64,000 nucleotides of DNA from Neovahlkampfia damariscottae (taxonomy: Eukaryota > Heterolobosea > Selenaionea > Neovahlkampfiida > Neovahlkampfiidae): the NCBI GenBank assembly GCA_016618085.1, contig JABLTG010000084.1, positions 21,537 through 85,536 of the forward strand, given 5' to 3'. Positions 1 to 64,000 of this stretch are shown here, piece after piece; within the stretch, counting starts at the first letter, position 1; every line of letters begins with the position of its first letter. The translations under genes were made by a program, and so were the position numbers. The notes beneath the pieces were generated by a model, which was not told the origin of the DNA, made no database searches, and worked only from the letters and a program-made list of their open reading frames with translations.

Positions 1-2
1 TT

Positions 3-1016
3 GAAACACCTTTCGAAGAAGATGTGATTTCAATTTTAAAAACTGTTAAAGTTGAAAAAGATTCAAAATCAATGGTTGAAATTGAAGATTTGAGAATGAT
101 TTCTGGTTGTAGAATTCTTCAAAATGCATTAAAAAGAAAATCAAAAGATTTCAAAGATGTTCTATATCTTATTGAAAATTCAAATTGCAAAGATGAAAAA
201 TATGTGATTGACTTGCAAAAAGATTTGGAAGATCAAGCAACATTAGCTTCTTCAGATAAATATTACAACAAATGGGGTTTACATTATTTATTATCACTTG
301 GAAGAACTCATATTCTTCAACAATGTAATAATTTTAAGGATCCAGGAGTACAACATTATGGAGGGAAAAATTTCAATGACTTTAGAGATGAAATTGATGA
401 AATATTTTTAGATATTCCTCCTCCAAAACCATCAAGAGTTTCTTCAAATACAACAACTGTTTCAAATATGTCAGTTTATTATAATAGCTCAGGACCATGT
501 TTTGAAGGAAGTTCAAGTGTCAAAATGTTCAATGGGAATCACAAATTTGTCAAAGATATTAAAAAAGATGATCAAATTTTAGGTGTTTCTGGAAAGGGAG
601 TGAAGGTAGTTTGTGTCTTAAAAACAAGATGTAACAATGAAAAAAGAAATTTAGTTGATTTTAATGGATTGAAAATTACACCTTGGCATCCAGTCAAGAT
701 TAAAGATGAATTTTATTTTCCTGAATCACTTGGAGAAATAAAAGAATACGATTGTGATTTTGTTTACTCATTTGTATTGGAATGTGAACATTTGATGATC
801 ATCAATGATACGAAATGTGTAACATTAGGACATGGATTCCAAGACAATATTGCAAAACATGATTTCTTTGGAAGTGAAAAAGTGATCAATGAATTGAAAC
901 AATTTCAAGGATGGAATGAAGGTCTTATTGAAATGAAAGATGATTGTTTAATAAGAAATGAAGAAGGTCTTGTAAAAGGATTTAAATTGAACCATGAAAT
1001 TTTTTCAAAGAATTAA
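3..1016 (+). CDS. VWA-Hint family protein, C-terminal part (cut by the window start)
   Basis: The frame is open from base 3 and begins upstream of the window; there is no ATG near the left edge. The visible 337 residues hold the region that follows a von Willebrand A domain in VWA-Hint proteins, then a Hint (hedgehog/intein-type) domain. The Hint part starts near the Cys of GPCFEGSS. It continues with V-M-F-N-G, the KDIKKDDQI stretch, a TPWHPV motif and a C-terminal TLGHGF. Hint domains perform self-cleavage at their first Cys, and VWA-Hint fusions are known from several protist groups. No intron is visible in this part. It runs on + and faces the convergent PH-LRR-ankyrin gene, with only 4 bp between the two stop codons. 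The Hint call is firm; the VWA part is inferred because it lies outside the window. Confidence 0.75.
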   Translation, partial: ETPFEEDVISILKTVKVEKDSKSMVEIEDLRMISGCRILQNALKRKSKDFKDVLYLIENSNCKDEKYVIDLQKDLEDQATLASSDKYYNKWGLHYLLSLGRTHILQQCNNFKDPGVQHYGGKNFNDFRDEIDEIFLDIPPPKPSRVSSNTTTVSNMSVYYNSSGPCFEGSSSVKMFNGNHKFVKDIKKDDQILGVSGKGVKVVCVLKTRCNNEKRNLVDFNGLKITPWHPVKIKDEFYFPESLGEIKEYDCDFVYSFVLECEHLMIINDTKCVTLGHGFQDNIAKHDFFGSEKVINELKQFQGWNEGLIEMKDDCLIRNEEGLVKGFKLNHEIFSKN

Positions 1017-1020
1017 AAAT

Positions 1021-2963
1021 TTATTTTTTTGATGCTGTGAATTTTCTTGCTTCGATCATAAGAGCCGATTTATCTTTTTCATTTGCTTTCTCTAAAGGAG
1101 TTGCTCCAGTTGAATCTTCAATACTAATTTCAGCACCTGAACTAACTAAGAGTTTTGCAACAGCAACATCAACTTTTTCGTTTTGAAATACTTTATGCAA
1201 TGCAGTTTGACCTTCTGAATCTTGCCAATTAATAAATTGACCAAAATCAATATCTTCTTCACCATTTTTATTTTCTTCTGATTTTTGTAAGGCTTTTCTT
1301 TCCATTTGATCTCTTTCTATTAAATATTGAATAACAGAATGTTGTTGACTTTTAGCAGCATAATGAAGACAAGTTTGATCATCGACTGTTACACTATTAA
1401 TATCAGCTCCATATTTTTCAATCATTAATTTTACAAGTACTTTATTTCCTTGTTCTGAAAGTAAATGCAAAACTGAAACTTGATTTTCATCTGCAATTGT
1501 AAAATCAGCTTCTTTTTCTAATAAAAAGCTAACAATTTCTTTATGTCCTTTTTCAGCTCCACAATAAATAGGTGTTAATTGATTGTCATCAACTGAATTA
1601 ATATCAATTTTTGGATGCGTAACTAAAAACTGAATTAAAGGTAAATCACCTTTTAAAGCAGCTATATGAAGTGGTGTTTTACCATCTGTTTCATTTTGTA
1701 CATTAACATCTGCACCTTCTAAACATAATGTAATTACTTCACAATAATTAAGTTGGTCAACTGCAAGAAATAAATTAATTTCAAGAACATGAGCATCTGG
1801 ATCATCTTCATCTTTTGGTTCTGGTTCTATAAATTCAATTAAGTTATTATCCAATAATGATGTAATATTTTTTTCTTTAATAACATTACATAACTCAGAA
1901 ATTCCTTTGTTTCCAATTTTATTTGAATCTAAAGAAAGTATTTTCATTGTACTGGTTTGCTTTAAACCTCCTGCGATACATAGTGCACCAATATCTGTTA
2001 TTAAATTATGACTCAAATGTACTTCTGTTAAATTTGATTTTAAAAAACAATCTTGTAATATCTTTGCTGATTCATCTCCAATTTTGTTATTTGAAACTAT
2101 TTTTGATTCATTAATTTTTTTTTTTTTTTTTTACGGTTTAAATATTTCAGTGTAACTGATTTTGAAATGAATTTCATTAAAGAAGTAACTGATTGATCTG
2201 AAAGAGCGTTACCGCTTAAATCTAAATGTTGAACGACTTTGGTTCCTTTTAAACCTTCAAGCAAAATTTCTAAAGTAAAATCTTTTAATCCAGCTTCACT
2301 GAAATCTATAACTTTAATTTTATTGTTTGATGTTAAACAAGATGAAAGTAAATTCGCATCTCCTTCGTCAATCAGATCTCCTTTATTCAAAATTTTGGAA
2401 ATTTTCCATTCCTCATCTTCAATATCAAAACTCCATTTTTTTAAACATTTTAAAGTTTTTTCGATTTTTTTATCATATTCACCAACCTTTCCTGAAGATA
2501 ATTTGATACCTTCTTCAACAAAACATTTGAAAACAGTTTCCCATTCTTGCTTTTTTTCTACTGATGGAAATTCTAAATCCAATGATCTCTCTTTACCGAT
2601 AACACTGAAACATTTACTTTGGATTTCGTCTTTTTTCTTTTTGTTGACTCTTTTAAAAACTTGAGTATTACAACCTATCAAAAATAAAAAAATTAATATT
2701 TTTTTTTTACCATCAGAAAATTCGTATAGGTCAATCAAAGGTAATTCACCTTTATCTTTTTCTTTGTTTGTTGTATTTCTCCACATTATTTTATCACCTG
2801 TTTTTGACATGTACATGTAACGCGGATGTGGACTACCTTTTCTACCATGTTTTGTTATTATTATTCCTTGAGATTTTAAGTTGATTGAGATATTTTATTT
2901 ACCTGATTTTAGTTTTTTCACATTCTCTTCATGAATTTTACGTTTGGTTAACTCAGAAAACAT
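1021..2963 (-). CDS. PH-like/LRR/ankyrin-repeat protein
   Basis: Exons on the minus strand: 2963-2903, 2866-2711, 2674-2135, 2096-1021. Introns are 36, 36 and 38 nt. The start is the ATG at 2963 (MFSELTKRK). A PH-like module covers about residues 35-130 and ends in the typical helix with a Trp (KKQEWETVFKCF). Leucine-rich repeats of the ribonuclease-inhibitor type follow (HLDLSGNALSD, then LSNNKIGDE and LSLDSNKIG). At least five ankyrin repeats form the C-terminal half (GKTPLHIAALKGD, GQTALHKVF). The intron joins restore unbroken LRR and PH consensus, which supports the splice model. The architecture suggests a membrane-phosphoinositide-bound scaffold; the partner is unknown. Confidence 0.82.
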
Positions 2964-3129
2964 CGTCGTCGTTAATTGGTTAAATGAAATGATTGGCTGA
3001 ATTTTATTTGGTTTATTTTGTCAAAATTCTTTCAAATTTATTTAAAATGATCTTTCAAAAAAATTGATTTTTACCAGACAAATCTCTACATTCACTCCTA
3101 TTGGTTGAAGATATCAAACAACAACTCCG

Positions 3130-4163
3130 ATGGAAATAAAAGAAGAGAAAGAATTCTTTGAAAAAACATCAAAAGGACTCACTTTGGTACACTTTTGGGC
3201 ACCTTGGTGCGGTCCTTGTTTCGATTTGGACAAAGTTTGTATTAAATTTTGCGCGCAGTATAAAAATGTTGAGTACATCAAAGTAATTATTTCAAAAGCA
3301 TTTTTTAATGAATTTTATTGAAAGGTTGAAGCTGAAAATTTTCCAGACCTTACAGAGAAATACAACGTGGAAGCTGTTCCAACATTTATTTTATTTCAAC
3401 AAGGAAAAAAATTTGCTGTTGTAGAAGGAGCTAACGCACCGCTTTTACTTCAAAAAGCCCAACAATTATCAGGTTTAACTGTTTCAGAGCCAATTCCATT
3501 GAAGGAACGTCTTCCAAAATTAATCAAACAATCTAATGTTGTTCTTTTTATGAAAGGAAATGTTGATCAACCAAAATGTGGATTTTCTGCAAAAACAGGT
3601 AATTTTTTCGATACATTAAAAACTAGTGGCTATTTTACAAAAACACGGAATTAAATTTACAACTTTCGACATTTTACAAGACGAAGAAGTCAGAAGTGGT
3701 TTAAAAGAATACTCAAATTGGCCAACTTATCCTCAATTATATTGTAAAGGTGAACTTATTGGTGGTTATGACATTGTTGTTGAATTAGAAGAAGCAGACG
3801 AACTTGTTTTGACATTAGGAGAAAAACCATTGAAAGAAAAATTGAAAGATTTAATCAACACTGATAAAGTTATGTTATTCATGAAAGGCAATCCATCAGA
3901 ACCAAAATGTGGATTCAGCAAAAAAACTGGTATTTTGTTTAAAAAAAATATTAAAATTTAAAGTTGGTATTTTGGAAAAGAGTGGAATTAAATTTTCAAC
4001 TTTTGACATCTTACAAGATCAAGATGTTAGAACAGGTTTAAAAGAATATTCAAATTGGCCAACTTATCCTCAATTATATTTTAAAGGAGAATTGATTGGT
4101 GGTTATGACATTGTTGTGGAGTTGGATGAATCAAATGAACTTGTTGAAACCCTCACAGAATAA
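3130..4163 (+). CDS. PICOT-type monothiol glutaredoxin (Trx-Grx-Grx)
   Basis: Exons 3130-3282, 3325-3598, 3627-3929, 3964-4163, with introns of 42, 28 and 34 nt. The product has an N-terminal thioredoxin domain with the motif WAPWCGPC, then two monothiol glutaredoxin domains. Each Grx domain has a CGFS site and the TYPQLY glutathione-binding loop. Proteins of this type (Grx3/Grx4/PICOT) carry a [2Fe-2S] cluster and serve cytosolic iron delivery and sensing. The Trx active site is the complete CGPC, whereas well-known PICOT proteins have lost one or both Cys, so this domain may still be a working reductase. Introns 2 and 3 interrupt the two Grx domains at the same place, just after CGFS, as expected for an internal duplication. 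Confidence 0.93.
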
Positions 4164-4315
4164 ATGAATTTATTCAGACAATTATCAAATTTGGAATTTC
4201 CATATTCACAGTGATGGTACAACGTGGACCAATGAATTCTTGACAAAACATTCCTAATTGAGCATAATAATCCATGATTGGCTCATTCTTTTTTTTTTAC
4301 TCACCATTAGAAAAA

Positions 4316-6036
4316 ATGTCCACAGTAGACGAAACACTTATCATCAAATCTTCACTTCCAGATGTAAAATATCCTGAAGACATAACTTTACAAGACTATG
4401 TTCTTGGAAAAGCTGCGAAATTCGGAGATGCTCCAGCGTTCATTGATTTTGACTCAAAATTCACTTTAACTTTCAACCAAGTGATTGGTATGTCCGACAT
4501 ATTTGCTCAAAATCTTTGGATTCAAAATAAATTCCAACATAAAGAAGTTGTGGCTATTTTCAGTATTTTTTTTTTTACATTTTAACTTTTTTTCAGGTGC
4601 AAACCATCCATTATGTTCTATTGTCCTCTATGGAACACTTAAAGCAGGTGGTACTTTGACAACTTTAAATCCACTCTACACAGACAGAGAAGTCCATAAA
4701 CAACTTCTTGACTCACAAGCTAAATACATGGTCACGATTCCTCAAGTTTTAGACACTGCTAAAAAAGCATGTGCTGATTCAAATGTCAAAAAAATTTACG
4801 TCATGAGCCCAGATGCTGTTGAAACAACTGTTTCAGATGGAATTCAAATTTTAGACTTTAAAAATTTACTTGCTCCTGTCAAAGAAAAAGTTGAAATCAA
4901 ATTTGAAAGCAATCCAAAAGAAGATATTGCTATTCTTCCATATTCTTCAGGTACAACTGGTGTTTCAAAAGGGTTTGTTTGTTTATATTTTTTGACATTT
5001 TCCAAGTGTTATGATTACACACACAAATTTAGTTGCTAATGTTGCACAAGGAGAACATGAGGGTTTAGTTATTAGCCCTGGTGAAAAACTCATTGGTGTC
5101 TGTAAGTTTAAATTTGATTAATCTTTGAAAGTACCTTATTTCCATATTTATGCTTTATACGCTTTTCTTGCAGCTGGTTTATCACGTGGATGTTGTACTA
5201 TTTCACTTCCAAGATTTGATTTAGTTAAATTCCTCACAATTATTCAAGAGTACAAAGTTGAAAGAGTACACATTGTTCCACCTATTGTTCTTGCTCTTGC
5301 TAAACATCCAGTCATTGAAAAATTTGATTTATCATCACTAAAAGCTGTTGTATCTGCTGCTGCTCCATTGACTTCAGCTTTGACAATGGAATGTCAAAAA
5401 AGATTAAACGTTTCAATCAACCAAGGATATGGTATGACTGAAAGTTCACCACTTATTTCTGCTCAATTTGATAACAAAGCTATTGCAGGAGGTGCTGGTG
5501 TTTTAATTTCAAATATTGAAGCTAGAATTGTTGACGAAAATGGAAAGGATCTTGGATACGATAATGAAGGAGAACTTGTCATTAGAGGACCAAATGTGAT
5601 GAAAGGATATCTTGGAAATGAAGAAGCAACAAAATATACAATTAGAGATGGTTGGTTATTCACTGGAGATATTGCTAAAATTGAAAAAAAAACAAATGAA
5701 GTTTTTATTTTGGACAGAGTCAAAGAATTGATTAAATATAAAGGTTTTCAAGTTCCACCTGCAGAATTAGAAGGTTTATTACTTGGACATCCAGCTGTAG
5801 CAGATTGTTGTGTCATTGGTGTTCAAGATGACGAAGCTGGTGAATTACCAAAAGCTTTCATTGTATTAAAACCAAACACAAAGGCTACTGCGGAAGAAAT
5901 TATGGAATTTATCGCAAAAGATGTTTCACCTCAAAAAAAAATTAGACTTGTTGAATTCATTGATGCAATTCCAAAAAGCGCAAGCGGAAAAATTCTCAGA
6001 AGAGTCTTGAGAGATAAACAAAAAGAATCAAAATAA
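4316..6036 (+). CDS. 4-coumarate-CoA ligase-like acyl-CoA synthetase
   Basis: Exons 4316-4562, 4597-4972, 5007-5101, 5132-6036, with introns of 34, 34 and 30 nt. The start is the ATG at 4316 (MSTVDETLI). The enzyme belongs to the ANL adenylating family, which activates a carboxylic acid to an acyl-adenylate and then a CoA thioester. Visible motifs are the P-loop YSSGTTGVSKG (split by intron 2), the GYGMTESSP loop, the FTGDIAK hinge region and the catalytic-lysine motif KSASGKILRR near the C-terminus. It matches the plant 4CL/luciferase branch in length and motif spacing. The C-terminus ends KQKESK and lacks a clear SKL peroxisomal signal. The substrate cannot be told from sequence; a medium-chain or aromatic acid is likely. 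Confidence 0.9.
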
Positions 6037-6148
6037 ATTATACTTTTAAATATCAAAAGAAGGTTCAAAAAAAATAATTCTTTTTTTAAATCAATTTTCA
6101 TTGGGTTCTTCAAAAACCAATCAAAAATTTGGGACAAAGTTTAGAGGA

Positions 6149-9100
6149 ATGGTAAGCACGTTTTTTTTTTCTTAAAAGTTCAGGGTTTATCTGAAGTCAG
6201 AAAACAAGAGTTAACAAAAGCTTTCAGTGTGTTTGACCGTGATGGTTCTGGTAGTATTACAAAAGAAGAATTGGCTTTAGTTTTACAAAATCTTCACCCA
6301 AATATGAAGCCTTCACTTTCAGAAGTAAACCAAATTATGAAAATTATGGATCAAAATGGTGATGGTGTCATTGAACTCAGTGAATTTTTATCAACTATGC
6401 AAAACTGGCTTGAAGAAGAAGGAGAAAGTTCAAAAGACTCAACAAACTCCAAAAAGAGAGGTAGAACAGATTCTTTAGATGTTAGTCGTTTTTTCAAATT
6501 TAAATTTATTTCTTAGTCAAGAGAAGAACTTCACTCAAAAGTTTCAAAATTTTTCCTTCAATTTTCAACTTCTTCAAAATTTGAAGAAACAAGGAAATCT
6601 GTCCATGAAATCAAATCAAATAAAAAATATAATATCGATATTTTCTCAATACAAGAGGATTATATGGATACTTTAGATACACAAGTTGAAGACAAAGTTT
6701 TAATTTTCATTTTTTTAATTTTTTTTTTTCAAGACTGTCATAGTGAATCAAATTAAAAAAACAGATTTAAAATACTTGGCTAAATGTATTGTTAGTTCAA
6801 AATCATTTTCAGAAGCTTTACCTTACCTTCAAGAAACAGGTCATTTATTCACAATCATGGGTTCGAAAAATTTTTTCTAATTTTTTCTCTCAGATTTATT
6901 TTCATCACCTTCTCAAAGAAGATCTGTGTCAGATGAATTAATTTATCTTTTTGAATCATTCACACCAATAATTCAAAGATTAATTCAATTTTTAAAAGTT
7001 GATGAAAGTCCAGAATTGCAAGTATGTTTTATTTTTCTTTTTTTACTCTTGACAGTATGCATCTCTTAGAATATTAAGTTATATGGTCAATGGTCCTAGA
7101 ATAAGTTCAACACCACCTGATAATAATCTTCATCCAGATAAAATGTATTTCAAACAAAAAATGAAAGAAGAAGGAGCACTTCCATTGATTGTCAAATTTT
7201 TAATTCCAAAATATCGTGATGTTTATCCTCAAATTGTTGAAGAATGCTTGAGATTTCTTGGAAATTTTGGAAATCACAATGAGTCAGCTAGAGATTTTCT
7301 TCTTGACCATGATATTTTCAATCCAGTTTTAGACATGTTCGCTGGTGTTTTTCATGACAAATTCAAACCAAATATTTCACTTTTAAAAAATGCAGTTTTT
7401 TGTGTTTCAAATTTGTGCGGTATTTCACATACCAAACATCCAGATTGGAATAGAGTTTGAAATTTAAATTTTGACAACTTTTTAAAGGTAAAAAATGTGA
7501 TTCCAGTTTTTAGTGAATTGCTGATTTACTATGATACTCTGTACGATGAAGAAATTGTGTTGTATCATCTTTGTTCAACACTTTCATTCTTGTTACCAGG
7601 AGTTAGAGAAGAATCAGTTTTAATTAAATTAATTGATTTGTTAACCCATAAATCACAATTTGTCATCCAAATTGCTTTAAATACCATCAACAAATTAATT
7701 GTTGCTGATGCATTTATTACAAAGGTTTATTTTCATACAAAATAACAATTTTCTTCAGATTTTTTTAAAAGCTGGATTAGTTGCAGTCACAAAGATTTTA
7801 TTGCTACATTCAAATCAAGAAATCAGACTTTCAACATGTGGTTTATTAGGAACATTAATTGGAGTTCGTGGAAGAATTCAAAATGTGTTAGATGCAGATA
7901 TCATTCCAATTTTCATTGATATTTGCTCAAAAGATGATTATTGTCGTTGGAGATGCGTTAAATTGTTAAAATACATGACAAGAGGATCTGCTCTTCAAGT
8001 TAAACAACTTGTTACAGAACACTCAATTGTTCAAGTTTTGTGTCATGTTTTGACATTTTTTGAATCTCATGATGAAGTTTTAAAATCAGTTTATAATTTC
8101 ATTGGTTCTTCTTACAATTATGAAATGATGAGAGATTCTTTGATTGCATTGAATGGTATTATTTTAGCTGGTGACATTGAATTTGAACAATCTGATGAAG
8201 TTGAATTCAATCCTTATGCAGAATATTTTGATTTTGATTGTATTTTGAAAATTGGTGGACTTTTAAAACAAATGCATGAAACATCTGATCTACTTCCTTG
8301 GAAAACTGAAAAGGGAGGAACCACAATTGAAGATACTTGCAAAGGTTTATTAGTAAAAATTAAAAAAGTTGCTGACACCTTTAAAACAACTCAAGCAAAA
8401 CAAGTTTCTAAAACAATTGATGAAGTTTTAGTCGCATTTTATGGAGAAAAATATATTTCAAAATTGGACTACAATAAATATGAAGCAAACTTCTTTGATA
8501 GATTTAAAGAAAAAAGACATTATTATAATCAACTTTCAAATATACCAACAACTCCAAGTGATGGTGGAAATAACTCATTAAATTTCAAATCAACTATTGA
8601 TCTCAAAACACGTGAAGAAAATTTCAAAAGAAATTTATTTGAAGACATTATCACACAAGCAAAAAAAGAAAATATTAACTTCACAGTTGATCAATTAAAT
8701 TCAGCATTTGAATGGTGGAAATCAAAATGTGATGAAAATGGAAGAGTTCAAAAAGATATTTTCAAACAGGGAATTGAAGAAAAATTTGGTATTAAAGATA
8801 AAATGGCTTTAGAAAGTTATTACCTTTCCTTTGATGCAAATGGAGATGGATATGTTGATTTTCGTGAGTTTATTGTTGGAATTGGTATTATGGAAAAAAA
8901 GAAAGAAGCAACAAAGAAACAAGAATCATTAGAAGGAATTATTCAATGTAATCTCAATACCAAAATTTAATCCCATTTTTAGTGATGTTTCGAACATATG
9001 ATTATGATAATAATGGTTATATTACTCCAGATGAAGTGTTCAGAATCTTTAAAAATGTTAAAGATGCAGAAGGAAAACCGTACAAGTAAGAACAAAATTT

Positions 9101-9260
9101 TTAACACAAAATTTCACACAGTGAATATGATTTAAAAATCTATGTTCAAAAAAAATTTAATGAAATTGATACAGATGGAAATGGGTTTATTGATTATGAA
9201 GAATTTAAGGATGCAGTATTAACAAATAAATTACAAATGAACATTGCGATGGGATTTTAA
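6149..9260 (+). CDS. EF-hand / ARM-repeat / EF-hand protein
   Basis: Ten exons: 6149-6151, 6184-6480, 6517-6696, 6734-6860, 6894-7021, 7056-7454, 7488-7724, 7759-8947, 8983-9085, 9122-9260. Introns are 32-37 nt and the spliced product is 933 residues. The first exon is only the ATG. A calmodulin-like EF-hand pair comes first (DRDGSGSITKEE and DQNGDGVIELSE). Armadillo/HEAT-type repeats resembling importin-alpha follow (LRFLGNFGNHNE, NAVFCVSNLCG), then a second set of EF-hands (DANGDGYVDFRE, DYDNNGYITPDE, DTDGNGFIDYEE). The combination points to a calcium-responsive adaptor, possibly in nuclear transport. I do not recognise an exact family. The alternative of two separate genes is unlikely because every junction keeps frame. 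Confidence 0.78.
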
Positions 9261-9362
9261 AAAAAAAAATAAAATAAAATCAACCAATCAATTTCTGATA
9301 TTTTTTCATTGGTTATTTTTTTTTGAAAAAAAAGTTGACGCTCATAAGATCAGTATTTCTGA

Positions 9363-10965
9363 ATGTTTTACTATGCTGAATCTATAATACCAAATCAAAT
9401 TCAGAGTAGTAAAATTGAAGTAGATGAAACAAAAACGAGAATAAAAGTAGAAAGAGTCAAAGTTTCTCGTCCTTTTCATTTTACTCCTCCAGAAGAAGAT
9501 TTGTCAGATGAAAATCCAAAAATCAAAAAAAAATCGAGTGATAAAATGAAAGAAAAAAACAATAATCAAAAAACAAAAGAAACAACAAACAAAGAAAAAA
9601 AAGACGACGAAGCATTTTTTAGTGACGCAAATTTTATAATAGATCCTTTGGAAGAAGAAACCATAGAGAAGAAATCAAATCTTTCTTTGAAAATACGAAA
9701 CTCAAAAACTGAATCTCCGAGTTCAAAAATTACAGTACTGGTAGAAGATGTCAAAAGTAAAATTAAAAAAAAAATAACTTTTGAAAAAAGACGAGAAGTT
9801 TAAATTTCCAATTTCAGTGGATCCAAAAATGCGAGGAACCGAGTTTATATGGAAAGTTATCGAAGAATGTCGTGAATTTCGAATAGTTTTACCAGATCAT
9901 AACCCAGAAAGTTATGATTTAAGAGCGATGGATAAAACCGGATCTTTATTTTCGGTACCACCTTTTGATAAAGAAATGACACTTAAATATTATTCCGTTA
10001 GTTTAATGGCACTGGAATATAATGGTAGGAAAATTAAAGAACCTGTTCATGATGAATTTCAATTTCATGAAGTTTATAGACCTCCTTTAAATGGTTCAAA
10101 AGCTTTTTTAGATGATATTAGATTAACTGTTTATTTACCAAATTCAAGATACCCTCAAATTGTTCCAGTATCACCTGATATTTTATTAACATCACTACAT
10201 AAATTATTATGTTCAAAATTTAAATTGGATTTACAAAAACACACTATACAAGTTCAAGAAAGAGGATTAATGAAATCAATACAAAAGAAAAATATGGAAA
10301 AAACATTGAGATCACTGAATTATAATATAATGGCAATTGTTAGAGTTGGTGAAAATTGGAGAGAAACTCAAAGAGAATCAGGTAATTTAACATTTTTTTT
10401 GACAATTTAAAAGATGAATGGATTATGGATTTTAAAGATACACAAAGTGAAGAAATAGTGTTTCCTGGATCAGTTGATGAAATACCTGCAACTGTAAAAA
10501 AAAAAAATATTTAAAATTTAGGAATACCGTGTAATCAAAGTTAATAAATATGGAACAGCTCAAGAGCGTGTTTTAGGTATAAATGGTGTACATATTACAA
10601 ACAAAGAAGCAAAAGAAAGTTTTTCATTATTTAGGAAAGGAACAAAACATGTTTGTTAAAAAAAAAAAAAGATTAATATTCTTAAAAAGCCTGTTCGTTT
10701 GGTTAAAAACTTAATAACTGTATTGGAATCTGATACAAATGAAAAACAATTTACTTTAGTTTTTTCAAAAGAATCATCAAGAGATACTGAAACATTAAAT
10801 TTAGAAGCGTTCACAAAAATTGAAGCAACTGAAATTTGTAAAAAATTGAAATATTTGATAGATTTTTATTTACACCTTGGAAGATTACAAAAAAGTGAAA
10901 ACAAGAGAAGAAGTATTTATGCTTTAGATGCAAATCCCAACAGAGTGTCAATCAGTGAAAAATAA
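9363..10965 (+). CDS. Probable Sin1/Avo1-like TORC2 subunit
   Basis: Exons 9363-9756, 9791-10381, 10414-10493, 10522-10650, 10690-10965; introns 34, 32, 28 and 39 nt; 489 residues. A charged, low-complexity N-terminus is followed by a segment that may be the CRIM domain (about residues 85-200). A Ras-binding-like ubiquitin fold comes next (DIRLTVYLPNSRYP). The C-terminus is a PH domain with the Sin1 hallmark EYRVIKVNKYG-QERVLGI and a long final helix (EATEICKKLKYLID). Sin1/Avo1 carries substrates and membrane binding for the TORC2 kinase. The PH match is the strongest evidence; CRIM and RBD are inferred from order and position. A profile search should confirm it. Confidence 0.62.
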
Positions 10966-11006
10966 TTTTATTAAAAAAGAATGAAATAAAAATTCATTTT
11001 TTTTAC

Positions 11007-12796
11007 ATGGTTCAACATGTCAATTTGATTTTTGAAGTTTCACACACAATACTTATAAATAATTCTAATTGGTTGAAAAGAAAAAATGAACAAAAGTTTG
11101 TTGAGACATCTTCACATTTGTTCATTCTTCCCATTGCTGGAATATATGAATCCAATATTTCAGAGATCAATATTTATGAACAAACATCAAACAAGAAATT
11201 TACCAAATTACTCAAACTTGCATCGAAAGATTTTCGTTTTTATCAATCTCAAATTGAAAACTATTTTCTTGAACAATTGAATCCACTCAGATCTATGGAT
11301 ATAAACCAAACAATGGAAGAAATTGATTTCGAAGATCAAAAAAATTCAATTTAATCTTTTAAAAATGCATGTCACCATGAAATGTAGAGATGTAGATTCA
11401 CTTGTTTTTGATACTTATGTCCATGTTCAACTACTTTTTACCGAAGAGTATCCAATCAAACCTCCACAAACGTTGTGTTTGAATAATTTTCCTCATGAGC
11501 GTATTCTAGGAAACTGGATATGTCTTGATATGCTCGAAAATTGGAGTGGATTTTCTAATAAAAAAGCAACTGGATGGACACCCGGTTATTCATTATTAAT
11601 GGCTTTAAATCAATTGGAATTATTCATCTTTGGTTTTATTGACAGTCATATTCCATCAAAATCAGAATTAGAAAGCTGTAAAACATATAATTGTGGAGAA
11701 TGTGGACGAATTGAATTTAATGAACCTAATGTATTGATTCAGAAAGATTCACAATTGACCAAGATGGATTTACCGAAAGAATTAGTGCTGGAAATTCTTT
11801 AGATTGCAGATGTCATCGAAAAAGTTCTGGTTGGACCTAATCAATATCAAATATACAAATGTTTCTTTACAAAGTATCATTTTGATAAATCAATTTTGTG
11901 CTTTGGGGTAACTCTGATGCATAATGTCTGCCAAATTACTGGTTTATATTTGATATCATCATTCGGATTTTCAGATTGTAAGTATCATAAATATGTTTGG
12001 GGAAATGAATTTAATTATATTATTCCAATTTTCATCAATGGTATCATTTCAAAAAGGGGTTTTCCAATTTTAAAAAGAATATCTGCTCGGTTTTGTGGAA
12101 GAGATGATAATTATTCAATTTGTTTTTTTAATAGGGAAGTTAATGAATGGTCTTTTAGTTTCAATGATGAAAGGAGAATCTTTCACTTCAAACAAGTTGT
12201 TGTTCTTTTATTTTCAATTGAAAATTTTATTGTCCAAAGTTGTTAATCAAACAGTCAAGAAATTAATCAAAGATAAAATTATTGAATTTTTGAAAGATCC
12301 AACAAAAAGAACAAAAGATCTTGTTCCAAATTTGGGTGAATTTTTCATTTTAATTTCACTTTTTGATGATTTGTCTTGGGATGATATCAAATATCAAATT
12401 TTAGAAGAGTGTATGAATAGACAAGCATTGTGGATTATCAAAGCACATAAACAACAATATGTCAAGAAATATGATGTTAAGATATCACTTCATGCTTCAT
12501 TGGTTGGGTTTCAGTTGTTGATTCTTCTCGCTGAATTTTTGAACAATAAAAGGTGGTCTTTGGAAAATATCAATTTACAATATGGAATTCCACAAGAGCA
12601 AGATTTAGAAAATCTTCAAAAGACTATGAAAGGAATTCTAAAAATCAATAGTTACGATGAAATTACAAAACGATTGAATGTGATGACATTCGGACTTGAT
12701 TGGAATGTCAAAAAAATACTATGGATGCATGAACAAAATTCTTACTTTCTGGGTTATCACGTAGAAAAAACTGAAGGTAATAAGAATTTCCAATAA
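11007..12796 (+). pseudogene. UBC (E2)-domain protein with large C-terminal extension, apparently damaged
   Basis: The N-terminal frame (11007-11354) and the UBC frame (from about 11323) differ by one base, and removing one A from the A7 run at 11338-11344 would join them. The UBC domain keeps YPIKPP, the active-site region GNWICLDML and W-TPGYSLL. A TAG stop at 11800-11802 follows LPKELVLEIL, which looks like the start of an F-box. The same frame then continues with KCFFTKYHFDKSILCFGV and VWGNEFNYIIPIFI. A clean 40-nt intron (12095-12134) leads to the C-terminal part (KLMNGLLVSMMKGE, LVPNLGEFFILIS). The C-terminal region resembles an extension I associate with large protist UBC proteins. One frameshift and one stop suggest decay. 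A sequencing slip plus an unusual intron cannot be excluded. Confidence 0.55.
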
Positions 12797-12965
12797 ACTG
12801 TATTGGATGGAATAATTTTAAAACCATGTTTAATTTTACATTTTTCTTTGGAATAAATCCTCATTGATTTTTCTTTTCCAATCGCACGAAATTCAATTCG
12901 CTCTCTGAAAAGAAATTGATTTGATTTGATTGGTCAAAAAAAACCTCCAAAAATTTTCAACGACA

Positions 12966-14997
12966 ATGAGTAGTTGGCAAGAGTTCAATGATGAAGAATT
13001 TGACTTTTCCCAGGAAGACCAAGTAAAATACATTGAACTAACCATTGAAAGGACGAAGAAGAGCAACTATACACTTCTCAGAAAGATTCAATTATTTTTT
13101 TAATTGATTCAAGCAAAGCCATGTTCGAAGAAAAATTTGAAAATGACATTGAAGCCTTTTATTTTGCTGTAAAATCTGCTGCTAATGTTTACTGCGACAA
13201 AATTATTTCATCAAATAGCGATTTACTTGGAACAGTTTTTTTTGGCACCGTAAAACAAAAAAAAAAAATTGAAAAAAAAAGAAAGAAAAAAAAAATGAAT
13301 TTGATTTTGAAGGTATTTATACTTTCACAGAACTTGATAATCCAGATGCCCAATCTATCAAAAAATTAGAAAATTTGTCTGAAAACAAAAATTTTGAAGA
13401 TTATGGTCATGGTGACTATGAAATCAATGAAGCTTTATGGATTTGTCAACACTTATTTTCACATGTACCAAAATCAGTTGGTTACAAAAGAATATTTTTA
13501 TTAACAAATGATGAAAATCCATGTGAAAAAGAAAATTCATTGAAAAAGGCAATTGAAAGATCAAAAGAATTACTTGAAAATGACATCACTATTGAATTAT
13601 TTGTTTTAAAAAGTCAAAAAAGAGACTTTGATTCAAGTTTATTTTGGGAGAAAATTATTGCTCGGGATGAAGATGATTATTCAGATGGAAAAATTACGTT
13701 TGATTCTTGTGAAAAATTTGATCAATTGAGAGAAAAAGTTAGAAGAAAAGAATTCAAAAAAAGAACATTAACATCATTAGAATTAAAAATTGGAAATAAT
13801 ATTTCACTTGGAGTTGGTCTTTATAATTTAATTAGTTCTGCAAAAAAAGATTCAGCAATTTGGCTTCAAAATGAAAATAATCTTCCAATAAAAACAGAAA
13901 CAAAACAAATTTGTGAAGATACAGGTTCAGAATTAATGAAGAATGACATTAAAGTTTATTTTGATTATGGAAAGAAAAGAGGTATTTTTGAAAAAGAAGA
14001 AATTCAAAAACTTTCAACTATAACTGACCAAGGATTAACATTAATTGGTTTCAAACCAAAGTCAAGACTAAAAGTTTATCATAATTACAAAAGTTCATTA
14101 TTTGCATATCCAAATGATCACTTGTTTTCTGGAAGTTCTGTTGCACTTTCTGCTCTTTTGAAAAAGATGATTGAAATGGATAAAATAGCAATTTGTACAA
14201 TGACACAAAGAAAGAATTCATCTCCTGTTTATGTTGCATTAATTCCACAAGAAGAAGAGTTAGATGAAGATCAAACACAAATTTCACCGCCTGGATTTAA
14301 TGTGATCTATCTTCCTTATGCAGACGGAATTAGAAAACTTCTTAGCTTTGAAAGAGAAGAAAATCCAACTGAAAAACAAGTGTTAAAGGCAAAGAAACTT
14401 GTCAGTAAACTGTATATTGACTTTTCAAGTTGTAACTTTGAAAATCCATCATTGCAACAACATTATGCAAGTTTACAAGCATTGGCATTAGATCAAAAAG
14501 AATTGGATGAAGTAACTGATTATGTTAAACCTGATATTGAAGGAATGTCAAAATATTGTCAAACTGTTGAAGATTTCAAAGATAGTGTCTATCCAACTGA
14601 TTACACATTCGAAGAAGCAGAAAAAAAACCAAAAAGTACCAAGAAAAGAAAGGGGAGAGATGATTCAGATGATGAAATTGATACTAAAAAGAAAGTTAAA
14701 AAGGAAGATACTGATGATGAACCACCAAAGAAAGCAACCAAGAGACCAAATACAACTGTGGTGAAATCAAGAAAGAAAAAAGTTGAATCTCAAGAATCCA
14801 TTGATGAAAGTCAATCACAAGATGCAAGTGATGAAGAAATAGATGTTGTATCTCTTTGTAAAAATGGTCATCTTGGAAACTTGAAAAATGATGTGCTCAA
14901 AGCATTTTTAAAACAATATAAACTCTCCGTGAGTGGAAAGAAACAAGATCTTATCCAAAGAATTGAAGATTATTTAAAAAAAAGAGGAAAAATTTAA
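12966..14997 (+). CDS. Ku70, DNA double-strand-break end-binding subunit
   Basis: Exons 12966-13022, 13052-13249, 13282-14997; introns 29 and 32 nt; 656 residues. Ku70 with Ku80 forms the ring that binds broken DNA ends in non-homologous end joining, and it also works at telomeres. The N-terminal vWA-like domain begins IIFLIDSSKAMFEEKF and includes YTFTELDNPDAQSIK and FLLTNDENP. The beta-barrel core follows (GLTLIGFKPKSRLK, TMTQRKNSSPVYVALIPQEE). An acidic/basic linker with likely nuclear localisation signals leads to a C-terminal SAP domain (NDVLKAFLKQYKLSVSGKK). The second intron was placed where KNEFDFEGIYTFTEL becomes continuous. A Ku80 partner is not in this window. Confidence 0.93.
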
Positions 14998-15057
14998 TTA
15001 AAGTTTAATTAAATTTTTGAAAATTGAGTTTGTTAAATTTGTGAACAAAAATTTTTG

Positions 15058-15175
15058 AAGTTTCCTAATTGGGATAATTCCCCGTTAATAAGTAGTAGGG
15101 GGCTTTCCCGAATTGACATATTACGGTTCACGCCTCCTGATCCGCTGAGAACAACAAAAAATCGTTCAAAAAGGT
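15058..15175 (+). repeat. Left terminal inverted repeat
   Basis: This 118-bp arm pairs with 15979-16098 read on the other strand, with only a handful of mismatches and one or two single-base length differences in the C and G runs. The match stops just after a TTCAAAAAGGT segment. Confidence 0.85.
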
Positions 15176-15978
15176 TGATATTCCTTATTTTCGCTTTGAA
15201 AATAAGTAAAACTAACATTATGTCGTCCAGCCATAAAATACCCCAAAGAACAAGAATTAAATTTTGAGGTAAAAGAATAAATGAAATTTGAATTGTTAAT
15301 TTGTGTTGGTTGTTCAACATTTTGCTTTTGATTCCAATCACCGATAGAATTTATCCAATTATGTGGACTTGCACCCGAATTATCTCCATTGAAATGAAAG
15401 CAAACATACCAAGGATCAATTAACTTTTTGATTTATGGATTTTTGTTTAAAAAATCTTCCCATTCCAAATAAAAGTTGTCATAAGTTTGAATAGATATTT
15501 TTTTTGAATTTTTTAAATCAATAGAGCCTCTGCATTTCATTTTTTCAATAATATTTACTCTTTCTTTTTTCATCCATTTCACCCATGTTTTTTTTGAAAT
15601 GTCTTTGATACTACTAAAATATTTAGAAACTGAAAATATTCCACATATTGCATCAACAGTATACGAAAAAAAAAAATTAGTGGAAACCTTCTATTTGTTC
15701 GGTAGACTGAACAAATTGGTTTGTCAACCGACTCGCTATCTTTTTCCTTCGAAAAAGAAATCAAAAGAACCTTTTTCTCTGTTATTTCAATATATTTTTA
15801 TGAGACACTTTTAAAATGAGGAGAAAAGAAATGAGTTTTATTCTTGTATCAGAGTTTAAATTTTCGGAAATTTGACTTCTTTTTTGATTTATGAAGAGAA
15901 ATGAATTGATATTTTTCGTTTCTCATTGAATTTTACAAAGGGGAAATTGATGTTTTTCTTCAGGCAAATTTTATGATG

Positions 15979-16098
15979 ACCTTTTTGAACGATTTTTTGT
16001 TGTTCTCAGCGGATCAGGAGGTGTGGACCGTAATATGTCAATTCGGGAAAGCCCCCCTACTACTTATTAACGGGGGAATTTTCCCAATTAGGAAACTT
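15979..16098 (-). repeat. Right terminal inverted repeat
   Basis: This is the reverse-complement copy of 15058-15175. Differences from the left arm are small (for example one extra C in the five-C run and GTCCAC instead of GTTCAC), so the two arms have had little time to diverge or have been homogenised. Confidence 0.85.
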
Positions 16099-16267
16099 GA
16101 AAAAAGATGACCAATGAAACTTGAAAAATTTTTACTTTAATGCAAAAAAATTGCTTAAAAATTCATCTTTATTCGTAAGAAATACAGGTTTGTTTTCGCG
16201 TTTCATTTGATTGGATTTTTTTTTTAATGGCAACTTTTCATTGGCCTGTCATCGGAGTAAGGAGAGA

Positions 16268-19200
16268 ATGGAGTTTGAAAACAACTACTCAGAAGGTGAA
16301 GTGATCTTTTCATCATCGAAAACTGTTATCCACAAAGGTTCAAGAAAAACCGATTCACTTGGAGTTATCATAAAAAAATCATCTGAAACTGTTGTCTCTC
16401 TTGCCACTACAGAATCTTTCAAAAAAGATTTTGAATACACAAAAATGCTTTATGAGTATAATGATGAATACTTTTTAAACATGTTGGAAATTGTTGAATT
16501 AACCAATGGTTCTCTCTTGCTAGTAGAAGAAGATGAAGGTTTGGGTCTACAAAACTTGCTTCAAGAAAAAGTTACTTATGAACCTAAAGAGTTTTTAAAA
16601 CTTGCTGAAGATATGACTAAAGCTTTACATCATGCTCATACAAAACAAGTTCTTCACAGAGACATTAAGCTTGCTAATTTTATTGTTAGCAAAAAAAATA
16701 ACAAACCAAAGCTAATTGATTTCGGTTTGAGCACTATAGTTACAAGAAAATCACCTTCAGTTTCATGTCCAAATCCTATCGGAACTTATTCATACATGGC
16801 TCCAGAGCAAACAGGAAGAATTTCAAAAAACATAGATTTTAGAAGTGATATTTATTCATTAGGAATTTCATTTTATGAATTACTCACAGGAAAGGTTCCT
16901 TTTGATGGTGACAACATGGCTTTAGTTCATGCTCACATCACAAAAAAAATTCCAAACATCAAAAATGTACCTGATGCTGTTAATGAAGTTATTCAAAAAA
17001 TGTGTTCAAAAAATCCATCAGAAAGATATTTTTCAGCTTTTGGTGTTGCTAAAGATTTAGAATTCATCAACAAAAATTTTCAGAAAATTCCAGAAAACTT
17101 CAAAGCAGGACAATTTGATACAAAAGGATTTGAAATTCCAAACAAGTTGTACGGAAGAGACAAAGAACTAAAGAAGTTAAAAGATATTATAACAGAACAT
17201 GAAAGTGATATGTGTCTGATATCTGGTGTTTCAGGTATGGGAAAATCCAGATTAGTTGAAGAACTTATGAAAGAAAAAACAATGGACTTATTAATGTCTT
17301 ATGGGAAATTTGATCAGTTTAACAGGTTAGTTCCATATTCAGCATTGTTAAGGTTTGATCTAAATTTGTCTAAACCATGTTTTTTTAGTATTATCAAATC
17401 ATTGACCACCAAATTACTTTCAGACAATAATACAGAAAAGAATAGCATCATTTCTCGCTTAAAATTAGAATTAAAACAAAATGGTGCTATTTTAATAACA
17501 CTTGTACCTGAAGTTGAATTACTTATTGGGAAAAAAGAACCTGTTGAATCGCTCACTTCTTTGAAGGACACTCAAGATAGACTTTTTGAAACTTTTTTCA
17601 AATTTTTTGATTCTTTTACAGAGAGTAAATTGATACTTGTAGTTGATGATTTACAATGGGCAGATGCTTCAAGCTTCCTTTTCTTACAAAAATTCCTCGC
17701 TTCAAGTCATAAATTTTTTATCATTGGTGCTTATCGAGATAATGAAGTAGGAACAAATCATCCACTTGCAATGATAATCAATGAACATAAAAATATTTAC
17801 AATATCAATATCCAACCTTTGAGATTGGAAGATTTGAATGAAATGGTTGCAGAAACCTTGAATTCAACGAATCAAAAAACAATAGAGCTCACTGAATTAA
17901 TTCACAAAAAGACATTAGGAAATCCATTCTTCTCGAGAGAATTTATCAATACTCTTTATGAAGAGGAATCATTTGTCCAAAAAAATGATACCTGGAAATG
18001 GGATATTGAAAAAGTAGAAAAAATGAATTATAGTTCGAATGTCATTGATTTTATGATTCAAAATTTACAAAAGAAATCAAAAAGACTTCAAAAATTACTT
18101 AGTAGAGCTGCTTGTATTGGAAATACTTTTAAAATTGATGAATTAAAGTGGATATGGGATGAAGAAACAACTGTTGAAAGTGATTTATTTGAACCAGTTA
18201 AAGAAGGATGGTTATTTCGTGTGAGTTCAAATGAATACAAATTCTTTCATGATAGATTACAAGAAGCTTCATATGAATTATTTCCAAAAGAAGAAAGAGA
18301 AAAGATTCATTTGGTCATTGGTAATTTATTATTGAAAGGATTTAGAAAACAAAATTCAGTTGAGAAGAATATTTTTAAAATTATCAATCATTTAAACATG
18401 GCAAAAGAAAACTTTGAAGATAAAAAAGAACTTTTAAGTTTGAATCTATTGGCTGCAAAAAAATCGTTAGAAAATAGTGCTTCTTTAGAAGCTTTAAAGT
18501 TTTCAACTAATGCTTTGGAATTATCTGATGAAGATATTTGGGAAAAAGATTACCCAACTGCTTTAGAACTTCATGGTATTCATGCAACTACTACATATGC
18601 CAATTCTTTACTTGACCAATGTGAAGAACAATACAATCTTCTTTTGAAAAAAGCAGTTGGAAGATATGATATTTTAACTGTTTATGCTAATTATATGAGA
18701 ATGTGCTCTCTTACAATTCAATATGATAAAGCATATAATCTATACGTGGAAACATTAAAAATGTTTGATTTGACAAAAGATATTGTTTGTCCAGATGTTG
18801 CACAAGTTTATGGATGGACTTTAATTTTGAAAGGAAAAATCAATGAAGAAGTCAAAAAAATTGGAGGAATGAAAAAAATTGTTAATGCAAAAACATGTGA
18901 AGATAAAGAATTGTCATTGTTTTTGAGACTTTCATTAGAATCCCTAGATATTATATTTTTAGCTCCTGGTGCAAATCCATTAATGTTCATTACAGGTGCC
19001 ATGATCTCATTGTACTATTATTTAACTGAAGGATTACCACATGTTGCTCCAGTTGGAATTGCTATTGCAGGTTGGATTTATTCATTCTTTTTCAAAGAAT
19101 CAGATGGTTATGTTTTGACAACATCTGCTGAAGTGCTACATTCATTGGAAAAGAATCCGACCTATAACGTTGTTTGTTTACATTACATACTTGCTGTTGG

Positions 19201-21667
19201 TAGTATTACAGGAGGAAATTTTCAAAAACAACAATATCATTTAAACACTGCTGTAAACCATGCAATGACACATGGGGAGTATTTATATGGTGCTTATAGT
19301 ATTAATTCTATCCCTCTTGCTTTGAATGGTGATCACTTTCCAACGTTATATGCAAAGATGAAAAAACATCAAAAATGGACTTTAGAAATTAAGAGTTATT
19401 TTGCTTCTGACTTTCTTGAAGTAATGATCAATTTTGTTGGTGATTTATGTGGAATTTCAAAATACAATCCTCAATATTCAATCCCTACAATCAGACAATT
19501 GAAATGTGGAGATTCTACACTTCCAGCGATTGAAGGAATACTTAATTATCACAAAGGATTATATGACATTGCTTTAGGATATTTTAATGAAGCAGAACCT
19601 GTTGGTGATAATTCACAAGGTCTTTTCGATTTTTATGAAAGAAAATTCTATCATTGTATGACACTCATTGCAATATATAAGAAATCAAAAGATGAAAAAA
19701 CAGAAACAAAAATTAAAGAATGTCTAAAAGATTTCAAAATTTATGGTGATCTGAGTCCTGAATATTTAAGTCCTAAATATAAATTAATGGTAGTTTATTT
19801 TGAATCTACTCAACAAATTGAAGATAAAATCAAAATTTTATCAAAATTTGAAGAAGTCTATCAATTAATGTCAAAATTAGGTCTTGTCATTCCATCTGCT
19901 GTAACGACTGAATGTACATTGGAATTTGCACTTGAAAATGATTTTCCAATGGGTGTTTGCAGAATGTACTTTGGAAATGCTTTGAAAATTTGGACAGGAT
20001 TAGCAGCAAAAACCAAAGTTGATATTCTCAAAAAAAAATACAGTAAATTCTCAAATGTCTTGTCAAGAAAATCAAGTGCATCCATAACTAATTCAACAAC
20101 AAATGCTACAACGATAGGTAATGAATCAATTCAAATTGAAAGTGCTTCTTTGGATATGATGAGTATCATTAAAGCATCACAAGCACTTTCTGTTGAATTA
20201 ACAATTTCAAGTTTAATTGATAAAGTATTACATATAATTATTGAAAATACAGGCGCTGAAATTGGAGCTTTATTCTTGGTTGGGAAAGAAGGAGAATATA
20301 TTGAAGCTTCAATCAAACATGGAAGGGTGAATAATCTCCATAAATTGACAAATGAATATGAAGAGAATGAAATGTTCTGTTCACTTTTATTGATAATGGC
20401 AAAAACATTAAGAAAACCTGTGATTATCAATGATGTTTCTAGTTCTGAATATTCAGATAATGATTATTTGAAAAAAGAAAAAATTAAATCGATTTGTATT
20501 CATCCAATATTTAAAGGAAAAAAATATATTGGGGCAATTTATTTAGAAAATAAAACATTAGAAGGAATTTTTGATGAAGAAAGAAAAGAAATTTTAGATC
20601 ATATTTCATCTCAATTAGCTATTTCCTATGAAAATGCGAAACTATATGATGATATGAATTCATTAAATTTGTCTTATGAAAGATTTTTACCAAAGGAATT
20701 TTTGAAACAATTAGGAAAAGGAGATGTTAGAAATGTGAACAAAGGAGATGCATCAACAAAGAAAATATGTGTGCTATTTTCAGATATTAGATCTTTCACA
20801 GATATCACGGAAAAAATGAATCCTGAAGAATCATTTTCTTTCATCAATGGAATTTTATCATATTTAGCTCCTATTATTTCAAAACATAATGGTTTTATTG
20901 ATAAATTCTTTGGTGATTGTATTATGGCATTATTTCCTTATGGTGTAGATGATTCAGTGAAATGTGGATTTGAAATGTTATCTGTTTTAAAATTGTACAA
21001 CAAAGAATGTCGTCAAAATTTATCTCCTGTTAATATTGGAATTGGAATTCATTATGGAAATGTGATGATTGGAACAATAGGAGATGATGAGAGAATTGAT
21101 GCAACAGTTATTTCTGACACTGTGAATACTGCATCAAGAGTTGAATCATTAACCAAAGCATTAGGATCAACTTTTGTTGTTACAGAAGATATCCTTCAAA
21201 ATACTCAACTAATTTATAAAAATCGTTACATTGGGAAATATTTATTAAAAGGAAAACAAATTCCTATTGCTCTTTTCAACATGATTCCTGAAGATGATGA
21301 ATCAATTAACGTTGAAGAATTCACAAATGGAATTCAATTTTTTGAATTAGGAAATTTCCAAAGAGCAGAGGAAATTTTCAATTCATTGGATGATAAAACT
21401 TCTAAGTATCTTCAAAATGTTTCAAAGAAATATGGGTATTATTTATTCAATAAAGAATGGTCAGGTGAAATTAAAATTGATAAAGATGGAAATTTAGTTG
21501 ACTTGGAAAATGAATTGATTGTCGAAAATAAAATTCAAAAATATTCAGACGAAGAAAAATTGAAAATTTTAACAGATTTACTTTCAAGTAGTGACAATGG
21601 AGAAATTTTGAAATTAATTTCAAAACAAAATCCAGATAAAATGAATGAAATATTAAAAAAATATTAA
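16268..21667 (+). CDS. Intronless Ser/Thr kinase - AAA ATPase - GAF - adenylate cyclase
   Basis: A single exon of 1799 residues. The ATG at 16268 is chosen because upstream codons in the frame offer only a TTG. A protein kinase domain comes first, with HRDIKLANFIV (near residue 131), DFGLS and APEQTGRISKN-DFRSDIYSLGI. A STAND-like ATPase follows with P-loop GVSGMGKSRL (near 319) and LVVDDLQWADASS, then a long helical-repeat region. A GAF domain covers about 1305-1450. A class III cyclase covers about 1495-1690 with metal residues in FSDIRSF and FFGDCIMALF. The specificity residues are Lys (FIDKFFGD) and Asp (VISDTVN), which favours ATP over GTP. The order kinase-ATPase-GAF-output is familiar from bacterial giant signalling proteins. 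It should make cAMP in response to a ligand bound by GAF. Confidence 0.9.
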   Translation: MEFENNYSEGEVIFSSSKTVIHKGSRKTDSLGVIIKKSSETVVSLATTESFKKDFEYTKMLYEYNDEYFLNMLEIVELTNGSLLLVEEDEGLGLQNLLQEKVTYEPKEFLKLAEDMTKALHHAHTKQVLHRDIKLANFIVSKKNNKPKLIDFGLSTIVTRKSPSVSCPNPIGTYSYMAPEQTGRISKNIDFRSDIYSLGISFYELLTGKVPFDGDNMALVHAHITKKIPNIKNVPDAVNEVIQKMCSKNPSERYFSAFGVAKDLEFINKNFQKIPENFKAGQFDTKGFEIPNKLYGRDKELKKLKDIITEHESDMCLISGVSGMGKSRLVEELMKEKTMDLLMSYGKFDQFNRLVPYSALLRFDLNLSKPCFFSIIKSLTTKLLSDNNTEKNSIISRLKLELKQNGAILITLVPEVELLIGKKEPVESLTSLKDTQDRLFETFFKFFDSFTESKLILVVDDLQWADASSFLFLQKFLASSHKFFIIGAYRDNEVGTNHPLAMIINEHKNIYNINIQPLRLEDLNEMVAETLNSTNQKTIELTELIHKKTLGNPFFSREFINTLYEEESFVQKNDTWKWDIEKVEKMNYSSNVIDFMIQNLQKKSKRLQKLLSRAACIGNTFKIDELKWIWDEETTVESDLFEPVKEGWLFRVSSNEYKFFHDRLQEASYELFPKEEREKIHLVIGNLLLKGFRKQNSVEKNIFKIINHLNMAKENFEDKKELLSLNLLAAKKSLENSASLEALKFSTNALELSDEDIWEKDYPTALELHGIHATTTYANSLLDQCEEQYNLLLKKAVGRYDILTVYANYMRMCSLTIQYDKAYNLYVETLKMFDLTKDIVCPDVAQVYGWTLILKGKINEEVKKIGGMKKIVNAKTCEDKELSLFLRLSLESLDIIFLAPGANPLMFITGAMISLYYYLTEGLPHVAPVGIAIAGWIYSFFFKESDGYVLTTSAEVLHSLEKNPTYNVVCLHYILAVGSITGGNFQKQQYHLNTAVNHAMTHGEYLYGAYSINSIPLALNGDHFPTLYAKMKKHQKWTLEIKSYFASDFLEVMINFVGDLCGISKYNPQYSIPTIRQLKCGDSTLPAIEGILNYHKGLYDIALGYFNEAEPVGDNSQGLFDFYERKFYHCMTLIAIYKKSKDEKTETKIKECLKDFKIYGDLSPEYLSPKYKLMVVYFESTQQIEDKIKILSKFEEVYQLMSKLGLVIPSAVTTECTLEFALENDFPMGVCRMYFGNALKIWTGLAAKTKVDILKKKYSKFSNVLSRKSSASITNSTTNATTIGNESIQIESASLDMMSIIKASQALSVELTISSLIDKVLHIIIENTGAEIGALFLVGKEGEYIEASIKHGRVNNLHKLTNEYEENEMFCSLLLIMAKTLRKPVIINDVSSSEYSDNDYLKKEKIKSICIHPIFKGKKYIGAIYLENKTLEGIFDEERKEILDHISSQLAISYENAKLYDDMNSLNLSYERFLPKEFLKQLGKGDVRNVNKGDASTKKICVLFSDIRSFTDITEKMNPEESFSFINGILSYLAPIISKHNGFIDKFFGDCIMALFPYGVDDSVKCGFEMLSVLKLYNKECRQNLSPVNIGIGIHYGNVMIGTIGDDERIDATVISDTVNTASRVESLTKALGSTFVVTEDILQNTQLIYKNRYIGKYLLKGKQIPIALFNMIPEDDESINVEEFTNGIQFFELGNFQRAEEIFNSLDDKTSKYLQNVSKKYGYYLFNKEWSGEIKIDKDGNLVDLENELIVENKIQKYSDEEKLKILTDLLSSSDNGEILKLISKQNPDKMNEILKKY

Positions 21668-21971
21668 AATAAAATAATATGTTATTGCAACAGATAATTT
21701 AGCTACAATTGGTTGTTTCAAATTTTCAAAAGAAATTGAGTTGATGATAAAACCTATCTTTTTTGTTTTCAGTTTGGTTGAATTCATAGGAGAATTTTGT
21801 AACTTGTTTGAGGGAACCATGTTGTCACATTCAATTGCGAAGATAAATTTTAAATAATTTTGCACAAAGTCTTAGAGATGCAAGTTTACAATGAAATGCA
21901 TTTTGATAAGAAAAATATTGAAGTCACTTCAATATTTATTTTTAATAGTATTCAAATTTTTTGATAAAGAA
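21668..21971. other. Intergenic, no gene seen
   Basis: This is the convergent 3' space between the cyclase gene and the Maelstrom-like/ATPase gene. Short open frames on the minus strand lack splice partners and family signals. I see no RNA gene or repeat. Confidence 0.5.
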
Positions 21972-24826
21972 TTATTCATCTGCTTTTTGTTTTTCTTTTT
22001 TGATGTCAACAGCGCCTGTTTCTTTATTGTAAGTTCTAATTTCAACATCATATTCATTTCCTGAAAGTAATCTTTCCATTAATATTTCGACATTGTGATG
22101 AATGATCCATTTATTTCTGCTTTCTTTTTCAAATTCGACAATTACATCAAATAATGGTTTATATTTCAATTTTCGTTGAATTTTGTCTTTTTGTGATTTA
22201 ATATTTTTGTCACTCATGATGACAGATTCAATTCCTCCAACCAATCCAACAACTTAAAAGAAAAATTAATTTGAAGTTTTCATTTACCTGTTTGATTCTT
22301 TTCCAATGTTTTAACTGTTCCATGAGCAGATGCATATAATAATATTCCTCTTTGTGAACATTCTTTGGTTGCAAATACTTCCATTTGAGTTCCAATTTCA
22401 TCAATAATTAAACAATCAGGTGTATGATTTTGAATTGCTTCAATCATTATTTTTTCTTGATTTTTGGATTCGGGTATTTTCATTACTCTTGCATCTCCAA
22501 TACTCATATGTGGGACATTTCCAAATCCAGAAATTTCACTTGATGAATCAACAATTATGGTTCGGGAATTTGTTGAAATGTATCTGGCAATATCCCTTAT
22601 GAATGAAGTCTTCCCTGATCCAGGTGATCCTAAAAATAAAATTGATTTCTTTGCATCTAAAATATCACTAATTGCTTGGGAAATTCCAATAATTGGTTTT
22701 CCAACTCTCAATGTAATTCCAACAATATCATTAACAATACCTCGAATAACCGAAATTCTATGAAGATATTTTTCAAGTCCAGATCGATTATTTGGTAAAA
22801 TGGACAAATTACAAGTCACATAATCAATATCTTTTTGTGAAACCAATTCATCAGAAATTCTAATTTTTTTGTTTCCATAAAAATGTGCTTTTGGAATCCG
22901 ATTGAAATCCATTTCAATATCAATTAAATCTTCAATATTTTCATTTTCAAATTGTTTCATATAAGATTTAGGTAATATTTCAATTAACGCCATTACTTCA
23001 TCATTGTTAATTTTCAACTCTGGAATTCTTATGGATTGAATTTCTTCTTCTAATGTAATTTCTTCAAAAGATTCCTCTTCTGCTTTAAATTTTGATTTTT
23101 TCTCTAAAAACGAATCACTCAACTTTGCAAAGATGTCATGGCCATTCGATTTCTTGTCATATTTCACTTCAAATATTTCAGGGTAAAATTCTAAAAATTT
23201 TGGTAACGAATAAGGATGAACTAAAGTTCTTGATTCTTCTAATGAAAGCCAATCGAATATTTCTTCAATTTCAACCCATTTCCTTGAACAATTTTCTTTG
23301 ATTCGATTAATCATTTCCAAGTTAAATACTTTTGGTTTTCCTTTCATTATTTTTTCCCATTTCTCTGCTTTCCTTTTTTCTCCCATGATTGAAGGACGAC
23401 TGTACGGTTCGAAATCTAAAAATTTTTTGAATGAATTTTTCATTCCTTCTTCAATTAATAATGCATTTGCCATTGCATCATCCAAACCGCAATGAAATAA
23501 TTCATCAATCCCAAGATGATAATCACATTTCTCTTCATGTTTCAAAAATCTAGATGCTTGTCTTTCAACATACACAGCTTGTTCTTCATTCAAATCTGAT
23601 AAATATTGAATCAATTCATAAACATCAATGACTTTGATATTGAATTGAACATTTAAACGAGTTGAAATTGCCTCAAATGTATTGATTTCCGCTTTTTTAC
23701 CTTTGGCATACAAAATTGAAACATCTTTTGGATTGTATTCAATGAATTTTAAAAAATCATTCATCACTTGTTTCAATGAATCTTTTGCTAATTTTTTCAT
23801 TTTTCTGTACGGAAGACCATGAATGAATTTCTGTGTGAAATGAGCAGCCGAAGCAAGAGAAGAATCAAAATTGTTTGGTATATCAATGAATCTCTGAAAT
23901 TTGTCAACTATTTTTCCATTATCCAATCTTGATTTTACACAACCAATTTCAATAGGAATATAATTGTCTGCATGTGAAGTAATAAGTTCAAAATCTATGG
24001 AGTAAATATATGTTGGGTTTAAAGATTCTGATTTTTGTTTTGATGGTTCTTTGGATTTTGAACTGTTGTCTTTTGATTCTTTTATCTTTGCTTCTTCTTT
24101 CTTTAATTTTTTTTCAGTTCCAAATATCATTTTATTTTTTGTTTTCAATGCAACACTTCCACCTCCTTCACTGCGAACATCAAAATATTCATGGTTTAAT
24201 TTTAAAAAATTCGTTAATTTTCCATGTTTTAACTTCAAATAATTTCTTTCATCAATGAGCAAAGAATTCAAACGTCCAATATTCATTCCTTTCTGGTCTT
24301 TCAATAAATGTTGAATTTTTTGCAACAATATCTCTTCATTCATTTTTTCGGTAATTTCTTCAGTAACTTTTGTTTCTTTCAGTTTTGCAAACAACTCATC
24401 TTTTGAACCTCTGCCAATTTCAAAAATTTGAGGATGTGATTCAAGAAATTTGAGAACACCTCCGCATTGTTTGATAAATTTTTTTTCTTCTTTTGTTGCC
24501 TCTACAAGACACAAACTCATGAGAATCCATTCTTGCGAAAAATTTTCAATGATGCCTTTCATTAATTTGTTTTCCTCTGACATGTGGATTTTTTTATTAT
24601 TTTTCGTTTCTTTGATACTACTTTTCAATGTTACTTTTCCTCCACTATCTGTTGTTAAAGCAAAATATTTTGGATATTTTTTCAAGAATTTTCCAGGTTT
24701 ATTTTTTAAGTAATTTTTCATATCGTCTGTCAACTTGTTATACATTTCACTAATACTCATTTCATTTGAAACACCGTATTTCAAAATTATTTGTTCCAAA
24801 TAATTCAAAACAGTGATGTCGTCCAT
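21972..24826 (-). CDS. Winged-helix repeats + Maelstrom/DEDDh-like exonuclease + SpoIIIAA/Ycf45-type ATPase
   Basis: Exons on the minus strand 24826-22288 and 22252-21972; intron 35 nt; 939 residues. The start is MDDITVLNYL; an upstream ATG at 24943 would place the CCAAT motif inside the protein. Four winged-helix-like repeats end in FL-x3-P-x2-F (KFLKKYPKYFAL, KFLESHPQIFEI, NFLKLNHEYFDV, KFLEFYPEIFEV); three precede the nuclease domain and one follows it. The central domain (about 275-460) has YSIDFELI, IPIEIGCVKSRLDNG, AAHFTQKFIHGLP, EKCDYH and HCGLDDAMANA, fitting a DnaQ-like Maelstrom fold with DEDDh residues. The C-terminal ATPase has Walker A FLGSPGSGKTS, Walker B CLIIDEIG and SAHG, then IGGIES-type strands as in SpoIIIAA/Ycf45. 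A role in RNA or DNA surveillance is inferred only. Confidence 0.72.
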
Positions 24827-25204
24827 GTTTTGGCAAATGGAATGTTTGAGCAAAACAATTGGCCAATTTGTTTGACAACACATGGAAAATTCCACTGATT
24901 CAAATTTTACCTTATAAAAGGAAAAAAGGTTCTTGCAACACAAAAGTAAATGTACTCGAGAATGTTTATTGGTTGATGATTCTATTTAAAATTTCTAATT
25001 GGTAATTATCAGGTTCTCACTCTGGTTGTTTGTTAGTATTTTTAACTCTTACTATTCCCTACCTTTGACTTTCTTGAATTTTCTTTCGATCTTTTCTTGA
25101 TTTAATTTTGGTCTTGAAAGTTTTCTTTTTCATTTTACTAATGATAGTAATAAAAATATTTAATTTCAAAAATTGCAACCAATCAATTTTTTTCGCCAAA
25201 GTGA

Positions 25205-26035
25205 ATGATTGACTCCATCACACAACTACCTGCATTAATATTTCAATGGATAAAATCTTGGAGCTGGAAAACTTGGACAAAGTTATTGATCATCATTTCA
25301 TTCTTTTTAACAATTATCCTTGGGTTAATTTTTTATAAAAAAGAGTTTCTGTTTTACATTGAAGTAAATTCTAATTTATAAATTTTACAATAGTTTTCTT
25401 TGCACTGGGCAAAGGAATCAGGTTTTAAAGGTATACTGGTTCTTCAACTGCTGTTTATTTGTACATCAGTTTTTTATCTTCCTTTCATGCTTATTTTGAC
25501 ATTTTCTTGTGGTGTGATATGGGGTTATTATGGAATGATTATTGCTTGTATTGAAACATCTATAGGAGCTAGTTGTGCTTTTATTGTTGGTCGATACTTT
25601 TTCAGAAGGTTTCTTCACATTTTTTTTAACATCAATAGTTCTGTTGAATCTACCATCAAAGAGTACCCAAAATTAAAATTTATTGATAAAGCAATATCAG
25701 AAGAAGGTTGGAAAATGGTATTAATTTTGAGGATTGTTCCTGTTATTCCTTTTGCTTCATTGAATTTTTTATTGACCATTACAAACATTGATGTTGTCAC
25801 ATTTTTTTTTTGCACTTTGATAGGTATGATACCTAGGATGTGTTTATATGTTTATGTTGGAATTAGTGCCGGAAATATTCCAGATATCATTGCAGGCAAT
25901 GTTAAACTTTCATTTGGAAACAGTCCAAATAGAATTTATTTTTATTTAATAGGTTTGACCACTTTTGTAATTGGATTTTATACAATCTATAATATTGGAA
26001 AGAAATATGTTGACAAATATGAAAAACAAGAGTAA
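25205..26035 (+). CDS. TVP38/TMEM64-type VTT (DedA-like) membrane protein
   Basis: Exons 25205-25363 and 25394-26035 (intron 30 nt); 266 residues. The start ATG (MIDSITQLPALIF) leads to five or six hydrophobic helices. The VTT core is visible as FTLTFSCG-like FSCGVIWGYYGMIIACIE, GASCAFIVGRYFFRRF, and the re-entrant segment RIVPVIPFASLNFLLTIT followed by GMIPRMCLYVYVG. VTT proteins move lipids between membrane leaflets, mostly in the ER and Golgi (VMP1/TMEM41/TVP38 group). The gene follows a divergent spacing from the minus-strand ATPase gene, with CCAATCA at about 25176. Confidence 0.88.
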
Positions 26036-26080
26036 AAATTAATTATCCAATCAGTTTCTTTTTTGTCCAAAGATCTGCTC

Positions 26081-27177
26081 ATGTGGAAGAGAATACAGAC
26101 TGATGAGGATGAAGTCAGAAAATTAAGTTTACATTCTTCAGTTATTTATAAATCAAAACTTTATATTTTTGGTGGATACTTTGATAGATTAAATCAGACT
26201 TTTGATGATTTTTTTGAGTTTGATTTATTCACCAAAACGTGGAAAAAAATTGAATCAAATCAACCAACTGATAGAATGGGACATTGTTCTATTGTTTGGA
26301 ATGATGAATTATACATGTTCGGAGGATGGCATCCAAATTTTTCAAAGTCATTTTTAACGGACATTCAAAAATATAATTTCAAAAAAAATAAGTGGTCAGA
26401 AGTAAAATATAAAACAAAATTAGAAAATATAAATAGATGTTATCACTCTGGAAATTTATATAACAATTCATTTTACATCTTTGGTGGTAAACTTATCTTG
26501 AATTTTGTTAATCATTTTTACATAGGTTGGAATGGGTTCAAACGTTTAAATGAATTACTACTGTATACTTTGGAAACAAATAACTTAAAATTAGTATCAA
26601 TAGCAACTGGTGATGTTCCATGTGGAAGAAGTGGACATTCATCTACAATTTTTGATGATTATCTATTTATCTTTGGAGGATTTAATCAAAACTCTGATAG
26701 AATGAATGATTTATTTATGTATGATATAATGAAAAAACATTGGAAAAAAATTAATTTCGAAAATAACTCACTCATACCAAAATGCTCATCTGGGCATAAA
26801 TTAATTTTTCACAAAGACAAATTATTTTTGTTTGGTGGTAAATTCGAAATATTTATTCAATTTATTATTTTTTAGGTTCATATGGAGGTGATAATCAATA
26901 TTTTAGATCCCATGAAATGAACTATTTGAATGATCTTTGGAATTTTGATTTGATTACTTTTAAATGGTCCAAAATGATAGATGAAAATAATTTGGTGTGT
27001 GGAAGAAGTTTTTTTAGTTTAGATATATTTCAGAATTCTTTGATTTTATTTGGAGGCTCTTGTAAGGAAGGAAATTTGAATGATGTTTTCAATTATATTT
27101 TAAATTTCGACTTTGGTGAAATAATTTTCAAAGAAAAGATATATGAAACATACAGTGATATCATAATTAAATTTTAA
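26081..27177 (+). CDS. Kelch-repeat protein
   Basis: Exons 26081-26486, 26526-26837, 26876-27177; introns 39 and 38 nt; 339 residues. The product is almost entirely Kelch repeats: LYIFGGYFDRLNQTFDDFFEFDL, LYMFGGWHPN, FYIFGGWNGFKRLNELLLY, LFIFGGFNQNSDRMNDLF, LFLFGGSYGGDN and LILFGGSCKEGN. Each has the double Gly after a hydrophobic strand and a Trp downstream, which predicts one six-bladed propeller. Both introns fall exactly inside the FGG motif of a blade, so repeat units and introns match. No BTB, F-box or other attached domain is seen, so the partner is unknown. Confidence 0.88.
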
Positions 27178-27237
27178 AAAAATGTATTTTGTTCTCATTT
27201 TTCTGTTCAATTTTTTATCCAATTATATTTCTTAAAA

Positions 27238-28669
27238 ATGAGCAGAAAATTATTCACTTGGCAGGAAATTGAAAAACATAACACAGAAATTTCTCCTTGG
27301 TTAGCAATTGATGGAAAAGTTTATGATGTAACTGATTTCCAACATAAACATCCAGGCGGAGATTTAATTCTCATGGGTGCTGGTAACAAAGTTGGAACAG
27401 AACTTTTTATTTCACATCATCCTTTGTCCACAGCGAAATTACTTGATAAATATTACATTGGAGAAGTCAAAGACTATACAAATAATTTCATTTTTAAAAG
27501 TCAATTTTATGACACATTAAAAAACAGAGTAGATGAATATTTAGCAAAAAACTCAGTATTTCATTTTTATTTTAAAAATTTTTTTTTGTAGTTAAAAAGA
27601 AGAGATTCCATTTACATGTACATCAAAGCATTGTTTTCATTTTTAACATGGATTTTTTTTTATTGTATCACAATGTATGGATTCAATAGTTATTTGTTGA
27701 CTGGTTTTTTTGCTATTTTATGCGGATGGAGTGTAGCTAATGTAGGGATGGCCATTATGCATGATGGAAATCATGGTGGTTTTTCAAATTCATCTTTAAT
27801 GAATAGAATTGCAGGTGGAGCGTTTGATGTTTTAGGTGGTTCATCTTATTGTTGGAAAATGATACATTCAGTTGGTCACCATTGTTATACTAATGTGGAA
27901 GAACTTGACCCTGATATCCGTAATATTTAATTGATGATTAATTTTTAGATACAAATGAACCCCATTTTAGAAGGATAAAAAAAACTCAAGAACCTCACTT
28001 TTGGTATAAGTTTCAATATATTTACTTGCTACCAATGTATTCACTTTTGATATTTGAATTATTCTTTCGTGATATTCTTGCAATGGCAAAAGGTGGATGG
28101 GGTGGTTTGAAGTTTCAACCAGTGCCAAAGATTGAATGGATTTTGTTTTATGTTACAAAAATTTGGTATTTGGGATATAGTTTCATCATTCCGATGTATC
28201 TTGGGGTTCCATTGAAGAAGATTATATTGGTATATGTTATTGTTAGTGTAAGAAATATTTCAGATGAATTTGACCGTTTTCGAAGTGCGTCGCAAGTGAA
28301 ATTTTGGTTTTAATGTTTCAAGTGAATCATGTTACACATGATGCGAAATTCTATAATGCAAATGAAAAGGGAATGGTGAAAGAAGATTGGGCAATCGTTC
28401 AAGTTGAAGGATCAACAAATTTTGCTGCTGGATCTTTATTTTGGAATTTCTTCTCTGGTGGGTTGAATCATCAAATAGAACATCATCTGTTTCCAACAAT
28501 TTCACACGTCCATTATCCAGAAATGAGTAAAATTGTCAGAGAAACTTGTAAGGAATTCAATGTCAAATATCATTCCTATTCTTCATTTTGGACGGCTGTT
28601 GGTGGTCATATCAAATTGTTAAAAGACTTGGGATCCATGGGCATAAAATACAATCCAAAATTTGAATAA
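27238..28669 (+). CDS. Cytochrome b5-fused front-end fatty acid desaturase
   Basis: Exons 27238-27555, 27592-27919, 27949-28247, 28286-28669; introns 36, 29 and 38 nt; 442 residues. The N-terminal cytochrome b5 domain has the haem motif HPGGD. The desaturase has the three histidine boxes HDGNH, HSVGHH (after splicing followed by DPDIHTNEPHFRR) and QIEHH. The Gln in the third box is the mark of front-end (delta-5, -6 or -8) enzymes that insert a double bond near the carboxyl end of polyunsaturated acids in the ER. It uses O2, so the organism is aerobic. Regioselectivity cannot be read from the sequence. Confidence 0.93.
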
Positions 28670-28809
28670 ACTTAAAAATAGATCTGATTCATTTTCGAAA
28701 ATAATCACCAATCAGATGATCCAACAAACTGAAAATGAACTCAATTTCGAAATTGAGAAAAAATTAGCCAATAAATGGACGTCAATTAAAAAATCTACAT
28801 CAACCCCGT

Positions 28810-29286
28810 ATGTCAGTAAGGCAAGAGCATTCTCCAGATGAAACAACAGAAGCTTATCCAGAAAAACCTACAAACTTAAAACGTGGAAATTTTATTTTGA
28901 TGAACGAAAGACCGTGCAAAATTGTAGATTTCCAAATTACAAGAACTGGCAAGCATGGACACAGCAAAATATTCATTACAGCAACTGATATTTTCAATTC
29001 ATTCAAGTTAACTGAATGCTTCGGAGCTGGAACTGTCCAATCAGTGTCAGTTCCTAAAGTTACAATTGAAGAATATGAGTTGATTGATATTGATGATGAT
29101 GATTATCTTGAATTGCTTGGTAAAAATGGTGATTTCTTTGAAGAAGAAATACAATTATATGGAGATGAATTACAAGAACTTTCTGACATGTTTGTTAATT
29201 CTTTAATTGTTGATTCAACAGTTTATGTGAGAATTGTATCATCAATGGGCATGCACAAGGTAATTTCTTTTGTCGAAAAAAAATAA
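28810..29286 (+). CDS. Translation factor eIF5A
   Basis: A single exon of 158 residues. eIF5A rescues ribosomes stalled at proline-rich and other hard sequences and needs a hypusine made on one lysine. That site is present as RTGKHGHSK. The N-terminal SH3-like barrel and the C-terminal OB fold have the normal length and end in SSMGMHKVISFVEKK. Weak GT...TTTAG pairs exist after MGMHK, but the unspliced C-terminus matches the family better. CCAAT lies about 40 bp upstream. Confidence 0.95.
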   Translation: MSVRQEHSPDETTEAYPEKPTNLKRGNFILMNERPCKIVDFQITRTGKHGHSKIFITATDIFNSFKLTECFGAGTVQSVSVPKVTIEEYELIDIDDDDYLELLGKNGDFFEEEIQLYGDELQELSDMFVNSLIVDSTVYVRIVSSMGMHKVISFVEKK

Positions 29287-29507
29287 AACTTTTCTCTTTA
29301 GACAAATGCACATGTATTTCTTTTGTTTTTTTCAAAACTCGGTTTGTAATCGTTTTTCTGATTTCTTGATGTTAGAAACTGGAAGTTAGAATTCACTTTT
29401 TTACATTCAAAGTAATAGTGAGAATACCCAACTACCTGAGGCTTTCTCTTTCACTTGATACTCAATTGTTTTAATTTTGAAGTTGTTTTTTTTTTGATTG
29501 GATAAAC
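29287..29507. promoter_or_regulatory. Intergenic promoter region with ATTGG just before the start
   Basis: No coding sequence is seen. ATTGG at 29497-29501 lies 11 bp before the ATG of the CnoX-like gene, one of the closest placements of this motif in the window. Confidence 0.45.
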
Positions 29508-30592
29508 ATGAGACGGGTTTTACTTCAAAGTTTTTCACAAACAAGAAAACTGAAAAATATAAATGGAATTAAATTAATTAATCAATTTCAAAAGAATGAA
29601 TTCAGTAAAAATCATTTCAAATTCAAAAAATTCATCGTTGAATTAAGCTCAGAAAATTTTGAAACCGAAATGAACTCAAAGGTAAACAAAAAAACAAACT
29701 AAAACAAAAGGTTCCAATGTTAGTTAATTTCTATTCGGAATATGATGTCGCTTGCCAAAGTTTAACTTCTATTTTATCAACTATAGCTAATGAAAAAAAT
29801 GGAAAATTCAAATTAATGTCTTTAAACACTGATGTCTATCCTGAAATAGCAAAACAATTTAATGTTCAACAAATTCCAACTGTTTTTGCTTTGGCAAATT
29901 TTTCAGGAAAATTACAAGCTCTATCAAAATTTTCAGGATTACAAAAAGAAGATGATATAAAAAACTTTGTTGATGATATAATCAAAGGATATAATGAATA
30001 TTTACAAGAACAAGGTGAACCTGTAATTGATGGTGAACAACAAAATATTGTGGAAATTGGACAAAAATTATTTGCTGAAGGAAAATTTGAAGAAGCATCA
30101 GAAATTTATCAACAAGTTATAAATGATGAAAAGGAATCAAAAGAAAATCAAGCAATGGCTTATGCTGGTTTAGCAATGTGTATGGTTTCAAAAAATGAAG
30201 TTGAAAGTGCGATTCAATTCACCGATCTTTTAAAAGAAAAATTTCAAAATGAAATTAAAGAAAATCCTGAAATTAAAGTTATCGTTTCAATGACTGAAAT
30301 ATATCAATTAGTTGGTAAAGTTTCTGAAATTCAAGAAATTCAAAAAAATTTACAAACAAACCCAAAAGATTTAAATGCAAAATTTGAATTGGCAGCGTAT
30401 ATTTTTATCAATGAACCTGGATTGGACAAAAAAGAAATTGCAGTCCATGAAGCTTTGGAAATTTTAAAAGTTGATCCAAAATGGAATGAAGGAAAAGCAA
30501 GAAATTTATTGGTCAAAATGTTTGAAGTATTGGGAGATTGTGATATTACAAAGAAAGGTAGATCAAAAATGGCATCATATTTATTCAAATAA
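29508..30592 (+). CDS. Mitochondrial CnoX/YbbN-like thioredoxin-TPR chaperone
   Basis: Exons 29508-29681 and 29711-30592; intron 29 nt; 351 residues. The N-terminus MRRVLLQSFSQTRKLKN is basic and hydroxylated with no acidic residues, as in mitochondrial presequences. A thioredoxin fold follows (VPMLVNFYSEYDVACQSLT ... NVQQIPTVFAL). Only the second active-site Cys is kept (EYDVAC in place of WCGPC). The C-terminal half is helical TPR-like (GQKLFAEGKFEEASEIYQ, LNAKFELAAYIF, LLVKMFEVLGDCD). The ending GDCDITKKGRSKMASYL is typical of YbbN/CnoX proteins. In bacteria CnoX is a holdase that passes clients to GroEL, so a link to mitochondrial Hsp60 is plausible here. Confidence 0.82.
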
Positions 30593-30652
30593 ATATGTAA
30601 TTCAATGATTTCTGTTGTTAAATTTTTCAAACAAAAAAACGAATTTACTATT

Positions 30653-31779
30653 TCATTTCTCTGTTAAAGTTGTAAATAATCCAAAATGGTCAGATGGATG
30701 AATTAAGCAATTTTTTTGTTCAATGTAAAAAGATTCTGTTCCAATGAGATTCACTTCACCAACTTCAAATTTTTCTACATTTTTCATCAATATTCTATCC
30801 AATCTCTTTGAAATAAGTTTGCTACTTGTCATCTTAGCTATTGAATTCACACTTGGATCATAGGTATATCCTTGTTCCTTTGGATTTTTCAAACGATACA
30901 AATCAGAATAGATATCTTTGTAAATTGACGAATAAAGAGATTCATCTTGATCTGAATAATTAAAATCCCCAATTATCAAAGCATTTTCAATATGATTTAA
31001 AATTCCTGTCGCTTGTTTTAACAAAATTTCTCTTTTCTTTTCAGCTTCATTTGTTTTATCAGAGGGTAAATGAACCACACAAACTCCAAATGATTTCTCA
31101 TTGAATTTGAAAAAACTTGATATTAATGGTTTACTTTTTTCAGAGAATTTATAAAATGTCAATGAATCAAGTGGTATAGTTGATAACAATAAAACACCAT
31201 AAGGTTCTAATGTCATTCCATCAATATCTGAAATTAAATATTTCTTTTTGATCCATTCTTCTTTCAATAATTCATTCAAAAATGTCTTTGTTACTTCTTG
31301 TAATGCAATTATATCAGCTTTACTCTCTTTTAGTATTTTAAAAATTTCTGGAATTCTAAATTCTGTGTGAATTATATTTTTGTCATAAATATCGAATAAA
31401 ATATTCCAAGTCAGTATTCTCAGCTTTTTTAGTTCGAATTTTTTAGTTGTGCCTGTGAATTTTTTCCATTCTCCTTTTTTTGGATGAAAAAAAAAAGGAG
31501 AAATATTTTTGGTTAATGGATATTCTTTTTCAATTTTTTTTTTAGTAATGACTAATACTCTGTCTTTTCCCATTCCCATACTATATGATGAAAAGCCAAA
31601 TTTTTCAGTTAATTCATGAACTCTGAGAAATTTAGTTTTGAATTTTTTTACTTTTTTCTTTCAAATGAATTTAGTGACAGAAATTGTTGTTCAGATTTAT
31701 TTTCATTCTCTGCAAATGTTTTTATTATTTTGTAAAATTTTTTTTCTTCTTGGTCATTTGGCACTGGTGGAAATGACAT
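30653..31779 (-). CDS. R3H domain - endonuclease/exonuclease/phosphatase family protein
   Basis: Exons on the minus strand 31779-31652 and 31622-30653; intron 29 nt; 365 residues. Splicing joins a short first exon to give an R3H nucleic-acid-binding domain (ERKKVHELTEKFGF-SYSMGMGKDRVLVI). The rest is an EEP-superfamily nuclease with RILTWNILFD, ALQEV, CVVHL, IIGDFN and a final HPSDHFGL, so all catalytic positions are present. The closest known group is the TDP2/deadenylase-like branch, but I cannot choose between DNA-adduct repair and RNA processing. The R3H domain argues for binding single-stranded nucleic acid. The gene is divergent from NOMO. Confidence 0.85.
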
Positions 31780-31844
31780 TTGGGAATTGAAAAAATTTAT
31801 AAACAAATCATTGGATTAAAAAATTCCGCCAATTAGGATCTATA
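31780..31844. promoter_or_regulatory. 65-bp bidirectional promoter
   Basis: The whole space between the R3H-nuclease ATG (minus) and the NOMO ATG (plus) is 65 bp. It has ATTGG at 31810-31814 and CCAAT at 31829-31833, one in each orientation, so each gene has its own copy of the motif. Confidence 0.55.
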
Positions 31845-34800
31845 ATGTTTCGAGTTTGGTTGTTGGTTCTTTTAAATTTTTTTGTTTTTTTTTCCATCGG
31901 AAAAACTGAAGATGTCTCAAGTTTCGAAGGATTTGTGAAAGCTTCTGAGGAATTAAGAGCGTAAAAAATTTCAACTTTTTTCTAAAAACTTTCCGCAGAA
32001 CTTTAATGGAAACAAACCAAAAAATTGATTATAGTTCCGTTCATATTAAATTATTTAATAAAAATGGCTTATTAAAAGATTCAACTCAATGTTCACCAAC
32101 TGGTTATTTTGTTTTGCCACTTTACGACAATGGAAATTATAAAATTCAAGTTAATGGACCAGAAGGTTGGTTTTTTGGTAAATTTCTACAATTAATTAAT
32201 AAACTCAACAGAACAAAACGAATTTTCTGTTTCAGTTAGAAATGGAAAGAAATCACCTGAAGGTGATGTAATATTTGAGTTTCAAGGATTTTCATTATCC
32301 GGAGAAGTAAGACATTCATTTTTGATTCAAATTCAAAGGTCTTATCAAAAGGTTCTTCTGATGGTCCAGAAGGTTTAAATTTAAATTTAAGACAACAAGA
32401 AGGAAATGAACTATTAAAAACAACAAAAACAGATTCAAATGGAAAATTTGTTTTTTCAAAAATCATTCCAGGAAAATATATTGTTGAACCTTCAAATAAT
32501 GATTGGAAAATTGAACCAAAAAGTTTAAATGTTGAAATGAAAACAACAATGACAATGTCATCAAAATTTATTGTTCATGGATATGATATTCAAGGAAATG
32601 TTGTTTCAAATGATTTACCAATGTCAGATATTAAAGTATTCTTATATACAAATGAAAAAGTTGATTCATCAATTTCATGTGAAAAACCAAAAGAAAATGG
32701 TCCTATTGACAATACCAAACCATTATGTTTCACAAAAACAAATATTGAAGGGAAATTTCAATTCAAATCAATTCCAGTTGGAAATTATTATGTTGTTTCA
32801 ACATATCCAGTAAGTTGTTTTAAAGACTCATACTTAATGTTTAGGGTTTCAATATTTCACCTGAAAGAATTAATGTTAGTGTGAAAAAATCAACATCTAA
32901 ATTATCATCATTTGTTGTCAAAGGGTTTGTAGTTTCCGGTTCTTTTGTCAATATACAAGGAAAAGGTGTTAAAAATGTTAAAGTTTTTGTCAATGGAAAA
33001 GATTCAAATTCTGTTACCAATTCAAAAGGAGAATTTACTTTAGAAGATATGACTTCAGGTACTTATGAAATTGAAGGAAAAAAAGATCATCACTTTTTCC
33101 AAATTGAAAAATTTGATATATCACCAAAGACACAAAAATTACAACCAATTAAAATCTCACATTATGATGTTTGTGGAAGAATCCAAGTAGATCAAGAAAA
33201 TCAAGATGTTCGTGGTTTTACATTTCATTCTGGTTCAAATAAGATTCAAAAAGGAACAACTGATAACACAGGAAGATTTTGTTTTAAAGCAATTCCATCA
33301 GATCAAGCTTATATCTTAAAACCTATTATTGAATCAAAAGAAAAAGGATTAAAATTTGATCCTGCATTTATGAATGTTAATTTAAAGGATGAACCTATTT
33401 TAGACTTGAAATTTGAACAAATTTTATATGAAGTAAAAGGAGCTGTTAAATGTTTATCAAAACCATGTAGTGCAATAATTTCTGTTGTTGGAAATAAATT
33501 TGAAGAAAAAAAAAAATTCACCAGTCAAAATGATTCAGTCAATTTCAAATTTGCAAGTTTACAAGCAGGCACTTATACTGTTAAAGTTATTAGTGAAACT
33601 ATGTGCTGGAAAAAAGATTATTTTACTGTTGCAGTTGGTCCTGATATTGAATCAAATGTTGATTTTGAACAAAAAGGATTTTCTATTAAATTAGTTGCTT
33701 CACATGATGATATTTCAATTAAAATTGAAAAAGAGGGTTCAAAATCAGATTTAAATTCACTACAATATAATTTATACAAAGGAGACAATCAAATTTGTTT
33801 AGAAAAAGAACCAGGTGTTTATAGAATCTACACAGATTCTTGTTACAAATTTGAACAAGATGTTTATCAATTTGATACAAAACAACCACAAGTTATTATT
33901 TTAGATGCTGAAAAATTCCTTGTCAAAGGATTAATCAAAACTTCTTCAGAAAATATTGTTGAAGTGAATATCAAAAAATTGAATTCAATTCCTAGTAGAG
34001 GAAGTAATAGTTTAGTGAAAGAAGATTCATCTTCAATTGTTGTTCCTGCAATTCTTTTAGAAAAAAAAGATAAAATCAATTTTTACCAATACAAATATTG
34101 GGCATCTTTGAAAGAAGAAATTGAAATCACACCAAAATCAAATACTTTATTATTCTTCCCAAAAAGTATTAAATACACTTTAACTTCAAATGAATGTCCA
34201 AAACAACTTCAACCTTTTGATGCAAAAATTGGATTATTTTTGAAAGGAACTGTTAAACCAAATGTTGAAAAAGCAACTATTATTATTAAAAAAGATAATG
34301 AAGAAATTTTGAGAACTGAAACTGATTCAAAAGGTCAATATTCAGCAGGTCCTTTATATGATGATGCAAAATTCACAGTTGATTGTGTCAAAGAAGGATA
34401 CAAAGTTCTTCGTCAGTCACCAACTAATTTCTTTGCAAGCAAATATTCAAAACTCACTGTTGAAGTTATTGATCAAGAATCAAAAATTCTTCCAAAGGTA
34501 TTTTTATCATTGAGTGGTGAAGGATTCAGAAAGAATAGTTTATCATCTGAAATAGGTCCAACAAACTTTGATAAATTATTTTCTGGTAATTTTTATTTGA
34601 AACCATTGTTGAAAGAATATATTTTTGAACCACAATCAGTTTCGATTACAATCAAAGAAGGTGAATCAAAAAATATCAAAATCAAAGGAAAAAGAGTTGC
34701 TTATAGTAGCTTTGGAAATTTAAAAACACTTAATGCAAAACCAATTGAAGGAGTTGTTGTTCAAGCAATTGGAAAAGATGTAAATTCATCAATTTATCAT

Positions 34801-35449
34801 TCTAACTTTTTTAAAGAAAAAATATGAAGAAGGTGTTTCTGATTCTCAAGGAAATTATAGAATTAGAGGATTACTACCTGGAAATGAATATGAAATTCAA
34901 ATAAAACAAGATCATACTGTTGAAAGATCATCACCAAAAAGTGTAAAAATTCAAGTTGGAAAAGAAGATGTTTTTGGACATGATTTTATCATTTTCAATT
35001 CAAAAAATCAACTTTCAATTTCTGGATTTATTAACACAAAAGAAAAACATATTGAGAATGTTGAAGTACAATTATCAGTTGGAATAGATCCAAAATCAGC
35101 AAAAGTTATCCAAAGAACATCCATTGGAATTAACAAATTCTTCATTTTTTCATCAGTTCAAAAAGAAAATTTAAATTTCTATTGTCAATTGAAATCAAAA
35201 TTAAATCCAATTGACTTTGAATTTAAATCAGAAGCTATTGCTTGTGGACCAAATTCTAATGTTGTTTTAACATTTAACCCAAAATTAATTCCACATACAC
35301 AAGAAGTGAGTCAAAGATCATTTTATTTACTTTTACTTTTCACTGTTTTGTTTATTTCAATGATGTACAGAAATGAAGTTTTTGAATTGATTTCTTCAAT
35401 TCAAGAATCATTTTTAGGTCAACAAGAAAATCAAAAAAAGAGAAAATAA
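31845..35449 (+). CDS. NOMO (nodal modulator), ER translocon-associated protein
   Basis: Exons 31845-31960, 31999-32177, 32236-32306, 32339-32809, 32845-34779, 34817-35449; introns 38, 58, 32, 35 and 37 nt; 1134 residues. A signal peptide (MFRVWLLVLLNFFVFF) precedes a long row of Ig-like/transthyretin-like repeats. The first repeats match NOMO closely in pattern: GFVKASEEL, YFVLPLYDNGNYKIQV, GFSLSGEVLSKG, FVFSKIIPGKY. A single transmembrane helix near the C-terminus (RSFYLLLLFTVLFISMMY) is followed by a short basic tail. NOMO forms the BOS complex with nicalin and TMEM147 at the multipass translocon. The 58-nt intron is the longest in the window. Confidence 0.9.
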
Positions 35450-35469
35450 ATTTTGCCACAAAATAATAT

Positions 35470-37006
35470 TTAAAATTTAAATGGAACTTTTTCTTTTACT
35501 ATTTTTAATCCCAATGTGTCAAATTCTTTTCTATTGATCCACATTTCTTTATTACTTTCTAACAATGTCACAATTTGCGCTCCTTTCCAACTTGAAATTT
35601 GAGGTTGGAAATATTTCAATGTTGTCATGACATTTACTTTAATGGTGACATTGGGGAATTTTTTGGAATAATGTTCTATCAGTCGTTTTTCTAAAATTTG
35701 TGTCAATCCTGGAATCAATGAATTTCCTCCAACCAAAAGAACCTCAATTTTAGCTTTTTTTTTATTGGAGGATAATAGATCTACTTCTGATTTTTCAATA
35801 CTATCAACAATCATTTCGTCAAGTGGTTTTCTTTCTCTTTTTTTTTTTTCTTTTTTTTTCTTCTCCTCAAAATCTTCAAAGGATGATACCCGATTTTCAT
35901 GATCAAATTCACTGTATGGAAGATATAACTCCGGATAAAAAAATCCAAGAGCGGATAAATAACATGAATCACCAATATCCACCTCATAAGTTGTTTCATT
36001 GAATTTGAAGGTCGCATTTTGAAAAAATTCATCACCCTACCATTTGGATTTAATTTAAAGAAAACATATTTACTGGATGCAAATGAGAGTGTTTTTCTCT
36101 AATTTCTGTGAATATTCTTCTTTGAATCGAATCACTAAAATTTGTCAATGGAAATTTTGTTAATTTTTCTTCATTCAACAATTCAAATAATAATTTGGAC
36201 ATGGAAATACCTCCATAAGGTAATACATGTTGTGACTTTTTCACTGATAATCCTTCATTAATAAATGAAACAGATGTTTTAGTTTCACCAAAATCAACAA
36301 CACAAACTGAACTTAAACCAACTGAAAAAGCGGAACAAATATTTTCTGTATGTAAAAAAACTTCTTTAAAACCAAAATTTTTCAACAAAATTTTTAACAC
36401 ATATTGAATTTCAACTTTATCAAATTTATCTGGTAAAATATAGAACACAGAAGTTTCCTTTTAAATAAATTAAAATTTGAAAATTACTTCATATTCTTCT
36501 TTTGAAATTAATTTTTCAATTTCTGATTTCCAAATTTTTTCTAAACAATCTGAAACATATAAAAGTGAACGATTTGTGCAAGTGTTAAAATATCCTGATT
36601 TAATTGGATAAAATAAATTTCCTTCAGAATTATTTTTTGAATATTCAATTGCTTTGATTCCAATCAATTCTTTTTCATTCAATTTTTCAGATTCAATTTT
36701 TTCTTCTTTTGTTGTTTTCCTAATGATAAATTTTTCTTTGATAGTTCTTCTATTCTTTTCTGATATTTCTTGTATATTTTTTATTACTTCATGTTTTGTT
36801 TGATGAATTTCTTTTTCTTCTTCTTGGTTGACTTTTTTTTCTTCATAATAAAAATTATCTTCTTTCTCACATTTTACAAAATCTATTAGACAATGAGGTA
36901 TTATTTTGGGTTCTTCTGAATTTGATAATCCTATCTTCAATTCATAAGAACTTGGTTGTATAATCAGAATTTTATTTGTTTCTTCTTCTGTTGTTAATTC
37001 TTCCAT
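35470..37006 (-). CDS. Actin-related protein 8 (Arp8)-like, INO80 chromatin remodeller subunit
   Basis: Exons on the minus strand 37006-36488, 36457-36074, 36036-35470; introns 30 and 37 nt; 489 residues. The actin fold is visible as LIIQPSSYELKIGLSN, CVVDFGETKTSVSFI, HVLPYGGISMSKLL, VLLVGGNSLIPGLTQIL and a C-terminal WKGAQIVTLLESNKEMWINRKE. The Trp-Ile/Asn ending followed by GLKIVKEKVPF is characteristic of Arp8. Arp8 sits in the actin-Arp4 module of INO80 and binds linker DNA. A lysine-rich insert separates the last two parts of the fold. Two short minus-frame overlaps near 35.8-36.0 kb belong to this exon, not to other genes. Confidence 0.85.
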
Positions 37007-37068
37007 ATTTGATTGGACAAAAAAAAATCTAAAAAAAGAAATAATTTTTATGTTTCTAACATGCCATT

Positions 37069-39141
37069 CTATTTATTAAATGCACTATTCTTTTTTTTCT
37101 TTTTCATTTTTTTTTTCGTCTCTAAAAAGGATCTAATTTCATTTGCTTCTTCAAATTTTTCTTGAAATTCTTTAGTACAAGCAATATCATAAGGAGTTTT
37201 ATCATAATTATCTTTAACATTAAAATCTTCATTCAATCTTGAAATTAAAAGCATCATTTTTTCTACAACTTTTAATTTACCAGATTCAACAGCCAAATGT
37301 AATGGAGTTTGATTCTTCATTCGATCTTTTAATAAAAGAAATTTTGAAAAAGAATCAAAAATGACATTATCAAATTGATTCAAATATTCCAAAAAATCAT
37401 CTCTTCGATGTCTACAAGCCAAATGAAATAAATTTCTTCCTGAACTGTCAATTACATTTTTATCAATTAATTTTGTTGTCATGATTCTAAAAATGAATGA
37501 AGGTTTACATTTTTCTATTGATCTTAAAAATGGTGTTTGACCAATTTGATCTTTTAAATTCAATTTGATATTTGGTTGTTGCAATAACCAATCAAACATG
37601 AGCTCGTCATTATTTACTGTGGCATCATGAACAGCTGTCATCCCATTATCTCGTTTAAAATTTAAATCAGCTCCAAATAATAATAAATCTTTGGCTAAAT
37701 CAAAATAATGATGCTTCAATGACAGAATTAATGGTGAATATCCATAGCAATCTCTACTATTTACTTTTGCACCTGAACCAAGTAACAAAATGCAAATATC
37801 TCTATTTCCAATATTTGAAGCAAGATGAAGACATGTTCTTTGGTTTGCATCAACTATATCAACATTAATTCCACTTTGAATCAAAAATTCAACAATTGAA
37901 TAACTTCCACTGAGAGTTGCAATATGAATAAGTGATTTCTTTCCGATTTTTCTTCTTAAATCAATTTTGGTTTCGTTAATGTAATTTTTAAATTTTTCTA
38001 AATCATCATTTTCAATATATTTCTCTACTGATTCATTTTTTGTGATTTCACTTTTTTCAGTTGTGGAAACTGAAGGTACATACGTTTCATTTTTCAATGT
38101 TTCATCAAAAGAACATTCAATACTCTTCTTTGACATCAATTCATCTTCTTCAGTTTTTGAATTTTCATTTATTGATGAGTAACTTTCATCTGTTGAAATG
38201 ACATCAAGAGCAATGCCAGTTGATTTGTTCGGTTTAATAAAATTTGAGAAATAACTTTTTTTCTTTGTTATTTTTTTTTCTTCTTCATTTTTTTCGATTT
38301 TATCTTCGTCAAAAGTAATTTCAATTTTGGGTTTTTCTTGTGTTTTCTCAACTTTTTCTTGTTCCATTTTTGTTTTGTTTTCATCTCGTTCTTTTTGAAG
38401 AGTCTTTAATTCTTGTTGCATTTTTATTGCAGCTTTGAATTCCTCTTGTTGTTTGCTTTGTAATGTTGAAATCTTTTCATATAATTTTTTGGTTATTTGT
38501 TGAAGTGAAAGAATTTTTTGATTTTTTTTTTCTGATGTTGAAATTAAAAAATCGTTTTGTTCTTTAAGACGGTTTAAAAACATATTTTCGTTGTTTTGAG
38601 TATTTAGTTTTTTTGGTATTTTCTGAGCGTTTTGCAATTTTGAATGTTCTCTTTGATTTGCCACTCCATCTTCCATCAATTTTTTCTCAGTTGGTTCTGA
38701 AAAATTGTGCAAATTTTGACTTGTTTTTACCAAATTGAGAAAAGCCAATGGAATCTCTTCGTTTTGATGTAGCAAAGAAAGTTTTTCTTTAATTTGTTTC
38801 TTATTTAATGAAGCATCAAGATCAATTAAATTCTTATTTTTGATGAAATGTTCGAGCAGAGAAGAAAATTTTTTGAATTCTTTGACTGAAGCAAGTTCTT
38901 CAGCAGGTATTTTCCTAATAGTCCTTAAAACTAACGGACTTTTATCAAATATAAACTTTGAAGCCAGAATTCTTTTACTTTTATTTTTTATAAACATCAA
39001 ATCTTCTGATTCCATCATAAGAAAGGTTAGAAAGTTGTTGCAATGATTTATAGTTAAAAAATCTTGTTCTTCATCATCAAATTCCTTGAATAGTTCTTCG
39101 AAATTATTTTTGGTCTTATTGATCTCTTGTTTTGTGCTCAT
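37069..39141 (-). CDS. Coiled-coil ankyrin-repeat protein
   Basis: A single exon of 690 residues. The ATG at 39141 (MSTKQEINKTK) is chosen; the frame extends upstream only through a TTG that would lie across the CCAAT motif. The N-terminal half is helical and charged, with a strong coiled coil at about 180-280. The C-terminal half has at least seven ankyrin repeats (KSLIHIATLSGSYSIVEFLI, RTCLHLASNIGNRDICILLL, MTAVHDATVNNDE, QTPLHLAVESGKLKVVE). No enzyme domain is visible. It is probably a scaffold protein. It is co-directional with Arp8 and phosphoglucomutase. Confidence 0.82.
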   Translation of the reverse strand: MSTKQEINKTKNNFEELFKEFDDEEQDFLTINHCNNFLTFLMMESEDLMFIKNKSKRILASKFIFDKSPLVLRTIRKIPAEELASVKEFKKFSSLLEHFIKNKNLIDLDASLNKKQIKEKLSLLHQNEEIPLAFLNLVKTSQNLHNFSEPTEKKLMEDGVANQREHSKLQNAQKIPKKLNTQNNENMFLNRLKEQNDFLISTSEKKNQKILSLQQITKKLYEKISTLQSKQQEEFKAAIKMQQELKTLQKERDENKTKMEQEKVEKTQEKPKIEITFDEDKIEKNEEEKKITKKKSYFSNFIKPNKSTGIALDVISTDESYSSINENSKTEEDELMSKKSIECSFDETLKNETYVPSVSTTEKSEITKNESVEKYIENDDLEKFKNYINETKIDLRRKIGKKSLIHIATLSGSYSIVEFLIQSGINVDIVDANQRTCLHLASNIGNRDICILLLGSGAKVNSRDCYGYSPLILSLKHHYFDLAKDLLLFGADLNFKRDNGMTAVHDATVNNDELMFDWLLQQPNIKLNLKDQIGQTPFLRSIEKCKPSFIFRIMTTKLIDKNVIDSSGRNLFHLACRHRRDDFLEYLNQFDNVIFDSFSKFLLLKDRMKNQTPLHLAVESGKLKVVEKMMLLISRLNEDFNVKDNYDKTPYDIACTKEFQEKFEEANEIRSFLETKKKMKKKKKNSAFNK

Positions 39142-39192
39142 AAAATGTATTTTATTCGCGTGTTCTGATTGGTTTTCAAACAAAAAAATCTT

Positions 39193-40967
39193 TTATTCGT
39201 CAGATGGTGGCACTAATTGATTTTCTTTTGGTTGAAGTAAATCTTCAATAACCCATTTTGTTAATTCTTCCAATTTTTCTTGTGCTTTTTTCTTTTCTTT
39301 TTCATTTACTTCAACATAATACTTAACTTTTGGTTCTGTTCCACTATTTCTTAAAGTACAAGTACTTTCATCATCAAAATAAAAAGTAATCATTTGACTA
39401 TCAGGTGTGGTTGGTAATATAGTTTTCTTATCTTCTTGTGTTGAATCATATCCTGTTGTAATATCTCTAACAGATTTGATTTTGAATTTTTCTCCAATGA
39501 TATTTGGATAAGTACCATTATTCATTGTTCTAACTCTTTTAAAAATACCATCCATTTTTTCAGGTGGACAAAAGAAATAACGTGTTTTCATCATGTAGTA
39601 ACCGTATTTTGAATAGAGTAATTCAAGATGATCTGTTAATGAAGTTGTCTTGTATAATTCATTTATCATTTCTGCATAAACAACAGCAGTTCTAATACCA
39701 TCTTTATCAAAACTAATATCTGAAACTAAAAACCCAATTTCGACTTCATAAGCTAATAAAATTTCATATCCTTCTTTTGATAAGTCATATGCTTTGTTTC
39801 CAATCCATTTAAATCCAGTTAATGTATCTTCAAATCTAAAGCCTTCAATTTTTCCCATAGATTGTAAAACTTTTGATGAAACTGTACTAGCAATCATTGC
39901 AATCTTTTTATCACCTTTGTAATTGATAAACATCCAATGAGCCAATAATAATGCAATTTCATTTCCATTGAAAATTTTCCATTCTCCATTGTGTTTTTCA
40001 GCAATAGCCAAACGATCAGCATCTGGATCATTTGCTAAAATAACTCTTGAGTTATTCTTTTCTGCACATTCAATAGCTAATTTTAATGCTCCTTTACCTT
40101 CTTCAGGATTTGGAAGAACAACTGTTGGAAAATCAGGATCAGGTTCAACTTGTTGTGCAACTTTAATAAATTTTGGAATATTAAACGATTCACAGGCCAA
40201 ATCAATCCACTTTGTACCAACGCCATGCATTGCAGTATATGTAATATTCTGTTTGCATTCAATCTTTTGTGATAATTTTGGAATCATTTGGAAATATTTT
40301 TTTGGAATGATATCTGTAACATCATTGACTAATGAATTATTTTCAAATTTAACTTCATAAACTTCTTTCCAAATTTCTAAATTTTTATAAATTGTTGATT
40401 GGATATCACTATCAATTGGTGGTATAATTTGAGCTCCATTGTTCCAATATAATTTATAACCATTGTCATCTTTTGGATTATGACTTGCTGTTATCATAAT
40501 ACCAGCAGCACAATTTAATTGATTAACTCCAAAAGGAACAAAAGGAGTGGCTACTGTATCTCTATACCAATGAACTGGTATATTCTTTGACAAGAAAACT
40601 TTAGCTGTCCATAAAGCGAAGTCTTTTGAGTTATGACGATGATCATAACCGATTATGACTCCAGATTTAATGACGTCTGGTTGAACTTTCAAGAGATATT
40701 CGCATAAACCCTTTTTGGAAAATTAAAAAAAAAAAAAATCACTTGAGTTGTTTGTATGATAATTAAATTATTCATATATGCGAATCCAGCACCCATTCTA
40801 CTTCTTAAACCAGCTGTTCCAAAATTAATCCTTTTTAAAAGTCTTTTTGATAATTCAGAGACATCTTTTTGATCTAATAGTGTTTTAATTTCATTTTGTG
40901 TTTTTTCAAAAGGATCTAATTTCAACCATTCTTTTGCTTTTTCTTCAACTTGTGCCCAATTTTCCAT
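39193..40967 (-). CDS. Phosphoglucomutase / phosphopentomutase (PGM2 type)
   Basis: Exons on the minus strand 40967-40743 and 40710-39193; intron 32 nt; 580 residues. It interconverts sugar 1-phosphates and sugar 6- or 5-phosphates. The start of the enzyme is marked by FGTAGLRSRMGAG. The active-site phosphoserine loop is TASHNPKDDNGYK, the metal loop is NDPDADRLAIAEK and the sugar-specificity loop is EVEIGFLV. The phosphate-binding loop near the end is RNSGTEPKVKYYVEV. The motif set fits the PGM2/phosphopentomutase branch better than classical PGM1. The substrate preference is not certain. Confidence 0.93.
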
Positions 40968-41112
40968 TTTCTCAGTTTATTGGTCCAATAATAACTTAAC
41001 AAGAAATTTATTTTATTAAATAATTTAAATGTTTTGAATTTGAAAAAGGATAATTTGAAAACGAAAATCATTCGAGACAAAATATATATTGAATCATTTT
41101 CAAAATAAATAT

Positions 41113-41910
41113 TTATTCCGCTTCAGATTTTGGAAAGAATAAACCCATGATTCCTCTACTTTTTCTTTTCGTTTTAACTTGTTGTTCAGATCTTCTTGAT
41201 TTTTTTTTTTCTTCCAAAGTTCTTTCACTTTGTGATGACGGATTTTGTGAAATTTTTAAAGCTCTTGAACTAACTGATTTTGACTTTTGCATTCTTTCAT
41301 TTATATTTGATGCTGATGTTTTTTCAATTTCTTTTAAAGACCTAAAACTTTGCATTCCAAAATCATTTTTTTTGCCGACTGCTCTTAAAGCTAAAATTGA
41401 AAAATTAAAATTAAAAAAATAAAAACCTATTCCTGGTGAAGTCAATTGATATGTATGATTATCATCTTCTGCTTCTTCATCAAAGATTTTTATTTTTTTA
41501 TCAATTTGATGGTTTGTCAACATTTCTTCATAAGCTGGAGTTTTAAAGAATCTTCGATAAGAGTCCATCATTAAAACTTCCATTTCTTTCTGTAGTGTAT
41601 CATATAAATCAATAGGAGCTTCTTCTGAACGTTGTTTTACGCTCAATATATTTTCAACCGAAATATTGATGGCGTATTTACTATTTACATCAAGATATTT
41701 GTCATATATTATTTTTTCTTCTTCAGATCTTTCTTCTTTTGTTTTTAAATTCTTATATCTCAAAACTTGTAAATAAAAGTCCAAAGCTTCGACATTTCTT
41801 TCTTTTTTTGAAAACTCATAAAAGTATTTCGTTAATGTTGGCTTTGTTAATATTTCTTTAAAAGGTAAAGCTGTTTTGAAAAATATTTCGTCTTCATCAA
41901 TGATCGACAT
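41113..41910 (-). CDS. RGS domain protein
   Basis: Exons on the minus strand 41910-41427 and 41390-41113; intron 36 nt; 253 residues from the ATG of MSIIDEDEIFF. A TTG-initiated extension upstream is less likely. The RGS domain fills about residues 15-145: FKEILTKPTLTKYFYEFSKKE, ALDFYLQVLRYK, IYDKYLDVNSKYAINIS, DTLQKEMEVLMMDSYRRFFKT. RGS proteins speed GTP hydrolysis by G-alpha subunits. The C-terminal tail is Ser-, Lys- and Arg-rich with no domain. It is one of three RGS genes in this window. Confidence 0.85.
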   Translation of the reverse strand: MSIIDEDEIFFKTALPFKEILTKPTLTKYFYEFSKKERNVEALDFYLQVLRYKNLKTKEERSEEEKIIYDKYLDVNSKYAINISVENILSVKQRSEEAPIDLYDTLQKEMEVLMMDSYRRFFKTPAYEEMLTNHQIDKKIKIFDEEAEDDNHTYQLTSPGIGFYFFNFNFSILALRAVGKKNDFGMQSFRSLKEIEKTSASNINERMQKSKSVSSRALKISQNPSSQSERTLEEKKKSRRSEQQVKTKRKSRGIMGLFFPKSEAE

Positions 41911-41989
41911 GTTACGGTATATTTCTTTCAAACAAGGCAAAGTGATACACACCAATGAAGTAACTTTCTATTTTTAGAGACACTCAAAA

Positions 41990-42934
41990 ATGAGTTCATC
42001 TGTTATTTTTGAAGGAAATTTGTTATTGCAAGGTTCTTTGGTGTCTTATTGTGGAGGAAAAGAAATTTATGAAAACTTGAAACAAAAATTGAACATGAAT
42101 GACGAAACACTTGTCGAAAAAATAAAAAAAAGAAATTGTCGAAAAATGGATTTCTGATTGTTTTCATGAAACCGACAGAAAACTTATTCAGGATTTTTGA
42201 GAAGTTTGAATAGTTTTATTGGACAATCTCATCTCGACCAGTGCCAAACAAGAATTCTAAAGGATCAAACTTGAATACCAAAGCTCGATTTTCATGAAGA
42301 TCTATATTCATTCGAAGCCATCTTTGACAATGAAGAATCAAAAAAGTGTTCAAAGATTACATGGAGAAATCTTTCGTGTTCGCAATGTAAAGATAACTTT
42401 GTTAACTTTTTTCATAGTTACGAATTTTTGGAACAAGTAGATGACTATACACTACTAAGGTCAACTATAAACAGAATGCATAAAGCAAAGAAAATTGTAG
42501 AAACTTATAATTATTGTATGGCGGTTGTTCGTGAATTCATTTATTAACGATTATTTAGTAAAAACACAATCATTTAAATATCACAAAATGTCAATAGATC
42601 AATTGGTAGAAATTTGTAAATTTGAATCTCCTTTACAAAATTATGAGAGGAACATTGATTAATAGTTTTGTTATAAAAATGGCTTAAAGACATAAAAATA
42701 TAAATATACTATAATGGGGAGACTTATACAAGTTTATTTAAAGCAAAAAAACATGATTTGAAAGAACATTTATCAATCATGAAAAAGTCTATGAAAAGAA
42801 TAGAAGAAGAGATGAGTATGATTGAAAATTATGACAAATTTGATATATATGACTACACTTTATCAATTATTGATGAATTAAGGAGAGAAACAGAAGACGA
42901 AATAATTGGTATTAAAATGCAATTGCGAAGATAA
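41990..42934 (+). pseudogene. Decayed gene fragments of unknown family
   Basis: No single frame is open across this stretch. Fragments read on + include MSSSVIFEGNLLLQGSLVSY (41990-42157, then a frameshift near the A8 run at 42124). Another ends at 42547 and carries WRNLSCSQCKDNFVNFF. A third ends at 42934 and is a charged helix (KSMKRIEEEMSMIENY). Stops such as TGA and TAA separate them and no splice model joins them. The codon pattern and charge look like former coding DNA. No family was recognised. Confidence 0.45.
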
Positions 42935-42975
42935 AATTAATACCTTTTTATTAATATTGTTTAATTAAAACGATA

Positions 42976-44080
42976 TTAAACTAATATGATAGAGCCACCA
43001 TATCTATTCTTCATCATTGGCTTATTTAATTGTATCAATCCTTTCCCATACAGAAAATGGTCAAAGAACGATGCAGTATTCGTTATAACATTGATATAAT
43101 TTTGTATCGGTGATAATGAATTAATTAATTTATCAGTCGATTTCATTACAAATTCTTTGATTGTTTCATTCATCAATCTTGAATTTTCAAGAAGATCATT
43201 AATGAATATCTGACAATTTGTTGATGATGCATCATATAAATATAATCTTTCTTTACCGAACTGCATCCAAAGCTCTTGATTTAAATTTACTGCTACAATT
43301 CCAGCATAGTTTTTAAATGAATACACTTTGCAGTTATAACTTGATACATCAACAAAAACAATGTTTAATAATTGATTTTTCTCAACTCTCACAATTAAAC
43401 CACCTTCAAGTTTACAAATCATAAACCAGTGATACATTTGATCGTAATTCAATTTATCTTTTGTTTCGTCCCACTTGCCAAATATGGTGTTAAAGGTGGA
43501 TTGAATTGGCGTTTTACAAATCAAGATTTCTTTTTTCTTGAAATAAAAAAAAGAAACTTCATTTTTGAATGTTTTTTATCCCTTCCCATACCTTTATTTT
43601 ATTTCCAAATTTTACATTTAATCCTTTCATTTCTTGGTCATTGAGATTAGATAGAACAAATCCATCAACACCTTCTTCCTTTAAGATCTGTGCTTCATTA
43701 TTATCAATATTTAATACATTAACAGCCCAGTGATAGACTTCATCAGTTGACCATGATAGCAAGTTTTTTTTTTTACTTTTTTCATCAGTGATTTGTTTCA
43801 TTTTTCCTGTATTTGTTCTCATTTCACCAGAAACATATTTTACTGAATTACAGATGACTACTCTTTCACAATAGAGTCTAATTCTGTAGTCCTTTCCATT
43901 TTTTTTTCCAAAGAGGAATAATTGATTTTTTTCTGTTGTCACCACTTTCCACTCGAGATTCAAAAACCTGACATTGTCTCCAAAAATCATATCTTGTTTT
44001 CCAGCATTTTCTTTCAACCATTTTCTTTCAGAAAACATCGCCAACGTTAATGTTATGCTTTGAAATTTGGAAAAATTCAT
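42976..44080 (-). CDS. SAM domain protein
   Basis: The proposed exons on the minus strand are 44080-43592 and 43536-42976, with a 55-nt GT-AG intron; 349 residues. A sterile alpha motif domain begins LLSWSTDEVYHWAVNVLNI and continues EEGVDGFVLSNLNDQEMKGLNVKFGNKIK. The intron as placed removes the last SAM helix (VWEGIKNIQ), which otherwise reads on into a TGA. The other possibility is a one-base slip in the A5 run before that TGA. Either way the downstream frame (ILICKTPIQSTFN ...) belongs to the same gene because it has no ATG of its own near its start. The N- and C-terminal parts are unrecognised. Confidence 0.6.
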
Positions 44081-44128
44081 GAAGTAAATTGAATTCTAAT
44101 TGGCTGATGCTCAATTAGTCCAGCCAGT

Positions 44129-44196
44129 AGCAAGGAAAGTACATAGAACTGAGTGAAGCGCCTCTGTTAAGAGCAAGGCAATGTACTTTCCTTGCT
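44129..44196. repeat. Perfect 16-bp inverted repeat around a start codon
   Basis: AGCAAGGAAAGTACAT at 44129-44144 is exactly complementary to ATGTACTTTCCTTGCT at 44181-44196. The spacer is 36 bp. The right arm contains the ATG and first codons of the following RGS-DEP gene, so an mRNA starting upstream could fold the start codon into a hairpin. Confidence 0.7.
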
Positions 44197-44920
44197 TTAT
44201 TCTTCCAAATTCTCCTGCTGAAAAACAAAAAATGAGGGTAAAAGTTCTTGAGGCCTATGAAGCAGCCAGAATTGGAAAAACACCTTTCTTACCGAACTTA
44301 TTTAATGCAACACAATCCATAATTCATCATGATTTAACTTTTGATGAGTTTCCAAGATTTGTTGAGACTGATATGTTCAATGACCTCATGAAACATGAAT
44401 TTGAAACTTCAGGTGAAAAAAAATTCAAAGAAACTTATTTATTAACACAAGAACAAGTGAAAGAAAATATTCAAACATTTGATGCTTATAAACAGTTCAA
44501 AGAAGGTTTAGATACAGAATTAAAAAATTCAAAAACAAATTTGAAACTTGACACAACAAAACTACCACTAAGGTTCAAACATGAGCAAAATGAAATTCAA
44601 CCACTCATCAAAGACTTTTTTCTGTTGAATATATTGACTAATTAATCATTGAATTATCCAGACCAATTACAGGCTGTTCTTTACATCGTTCCAAAAGTTT
44701 ATTTCAAAAAAACACAAGTAAAAGAGAAATTTTAGGAGCTGATGCTGTCAAATGGATTCAAAATTATAGATTCACAAATGAAGAACTACCAGTAAAAAAT
44801 CTATTGAACTATTTCATTTCAAAAAAATTTTTAATTCCAAAAGATTCAAAAAAATCAAAGTTTGATCCAAAAGGAATATATTCATTTGGATTTAAAAAGA
44901 AAATTATTGTAATTTTTTGA
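44181..44920 (+). CDS. RGS (partial) - DEP domain protein
   Basis: Exons 44181-44623 and 44662-44920 (intron 38 nt) give 233 residues, all in frame. The first exon has only the C-terminal half of an RGS domain (LPNLFNATQSIIHHDLTFDEFPRFVETDMFNDLMKH, quoted in parts: FPRFVETDMFNDLM). The second exon holds a DEP domain (KREILGADAVKWIQNYRF, LLNYFISKKFLIP, FDPKGIYSFGFKKK). The missing N-terminal half of RGS and the inverted repeat at the start suggest a 5' truncation, but the rest is intact. RGS and DEP together occur in G-protein regulators that bind membranes. Confidence 0.65.
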
Positions 44921-45670
44921 ATAAATTAAAAAACAAGATTATTGGAGGTGGTTTTAGTGGAATGTTCGCTGCCAAAGGATTAAGAGATGACTTTGATGTT
45001 TGAGAAATTATAAAAATTCAAAATGCTTTTTCAATCGATATGTGACAAAAATTGAAGAAAATAAGGTGTATTTCAAATACAAAACTTTGAAAGAAGATGT
45101 TGAAGAAACATATATTGAAACAGAAGCTGTAATCAAGAAGTTTCGTTGAAAAACCAGACAAAAAATGATTGAACAGTTAGTGGTAAATGAAGAAGAAGAA
45201 ATTCAAATGAAGAAGAAGATTCTGAAGAAAGTAGAAATGATCAAGACATTTTAAATGCTTTTATCAACAAAGATTCTGAAGAAGATTTGAATAATATTGA
45301 AGAAAAATTACAAAAACCAGCACCTAAAAAAAGATTGAACATTGTAATTTCTTTTACTAAAGATGAATCAGATGCTTATTCAAATTTTCGTAATTGATAC
45401 AACAGAAGAAAAATTGGCCTATTATGGTCAAATTCATGGAAAGAAAGTTTCCAACATTATTCAAGGATTAGATTCTTGCAATGATATTGAAGAATTTAAA
45501 AAAAAAGTGAAAGCCATACATCTCAAAACCTGATTTTGTTTCTAATGTTGTGATTGGAAATTCTGGTGTTGTCTTTCAAGGAGAAAAAGTGTTACAAAAA
45601 AGGAAAATTTGTTCCAATTGGAAAAGCTGCTTTTGAAAAATATTTAATGGGACAAGTTATTCCATCATAA
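44921..45670 (+). pseudogene. Decayed fragments, one from a FAD-dependent NAD(P)H dehydrogenase
   Basis: The stretch KIIGGGFSGMFAAKGLRDDF ends in a TGA at 45001-45003. It is the N-terminal FAD-binding signature of type II NADH dehydrogenase-like proteins. Later fragments in shifting frames include KIEENKVYFKYKTLKEDVEE and NVVIGNSGVVFQGEKVL. A last one ends LMGQVIPS with TAA at 45670. The breaks are frameshifts near A runs and point stops, and no intron model repairs them. Several different genes may have left these pieces. Confidence 0.5.
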
Positions 45671-45751
45671 AAAATTTAATTTATTTATTGATGGCTATTG
45701 GAAAAATATCTCCAATTGTGATTGGTAATTGAGGAACTTTTATTGAACAAT

Positions 45752-47183
45752 TCATTCTTGAATGACAGAGTATCTAATTTTAAATCCATTTTCAATTTCT
45801 TCTTTGGTGGAAAGTATTTTTAATTTTATTTTCACACGATAATTTTGCAGTTCTTTCCTGAGTTGTTTTTTTGGTGGCAAAGGTGAATCTTCCAATTTTC
45901 TTTTTCTTGGAAAGATACAAAATTCTTGATTGCATTCTGGATCATCACATAAGTATGATCTTGCCCCAAGTTTCTTTACATTGTGACAATATTCCAATCC
46001 TTCAACATCCATCCTTGCTGTATCACCACGACATTGACAGGATTGAGCTAATTTTCCATATTCAAACCAATTTTCATGAGCGAAATTAACAGATTCAGCA
46101 CAATTGAACCCATAATTAAATCCTGCATGATAACTGTATCTAATAAAGAAATAGTGTTAAAAAAATTTTTGAACTACGGAAATGTGATCATAAATTCTCC
46201 TGCACGATGAATTGTAGTATACACTGGAATTCCTTGATTCAAAATATAATTTGGATGTATCATAGACAGTTTATGTCTCAAAAATTCTGGACATTCTTTG
46301 GCATCTCCAGGATAAAGAAATCGTGCATAGTTTTCAAATTTTTGAGAATACTCTGGTGGAATACAATACCATCTATCAATAACATTCTTAATAAAATAAT
46401 ATATTACCTCTTAGGTTTTCCAAAATGCAGATAGTTGATAGAGCAAAGATTCAAATCTTCAGAATGCCAAGCAAACATTGATTTCCACATTCCAAAATAC
46501 AAATAAGGATCAGTTATACCAGGTAAATCATTTGTATCTGGATTTTCTTTCAGTAATTGTAAAACTGAATCTAAGTGTTTCATATTCCATGGATTTTTTT
46601 CATCAAATAAATTTCCGGCCATGTCTGCTCCGTACTTGTGAAAACGGTTATTTTTTTTTTTTTTTTTTACCATTGATGGGTTTTGATCAATTTGTAATGT
46701 TCTCCAAAATTTCATTTCCAGATTATCATAATTTTCTTTTGTTTCAGATTTTATTTCTTCATCTGATAAACAACTCTCTTCTTGTTCTGTGCATAATTTT
46801 TGAAAATCTGAAACTGAACGATTTTGTTCTTCAATGAGAGTTAAGTGATAAACTAAAAGAATTTAATAAAACTTTAAATTGTTTTACCTCCTTTGATTCC
46901 ATCTATGAATTGTGTAATTGGAGAACAAACTTCAATGTCGTTTAAATGTGTATTCTCTTCATAATATTTTTGATTTGAATAATTTTCTATTATTTTATCA
47001 TTGTGAAAAGGATTCCATTCTTTTTCATTTAAAAAAAAAATTGGAATTACCTTTTGGTGGTATTATCCTGGCTAAACCACATTTTTTAAAGTCATCATAA
47101 ATTGATTCCAGGTAAGTTTTAAAGTTTTTAAATTCTTCAAAAGTTGGTTCAAAAACAGGCACTTCTTTTATCTCCATTTTCAT
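45752..47183 (-). CDS. KDM4-like JmjN-JmjC histone demethylase
   Basis: Exons on the minus strand: 47183-47051, 47019-46888, 46852-46671, 46634-46408, 46372-46178, 46139-45752. Introns are 31, 35, 36, 35 and 38 nt; 418 residues. JmjN is [20 protein letters not shown]. JmjC has [36 protein letters not shown] and [20 protein letters not shown]. The iron ligands are therefore HxE (HSE) and a later His, as in KDM4. Cys residues in [14 protein letters not shown] and CQCRGD fit the KDM4 zinc site. No PHD or Tudor domains follow. It should remove methyl groups from histone H3 lysines using 2-oxoglutarate and O2. Confidence 0.9.
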
Positions 47184-47340
47184 TGAACCAATAAAAAAAA
47201 GTAGGAAAATGAAAAATAAATGTGTACAAGGCACATTAATTGAAAGAACTAGTTTTCTTTCTAAAACACAAGATGGAAAAATTGAAAGTTTCAACCTGAA
47301 TCCACCAATTTTGTGTGTAAAACAATTTTATTTTCTTAAC

Positions 47341-47741
47341 TTAAAATTTATTAGTTTTTTTAACTTCAATCATTTTATCAGGTGAAAATTTTGGTTCAAT
47401 TCCTTGTGACATTGCTTTAACGTATGCATCAAGGTTTCTTGCGCAGTACTAATTAAACGAAATTAATTTAAAAAATAACTATTACTTCTCGTTGTTCTTT
47501 TTCTAGTAATTTTCTACAGAGGAATTCACTTCTTTCTTTAGATTCCATTTCTGTAATTTCTGGAGTTCCTCTAATCAACAATTTCATGGAGTTGTCGGCT
47601 GTAAAAATTTGTTAGTCAGAAAAACGAAAAATTCGAATTACCTTTTGAAAATTCACCATATGGGTCAGAGAAGTAGTTGTAAGATGATTGAGTGACAATA
47701 AGTCCTGCACAAAGTTGAGTTAAACGCTTGAAGTAAACCAT
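47341..47741 (-). CDS. Small three-exon gene of unknown function
   Basis: Exons on the minus strand 47741-47642, 47598-47486, 47448-47341; introns 43 and 37 nt. Each exon is too short to be found as a long open frame, but spliced they give 106 residues in frame (MVYFKRLTQLCAGLIVTQSS ... VKKTNKF). The N-terminus is short, basic and hydrophobic (possible organelle signal). The middle is charged and helical with Cys residues in FLCRKLLEKEQ and YCARNLDAYV. CCAAT overlaps the ATG (gaccaATGG). I do not recognise the family. A small mitochondrial protein is one possibility. Confidence 0.6.
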
Positions 47742-48037
47742 TGGTCAAATTAAAAAAAAAAATGATTGGTCAAAAATTTATTTAAAAATGGAAGAATTTT
47801 TGCTCAAACAGTTTTCTTTGTTTTCTCTTCCAAAAAACGCAACATAAACACCCTACTATTTGACCAATGAAACTCTATTTTTTAAAAACGAAATAAACAT
47901 CCACAAATCGAAGAGGATCTTTGGAAAGGAAAGAAAACTCAAAGTGTTTTTTTACCTGTGATTAATATGATCAGAGGTTGATAAATATCCGACAAACCGA
48001 CCAATCATTTGACTTTCTACATTTTTTTTTTTTTCCG
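47742..48037. promoter_or_regulatory. Divergent promoter with several CCAAT/ATTGG copies
   Basis: This spacer divides the small minus-strand gene from the carotenoid oxygenase. ATTGG copies lie at 47740-47744 and 47765-47769 for the left gene. CCAAT lies at 47864-47868 and 48001-48005, the last 33 bp before the right ATG. No other gene is seen. Confidence 0.5.
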
Positions 48038-49628
48038 ATGCGATTCTATGAAGCCATGGTAATGATATTCAAAATTATAACAGGACTTCTCCAATATACT
48101 TTCCTTCAAGTAGTCCGACTCCTCAAATATTTGACAACAAAGAAAGAAAAAGAAGATGCTTTTTTAGTTGGACAATATTTACCTGTAAAAGATGAACTTG
48201 ATATTAAAGATTTGAAACAAACAGAAGAAAAAGTGCCAAAGGATATCACTGGAAGTAAACAAAGAAAATAATTCACCAGTTTTTTTGTAGTTTACATTCG
48301 TAATGGACCGAATCAATATTTTCCATCAAGAGGATATTCACATCTTTTTGACGGTGATGGTATGTTACATTCAATGAATATTTCTGAAGGAAATATTAGC
48401 TATACAAATAAATTCGTCAAAACAGAAAAATTGATGACAGAAAAAAAGATAGGAAAAGCATTAGTATTTGGAATGAGACATATTTTAGATCCGTACGCTT
48501 TATTTGTACAATATATTGAAAAATTATATTACAATCATAATTTACCTGCTGTTCCTCTTGTTTCGAATACAAGTGTTGTTTTTCATGCAAATAAATTATT
48601 CAGTTTGAATGAAGGTGATTTAGCGTATCAACTTGATGAAAATAAGTTAGAAACTGTAATTATAATGAAAAAATTGATCTTTTAAATAGGTTGGAAAATT
48701 TAATTTTGATTCCAAATGGACAGGTCCAACAATGTCAGCACATCCAAAAGTTGATCCATTCACAGGAGAAATGATACTCTTTGGTTATGATATGATGAAA
48801 TCAGGTATCAATTATGGAATTAGTGATAAAAAAGGAGATTTAGTACATCAAAGTTTCTTCAACCTTGATTATGCAACAATGATACATGATTTTGCGATTA
48901 CAGATAAATATACCATTTTCATGATTCATCCTTTGATCATTAACTTGGAAAGATTCTTTTCTGGAAATTGTGGGTTTGATTTACACAAAGATAAACCAAG
49001 TATCTATTACATTGCACCAAGATATTGGAAAGAAAAAAGTGAAATGATTGAATTTCAAACAGATGGTCATTTTATCTTCCATACAGGAAATGCATATGAA
49101 GAAGGTGATGAAATTGTCATGACAGCTTGTAAATATGCAGATGAATTGAATGTTTTGAAAACAATGTTTGCTCTTGAAAATTCAATCCTTGAAGATGTTG
49201 GAACAATGGTAAATCTTGTTACGTTTAGATTCAACATGAAAACAAAAAAAGTTTCACAAGAATTACATTATCCATTTCATAGCCTTGAATTTCCAGTTAT
49301 CAACCAACAATATGTTGGTGTGAAAAATAGATTTACTTATTTGACTTGCTCTAATAAGCCAGGTTTAATGAAACATGATGCTGAAAATATTGAAAACTCA
49401 AAATTCTTCGAATTAGAAGAAAATTATTCATGTGGTGAGGCCATTTTTGCACCAAGAGACAATTCAAAAAGTGAAGATGATGGTTATTTGATGACATTTG
49501 TTTACAACAACAAATTGGATTCTTCAACATTCGATATTATTGATGCTAAAGAAATGAAAAGAGTTTCTAGTGTCAAAATGCCAAGAAGAATACCTAGTGG
49601 ATTTCATGGAACCTGGATTCCAAAATAA
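48038..49628 (+). CDS. Carotenoid/apocarotenoid cleavage oxygenase (RPE65 family)
   Basis: Exons 48038-48254, 48291-48655, 48690-49628; introns 36 and 34 nt; 506 residues. These enzymes cut carotenoids or apocarotenoids with O2 at a non-haem iron held by four His. All four are visible: SAHPK, MIHDFAIT, FIFHTGNAYEE and the C-terminal GFHGTW. The propeller signatures YIRNGPNQYFPS and FDGDGMLHS are present. A hydrophobic N-terminal helix (VMIFKIITGLLQYTFLQVV) could anchor the protein in a membrane. No carotenoid synthesis gene is nearby, so the substrate may come from food. Confidence 0.92.
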
Positions 49629-49710
49629 AACTCATAATCATCATTTTATGTCTCATCAGTGTTATTTTTTTTCCATCCAATCAAATCAACAAGTTAAATA
49701 TTCCACTGAC

Positions 49711-50933
49711 ATGAGTCTCAATCGACAGAACCTTTTATTCATTGGAATAATACTGATAATACTGTTTAATTTAATTTTTATTTTTAAATTCACAAACATG
49801 AGTAATATTTCCATTCAAAAACTACAACTACTAAAAGAAAAAATAAATATGAATTATATTGAAAAAGAAAAGAAACAAAAACAAAACAATTCCAATTTGA
49901 ATCAAGAAAAAACGTTAATTGATTTGATAAATCACAATGATGTGATGAGAAAAGTTATTGATTTATCTCAACGAGAATCAGATGTTTGGTGGACATCTAA
50001 AAGAAATTATATAAATAATCCATATTTAATAACAATAGGAATACCAACCATACCCAGAATCATCAATGGAAAAACAAAGAAATATTTGAAAATTACATTG
50101 GAATCATTGTATGAATCTTTGTTGGAATATAAATTATTCTATCCCAATTCGGTTCATAAAATAAAAGTAATTGTTCAATTAAGTGATCCAAAATCAAATC
50201 ATGAAGTTTTCAAGAAACTTTCAATTGACAAAAGACTCAAAGATGATTTCTATTTTTATGTTCCTCAAAAAAGAGATTTAGATCCTCACAAAGACATACC
50301 TGGTCATGATTATACTGCTCCAACTAATTATATACCCGGGTCCAAAGCAAGACAACAAACGTAATTGATCATTCAAATGTTTTAATATAAAATAGTTTTG
50401 ATGTAATTCATTTAACAAAAACAATGTTGAAGAAATTTCCAAGTGATTACATATATTACATGGAAGATGATTTCTTTTCATGTGCATATTCAATCATTGA
50501 GCTAGTTCGTTCAATTTCAACTTTAGAAATGAGAAGACCAGATGCATGTTCATTGTCAACATCTCATGGGATGAATGGGCTTTTGATTAAAAGACAAGAT
50601 GCATTTAACTTCATAATATATGCTATAAAATACTCAAAAAATTTGGCTATTGATAATTTACTCCAGAGAATGTTGTACAGAGAACCTCAATTCCCATTGG
50701 AAAAAGAAATTTTTTGTAAACCTAAACGAAGATCATATTTCTACAGAAGGGTAAAATTATTGATATTTATTTTGTTGTAATAGATTCTTCTTGAACATAT
50801 TGGAAGTATTTCAACTTTCAAAGAACGAAACAAAAAATCATTTCGCAAAGTATTTCCAAAATGTGGAGATGTTGAAGGACGTTATGCAAAAGAATGTTGG
50901 AGAAATCCTGAAAATTTAACTCCTTGCAAATGA
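49711..50933 (+). CDS. GnT-IV (MGAT4)-like glycosyltransferase
   Basis: Exons 49711-50360, 50396-50750, 50784-50933; introns 35 and 33 nt; 384 residues. It is a type II membrane protein: a short cytosolic end, the helix NLLFIGIILIILFNLIFIF, a coiled stem and a luminal catalytic domain. The catalytic part has LITIGIPTIPRI, KIKVIVQLSDP, then YIYYMEDDFFSC with the EDD metal site, and DNLLQRMLYRE. Motif order resembles the alpha-1,3-mannosyl-glycoprotein 4-beta-GlcNAc transferases of the Golgi. The stop lies 6 bp from the stop of the next gene on the opposite strand. Confidence 0.72.
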
Positions 50934-50939
50934 AATAAA

Positions 50940-51308
50940 CTAAAAATGTTGACCTTTATTCATCAATTTACTTCTTAATTGATCTTCTTCTTTGGCATCA
51001 AAATCATCAAATATTTTTTTGTTTAATTCAATTGCTTGATCAATTCGATCTTTTTCAAATTGAAAAAATTTCTCCATGATTTTAGATTCATGTATTCTTG
51101 AAATTCTAGAAAGTTTTTCAAATCTTGCTCTTTCTGGACAGTATTCGGAATCAATTGCTGAATACGATAAACCTTTTAATGAAATGTAGTCTAAAATATC
51201 AAAGTTGTGATAGTATTCTTTTATTTTTTGTAAGGTGGTTTTTTTTGGTAATACAGGAAGTTTATTATATTTTAGCAGCAGTAATTGACGTTGTATGAAG
51301 TTTAACAT
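50940..51308 (-). CDS. Small helical protein, unknown
   Basis: A single exon of 122 residues from the ATG at 51308. The N-terminus MLNFIQRQLLLLKYNKLP is basic and hydrophobic, which could be a mitochondrial signal. The rest is charged and helical, with two Cys-poor segments (RFEKLSRISRIHESKIMEKF and DDFDAKEEDQLRSKL). I do not recognise a family; a mitochondrial ribosomal or assembly protein is possible. CCAATCA on the minus strand (TGATTGG on +) lies upstream at about 51331, shared with the divergent phosphatase gene. Confidence 0.6.
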   Translation of the reverse strand: MLNFIQRQLLLLKYNKLPVLPKKTTLQKIKEYYHNFDILDYISLKGLSYSAIDSEYCPERARFEKLSRISRIHESKIMEKFFQFEKDRIDQAIELNKKIFDDFDAKEEDQLRSKLMNKGQHF

Positions 51309-51365
51309 AAATGGTGCTGGATATTGATTGGATAATAATCAACGTTCAATTTTTTTTTGAAGTTG

Positions 51366-52437
51366 ATGACGTGTCTTATGAACAGTTTCAACGTTCAAAT
51401 TTTGATAATTATTTTTGCAATATATTTCGTACATTCACAAGAAATGGACATTTCATCAACAAATTCAACTATTAAAATGATGTATGTCGGAGATTGGGGT
51501 GTGAACACAAAAGGAAAATTTGATGTTGCAGATTCAATGGAAAAATATGCATCAAAAATAGAATTTAACTTTATTATTTCACTTGGAGACAATTTTTATT
51601 TGAATGGAGTTGATAATGTAAATGATCCACTTTTCAAAAAGGTTTATGAAGACGTGTATAACAAAAAAGAGAATTTGAAAAAGTTAAAATGGTGGGTAAT
51701 CCTTGGAAATCATGATTGGTATACTTTTTTTATTTTTAATTCTTCACATGATTCAAGGATAAAAAAAAATTCTGCACAAGCACAAATAGATTATCATTTG
51801 AAGAATCCAAATTGGAATTTACCTCATTATTATTACACAAAAGAATATTATTTAGATTCTGGTGAACAAATGCAACAAATATTCATTGACACATCATTCT
51901 TCAACACTGACGAAAGAGATTTTCATCCAGTGATGAAAGGAATGAAGGAAAAACAATTAAACTGGTTAAAAGAAATTTTAGAAGAAGGAAAAGATATATA
52001 TAAATGGAGATTTGTATATGGTCATCACGTTATGTACAACAGTAAGATTTTGAAATATCTTTGATTTGCAAGGCGGGTAAACAACTTTTGGGTTTTAATT
52101 GAATAGTTTTTATCATAATTGGGGTGTTAAACACATGAAAGAACTTGAAGTTCTTTTGTCATATTATCATATTGATGCATTTTTTTGTGGACATCAACAT
52201 TTACTTCAACATTTACAAGTTAATTATGAAAACCATAACTCAAAAGTTGATTATTTTGTGAATGGTGCTGGTGGAATGCATACAAATAGAGTGGAATATC
52301 CAAACGACGAGCATAATATTTGGGTAAATTCTACATATGGTTTCATGTTACATTTTGTTAATTCCAAAGAATCAAGATATGACATGATAGACTCAAATGG
52401 AAACTTGATTTATCAGTATAAAAAGTACAAGATATGA
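51366..52437 (+). CDS. Purple acid phosphatase (tartrate-resistant type) with a 4-nt microexon
   Basis: Exons 51366-52041, 52073-52076 and 52107-52437; introns 31 and 30 nt; 336 residues. The middle exon is only GCGG. With it the frame reads HVMYNSGFYHNWGVKHM, which restores the conserved metal-ligand His region; without it the frame breaks. A signal peptide (IIIFAIYFVHSQ) sends the enzyme to the secretory route. Metal ligands appear in MYVGDWG, SLGDNFY, LGNHDW, YGHHVMY and FCGHQH, so the active site is complete. It is a monomer-size TRAP-like enzyme, probably lysosomal or secreted. ATG at 51366 is used; 51378 is a second candidate. Confidence 0.9.
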
Positions 52438-52456
52438 ACAAATGTTTTCATTGAAA

Positions 52457-53002
52457 TTATTTCTTCCATTTCAACTTGTATTGTTTATGTGCATCAGAAT
52501 CACCTTCGAATTTCCATTTCATTTTTTCAAACCATATCAGTTGATCTTTGAATCCAGAATTTGGTCTGATGATTTTTCTATGTCTTTTAACTTCGTTTTC
52601 AGCAACTGCATAAGGCCATTTATTCATTTTCATTAAATAACCAATGACAATCGAAGCACTTCTTGAAATACCCATTTGACAATGAACTAATATTGAACAA
52701 CCTGAACTCAAAGCTTGATCTATAAAATGAATACAATGTGGTAAATCATCCAATATATTATAGAATGAAATATCAACAGCTTTGATTTTTGTATATGTCA
52801 CATTGTTTTTTACATGATTTTGATTCAAACCAAAACCTGCTGTCAATACATATTTAATATTTTTCAATTGTAATATTTCATAACTTGACTCTTCTGCTTC
52901 TTGACTTCCTAAAAATAGATTTGGTATTATTTCACTGGCATCCCAAGTTTCAAGGAGTTTTTTCATCTTTTCATTTTCTTTTTCCATTTCTTTGGAGAGC
53001 AT
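52457..53002 (-). CDS. Dual-specificity protein phosphatase (DUSP)
   Basis: A single exon of 181 residues. The catalytic loop is VHCQMGISRSAS (HCxxGxxRS) with the general-acid Asp in AVDISFYNILDDLP. The strand and turn NLFLGSQEAEESSYEIL and the AYAVAENEVKRHR-like helix (PYAVAENEVKRHRKII) are typical of MAP-kinase-type DUSPs. No MAPK-binding rhodanese part is attached, so it belongs to the small, atypical group. The stop is 20 bp from that of the acid phosphatase gene. Confidence 0.92.
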   Translation of the reverse strand: MLSKEMEKENEKMKKLLETWDASEIIPNLFLGSQEAEESSYEILQLKNIKYVLTAGFGLNQNHVKNNVTYTKIKAVDISFYNILDDLPHCIHFIDQALSSGCSILVHCQMGISRSASIVIGYLMKMNKWPYAVAENEVKRHRKIIRPNSGFKDQLIWFEKMKWKFEGDSDAHKQYKLKWKK

Positions 53003-53055
53003 TAAGTACTAATAACACTTTTTTTTTAGTCCAATCAGAAAAACAGAGAAAAAAG
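53003..53055. promoter_or_regulatory. 53-bp bidirectional promoter
   Basis: The DUSP gene and the TM2 gene start only 53 bp apart on opposite strands. A single CCAATCA at 53031-53037 lies 25 bp before the plus-strand ATG and 29 bp from the other, and no second copy is seen. Confidence 0.5.
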
Positions 53056-53626
53056 ATGCATCAGTTGATACTGTTGTTCTTGATTTTGCCAAACTTTATA
53101 TACAGTGATTTGATACCACTTCCTTATTGTCCTAAAGATATTCCATGTGGTGTTTATGACCCAAATCTACCACATATACCTTGTTCTTTATTGTAAGTTT
53201 TTCAAATTATTAATTTGTAGACCAAAGAAATTCATAAACTGTTTTTTTCAACCTGGAAGTTGTAAATCACATGAACTCGGTACATTTACACTAGCGCCAC
53301 TTGGAAATTTAAATTGTACGTCACTTGAAGGAGTTGATTGTATCGGAGAAAATAATTTTCTGGTGAAAAATGTGCCTTGTCAAAGGTAAGTCAATAATTG
53401 ATTTAATTTCAGCCAATCTTCAAAAAAATACATGACTGCAATGTTGTACTCAATTTTACTTGGAATTTTTGGAGCAGATAGATATTATTTAGAACATTAT
53501 ATTTTGGGTATTGCAAAAATGTTCACTTTAGGTGGTCTTGGAGTTTGGTGGATTGTTGATCTGGTGCTGTTGAGTATTGGTTCTTTGAGGCCTGCTGATG
53601 GTGGAGAATGGGCAACTACATTTTAG
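53056..53626 (+). CDS. TM2 domain protein (TM2D family)
   Basis: Exons 53056-53192, 53221-53385, 53413-53626; introns 28 and 27 nt, the two smallest pair in one gene; 171 residues. A signal peptide (LILLFLILPNFIY) is followed by a Cys-rich luminal part (PYCPKDIPCGVY, NCFFQPGSC, CTSLEGVDC, NVPC). The TM2 domain then has two helices joined by a short turn with the DRY/DRF-like motif GADRYYLEH, and ends in GGLGVWWIVDLVLL. The animal homologues are the TM2D1-3 proteins linked with Notch and phagocytosis. The arrangement is clear, but its function in protists is unknown. Confidence 0.9.
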
Positions 53627-54219
53627 AATAAAAAATTTTAATAAAATCAGGAAGATAACGCATTAATTAGTAATCACTGTTCAGGCAAATCCGGAGAGTT
53701 AATGGTTTTTCATCATCAAAAATTCTAGATTTTTCTTGAATCACTTGAATTGAGAATTTTTGGCAAAAAAAAAAATGTGGTAATCAGGAAGCATTAGTAT
53801 AATTCATGGAATCTCAGGCAATAAGCAAAGAAAAGAATTTTAAACATCATATAATTAACGAAATATTGAATTTCATATTTCTTCATCATTGTTTTTCTGT
53901 GGAAAAAAATTATGGTATAAGTAGGATAAAAATTCAGTTCGTTTAATGTTATAATCACTGGTCATGATATCAATAAGCAATTGTTCATCATCATCACTTT
54001 AAGTTTTTTTTGGCATTTCATTCTGTCATTGAACTTTGAAATTAAATTATGGTTTTAAGAAAAAACATATTCAGTTGGAGCTTAATATTTTTAATCACAA
54101 GTTCATTGATTGTAGATTAGAATAATATTGCTCTCATCATTTGGTCGATTAATATTACAAAAAATCTCATTGAACGTTTTGAAATTTTAAAAAATAAAAT
54201 TATGGTGATCTCTTTGACT
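53627..54219. other. Gene-free stretch, possible coding remnant on the minus strand
   Basis: No intact gene or RNA is seen over about 590 bp. Near 53.88-54.0 kb the minus strand has 42 open codons ending DEEI (SDDDEQLLIDIM, FLSYLYHNFFPQ) with broken frames before them. It may be the tail of a dead gene; the family is not recognised. Confidence 0.3.
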
Positions 54220-54960
54220 TTATTTTATTCTGTTTGGATTTACAAGAGGAACATATCTAACACTAAAAATAGAAACTGGTTCTTTCAAATTTCCATTTTT
54301 ATCTTTGTCAATTTTCAAGAATTCTTGAAATCCTCCATCCGGGCCAACAGGAATTACAAGTCTTCCTGGAGATGCTAATTGATCGATGAGATTTTGAGGG
54401 ATATGATCAGCAGCTGCTCCGACATGAATCGCATTGAATGGTCCTTTTTCTTCCCATCCTTTCCATCCATCATCACATTTAATTTCAATTTGTTTTTTTT
54501 TCAATAATTCTCTGTGGAAAGGATCCTTGTTTAAATTTTCAATTGACTCTTCATAAACTGGTTTAATATATTCAACCCCATAAGCTCTACCAGATGGTCC
54601 AACCATTCGAGCCATACAAGCTGTCAAATAGCCAGTTCCTCAATTTTGTTAAATTTCTTTTTCATCTTTACCTGAACCGATATCCAAAGCAACCATTCCT
54701 TCTTTTAAGTAATCTTTCAATTGTTCCAAAGCTGTAGCATGCATATGAGGTGCTGAAATTGTGACACCATATCCAATACTTTGAGGAGCATCTTCATAAG
54801 GATTGTACTCACTAAAATGAGCTCTATCAACACTGCCCATGGCTCTTTCAACTTCTTTGGAAGTAAAATAAGTTCCTTTTAAGTGTTTCACCAATTGTTC
54901 ATTTGTCTTGTAACCGTAACCAAACATCTCCTTTGCAAACAAATTTTTCAAGCTTTTCAT
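54220..54960 (-). CDS. Protein-L-isoaspartate O-methyltransferase (PIMT)
   Basis: Exons on the minus strand 54960-54672 and 54638-54220; intron 33 nt; 235 residues. The enzyme methylates isoaspartate in aged proteins using S-adenosylmethionine, the first step of their repair. The intron falls in the SAM-binding motif; splicing gives LDIGSGTGYLTACMARM. Other marks are DRAHFSEYNPYEDAPQSIGYGVTISAPHMHA and IHVGAAADHIPQNLI. The ATG at 54960 (MKSLKNLF) overlaps a CCAAT motif (CCAATG); the TTG-led extension upstream is discarded. Confidence 0.95.
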
Positions 54961-54999
54961 TGGACAAGATGACAAAGATCAATAAAATAAATTTTAAAA

Positions 55000-56412
55000 T
55001 CATTTTTTAAATTCTGAGAATGAATCATCGTGTAATTCTAATTTCTTATCAAACCCAATTTCTAAATACCTTCTTAAATCATCTGGTATTTTTTTTCCAA
55101 TTTCTCTTTGAATGAATTTTTTAAATGATTTTTCAACATCTTCTTTGTCATAACTTGAAAGTAAAACTTGAAAAATTTAATAAAATCCTTTTTTTACTTT
55201 TTTTTGTTATTTCATGAATTTCTTCATCTTTCATTAATTCTGAATGAAAACTTTTTCTATCATTAGTTTTTAATTTATATTGTTTTAATAATTTTTCAAT
55301 TTTTTGAACTTTTTGTGTGAAATAGTGCAAAAGCAAATCTGAAAAATTATCAAATTTTTCTTTCATTTCTTTTGTTTTTAAACTGGCAATGACATCATCA
55401 ATTTTATTATCCAAGATTAATTCCCAAATTTCATTTTCTTTCATTTTTCCAGGAGCCAATTGTGATAAATTTGAGTCATGTATTTCACGATACCATTGAG
55501 TTTTAATTTTAAACATTCTACCATCATCAAATCTTAAAACAAATCCTTCTATTCCTTCAAGTGATTGAATCTTTTTTAAAGCTTTTTCAATGTCATCTCC
55601 AAAATCAAAATGTGAAACAAATGGTAATTTAAAATCATTTCCTGCTTTTATAGTATCTTCATATGATATATATTCACCAGTTTTCACGTTTCTAAGTGCT
55701 AATAAAATCAATTCACCTTTTTTATATTCAACAACAATTTTATTGTTTGGTGCAACAAATTCAAAAATTGGAGTGTATCCTTCATCTAACCATTTTGATA
55801 TAAATTTTAAATAATTCTCCTTTAGATCATTTGAATCAATGAAATTTTGTATCTTTTTTGCCACATCAGTTTCATAACCCATTTTTGTTCGAAACTTGAT
55901 TATTTTTTCTCCTTTTTCATTTGTGATGTATAAAGCATTTGTCATGGTCCCATCCTTCTTTTCAAGAAAATAATGTTTTTCTTTGAGATCTATTAATTTA
56001 CTTGAACACTCTTCAAGAGGTCCATCAATATTGAAACTTCATCTTTAAAATGATGGAAAAAGCTTACAATTTATGAAAAGATCTTGAAATTGGATTGCCA
56101 GTTTTTTTTTCAAAAACTAAACCACGACATTCTCGTAATAAATAATAAAATTCTGATCGTTCTGGAGAAGTTGCGTTCAATGGATCTTTTTGATATAAGT
56201 ATAAATTTTGAAGATTTACCTGGAAATGTATGACTACTGAAAAATTTATACGAAAAATAAATATGTTCTCCTTTTGAGTCTTCTTTTTCGAAAAAAGTAT
56301 AACGAAGTTCAGGGTTTAAGGTTTTTATGGCTTCTCTTAACTTTTCTATGTCATTAAGAACTGGAAATAAAGTTCTAGTTTTCATCTTTTTTTCAATTTC
56401 TTTCTTGTTCAT
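55000..56412 (-). CDS. T4 Rnl1-like RNA ligase
   Basis: Exons on the minus strand 56412-56220, 56185-56068, 56036-55198, 55166-55000; introns 34, 31 and 31 nt; 438 residues. It seals RNA ends through a lysyl-AMP intermediate. Motif I is FLEKKDGTMTNALY with Lys as nucleophile, preceded by ECRGLVFEKKTGNPISR and SFHKFFNI. Motif IIIa/IV appear as TPIFEFVAPNNKIVVEY and IEGFVLRF, motif V as MFKIKTQWY. The segment TGEYISYED is like that of phage T4 RNA ligase 1. No kinase or phosphodiesterase domain is attached, unlike fungal Trl1. All four exons join without breaking frame. It may repair or splice tRNA. The C-terminal domain (55.0-55.5 kb) is helical. Confidence 0.88.
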
Positions 56413-56468
56413 TTTTGTTTCTGAATATAAAAAGATTTTTCCAACAAACAGCCAATGAATTTACACAA
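56413..56468. promoter_or_regulatory. 56-bp bidirectional promoter
   Basis: Shared 5' space of the RNA ligase and guanine deaminase genes. CCAAT at 56452-56456 is 17 bp upstream of the plus-strand ATG. An AT-rich segment lies on the ligase side. Confidence 0.45.
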
Positions 56469-57891
56469 ATGTCGAAACTTTTCTTTGGTCAATTTATTCA
56501 CACAAAATCAATAACAAATTTTGAAATACTTGTTAATTATGGTTTAGAAGTTGTTGGTGGTTCAATTAAAAACTTTAAACCAAAATCTGAATTTGATTTA
56601 AAAAATTATGAGGATTATGAAATTCATCAAATGAAAAAAACAGAATTTATGATTCCTGGATTTATTGATACTCATACACACGCAGCTCAATATTTTAACA
56701 ATGGTTTAGGAACTGATTTACCTCTTTTAGATTGGTTACAAAAATACACTTTTCCTTTAGAGTCAAAATTTAAAGATAACTCATTTGCCATTCAAATGTA
56801 TGACAAATGTGTTTCACGTCATTTGAACAATGGATCGACAACATGTTGTTATTATGCTACAATTCACGTTGAAGGATGTCTTTCTTTATTCAATGCTTGT
56901 CAACAGAAAGGACAAAGAGCTTTTGTTGTAAAAATTATTTTTTTTGAAACTTTTAAAGGGCAAAGTTTGCATGGATCAAAATTCACCTGATTTTTATATT
57001 GAAACAACAAAAGAAAGTCTTGAAAATACAGAAAAATTCATTCAAACAGTACAAGAAAAATCTGATGGTCTTGCAACACCAATTATCACACCAAGATTTG
57101 CTCCAACGTGCTCAGAAGAATTAATGAAAGGATTGTCAAAGTTAGTAGAAAAATATAATGTACCAATTCAAACTCACATTTCAGAAAATAAAGCAGAAAT
57201 TCAATGGGTTAAAGAATTATTCCCAAATCAACAATATTACACAGATGTTTATGATGAATGTGGATTGGCTGAGAATGCATTATTGGGACATGGTATTTAT
57301 TTATCAAATGAAGAGTTAAAAACAATCAAAAAAAAATCTGCATCTGTTTGTCATTGCCCATTATCAAATTTTGTTCTTGGATCTGGTGCTTTAGATATTC
57401 GTCGTTTATTAAAAGAAGAAATTAAAGTTGGTCTTGGTACCGATTGTTCAGGTGGTTATGCTCCTTCAATTTTAAACGCAATGAGAAACGCAATCATTTC
57501 ATCACATACAAGAAATTTTATCAATCGTGATGAAAAGCAAATTGAAGACGAAATTAAAAATATTTTAGATTCAAAATCACTTATTAAACATGATGAAACA
57601 AATCCATTGTCTTATAAAGAATCATTTTATTTAGGAACTTTAGGAGGTGCTGATGTTGTTGGTTTAAAAGATAAAATTGGAAATTTTGAAGTGAACAAAG
57701 AATTTGACGCATTATTAATCGATGTTGATGTTAAAAATGGACCATTTGATTCATTTTATGATATGGAAGAAGACAAGGAAAATTTGGGTTTGGATTGGTT
57801 TGAAAAATCATTCCAAAGATTTATATTTCTTGGTGATGATAGAAATATTGTCAAAATATTTGTAAGAGGAAAATTAGTGAAAGAATTATAA
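56469..57891 (+). CDS. Guanine deaminase
   Basis: Exons 56469-56927 and 56959-57891; intron 31 nt; 463 residues. It turns guanine into xanthine and ammonia in purine salvage and breakdown. The zinc site is complete: PGFIDTHTHAAQ (HxH), QTHISENKAEI (His), LGHGIYLS (His) and GLGTDCSGGY (Asp). The substrate loop PLSNFVLGSGALDIRRLL fits guanine deaminase rather than other amidohydrolases. The ATG at 56469 (MSKLFFGQFIHTK) aligns with the usual N-terminus; the upstream frame starting with MFLNIKRFF has no ATG and is not used. Confidence 0.95.
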
Positions 57892-57982
57892 ATAAACCAT
57901 TCTTCAAATTATTTCATAAGCGAGGAAAGAACCTATCAGATGTTCAATTCAATTTTGAAAAAAATTCAAATAACTTTAATGA

Positions 57983-59519
57983 TTACATTACTAATATTAT
58001 TTCTTCTTGCATTAGATCTTTCGTTTCATCTTTCATTTTGTCTTTTTTTTCTTTTTTTTCTTCCAACTTTGTTTCATCTTTCTTTTTTGAACTTTCACTA
58101 TTCATTTCTATTGTATTGATCAAAATTTTTCCAAGTCCATTCGTTTTTCCATCAACAGGTTTTAATAGAACATCTTTATAATCAAGTATTTTCGCATCAT
58201 CAGGATAAGCGCGTGCTAGTTCCAACATTTGTCCTCGAAATTTATCTTTTCTGTCTTTTGCGATTGTTCTATACATTAAATCTGAATTAGCCCATCCTGC
58301 AAAATCCATAATTGTAATTTCTTGAAAAAATACTCGATCATCAATTTTTTTATACAAAGCAGCTGATAAAATAAAAATTGAATAAACTTTTGTTTTTTTT
58401 GGTTTTGCTCCTCTTGTTGGAGGAATATCTTCAACACCTTTCTTTCCAAATTGACTTGTATCTGGTAAAAATGATTTTCCAATTCTCATAAAAATTTGAT
58501 TTTTTTCATCATAATATCCACTTAAGGAATAATTAGCAACTCTTGAATTAAAAGGAAATGGTAATTTAATAGTCATTGAATTGACAGAAAGATCTCTTTT
58601 ATATTTTGAAATGTCTGATTCTTGTCCATTTTTTTTGAAAATATCCAATAAATGTTCATAGGTGTAATATTCCTCAGTTTCATATTTCCCACAATTTGGA
58701 TCTGATTTATATATTTGTTCGTTATCAAAAAAACTAATTAAAGCTTGATCAAAAGTACAAGGAAGAATGCATTCTAGCTTGACAGTTGTCATAGTTTTTA
58801 ATAATTTTACATATGGCAAGAAATTTGCAGTTCCAAAATATGCATTCATATTCTCTTCTGCTTTTGAACCAAATAACTTAAAAAATAATTAAACTCATTT
58901 TTCTTTTTTTTTTTTTTACTTTCCAGTGGTAACTGTCTTGAAATATTGTTAAAAAAAAATCAAAGTCTTTGTCCTTGAAATGAGGATGTGTAAAGAATTC
59001 ATCATCATAGTCAAACTTAAAATCTTCTTTTCCACTATAACTTTCTCGTCTTTGTACAACTGTAGGATCTGATTCATGTCGTCTTATTGTTTTAATACAT
59101 AAATCTGTTCTAATGAATCTGGGAAAAACATCATGAAGTAATTGTGCATGTACTATTCGTTTTAAAGTGTCATAAAATTCTTGATCCGGTTCTGAAATCC
59201 ATTCATTTCTATTTTCTAATTGTGCTCGATTTTGATTTCTGAAATTTTCACGATTATCTGCTGACAAGTTTATTTCTTTCGGTGCGTTTTTGATAATATA
59301 ATTGTCATAAATTTCAAAGAATAACTGGAGTTTTTTTTCTTTGATTTCCGTTGCTTCAAATTCTTTGACTTGAAGAACAAATTCAAATGGTTCCGGATTG
59401 AACTCACTTTCAAGATGTTTCTTGAAAGCATTTTTCATATCCTCGTTAGTGTACACAGAGTTGAAACGAATATGGATTCTTTCCAGTTCAAAACTTTTCT
59501 TCTTCTGCAGTTTCTTCAT
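57983..59519 (-). CDS. RGS - START domain protein
   Basis: Exons on the minus strand 59519-58920 and 58876-57983; intron 43 nt; 497 residues. The first exon is a complete RGS domain (FKKHLESEFNPEPFEFVLQV, LQLFFEIYDNYI, TLKRIVHAQLLHDVFPRFIRTD). The second exon has a START-like lipid-binding fold (VKLECILPCTFDQALISFFD, SMTIKLPFPFNSRVANYS, RVFFQEITIMDFAGWANSDL). The C-terminus is a Lys/Glu-rich coiled end. RGS with START suggests that a lipid controls G-protein signalling. It is the third RGS gene in the window. Confidence 0.78.
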
Positions 59520-59871
59520 TGATGAACAGACAAATAGATGATTGGTTCAAAAAATCAAAATCATTATTTCTCTAATAAACCAGGGAAATGAGAAAATAGA
59601 GTATATCACTCATAAAATGACCTAAATTCTGTTTTTGATGCTTCCAAAACTTTCACCAAATATGTAAAACGCAATTTCTTTTTTTGTGTTGATTGTTCCA
59701 AAACATTGTTCCAAAAGTAAATAATGTCATCCAATAGAAAGTTGGGTTTGACACTTTTTCAAAATTGTATTCTAACACTGATTGAATCAAAACCAATCAT
59801 TGAATAGAATTCAAAAACAGTTATGAACTCATTTTTCGCAAATCTTTGTGTAAAAAATGAGAAAAGGGAAT
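59520..59871. other. Intergenic, no gene seen
   Basis: This 352-bp stretch is the 5' side of the RGS-START gene and the 3' side of pyruvate carboxylase. It has CCAAT/ATTGG copies near 59537 and 59793 and otherwise AT-rich sequence with no coding or RNA signal. Confidence 0.45.
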
Positions 59872-62800
59872 TTATTCAATTTTAATAAGAAGATCCCCAG
59901 CTTTTAATTCGTCACCAACTTTGAGATCAAGTTGAGAAACTTTTCCAGTTGCAGTTGAACGAACAATAGTTTCCATTTTCATTGCACTTAAAACAATAAT
60001 TGGTTGACCCTTTTCAACTTGTTCTCCATTCTTGACTTTGATTTCAATAATACTTCCTGGCATTGGAGCACCAACAGAATTAGAATCTGAAGGATCTGCT
60101 CTTGGTCTTTTAACCACAGATTTTTGTGCTTCATTGTCATCTACCAATATTGATCTTGGAATACCATTTAAATCAAAAAATACCTCTCTCTTTCCAGTTT
60201 TTTTATCTAAAGCTCCAACAGATGTTAATTTTACATAAACAATTTTTCCTTTTTCAAGTACAACTTCAACTTCTTCACCAAATTCCAAAGGTGCAATGAA
60301 TTGTTTTGTTGTGAGAACAGATACATCACCATATTTCTCTTTGTGTTCCATATATTCATCAAATACTTTTGGATACATTGCAGCTGACATAACATCTACA
60401 TCTGAAATATCTTCACTGTATTTTTTAATTAAATCTTCTTTCAATTTGTCCAAATCCATTGGAGGTAAACTTGCTCCAGGACGTCCAGAAATTCGTTCTG
60501 CATCTTTTATGATATCAGTTCTTAATGGTTCAGGAAATCCTCCATGTGGAATTCCTAAATATCCTTGAAAATAATCAACAACAGACGATGGAAAGTCTAA
60601 ATTCTTTGCTTCTTGTTTGACCATTTCAGGAGTCAATTTATTGGTCACCATAAATTGTGCCAAGTCACCTACAACTTTTGATGAAGGAGTGACCTTTACA
60701 ATATCACCTAACAATTCATTTGCATCTGAGAATGATTGTTTAACTTTTGGCCATTGATCTGATAATCCAAGCGATTTTGATTGAAATAATAAATTGGTGT
60801 ATTGACCACCTGGCATTTCATTTAGAAACACATCAGCTCCAGCACTTTTTTGTCCTGATTCAAATGGTCCATATAATTCTCTAATTTGTTCCCAATAATC
60901 ATTTAATCCTTGAATTGAATTCAAATCAATCCCTGTGTCATATTGAGTTTCTTTTAATGATGCTACAATCGCTCCCATGGAAGGTTGACTGGTTAATCCA
61001 CACATAGCATCTGTAGCAACATCAACAATATCTGCACCTGCTTTCACTGCTGCAATCATCGAAGCAACACCTGTTCCTGCTGTATCATGCGTATGAACAT
61101 GAATTGGAAGATCTGGGTATTCTTTTCTGATAGATGAAACAAGAAAAGTTGCACATTCAGGTGTAAGTAAACCTGCCATATCTTTAATATTAAGTACATG
61201 AGTTCCCAATTTTACAACTTCATCAACCAATTTCATATAATAATCAATATTGTATTTGTTCTTTTTTGGGTTTAAAACATTTCCTGTGTAACAAATTGAT
61301 GTTTCAATAATACCACCTGCTTCTCCGACAGCATCAATTCCTAATTTTAAGTTTTCGACATAATTCAAAGAATCAAAAACTCTGAAGATGTCAACACCAT
61401 TGTCCTTAGCCTCTTTGACAAATTTATACACAACATTGTCAGGATACGATGTATACCCTACTGCATTTGCTCCTCTTAACAACATTTGAAAAGGAATATT
61501 TGGAATTGCTTCACGGAGTTTTCTTAATCTATCCCATGGACATTCTTTCAAAAATCTCAAAGCAACATCTATTAAATGTTGATAAATTAATAAAAATCAT
61601 ACCAAATGTTGCACCTCCCCAACACTCAAGTGAGTATAATTTATGTAAAGTTCCTGCTTTATATGGTGCAATCTTTAACATGTCATATGTTCTCATTCTT
61701 GTTGCTAAAAGAGATTGATGAGCATCTCTTAATGTTGTGTCCATTAATAACGCCTTGTCATGTGATCTAACAGCTTTTGCAAATTCTTTTGGTCCTTTTT
61801 CTAAAAAGATTTTTCTCCAACCATCTTGGACAGGCATTAATTCAGGAAGTGTTGGTTTAACATCAGGTGGAACCACTTTCACATCTGCTCCAGCAACTGA
61901 AATTCCATTCACTTTGGTTGTCGCAAAATATCCCAACAATTTGTGAGCTCTATTTGATGCTTGTCTAAATTTAAACAATTGTGGATTTTCAGCAATAAAT
62001 CCAGTGTGTAAATTTCCTGCAATAAAATCTGGATGTGATAAAATTCTTGATACAAAAGGAACATTTGTTTTTACACCTCTGATTCTAAATTCTGAAAGTG
62101 CTCTTGAAAGTTTTCTAATTGCATCTTCGTATGTTTTACCTCTTGCTGTTACTTTGCTCAATAAAGAATCATAATGTGGTGTGATAACAATTCCATAAAT
62201 TCCAGCAGTTGAATCTAAACGAATACCAAATCCTTCTGGAGATCTAAACACTTCTAATTTTCCATGATCTGGTTGAAAATCTTTTTGTGGATCTTCTGTT
62301 GTAACACGACATTGAATAGCATACCCTTGAAGTTGAATTTCATCTTGTTTTAATCCCATTTCTTTAAAGTTCATTCCAGATGCAACTTTAATTTGAGATT
62401 GAACTAAATCAATTCCAGTTACCTTAATTTTCAATATCTTCTAATAGTTATTACCTCTTCAGTTACAGTATGTTCAACTTGAATTCTTGGATTCACTTCA
62501 ATAAAATAATGATTTCCACTTTGATCCAATAAAAATTCAACTGTGCCTGCATTTTTATATCCAACATATTTAGCAATTTTAACAGCATCATTTGTTATAT
62601 TTTCACGAGTTTTCTCATCTAAATTAAATGCAGGAGCAATTTCAACAACTTTTTGATGTCTTCTTTGAATAGAACAATCCCTTTCAAACAAATGAATAAT
62701 ATTTCCTTCATTATCTCCTAAAACTTGGACTTCAATCTGAAAAATTAAAAATTGAAAATATGAATTACATGTCTTGGTTTTTCAATGAATTTTTCAATGA

Positions 62801-63599
62801 AAACAGAACCATCACCAAAAAAACTCTTTGCTTCACTTGATGCTGATTCATAAGAATCTTTCAATTCTGACATTTCTTTTACAACTCTCATTCCTCTTCC
62901 ACCGCCTTAAGTTTTAAATTTAATTGTTTATATTTACCTCCCATGGAAGCTTTTATCATAACTGGAAGACCCATTTCTTCTACTTGTTTTTTGGCATCCT
63001 CAAAAGATTGAATTGCTCCAGCTGATCCAGGAATACAAGGCACTTTCGCATTTTTTGATATTAACTTTGCTTTTGTCTTATCACCAAGTGATTTCAAAAC
63101 TTCAACAGAAGGACCTACAAATATAATCCCTGCTTTTTCACATGCCTCAGCAAAATGAGCATTCTCTGATAAAAAACCATACCCTTGGTCAACGTTAAAA
63201 AATATATCTAGTCGAACCTGGATGAATAGCATCAACATTATTTTCTACAGGAATTTAATATTAGGGTAACATACCTTTTGCAATTTTAATGATTTCCTCA
63301 ATGTCCAAATAAGCCCCTACCGGAGTTTTATTAGATCCTCCTCCGACCATATAAGACTCGTCCGATTTCATTCTATGAATATGGAGTCTATCTTCCTGGG
63401 TAAATATGGATACTGTTTTAATTCCAAGTTCTGTAGCAGCCCTGAATACTCTGATAGCAATTTCTCCACGATTTGCGCACATCTAAATATTAGTTGATCA
63501 AAAACATCTTACAAGCTTTTTGATCTGCTTTTGTGTGGTATAAAACTTTATAAAGTTTCTTTGTTTGTGTACATGGTTTACTTTCTTAAAGGAAAGCAT
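59872..63599 (-). CDS. Pyruvate carboxylase, mitochondrial
   Basis: Nine exons on the minus strand: 63599-63573, 63545-63513, 63482-63275, 63244-63218, 63183-62938, 62905-62769, 62736-62455, 62422-61603, 61568-59872. Introns are 27-34 nt; 1158 residues. The first two exons (27 and 33 nt) give [20 protein letters not shown], a basic presequence. The biotin carboxylase follows ([46 protein letters not shown]). Then come the carboxyltransferase ([36 protein letters not shown]) and the biotin carrier with VLSAMKMET. It makes oxaloacetate from pyruvate. All domains are complete. ATTGG upstream at about 63619 supports the start at 63599. Confidence 0.93.
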
Positions 63600-63820
63600 G
63601 ATAAAAAGTTGTTTTTGATTGGACAAAAGGAAAAATTGGGTATTTATCGAATCAGAATTGATCAACTAATTTTTGGCTGAATCGGAATATTTGATTTTTC
63701 CGTTACAAAGTGACCATTCGGAATCGTTTGTGAACTATATATAGATTTTCTAAATTCCGAAAAATTATAAATGGATGGAAAAATCAGAAAAGACGCCAAC
63801 AAAACAAATAGAGCAGGCTG

Positions 63821-64000
63821 ATGAGCAATAATGATCGATGCAATGAAAAATATATCACCAGTAAAAAAATCATAGAACAGTACGGAGTTTGTAATTCAAC
63901 ACTCAAACGATGGGCAAATGAAGGAAAAATTAGTAGTATCCGAACAATCGGAAACAAAAGGCTCTATGGATGTGATGACATTAGAAGAGTCTTTGGAGTT
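63821..64000 (+). CDS. tnpA: IS607-family serine transposase TnpA, N-terminal part (cut by the window end)
   Basis: The ATG at 63821 opens a frame that runs off the right edge (60 residues visible). It encodes a MerR-like helix-turn-helix: YITSKKIIEQYGV, STLKRWANEGKI, then SIRTIGNKRLYGCDDIRRV. The order of the helix-turn-helix, the IRT-x-G-x-KR wing and the DI segment is that of IS607 TnpA proteins, which join this domain to a serine recombinase. The catalytic half is beyond the window. IS607 elements are known in bacteria, archaea, giant DNA viruses and a few eukaryotes. No intron is visible, the codon choice (CGA, AGG, CTC, ATC) differs from neighbours, and a CCAAT motif is missing nearby. 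Confidence 0.72.
   Translation, partial: MSNNDRCNEKYITSKKIIEQYGVCNSTLKRWANEGKISSIRTIGNKRLYGCDDIRRVFGV

Follow-up and report, generated by a model that had tools for sequence, protein, structure and literature searches.

A composite gene of Neovahlkampfia damariscottae encodes a 939-aa protein that starts with three winged-helix repeats, continues with a Maelstrom (MAEL) domain and one more winged helix, the fourth, and ends in an ATPase of the SpoIIIAA/Ycf45 type. The gene lies in the 64,000-nucleotide stretch of genomic DNA analyzed here, which is called the window throughout. The protein is real and well supported as a domain fusion, and the mechanism that its domains suggest is plausible. 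The joining of MAEL to a Ycf45 ATPase seems to be new. The initial annotation, which was made from the sequence alone, knew of no protein with this order, and in agreement with it no described fusion of MAEL with a Ycf45-type ATPase was found in the literature, as searched through titles and abstract openings among the matches listed, with few subscription papers.

Gene model, domain architecture and neighbourhood

The positions of the gene and its domains are given in Table 1. The spliced translation on the minus strand agrees with the coordinates and strand first assigned to the gene, and adds the intron 22287-22253, which was absent from that assignment. The EukProt model P0001 is the identical 939-aa protein. 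At the intron site the paralogue C296 is interrupted likewise (34 nt), and the paralogues C61 and C3 have an uninterrupted frame.

Table 1. Composite gene of the window and the parts of its product
Feature	Position in window	Strand	Basis
Composite gene, 939-aa product	21972..24826	-	ATG 24826, stop ends 21972; spliced translation and EukProt P0001
GT-AG intron of 35 nt within ATPase domain	22253..22287	-	splice reading
Winged-helix repeat 1 (residues 2-70)	24617..24823	-	repeat model
Winged-helix repeat 2 (residues 84-151)	24374..24577	-	repeat model; WH_Egal best stretch 122-137
Winged-helix repeat 3 (residues 163-231)	24134..24340	-	repeat model
MAEL domain (residues about 268-478)	23393..24025	-	PF13017 51.1 bits; residues; family alignment
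Winged-helix repeat 4 (residues 501-571), MAEL-ATPase interval	23114..23326	-	repeat model
SpoIIIAA/Ycf45-type ATPase (residues about 615-939, intron-split)	21972..22984	-	PF19568, TIGR02858, Walker motifs

An accident of the gene model is an unlikely origin of the composite, because paralogues in the genome and three metagenomic relatives have a common domain order. That adjoining genes were merged into one model is extremely improbable. In favour of a merger, the EukProt model P0002, which represents the C61 copy, includes a piece of the upstream copy at its N terminus. However, all parts lie within one intronless frame each in C61 (836 aa) and C3 (860 aa), the intron of the window gene falls inside the ATPase and not at a domain junction, and the predicted metagenomic proteins P0003, P0004 and P0006 display the identical order of winged helices, MAEL and the start of the ATPase until their ends near the Walker A motif.

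Profile scores confirm the domain order that had been noted, including four winged-helix repeats, three before MAEL and one after. A repeat model trained without the 939-aa protein, on rows gathered by a model seeded from that protein's repeats, gives 22.5, 35.1, 34.0 and 29.7 bits for repeats 1-4, against a background of at most 8.2 bits from 500 shuffles of the protein and from the window's other ORFs of at least 180 aa. WH_Egal (PF23713) reaches 34 bits over the whole protein (cut-off 27) with no single stretch passing alone, and PORR reaches 28.5 bits on the N-terminal piece (Pfam, cut-off 22.3). Single winged-helix units remain below the Pfam cut-offs; five of 13 match WH_Egal at E up to 1, the best at E 0.0047. 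The winged-helix profile has no significant match among solved structures (best E 0.079). LOTUS/OST-HTH (PF12872) has no Pfam match in the 939-aa protein, and paralogue C61 scores 16.1 bits against its cut-off of 23.8. The winged-helix unit between MAEL and ATPase was not found in C61 and C3.

The assignment of the central domain to Maelstrom, proposed from motifs, is borne out by the Pfam profile PF13017 (cut-off 22), which gives 51.1 bits for the domain piece taken by itself and 47.3 bits at the window gene in the six-frame genome search. Ordinary exonuclease families stay below their cut-offs on the same piece (RNase_T 15.9 bits against 24, Rv2179c-like 24.9 bits against 27), and an ordinary exonuclease in place of MAEL was rejected on these scores. 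The motifs are all found at SIDFEL 276-281, PIEIGC 291-296, FIHGLP 334-339, EKCDYH 432-437 and FHCGLDDAMANA 444-455. Maelstrom is listed neither by hmmscan of the whole 939-aa chain nor in the precomputed Pfam list of P0001, presumably as a result of HMMER's filters. Profile searches of solved structures retrieved no animal MAEL chain, and the best PDB profile match of the MAEL region is 2p1j, a PolC-type DNA polymerase chain (E 5.4e-5). No HMG box was matched in the protein (Pfam, E up to 1).

The closing ATPase also belongs to the SpoIIIAA/Ycf45 family, as had been read from the sequence: Spore_III_AA (PF19568) scores 35.5 bits on the whole protein (Pfam, cut-off 27), and the Walker A motif GSPGSGKT (733-740) and the Walker B motif CLIIDEIG (805-812) are both intact. 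Matches to TIGR02858 (59.5 bits, cut-off 281.3) and VirB11 (29.2 bits, cut-off 249.95) place this part at the superfamily level only. Bacterial SpoIIIAA proper was rejected, since the TIGR02858 score is far below the equivalog cut-off.

The mobile-type DNA that had been noted nearby (15-16 kb and 63.8 kb) is present, and a link to the composite gene was not seen. At positions 15052-16104 of the window, about 1 kb is bounded by long inverted repeats, one of 78 nt with 97% complementarity and one of 32 nt with 94%; this segment resembles a non-autonomous hairpin element and is flanked by a Ku-type gene and a kinase-cyclase gene. The Ku-type protein (13273-14994) possesses Ku_N, Ku core, Ku_C and a SAP domain, and a single protein of 1818 aa, encoded at 16211-21664, combines protein kinase, AAA_16, GAF and guanylate cyclase domains. 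At 63815-64000 an ORF begins with a MerR/HTH_17-type helix-turn-helix and extends past the window end; the recombinase of IS607-like elements has a helix-turn-helix of this type.

Catalytic residues, relatives and evolution

The DEDDh-type residues D278, E280, H445 and D450 are present in the MAEL domain. The DxE and His-x4-Asp that had been read as those of an active DEDDh exonuclease therefore stand, but the middle Asp does not: matched by position in our own reading, it is Glu380, and seven of the eight aligned family members have Glu there. D278, E280 and H445 are kept in 7/8 sequences of the family alignment and D450 in 8/8, and the zinc-type ligands E293, C434, H437 and C446 are invariant (8/8). 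P0003 and P0004 display a shorter D-to-E distance in the alignment. The metagenomic P0006, which has no Maelstrom match in Pfam and whose family membership is set by alignment, carries S, K and E at the D, E and H positions and retains all four zinc ligands. Judged by these residues, catalysis is apparently dispensable in at least this one member, which seems to have a parallel in the animal loss of catalysis with zinc ligands retained. The MAEL nuclease of the 939-aa protein is probably active; its activity is likely rather than given because the middle acidic residue is Glu, here as in most members.

A total of five MAEL loci, all above cut-off (35.3-49 bits), and five SpoIIIAA loci, four of them above cut-off, were found by six-frame profile searches of the genome (a 20.4-Mb assembly of 307 contigs). 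Three full-length paralogues, C290 (the window gene), C61 and C3, combine winged helices, MAEL and ATPase. MAEL occurs without the ATPase in C240, which has a winged helix before it, and in C48, whose gene has an RRM-like start by eye without a Pfam match; the ATPase occurs without MAEL in C296 and C19, each with winged-helix units. On C61 (L001), a partial second ATPase C terminus is located directly upstream of the full composite gene and is joined to it in the P0002 model; this partial copy is probably a tandem duplication. On C48, a TnpB/Fanzor-like C-terminal part (L003 2375-2695; Cas12f1-like_TNB, 57.3 bits) immediately precedes the short MAEL gene. The initial annotation had proposed a search for the same domain order elsewhere, and the three metagenomic relatives P0003, P0004 and P0006 were found. 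Exact-word-sampled searches with the MAEL part (2 rows and 4 rows) returned metagenomic pieces and sequences of N. damariscottae itself, and nothing else; these searches missed the known P0003 and P0004 and are no measure of wider absence.

Identity between the paralogues is 66-68% in MAEL, 77-87% in the ATPase and 29-31% in the winged-helix part. NG86 dN/dS amounts to 0.26-0.30 for MAEL and 0.15-0.23 for the ATPase, where dS is high, so that the contrast is weightier than the values. For the winged-helix part it is 0.80, taken from the 31%-identical alignment of C290 and C3, the sole pair with computable dS. These figures would fit an engine that is conserved while the recognition part changes, or just weaker constraint on the repeats.

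ATPase trees were constructed from 79 rows (quick) and from 50 rows (careful, with 9 long branches and 20 near copies removed). The eight ATPases of the window-gene kind group together with full support, on a long stem; two MAEL-less ATPases are found in separate places inside this group. A single clade of all six MAEL-bearing rows was rejected (p-AU 0.006, for a group chosen after the quick tree), which implies two or more losses, or gains, of MAEL among the ATPase genes. On the simplest reading of these sequences, the fusion would already have existed before the metagenomic relatives split off, with at least two losses of MAEL; repeated gain of MAEL may be the alternative. In the MAEL tree, whose 8 rows are few and long-branched, the ATPase-bearing rows as one clade obtain p-AU 0.050. 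The nearest outside row in the ATPase tree is a Naegleria lovaniensis protein with a PF01612 exonuclease ahead of the ATPase (support 96/90 in the careful tree; to be read with caution, as the quick tree warned of long branches).

Proposed function and competing readings

We lean slightly towards the 939-aa protein being an ATP-driven 3'-5' exoribonuclease, with RNAs of an Argonaute/Dicer pathway as its most likely client. The winged-helix repeats, of Egalitarian/LOTUS/PORR type, would grip RNA, probably structured or double-stranded. The zinc-stabilised MAEL domain would trim the RNA 3' end with metal ions on D278, E280, E380 and D450 and with H445 as the general base. The Ycf45-type ATPase, kin of ring-forming secretion ATPases, would pull on, unwind or remodel the substrate or a protein partner at the expense of ATP, so that the nuclease could proceed. 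Within the Argonaute/Dicer pathway of the same genome, the most likely client would be a duplex small RNA or a targeted transcript, as may be compared with RIF4 of Trypanosoma brucei. The sequence itself shows the paralogue family, the domains in their order, both Walker motifs and the residues of catalytic and zinc type, whereas we infer the residue roles, the ring assembly, an ATP-powered translocation and the client. An RNA substrate is suggested by the kind of winged helices and by the MAEL enzymes that have been characterised; the ATPase family suggests the motor role, and genome co-occurrence and analogy suggest the small-RNA role. Points against the exoribonuclease are the Glu at the middle position, the residues lost in P0006, the low scores of single winged-helix units and the known roles of ATPase kin in secretion or plastids.

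Two Argonaute loci were found in the genome (L024 2034-3440 and L025 1629-3326), the second with PAZ, linker and Piwi, together with paired, Dicer-like RNase III domain matches on contigs C252, C22 and C286 (L026-L031). A small-RNA machine is plausible by analogy because the genome has these Argonaute and paired RNase III genes. Six-frame genome searches for RdRP and WH_Egal gave no match and their controls were equally silent, hence these searches are uninformative.

A MAEL domain that is catalytically weak or dead would act as a platform that binds RNA, like its counterparts in animal Maelstrom or Egalitarian, and the ATPase would remodel RNA-protein complexes without RNA decay. We hold this to be rather unlikely. 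Glu is able to replace Asp as a metal ligand, the other four DEDDh positions are kept in at least seven of the eight members, and the MAEL part is constrained by its dN/dS, all of which argue for an active nuclease. In favour of a platform are the Glu at the middle position in 7/8 members, the loss of D, E and H in P0006 beside intact zinc ligands, and animal MAEL, which is described as an inactive RNA binder (PMC4408791). A machine directed at DNA, with the winged helices on DNA and the nuclease and motor engaged in repair or against mobile DNA, is improbable. DNA is a frequent ligand of winged helices, some DnaQ-type exonucleases act on DNA, the best PDB profile match is the PolC-type chain 2p1j, and inverted-repeat and MerR-HTH mobile-type sequences lie within the window. 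However, the winged-helix families that match are RNA-recognition types (WH_Egal, PORR, OST-HTH), mostly below cut-off singly, and the characterised MAEL enzymes, those of Entamoeba and RIF4, act on RNA.

The PORR match of the N-terminal piece would also suit an organellar RNA factor, whose PORR-like repeats and Ycf45 ATPase, the latter of cyanobacterial origin, would help to process RNA in an organelle derived from the mitochondrion; for Naegleria gruberi and Phytophthora ramorum, PMC3087521 lists the YCF45 genes with cyanobacterial ancestry. But the N terminus, MDDITVLNYLEQ, is acidic and by eye unlike a targeting peptide, and we judge this reading decidedly improbable.

The ATP-driven exoribonuclease may further be one product of a powered Maelstrom exonuclease family, with a near-constant MAEL engine and Ycf45 motor, diversifying winged helices and repeated MAEL loss, forming a small set of tools that would survey RNA or control transposons alongside Argonaute; this wider picture is tentative. 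If true, it would provide the first Maelstrom nuclease coupled to ATP hydrolysis known to us, with MAEL in a slot that is elsewhere held by PF01612. Maelstrom is required for piRNA silencing in animals, and the natural fusion of MAEL with RNA-reading modules and an ATPase hints that ancestral MAEL may have acted on RNA in an energy-driven assembly. Moreover, the eukaryotic Ycf45 ATPases, which are little understood, gain a testable role, because in other proteins this ATPase is joined to a 3'-5' exonuclease of another kind.

Comparison with known systems

Active MAEL nucleases of protists are already known from Entamoeba and from T. brucei RIF4, and are not new. That protists have catalytic MAEL domains was predicted in 2008, in a screen that already noted the active site of RIF4 and named HMG, HDAC_interact and SR-25-like as MAEL partners in its available text; the words 'ATPase' and 'winged' are both absent from its main text (PMC2628886). 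Entamoeba MAEL was reported in 2015 as an active Mg/Mn-dependent exoribonuclease on single-stranded RNA (PMC4408791), and RIF4 is described as a 3'-5' RNAi exonuclease that prefers double-stranded RNA and converts duplex siRNA to single strands for AGO1 (PMC3359990). Entamoeba EHI_192630 and RIF4 share with the 939-aa protein a MAEL/DnaQ-type domain with catalytic-type residues, and the Entamoeba protein also the zinc residues; Entamoeba is further reported to have five MAEL genes (PMC2628886), as does the N. damariscottae genome. The Ycf45 ATPase and Egal-type repeats are not reported for the two enzymes in the available texts, and the middle Asp is replaced by Glu in the 939-aa protein.

Animal Maelstrom has the MAEL domain with the E-C-H-C zinc site in common with the 939-aa protein, but it has an HMG box, lacks the catalytic residues (PMC4408791) and is not known to carry an ATPase. 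Bombyx MAEL binds zinc on E137, C290, H293 and C302; D122 is the sole surviving DEDD residue and R306 occupies the last acidic position (PMC4408791). The spacings of D to E (15 residues), C to H (3), C to C (12) and C to the last acidic position (4) are the same in both proteins, whereas E to the first C is 153 residues there and 141 in the 939-aa protein, by the Bombyx numbering in the same source.

In Drosophila Egalitarian, three LOTUS-like winged helices and an exonuclease homology domain read structured RNA (PMC13186709). Its order of three such winged helices followed by an exonuclease-fold domain resembles that of the 939-aa protein. It differs in having another exonuclease homology domain, followed by a tetrahelical region, and an ATPase is not mentioned in the available text (PMC13186709).

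The ATPase domain is shared with Ycf45, SpoIIIAA and the plant SEEDLING PLASTID DEVELOPMENT 1, where R3H (PF01424) and/or PF25516 are found instead of MAEL. Identity of the ATPase to six R3H-type or plant rows (P0012, P0013, P0017, P0024, P0026 and P0050) is 34-39%. The ATPase kin of known biology act in secretion or in plastids. Seven PF01612 matches were found on 6 contigs of the N. damariscottae genome, with a SpoIIIAA match on none of these contigs. The PF01612 exonuclease and the exonuclease homology domain of Egalitarian are both of the DEDDy type.

At least 17 of the 76 proteins among the matches listed combine PF01612 with PF19568, for example P0005 from Naegleria lovaniensis and P0011 from a diatom. 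Five of the 17 were rescanned, and LOTUS was above cut-off only in P0022 (ENA), in which two LOTUS/OST-HTH stretches (41.1 bits, cut-off 23.8) are followed by the exonuclease (49.4 bits) and then the ATPase. P0023 has LOTUS at 22.5 bits, just under the cut-off of 23.8, and no LOTUS appears in P0005 among the 25 of 35 families shown. These proteins match the slot order of the 939-aa protein, with winged helices in some cases, then an exonuclease and then a Ycf45-type ATPase, and differ from it in the exonuclease slot, which is occupied by PF01612 in them and by MAEL in the 939-aa protein.
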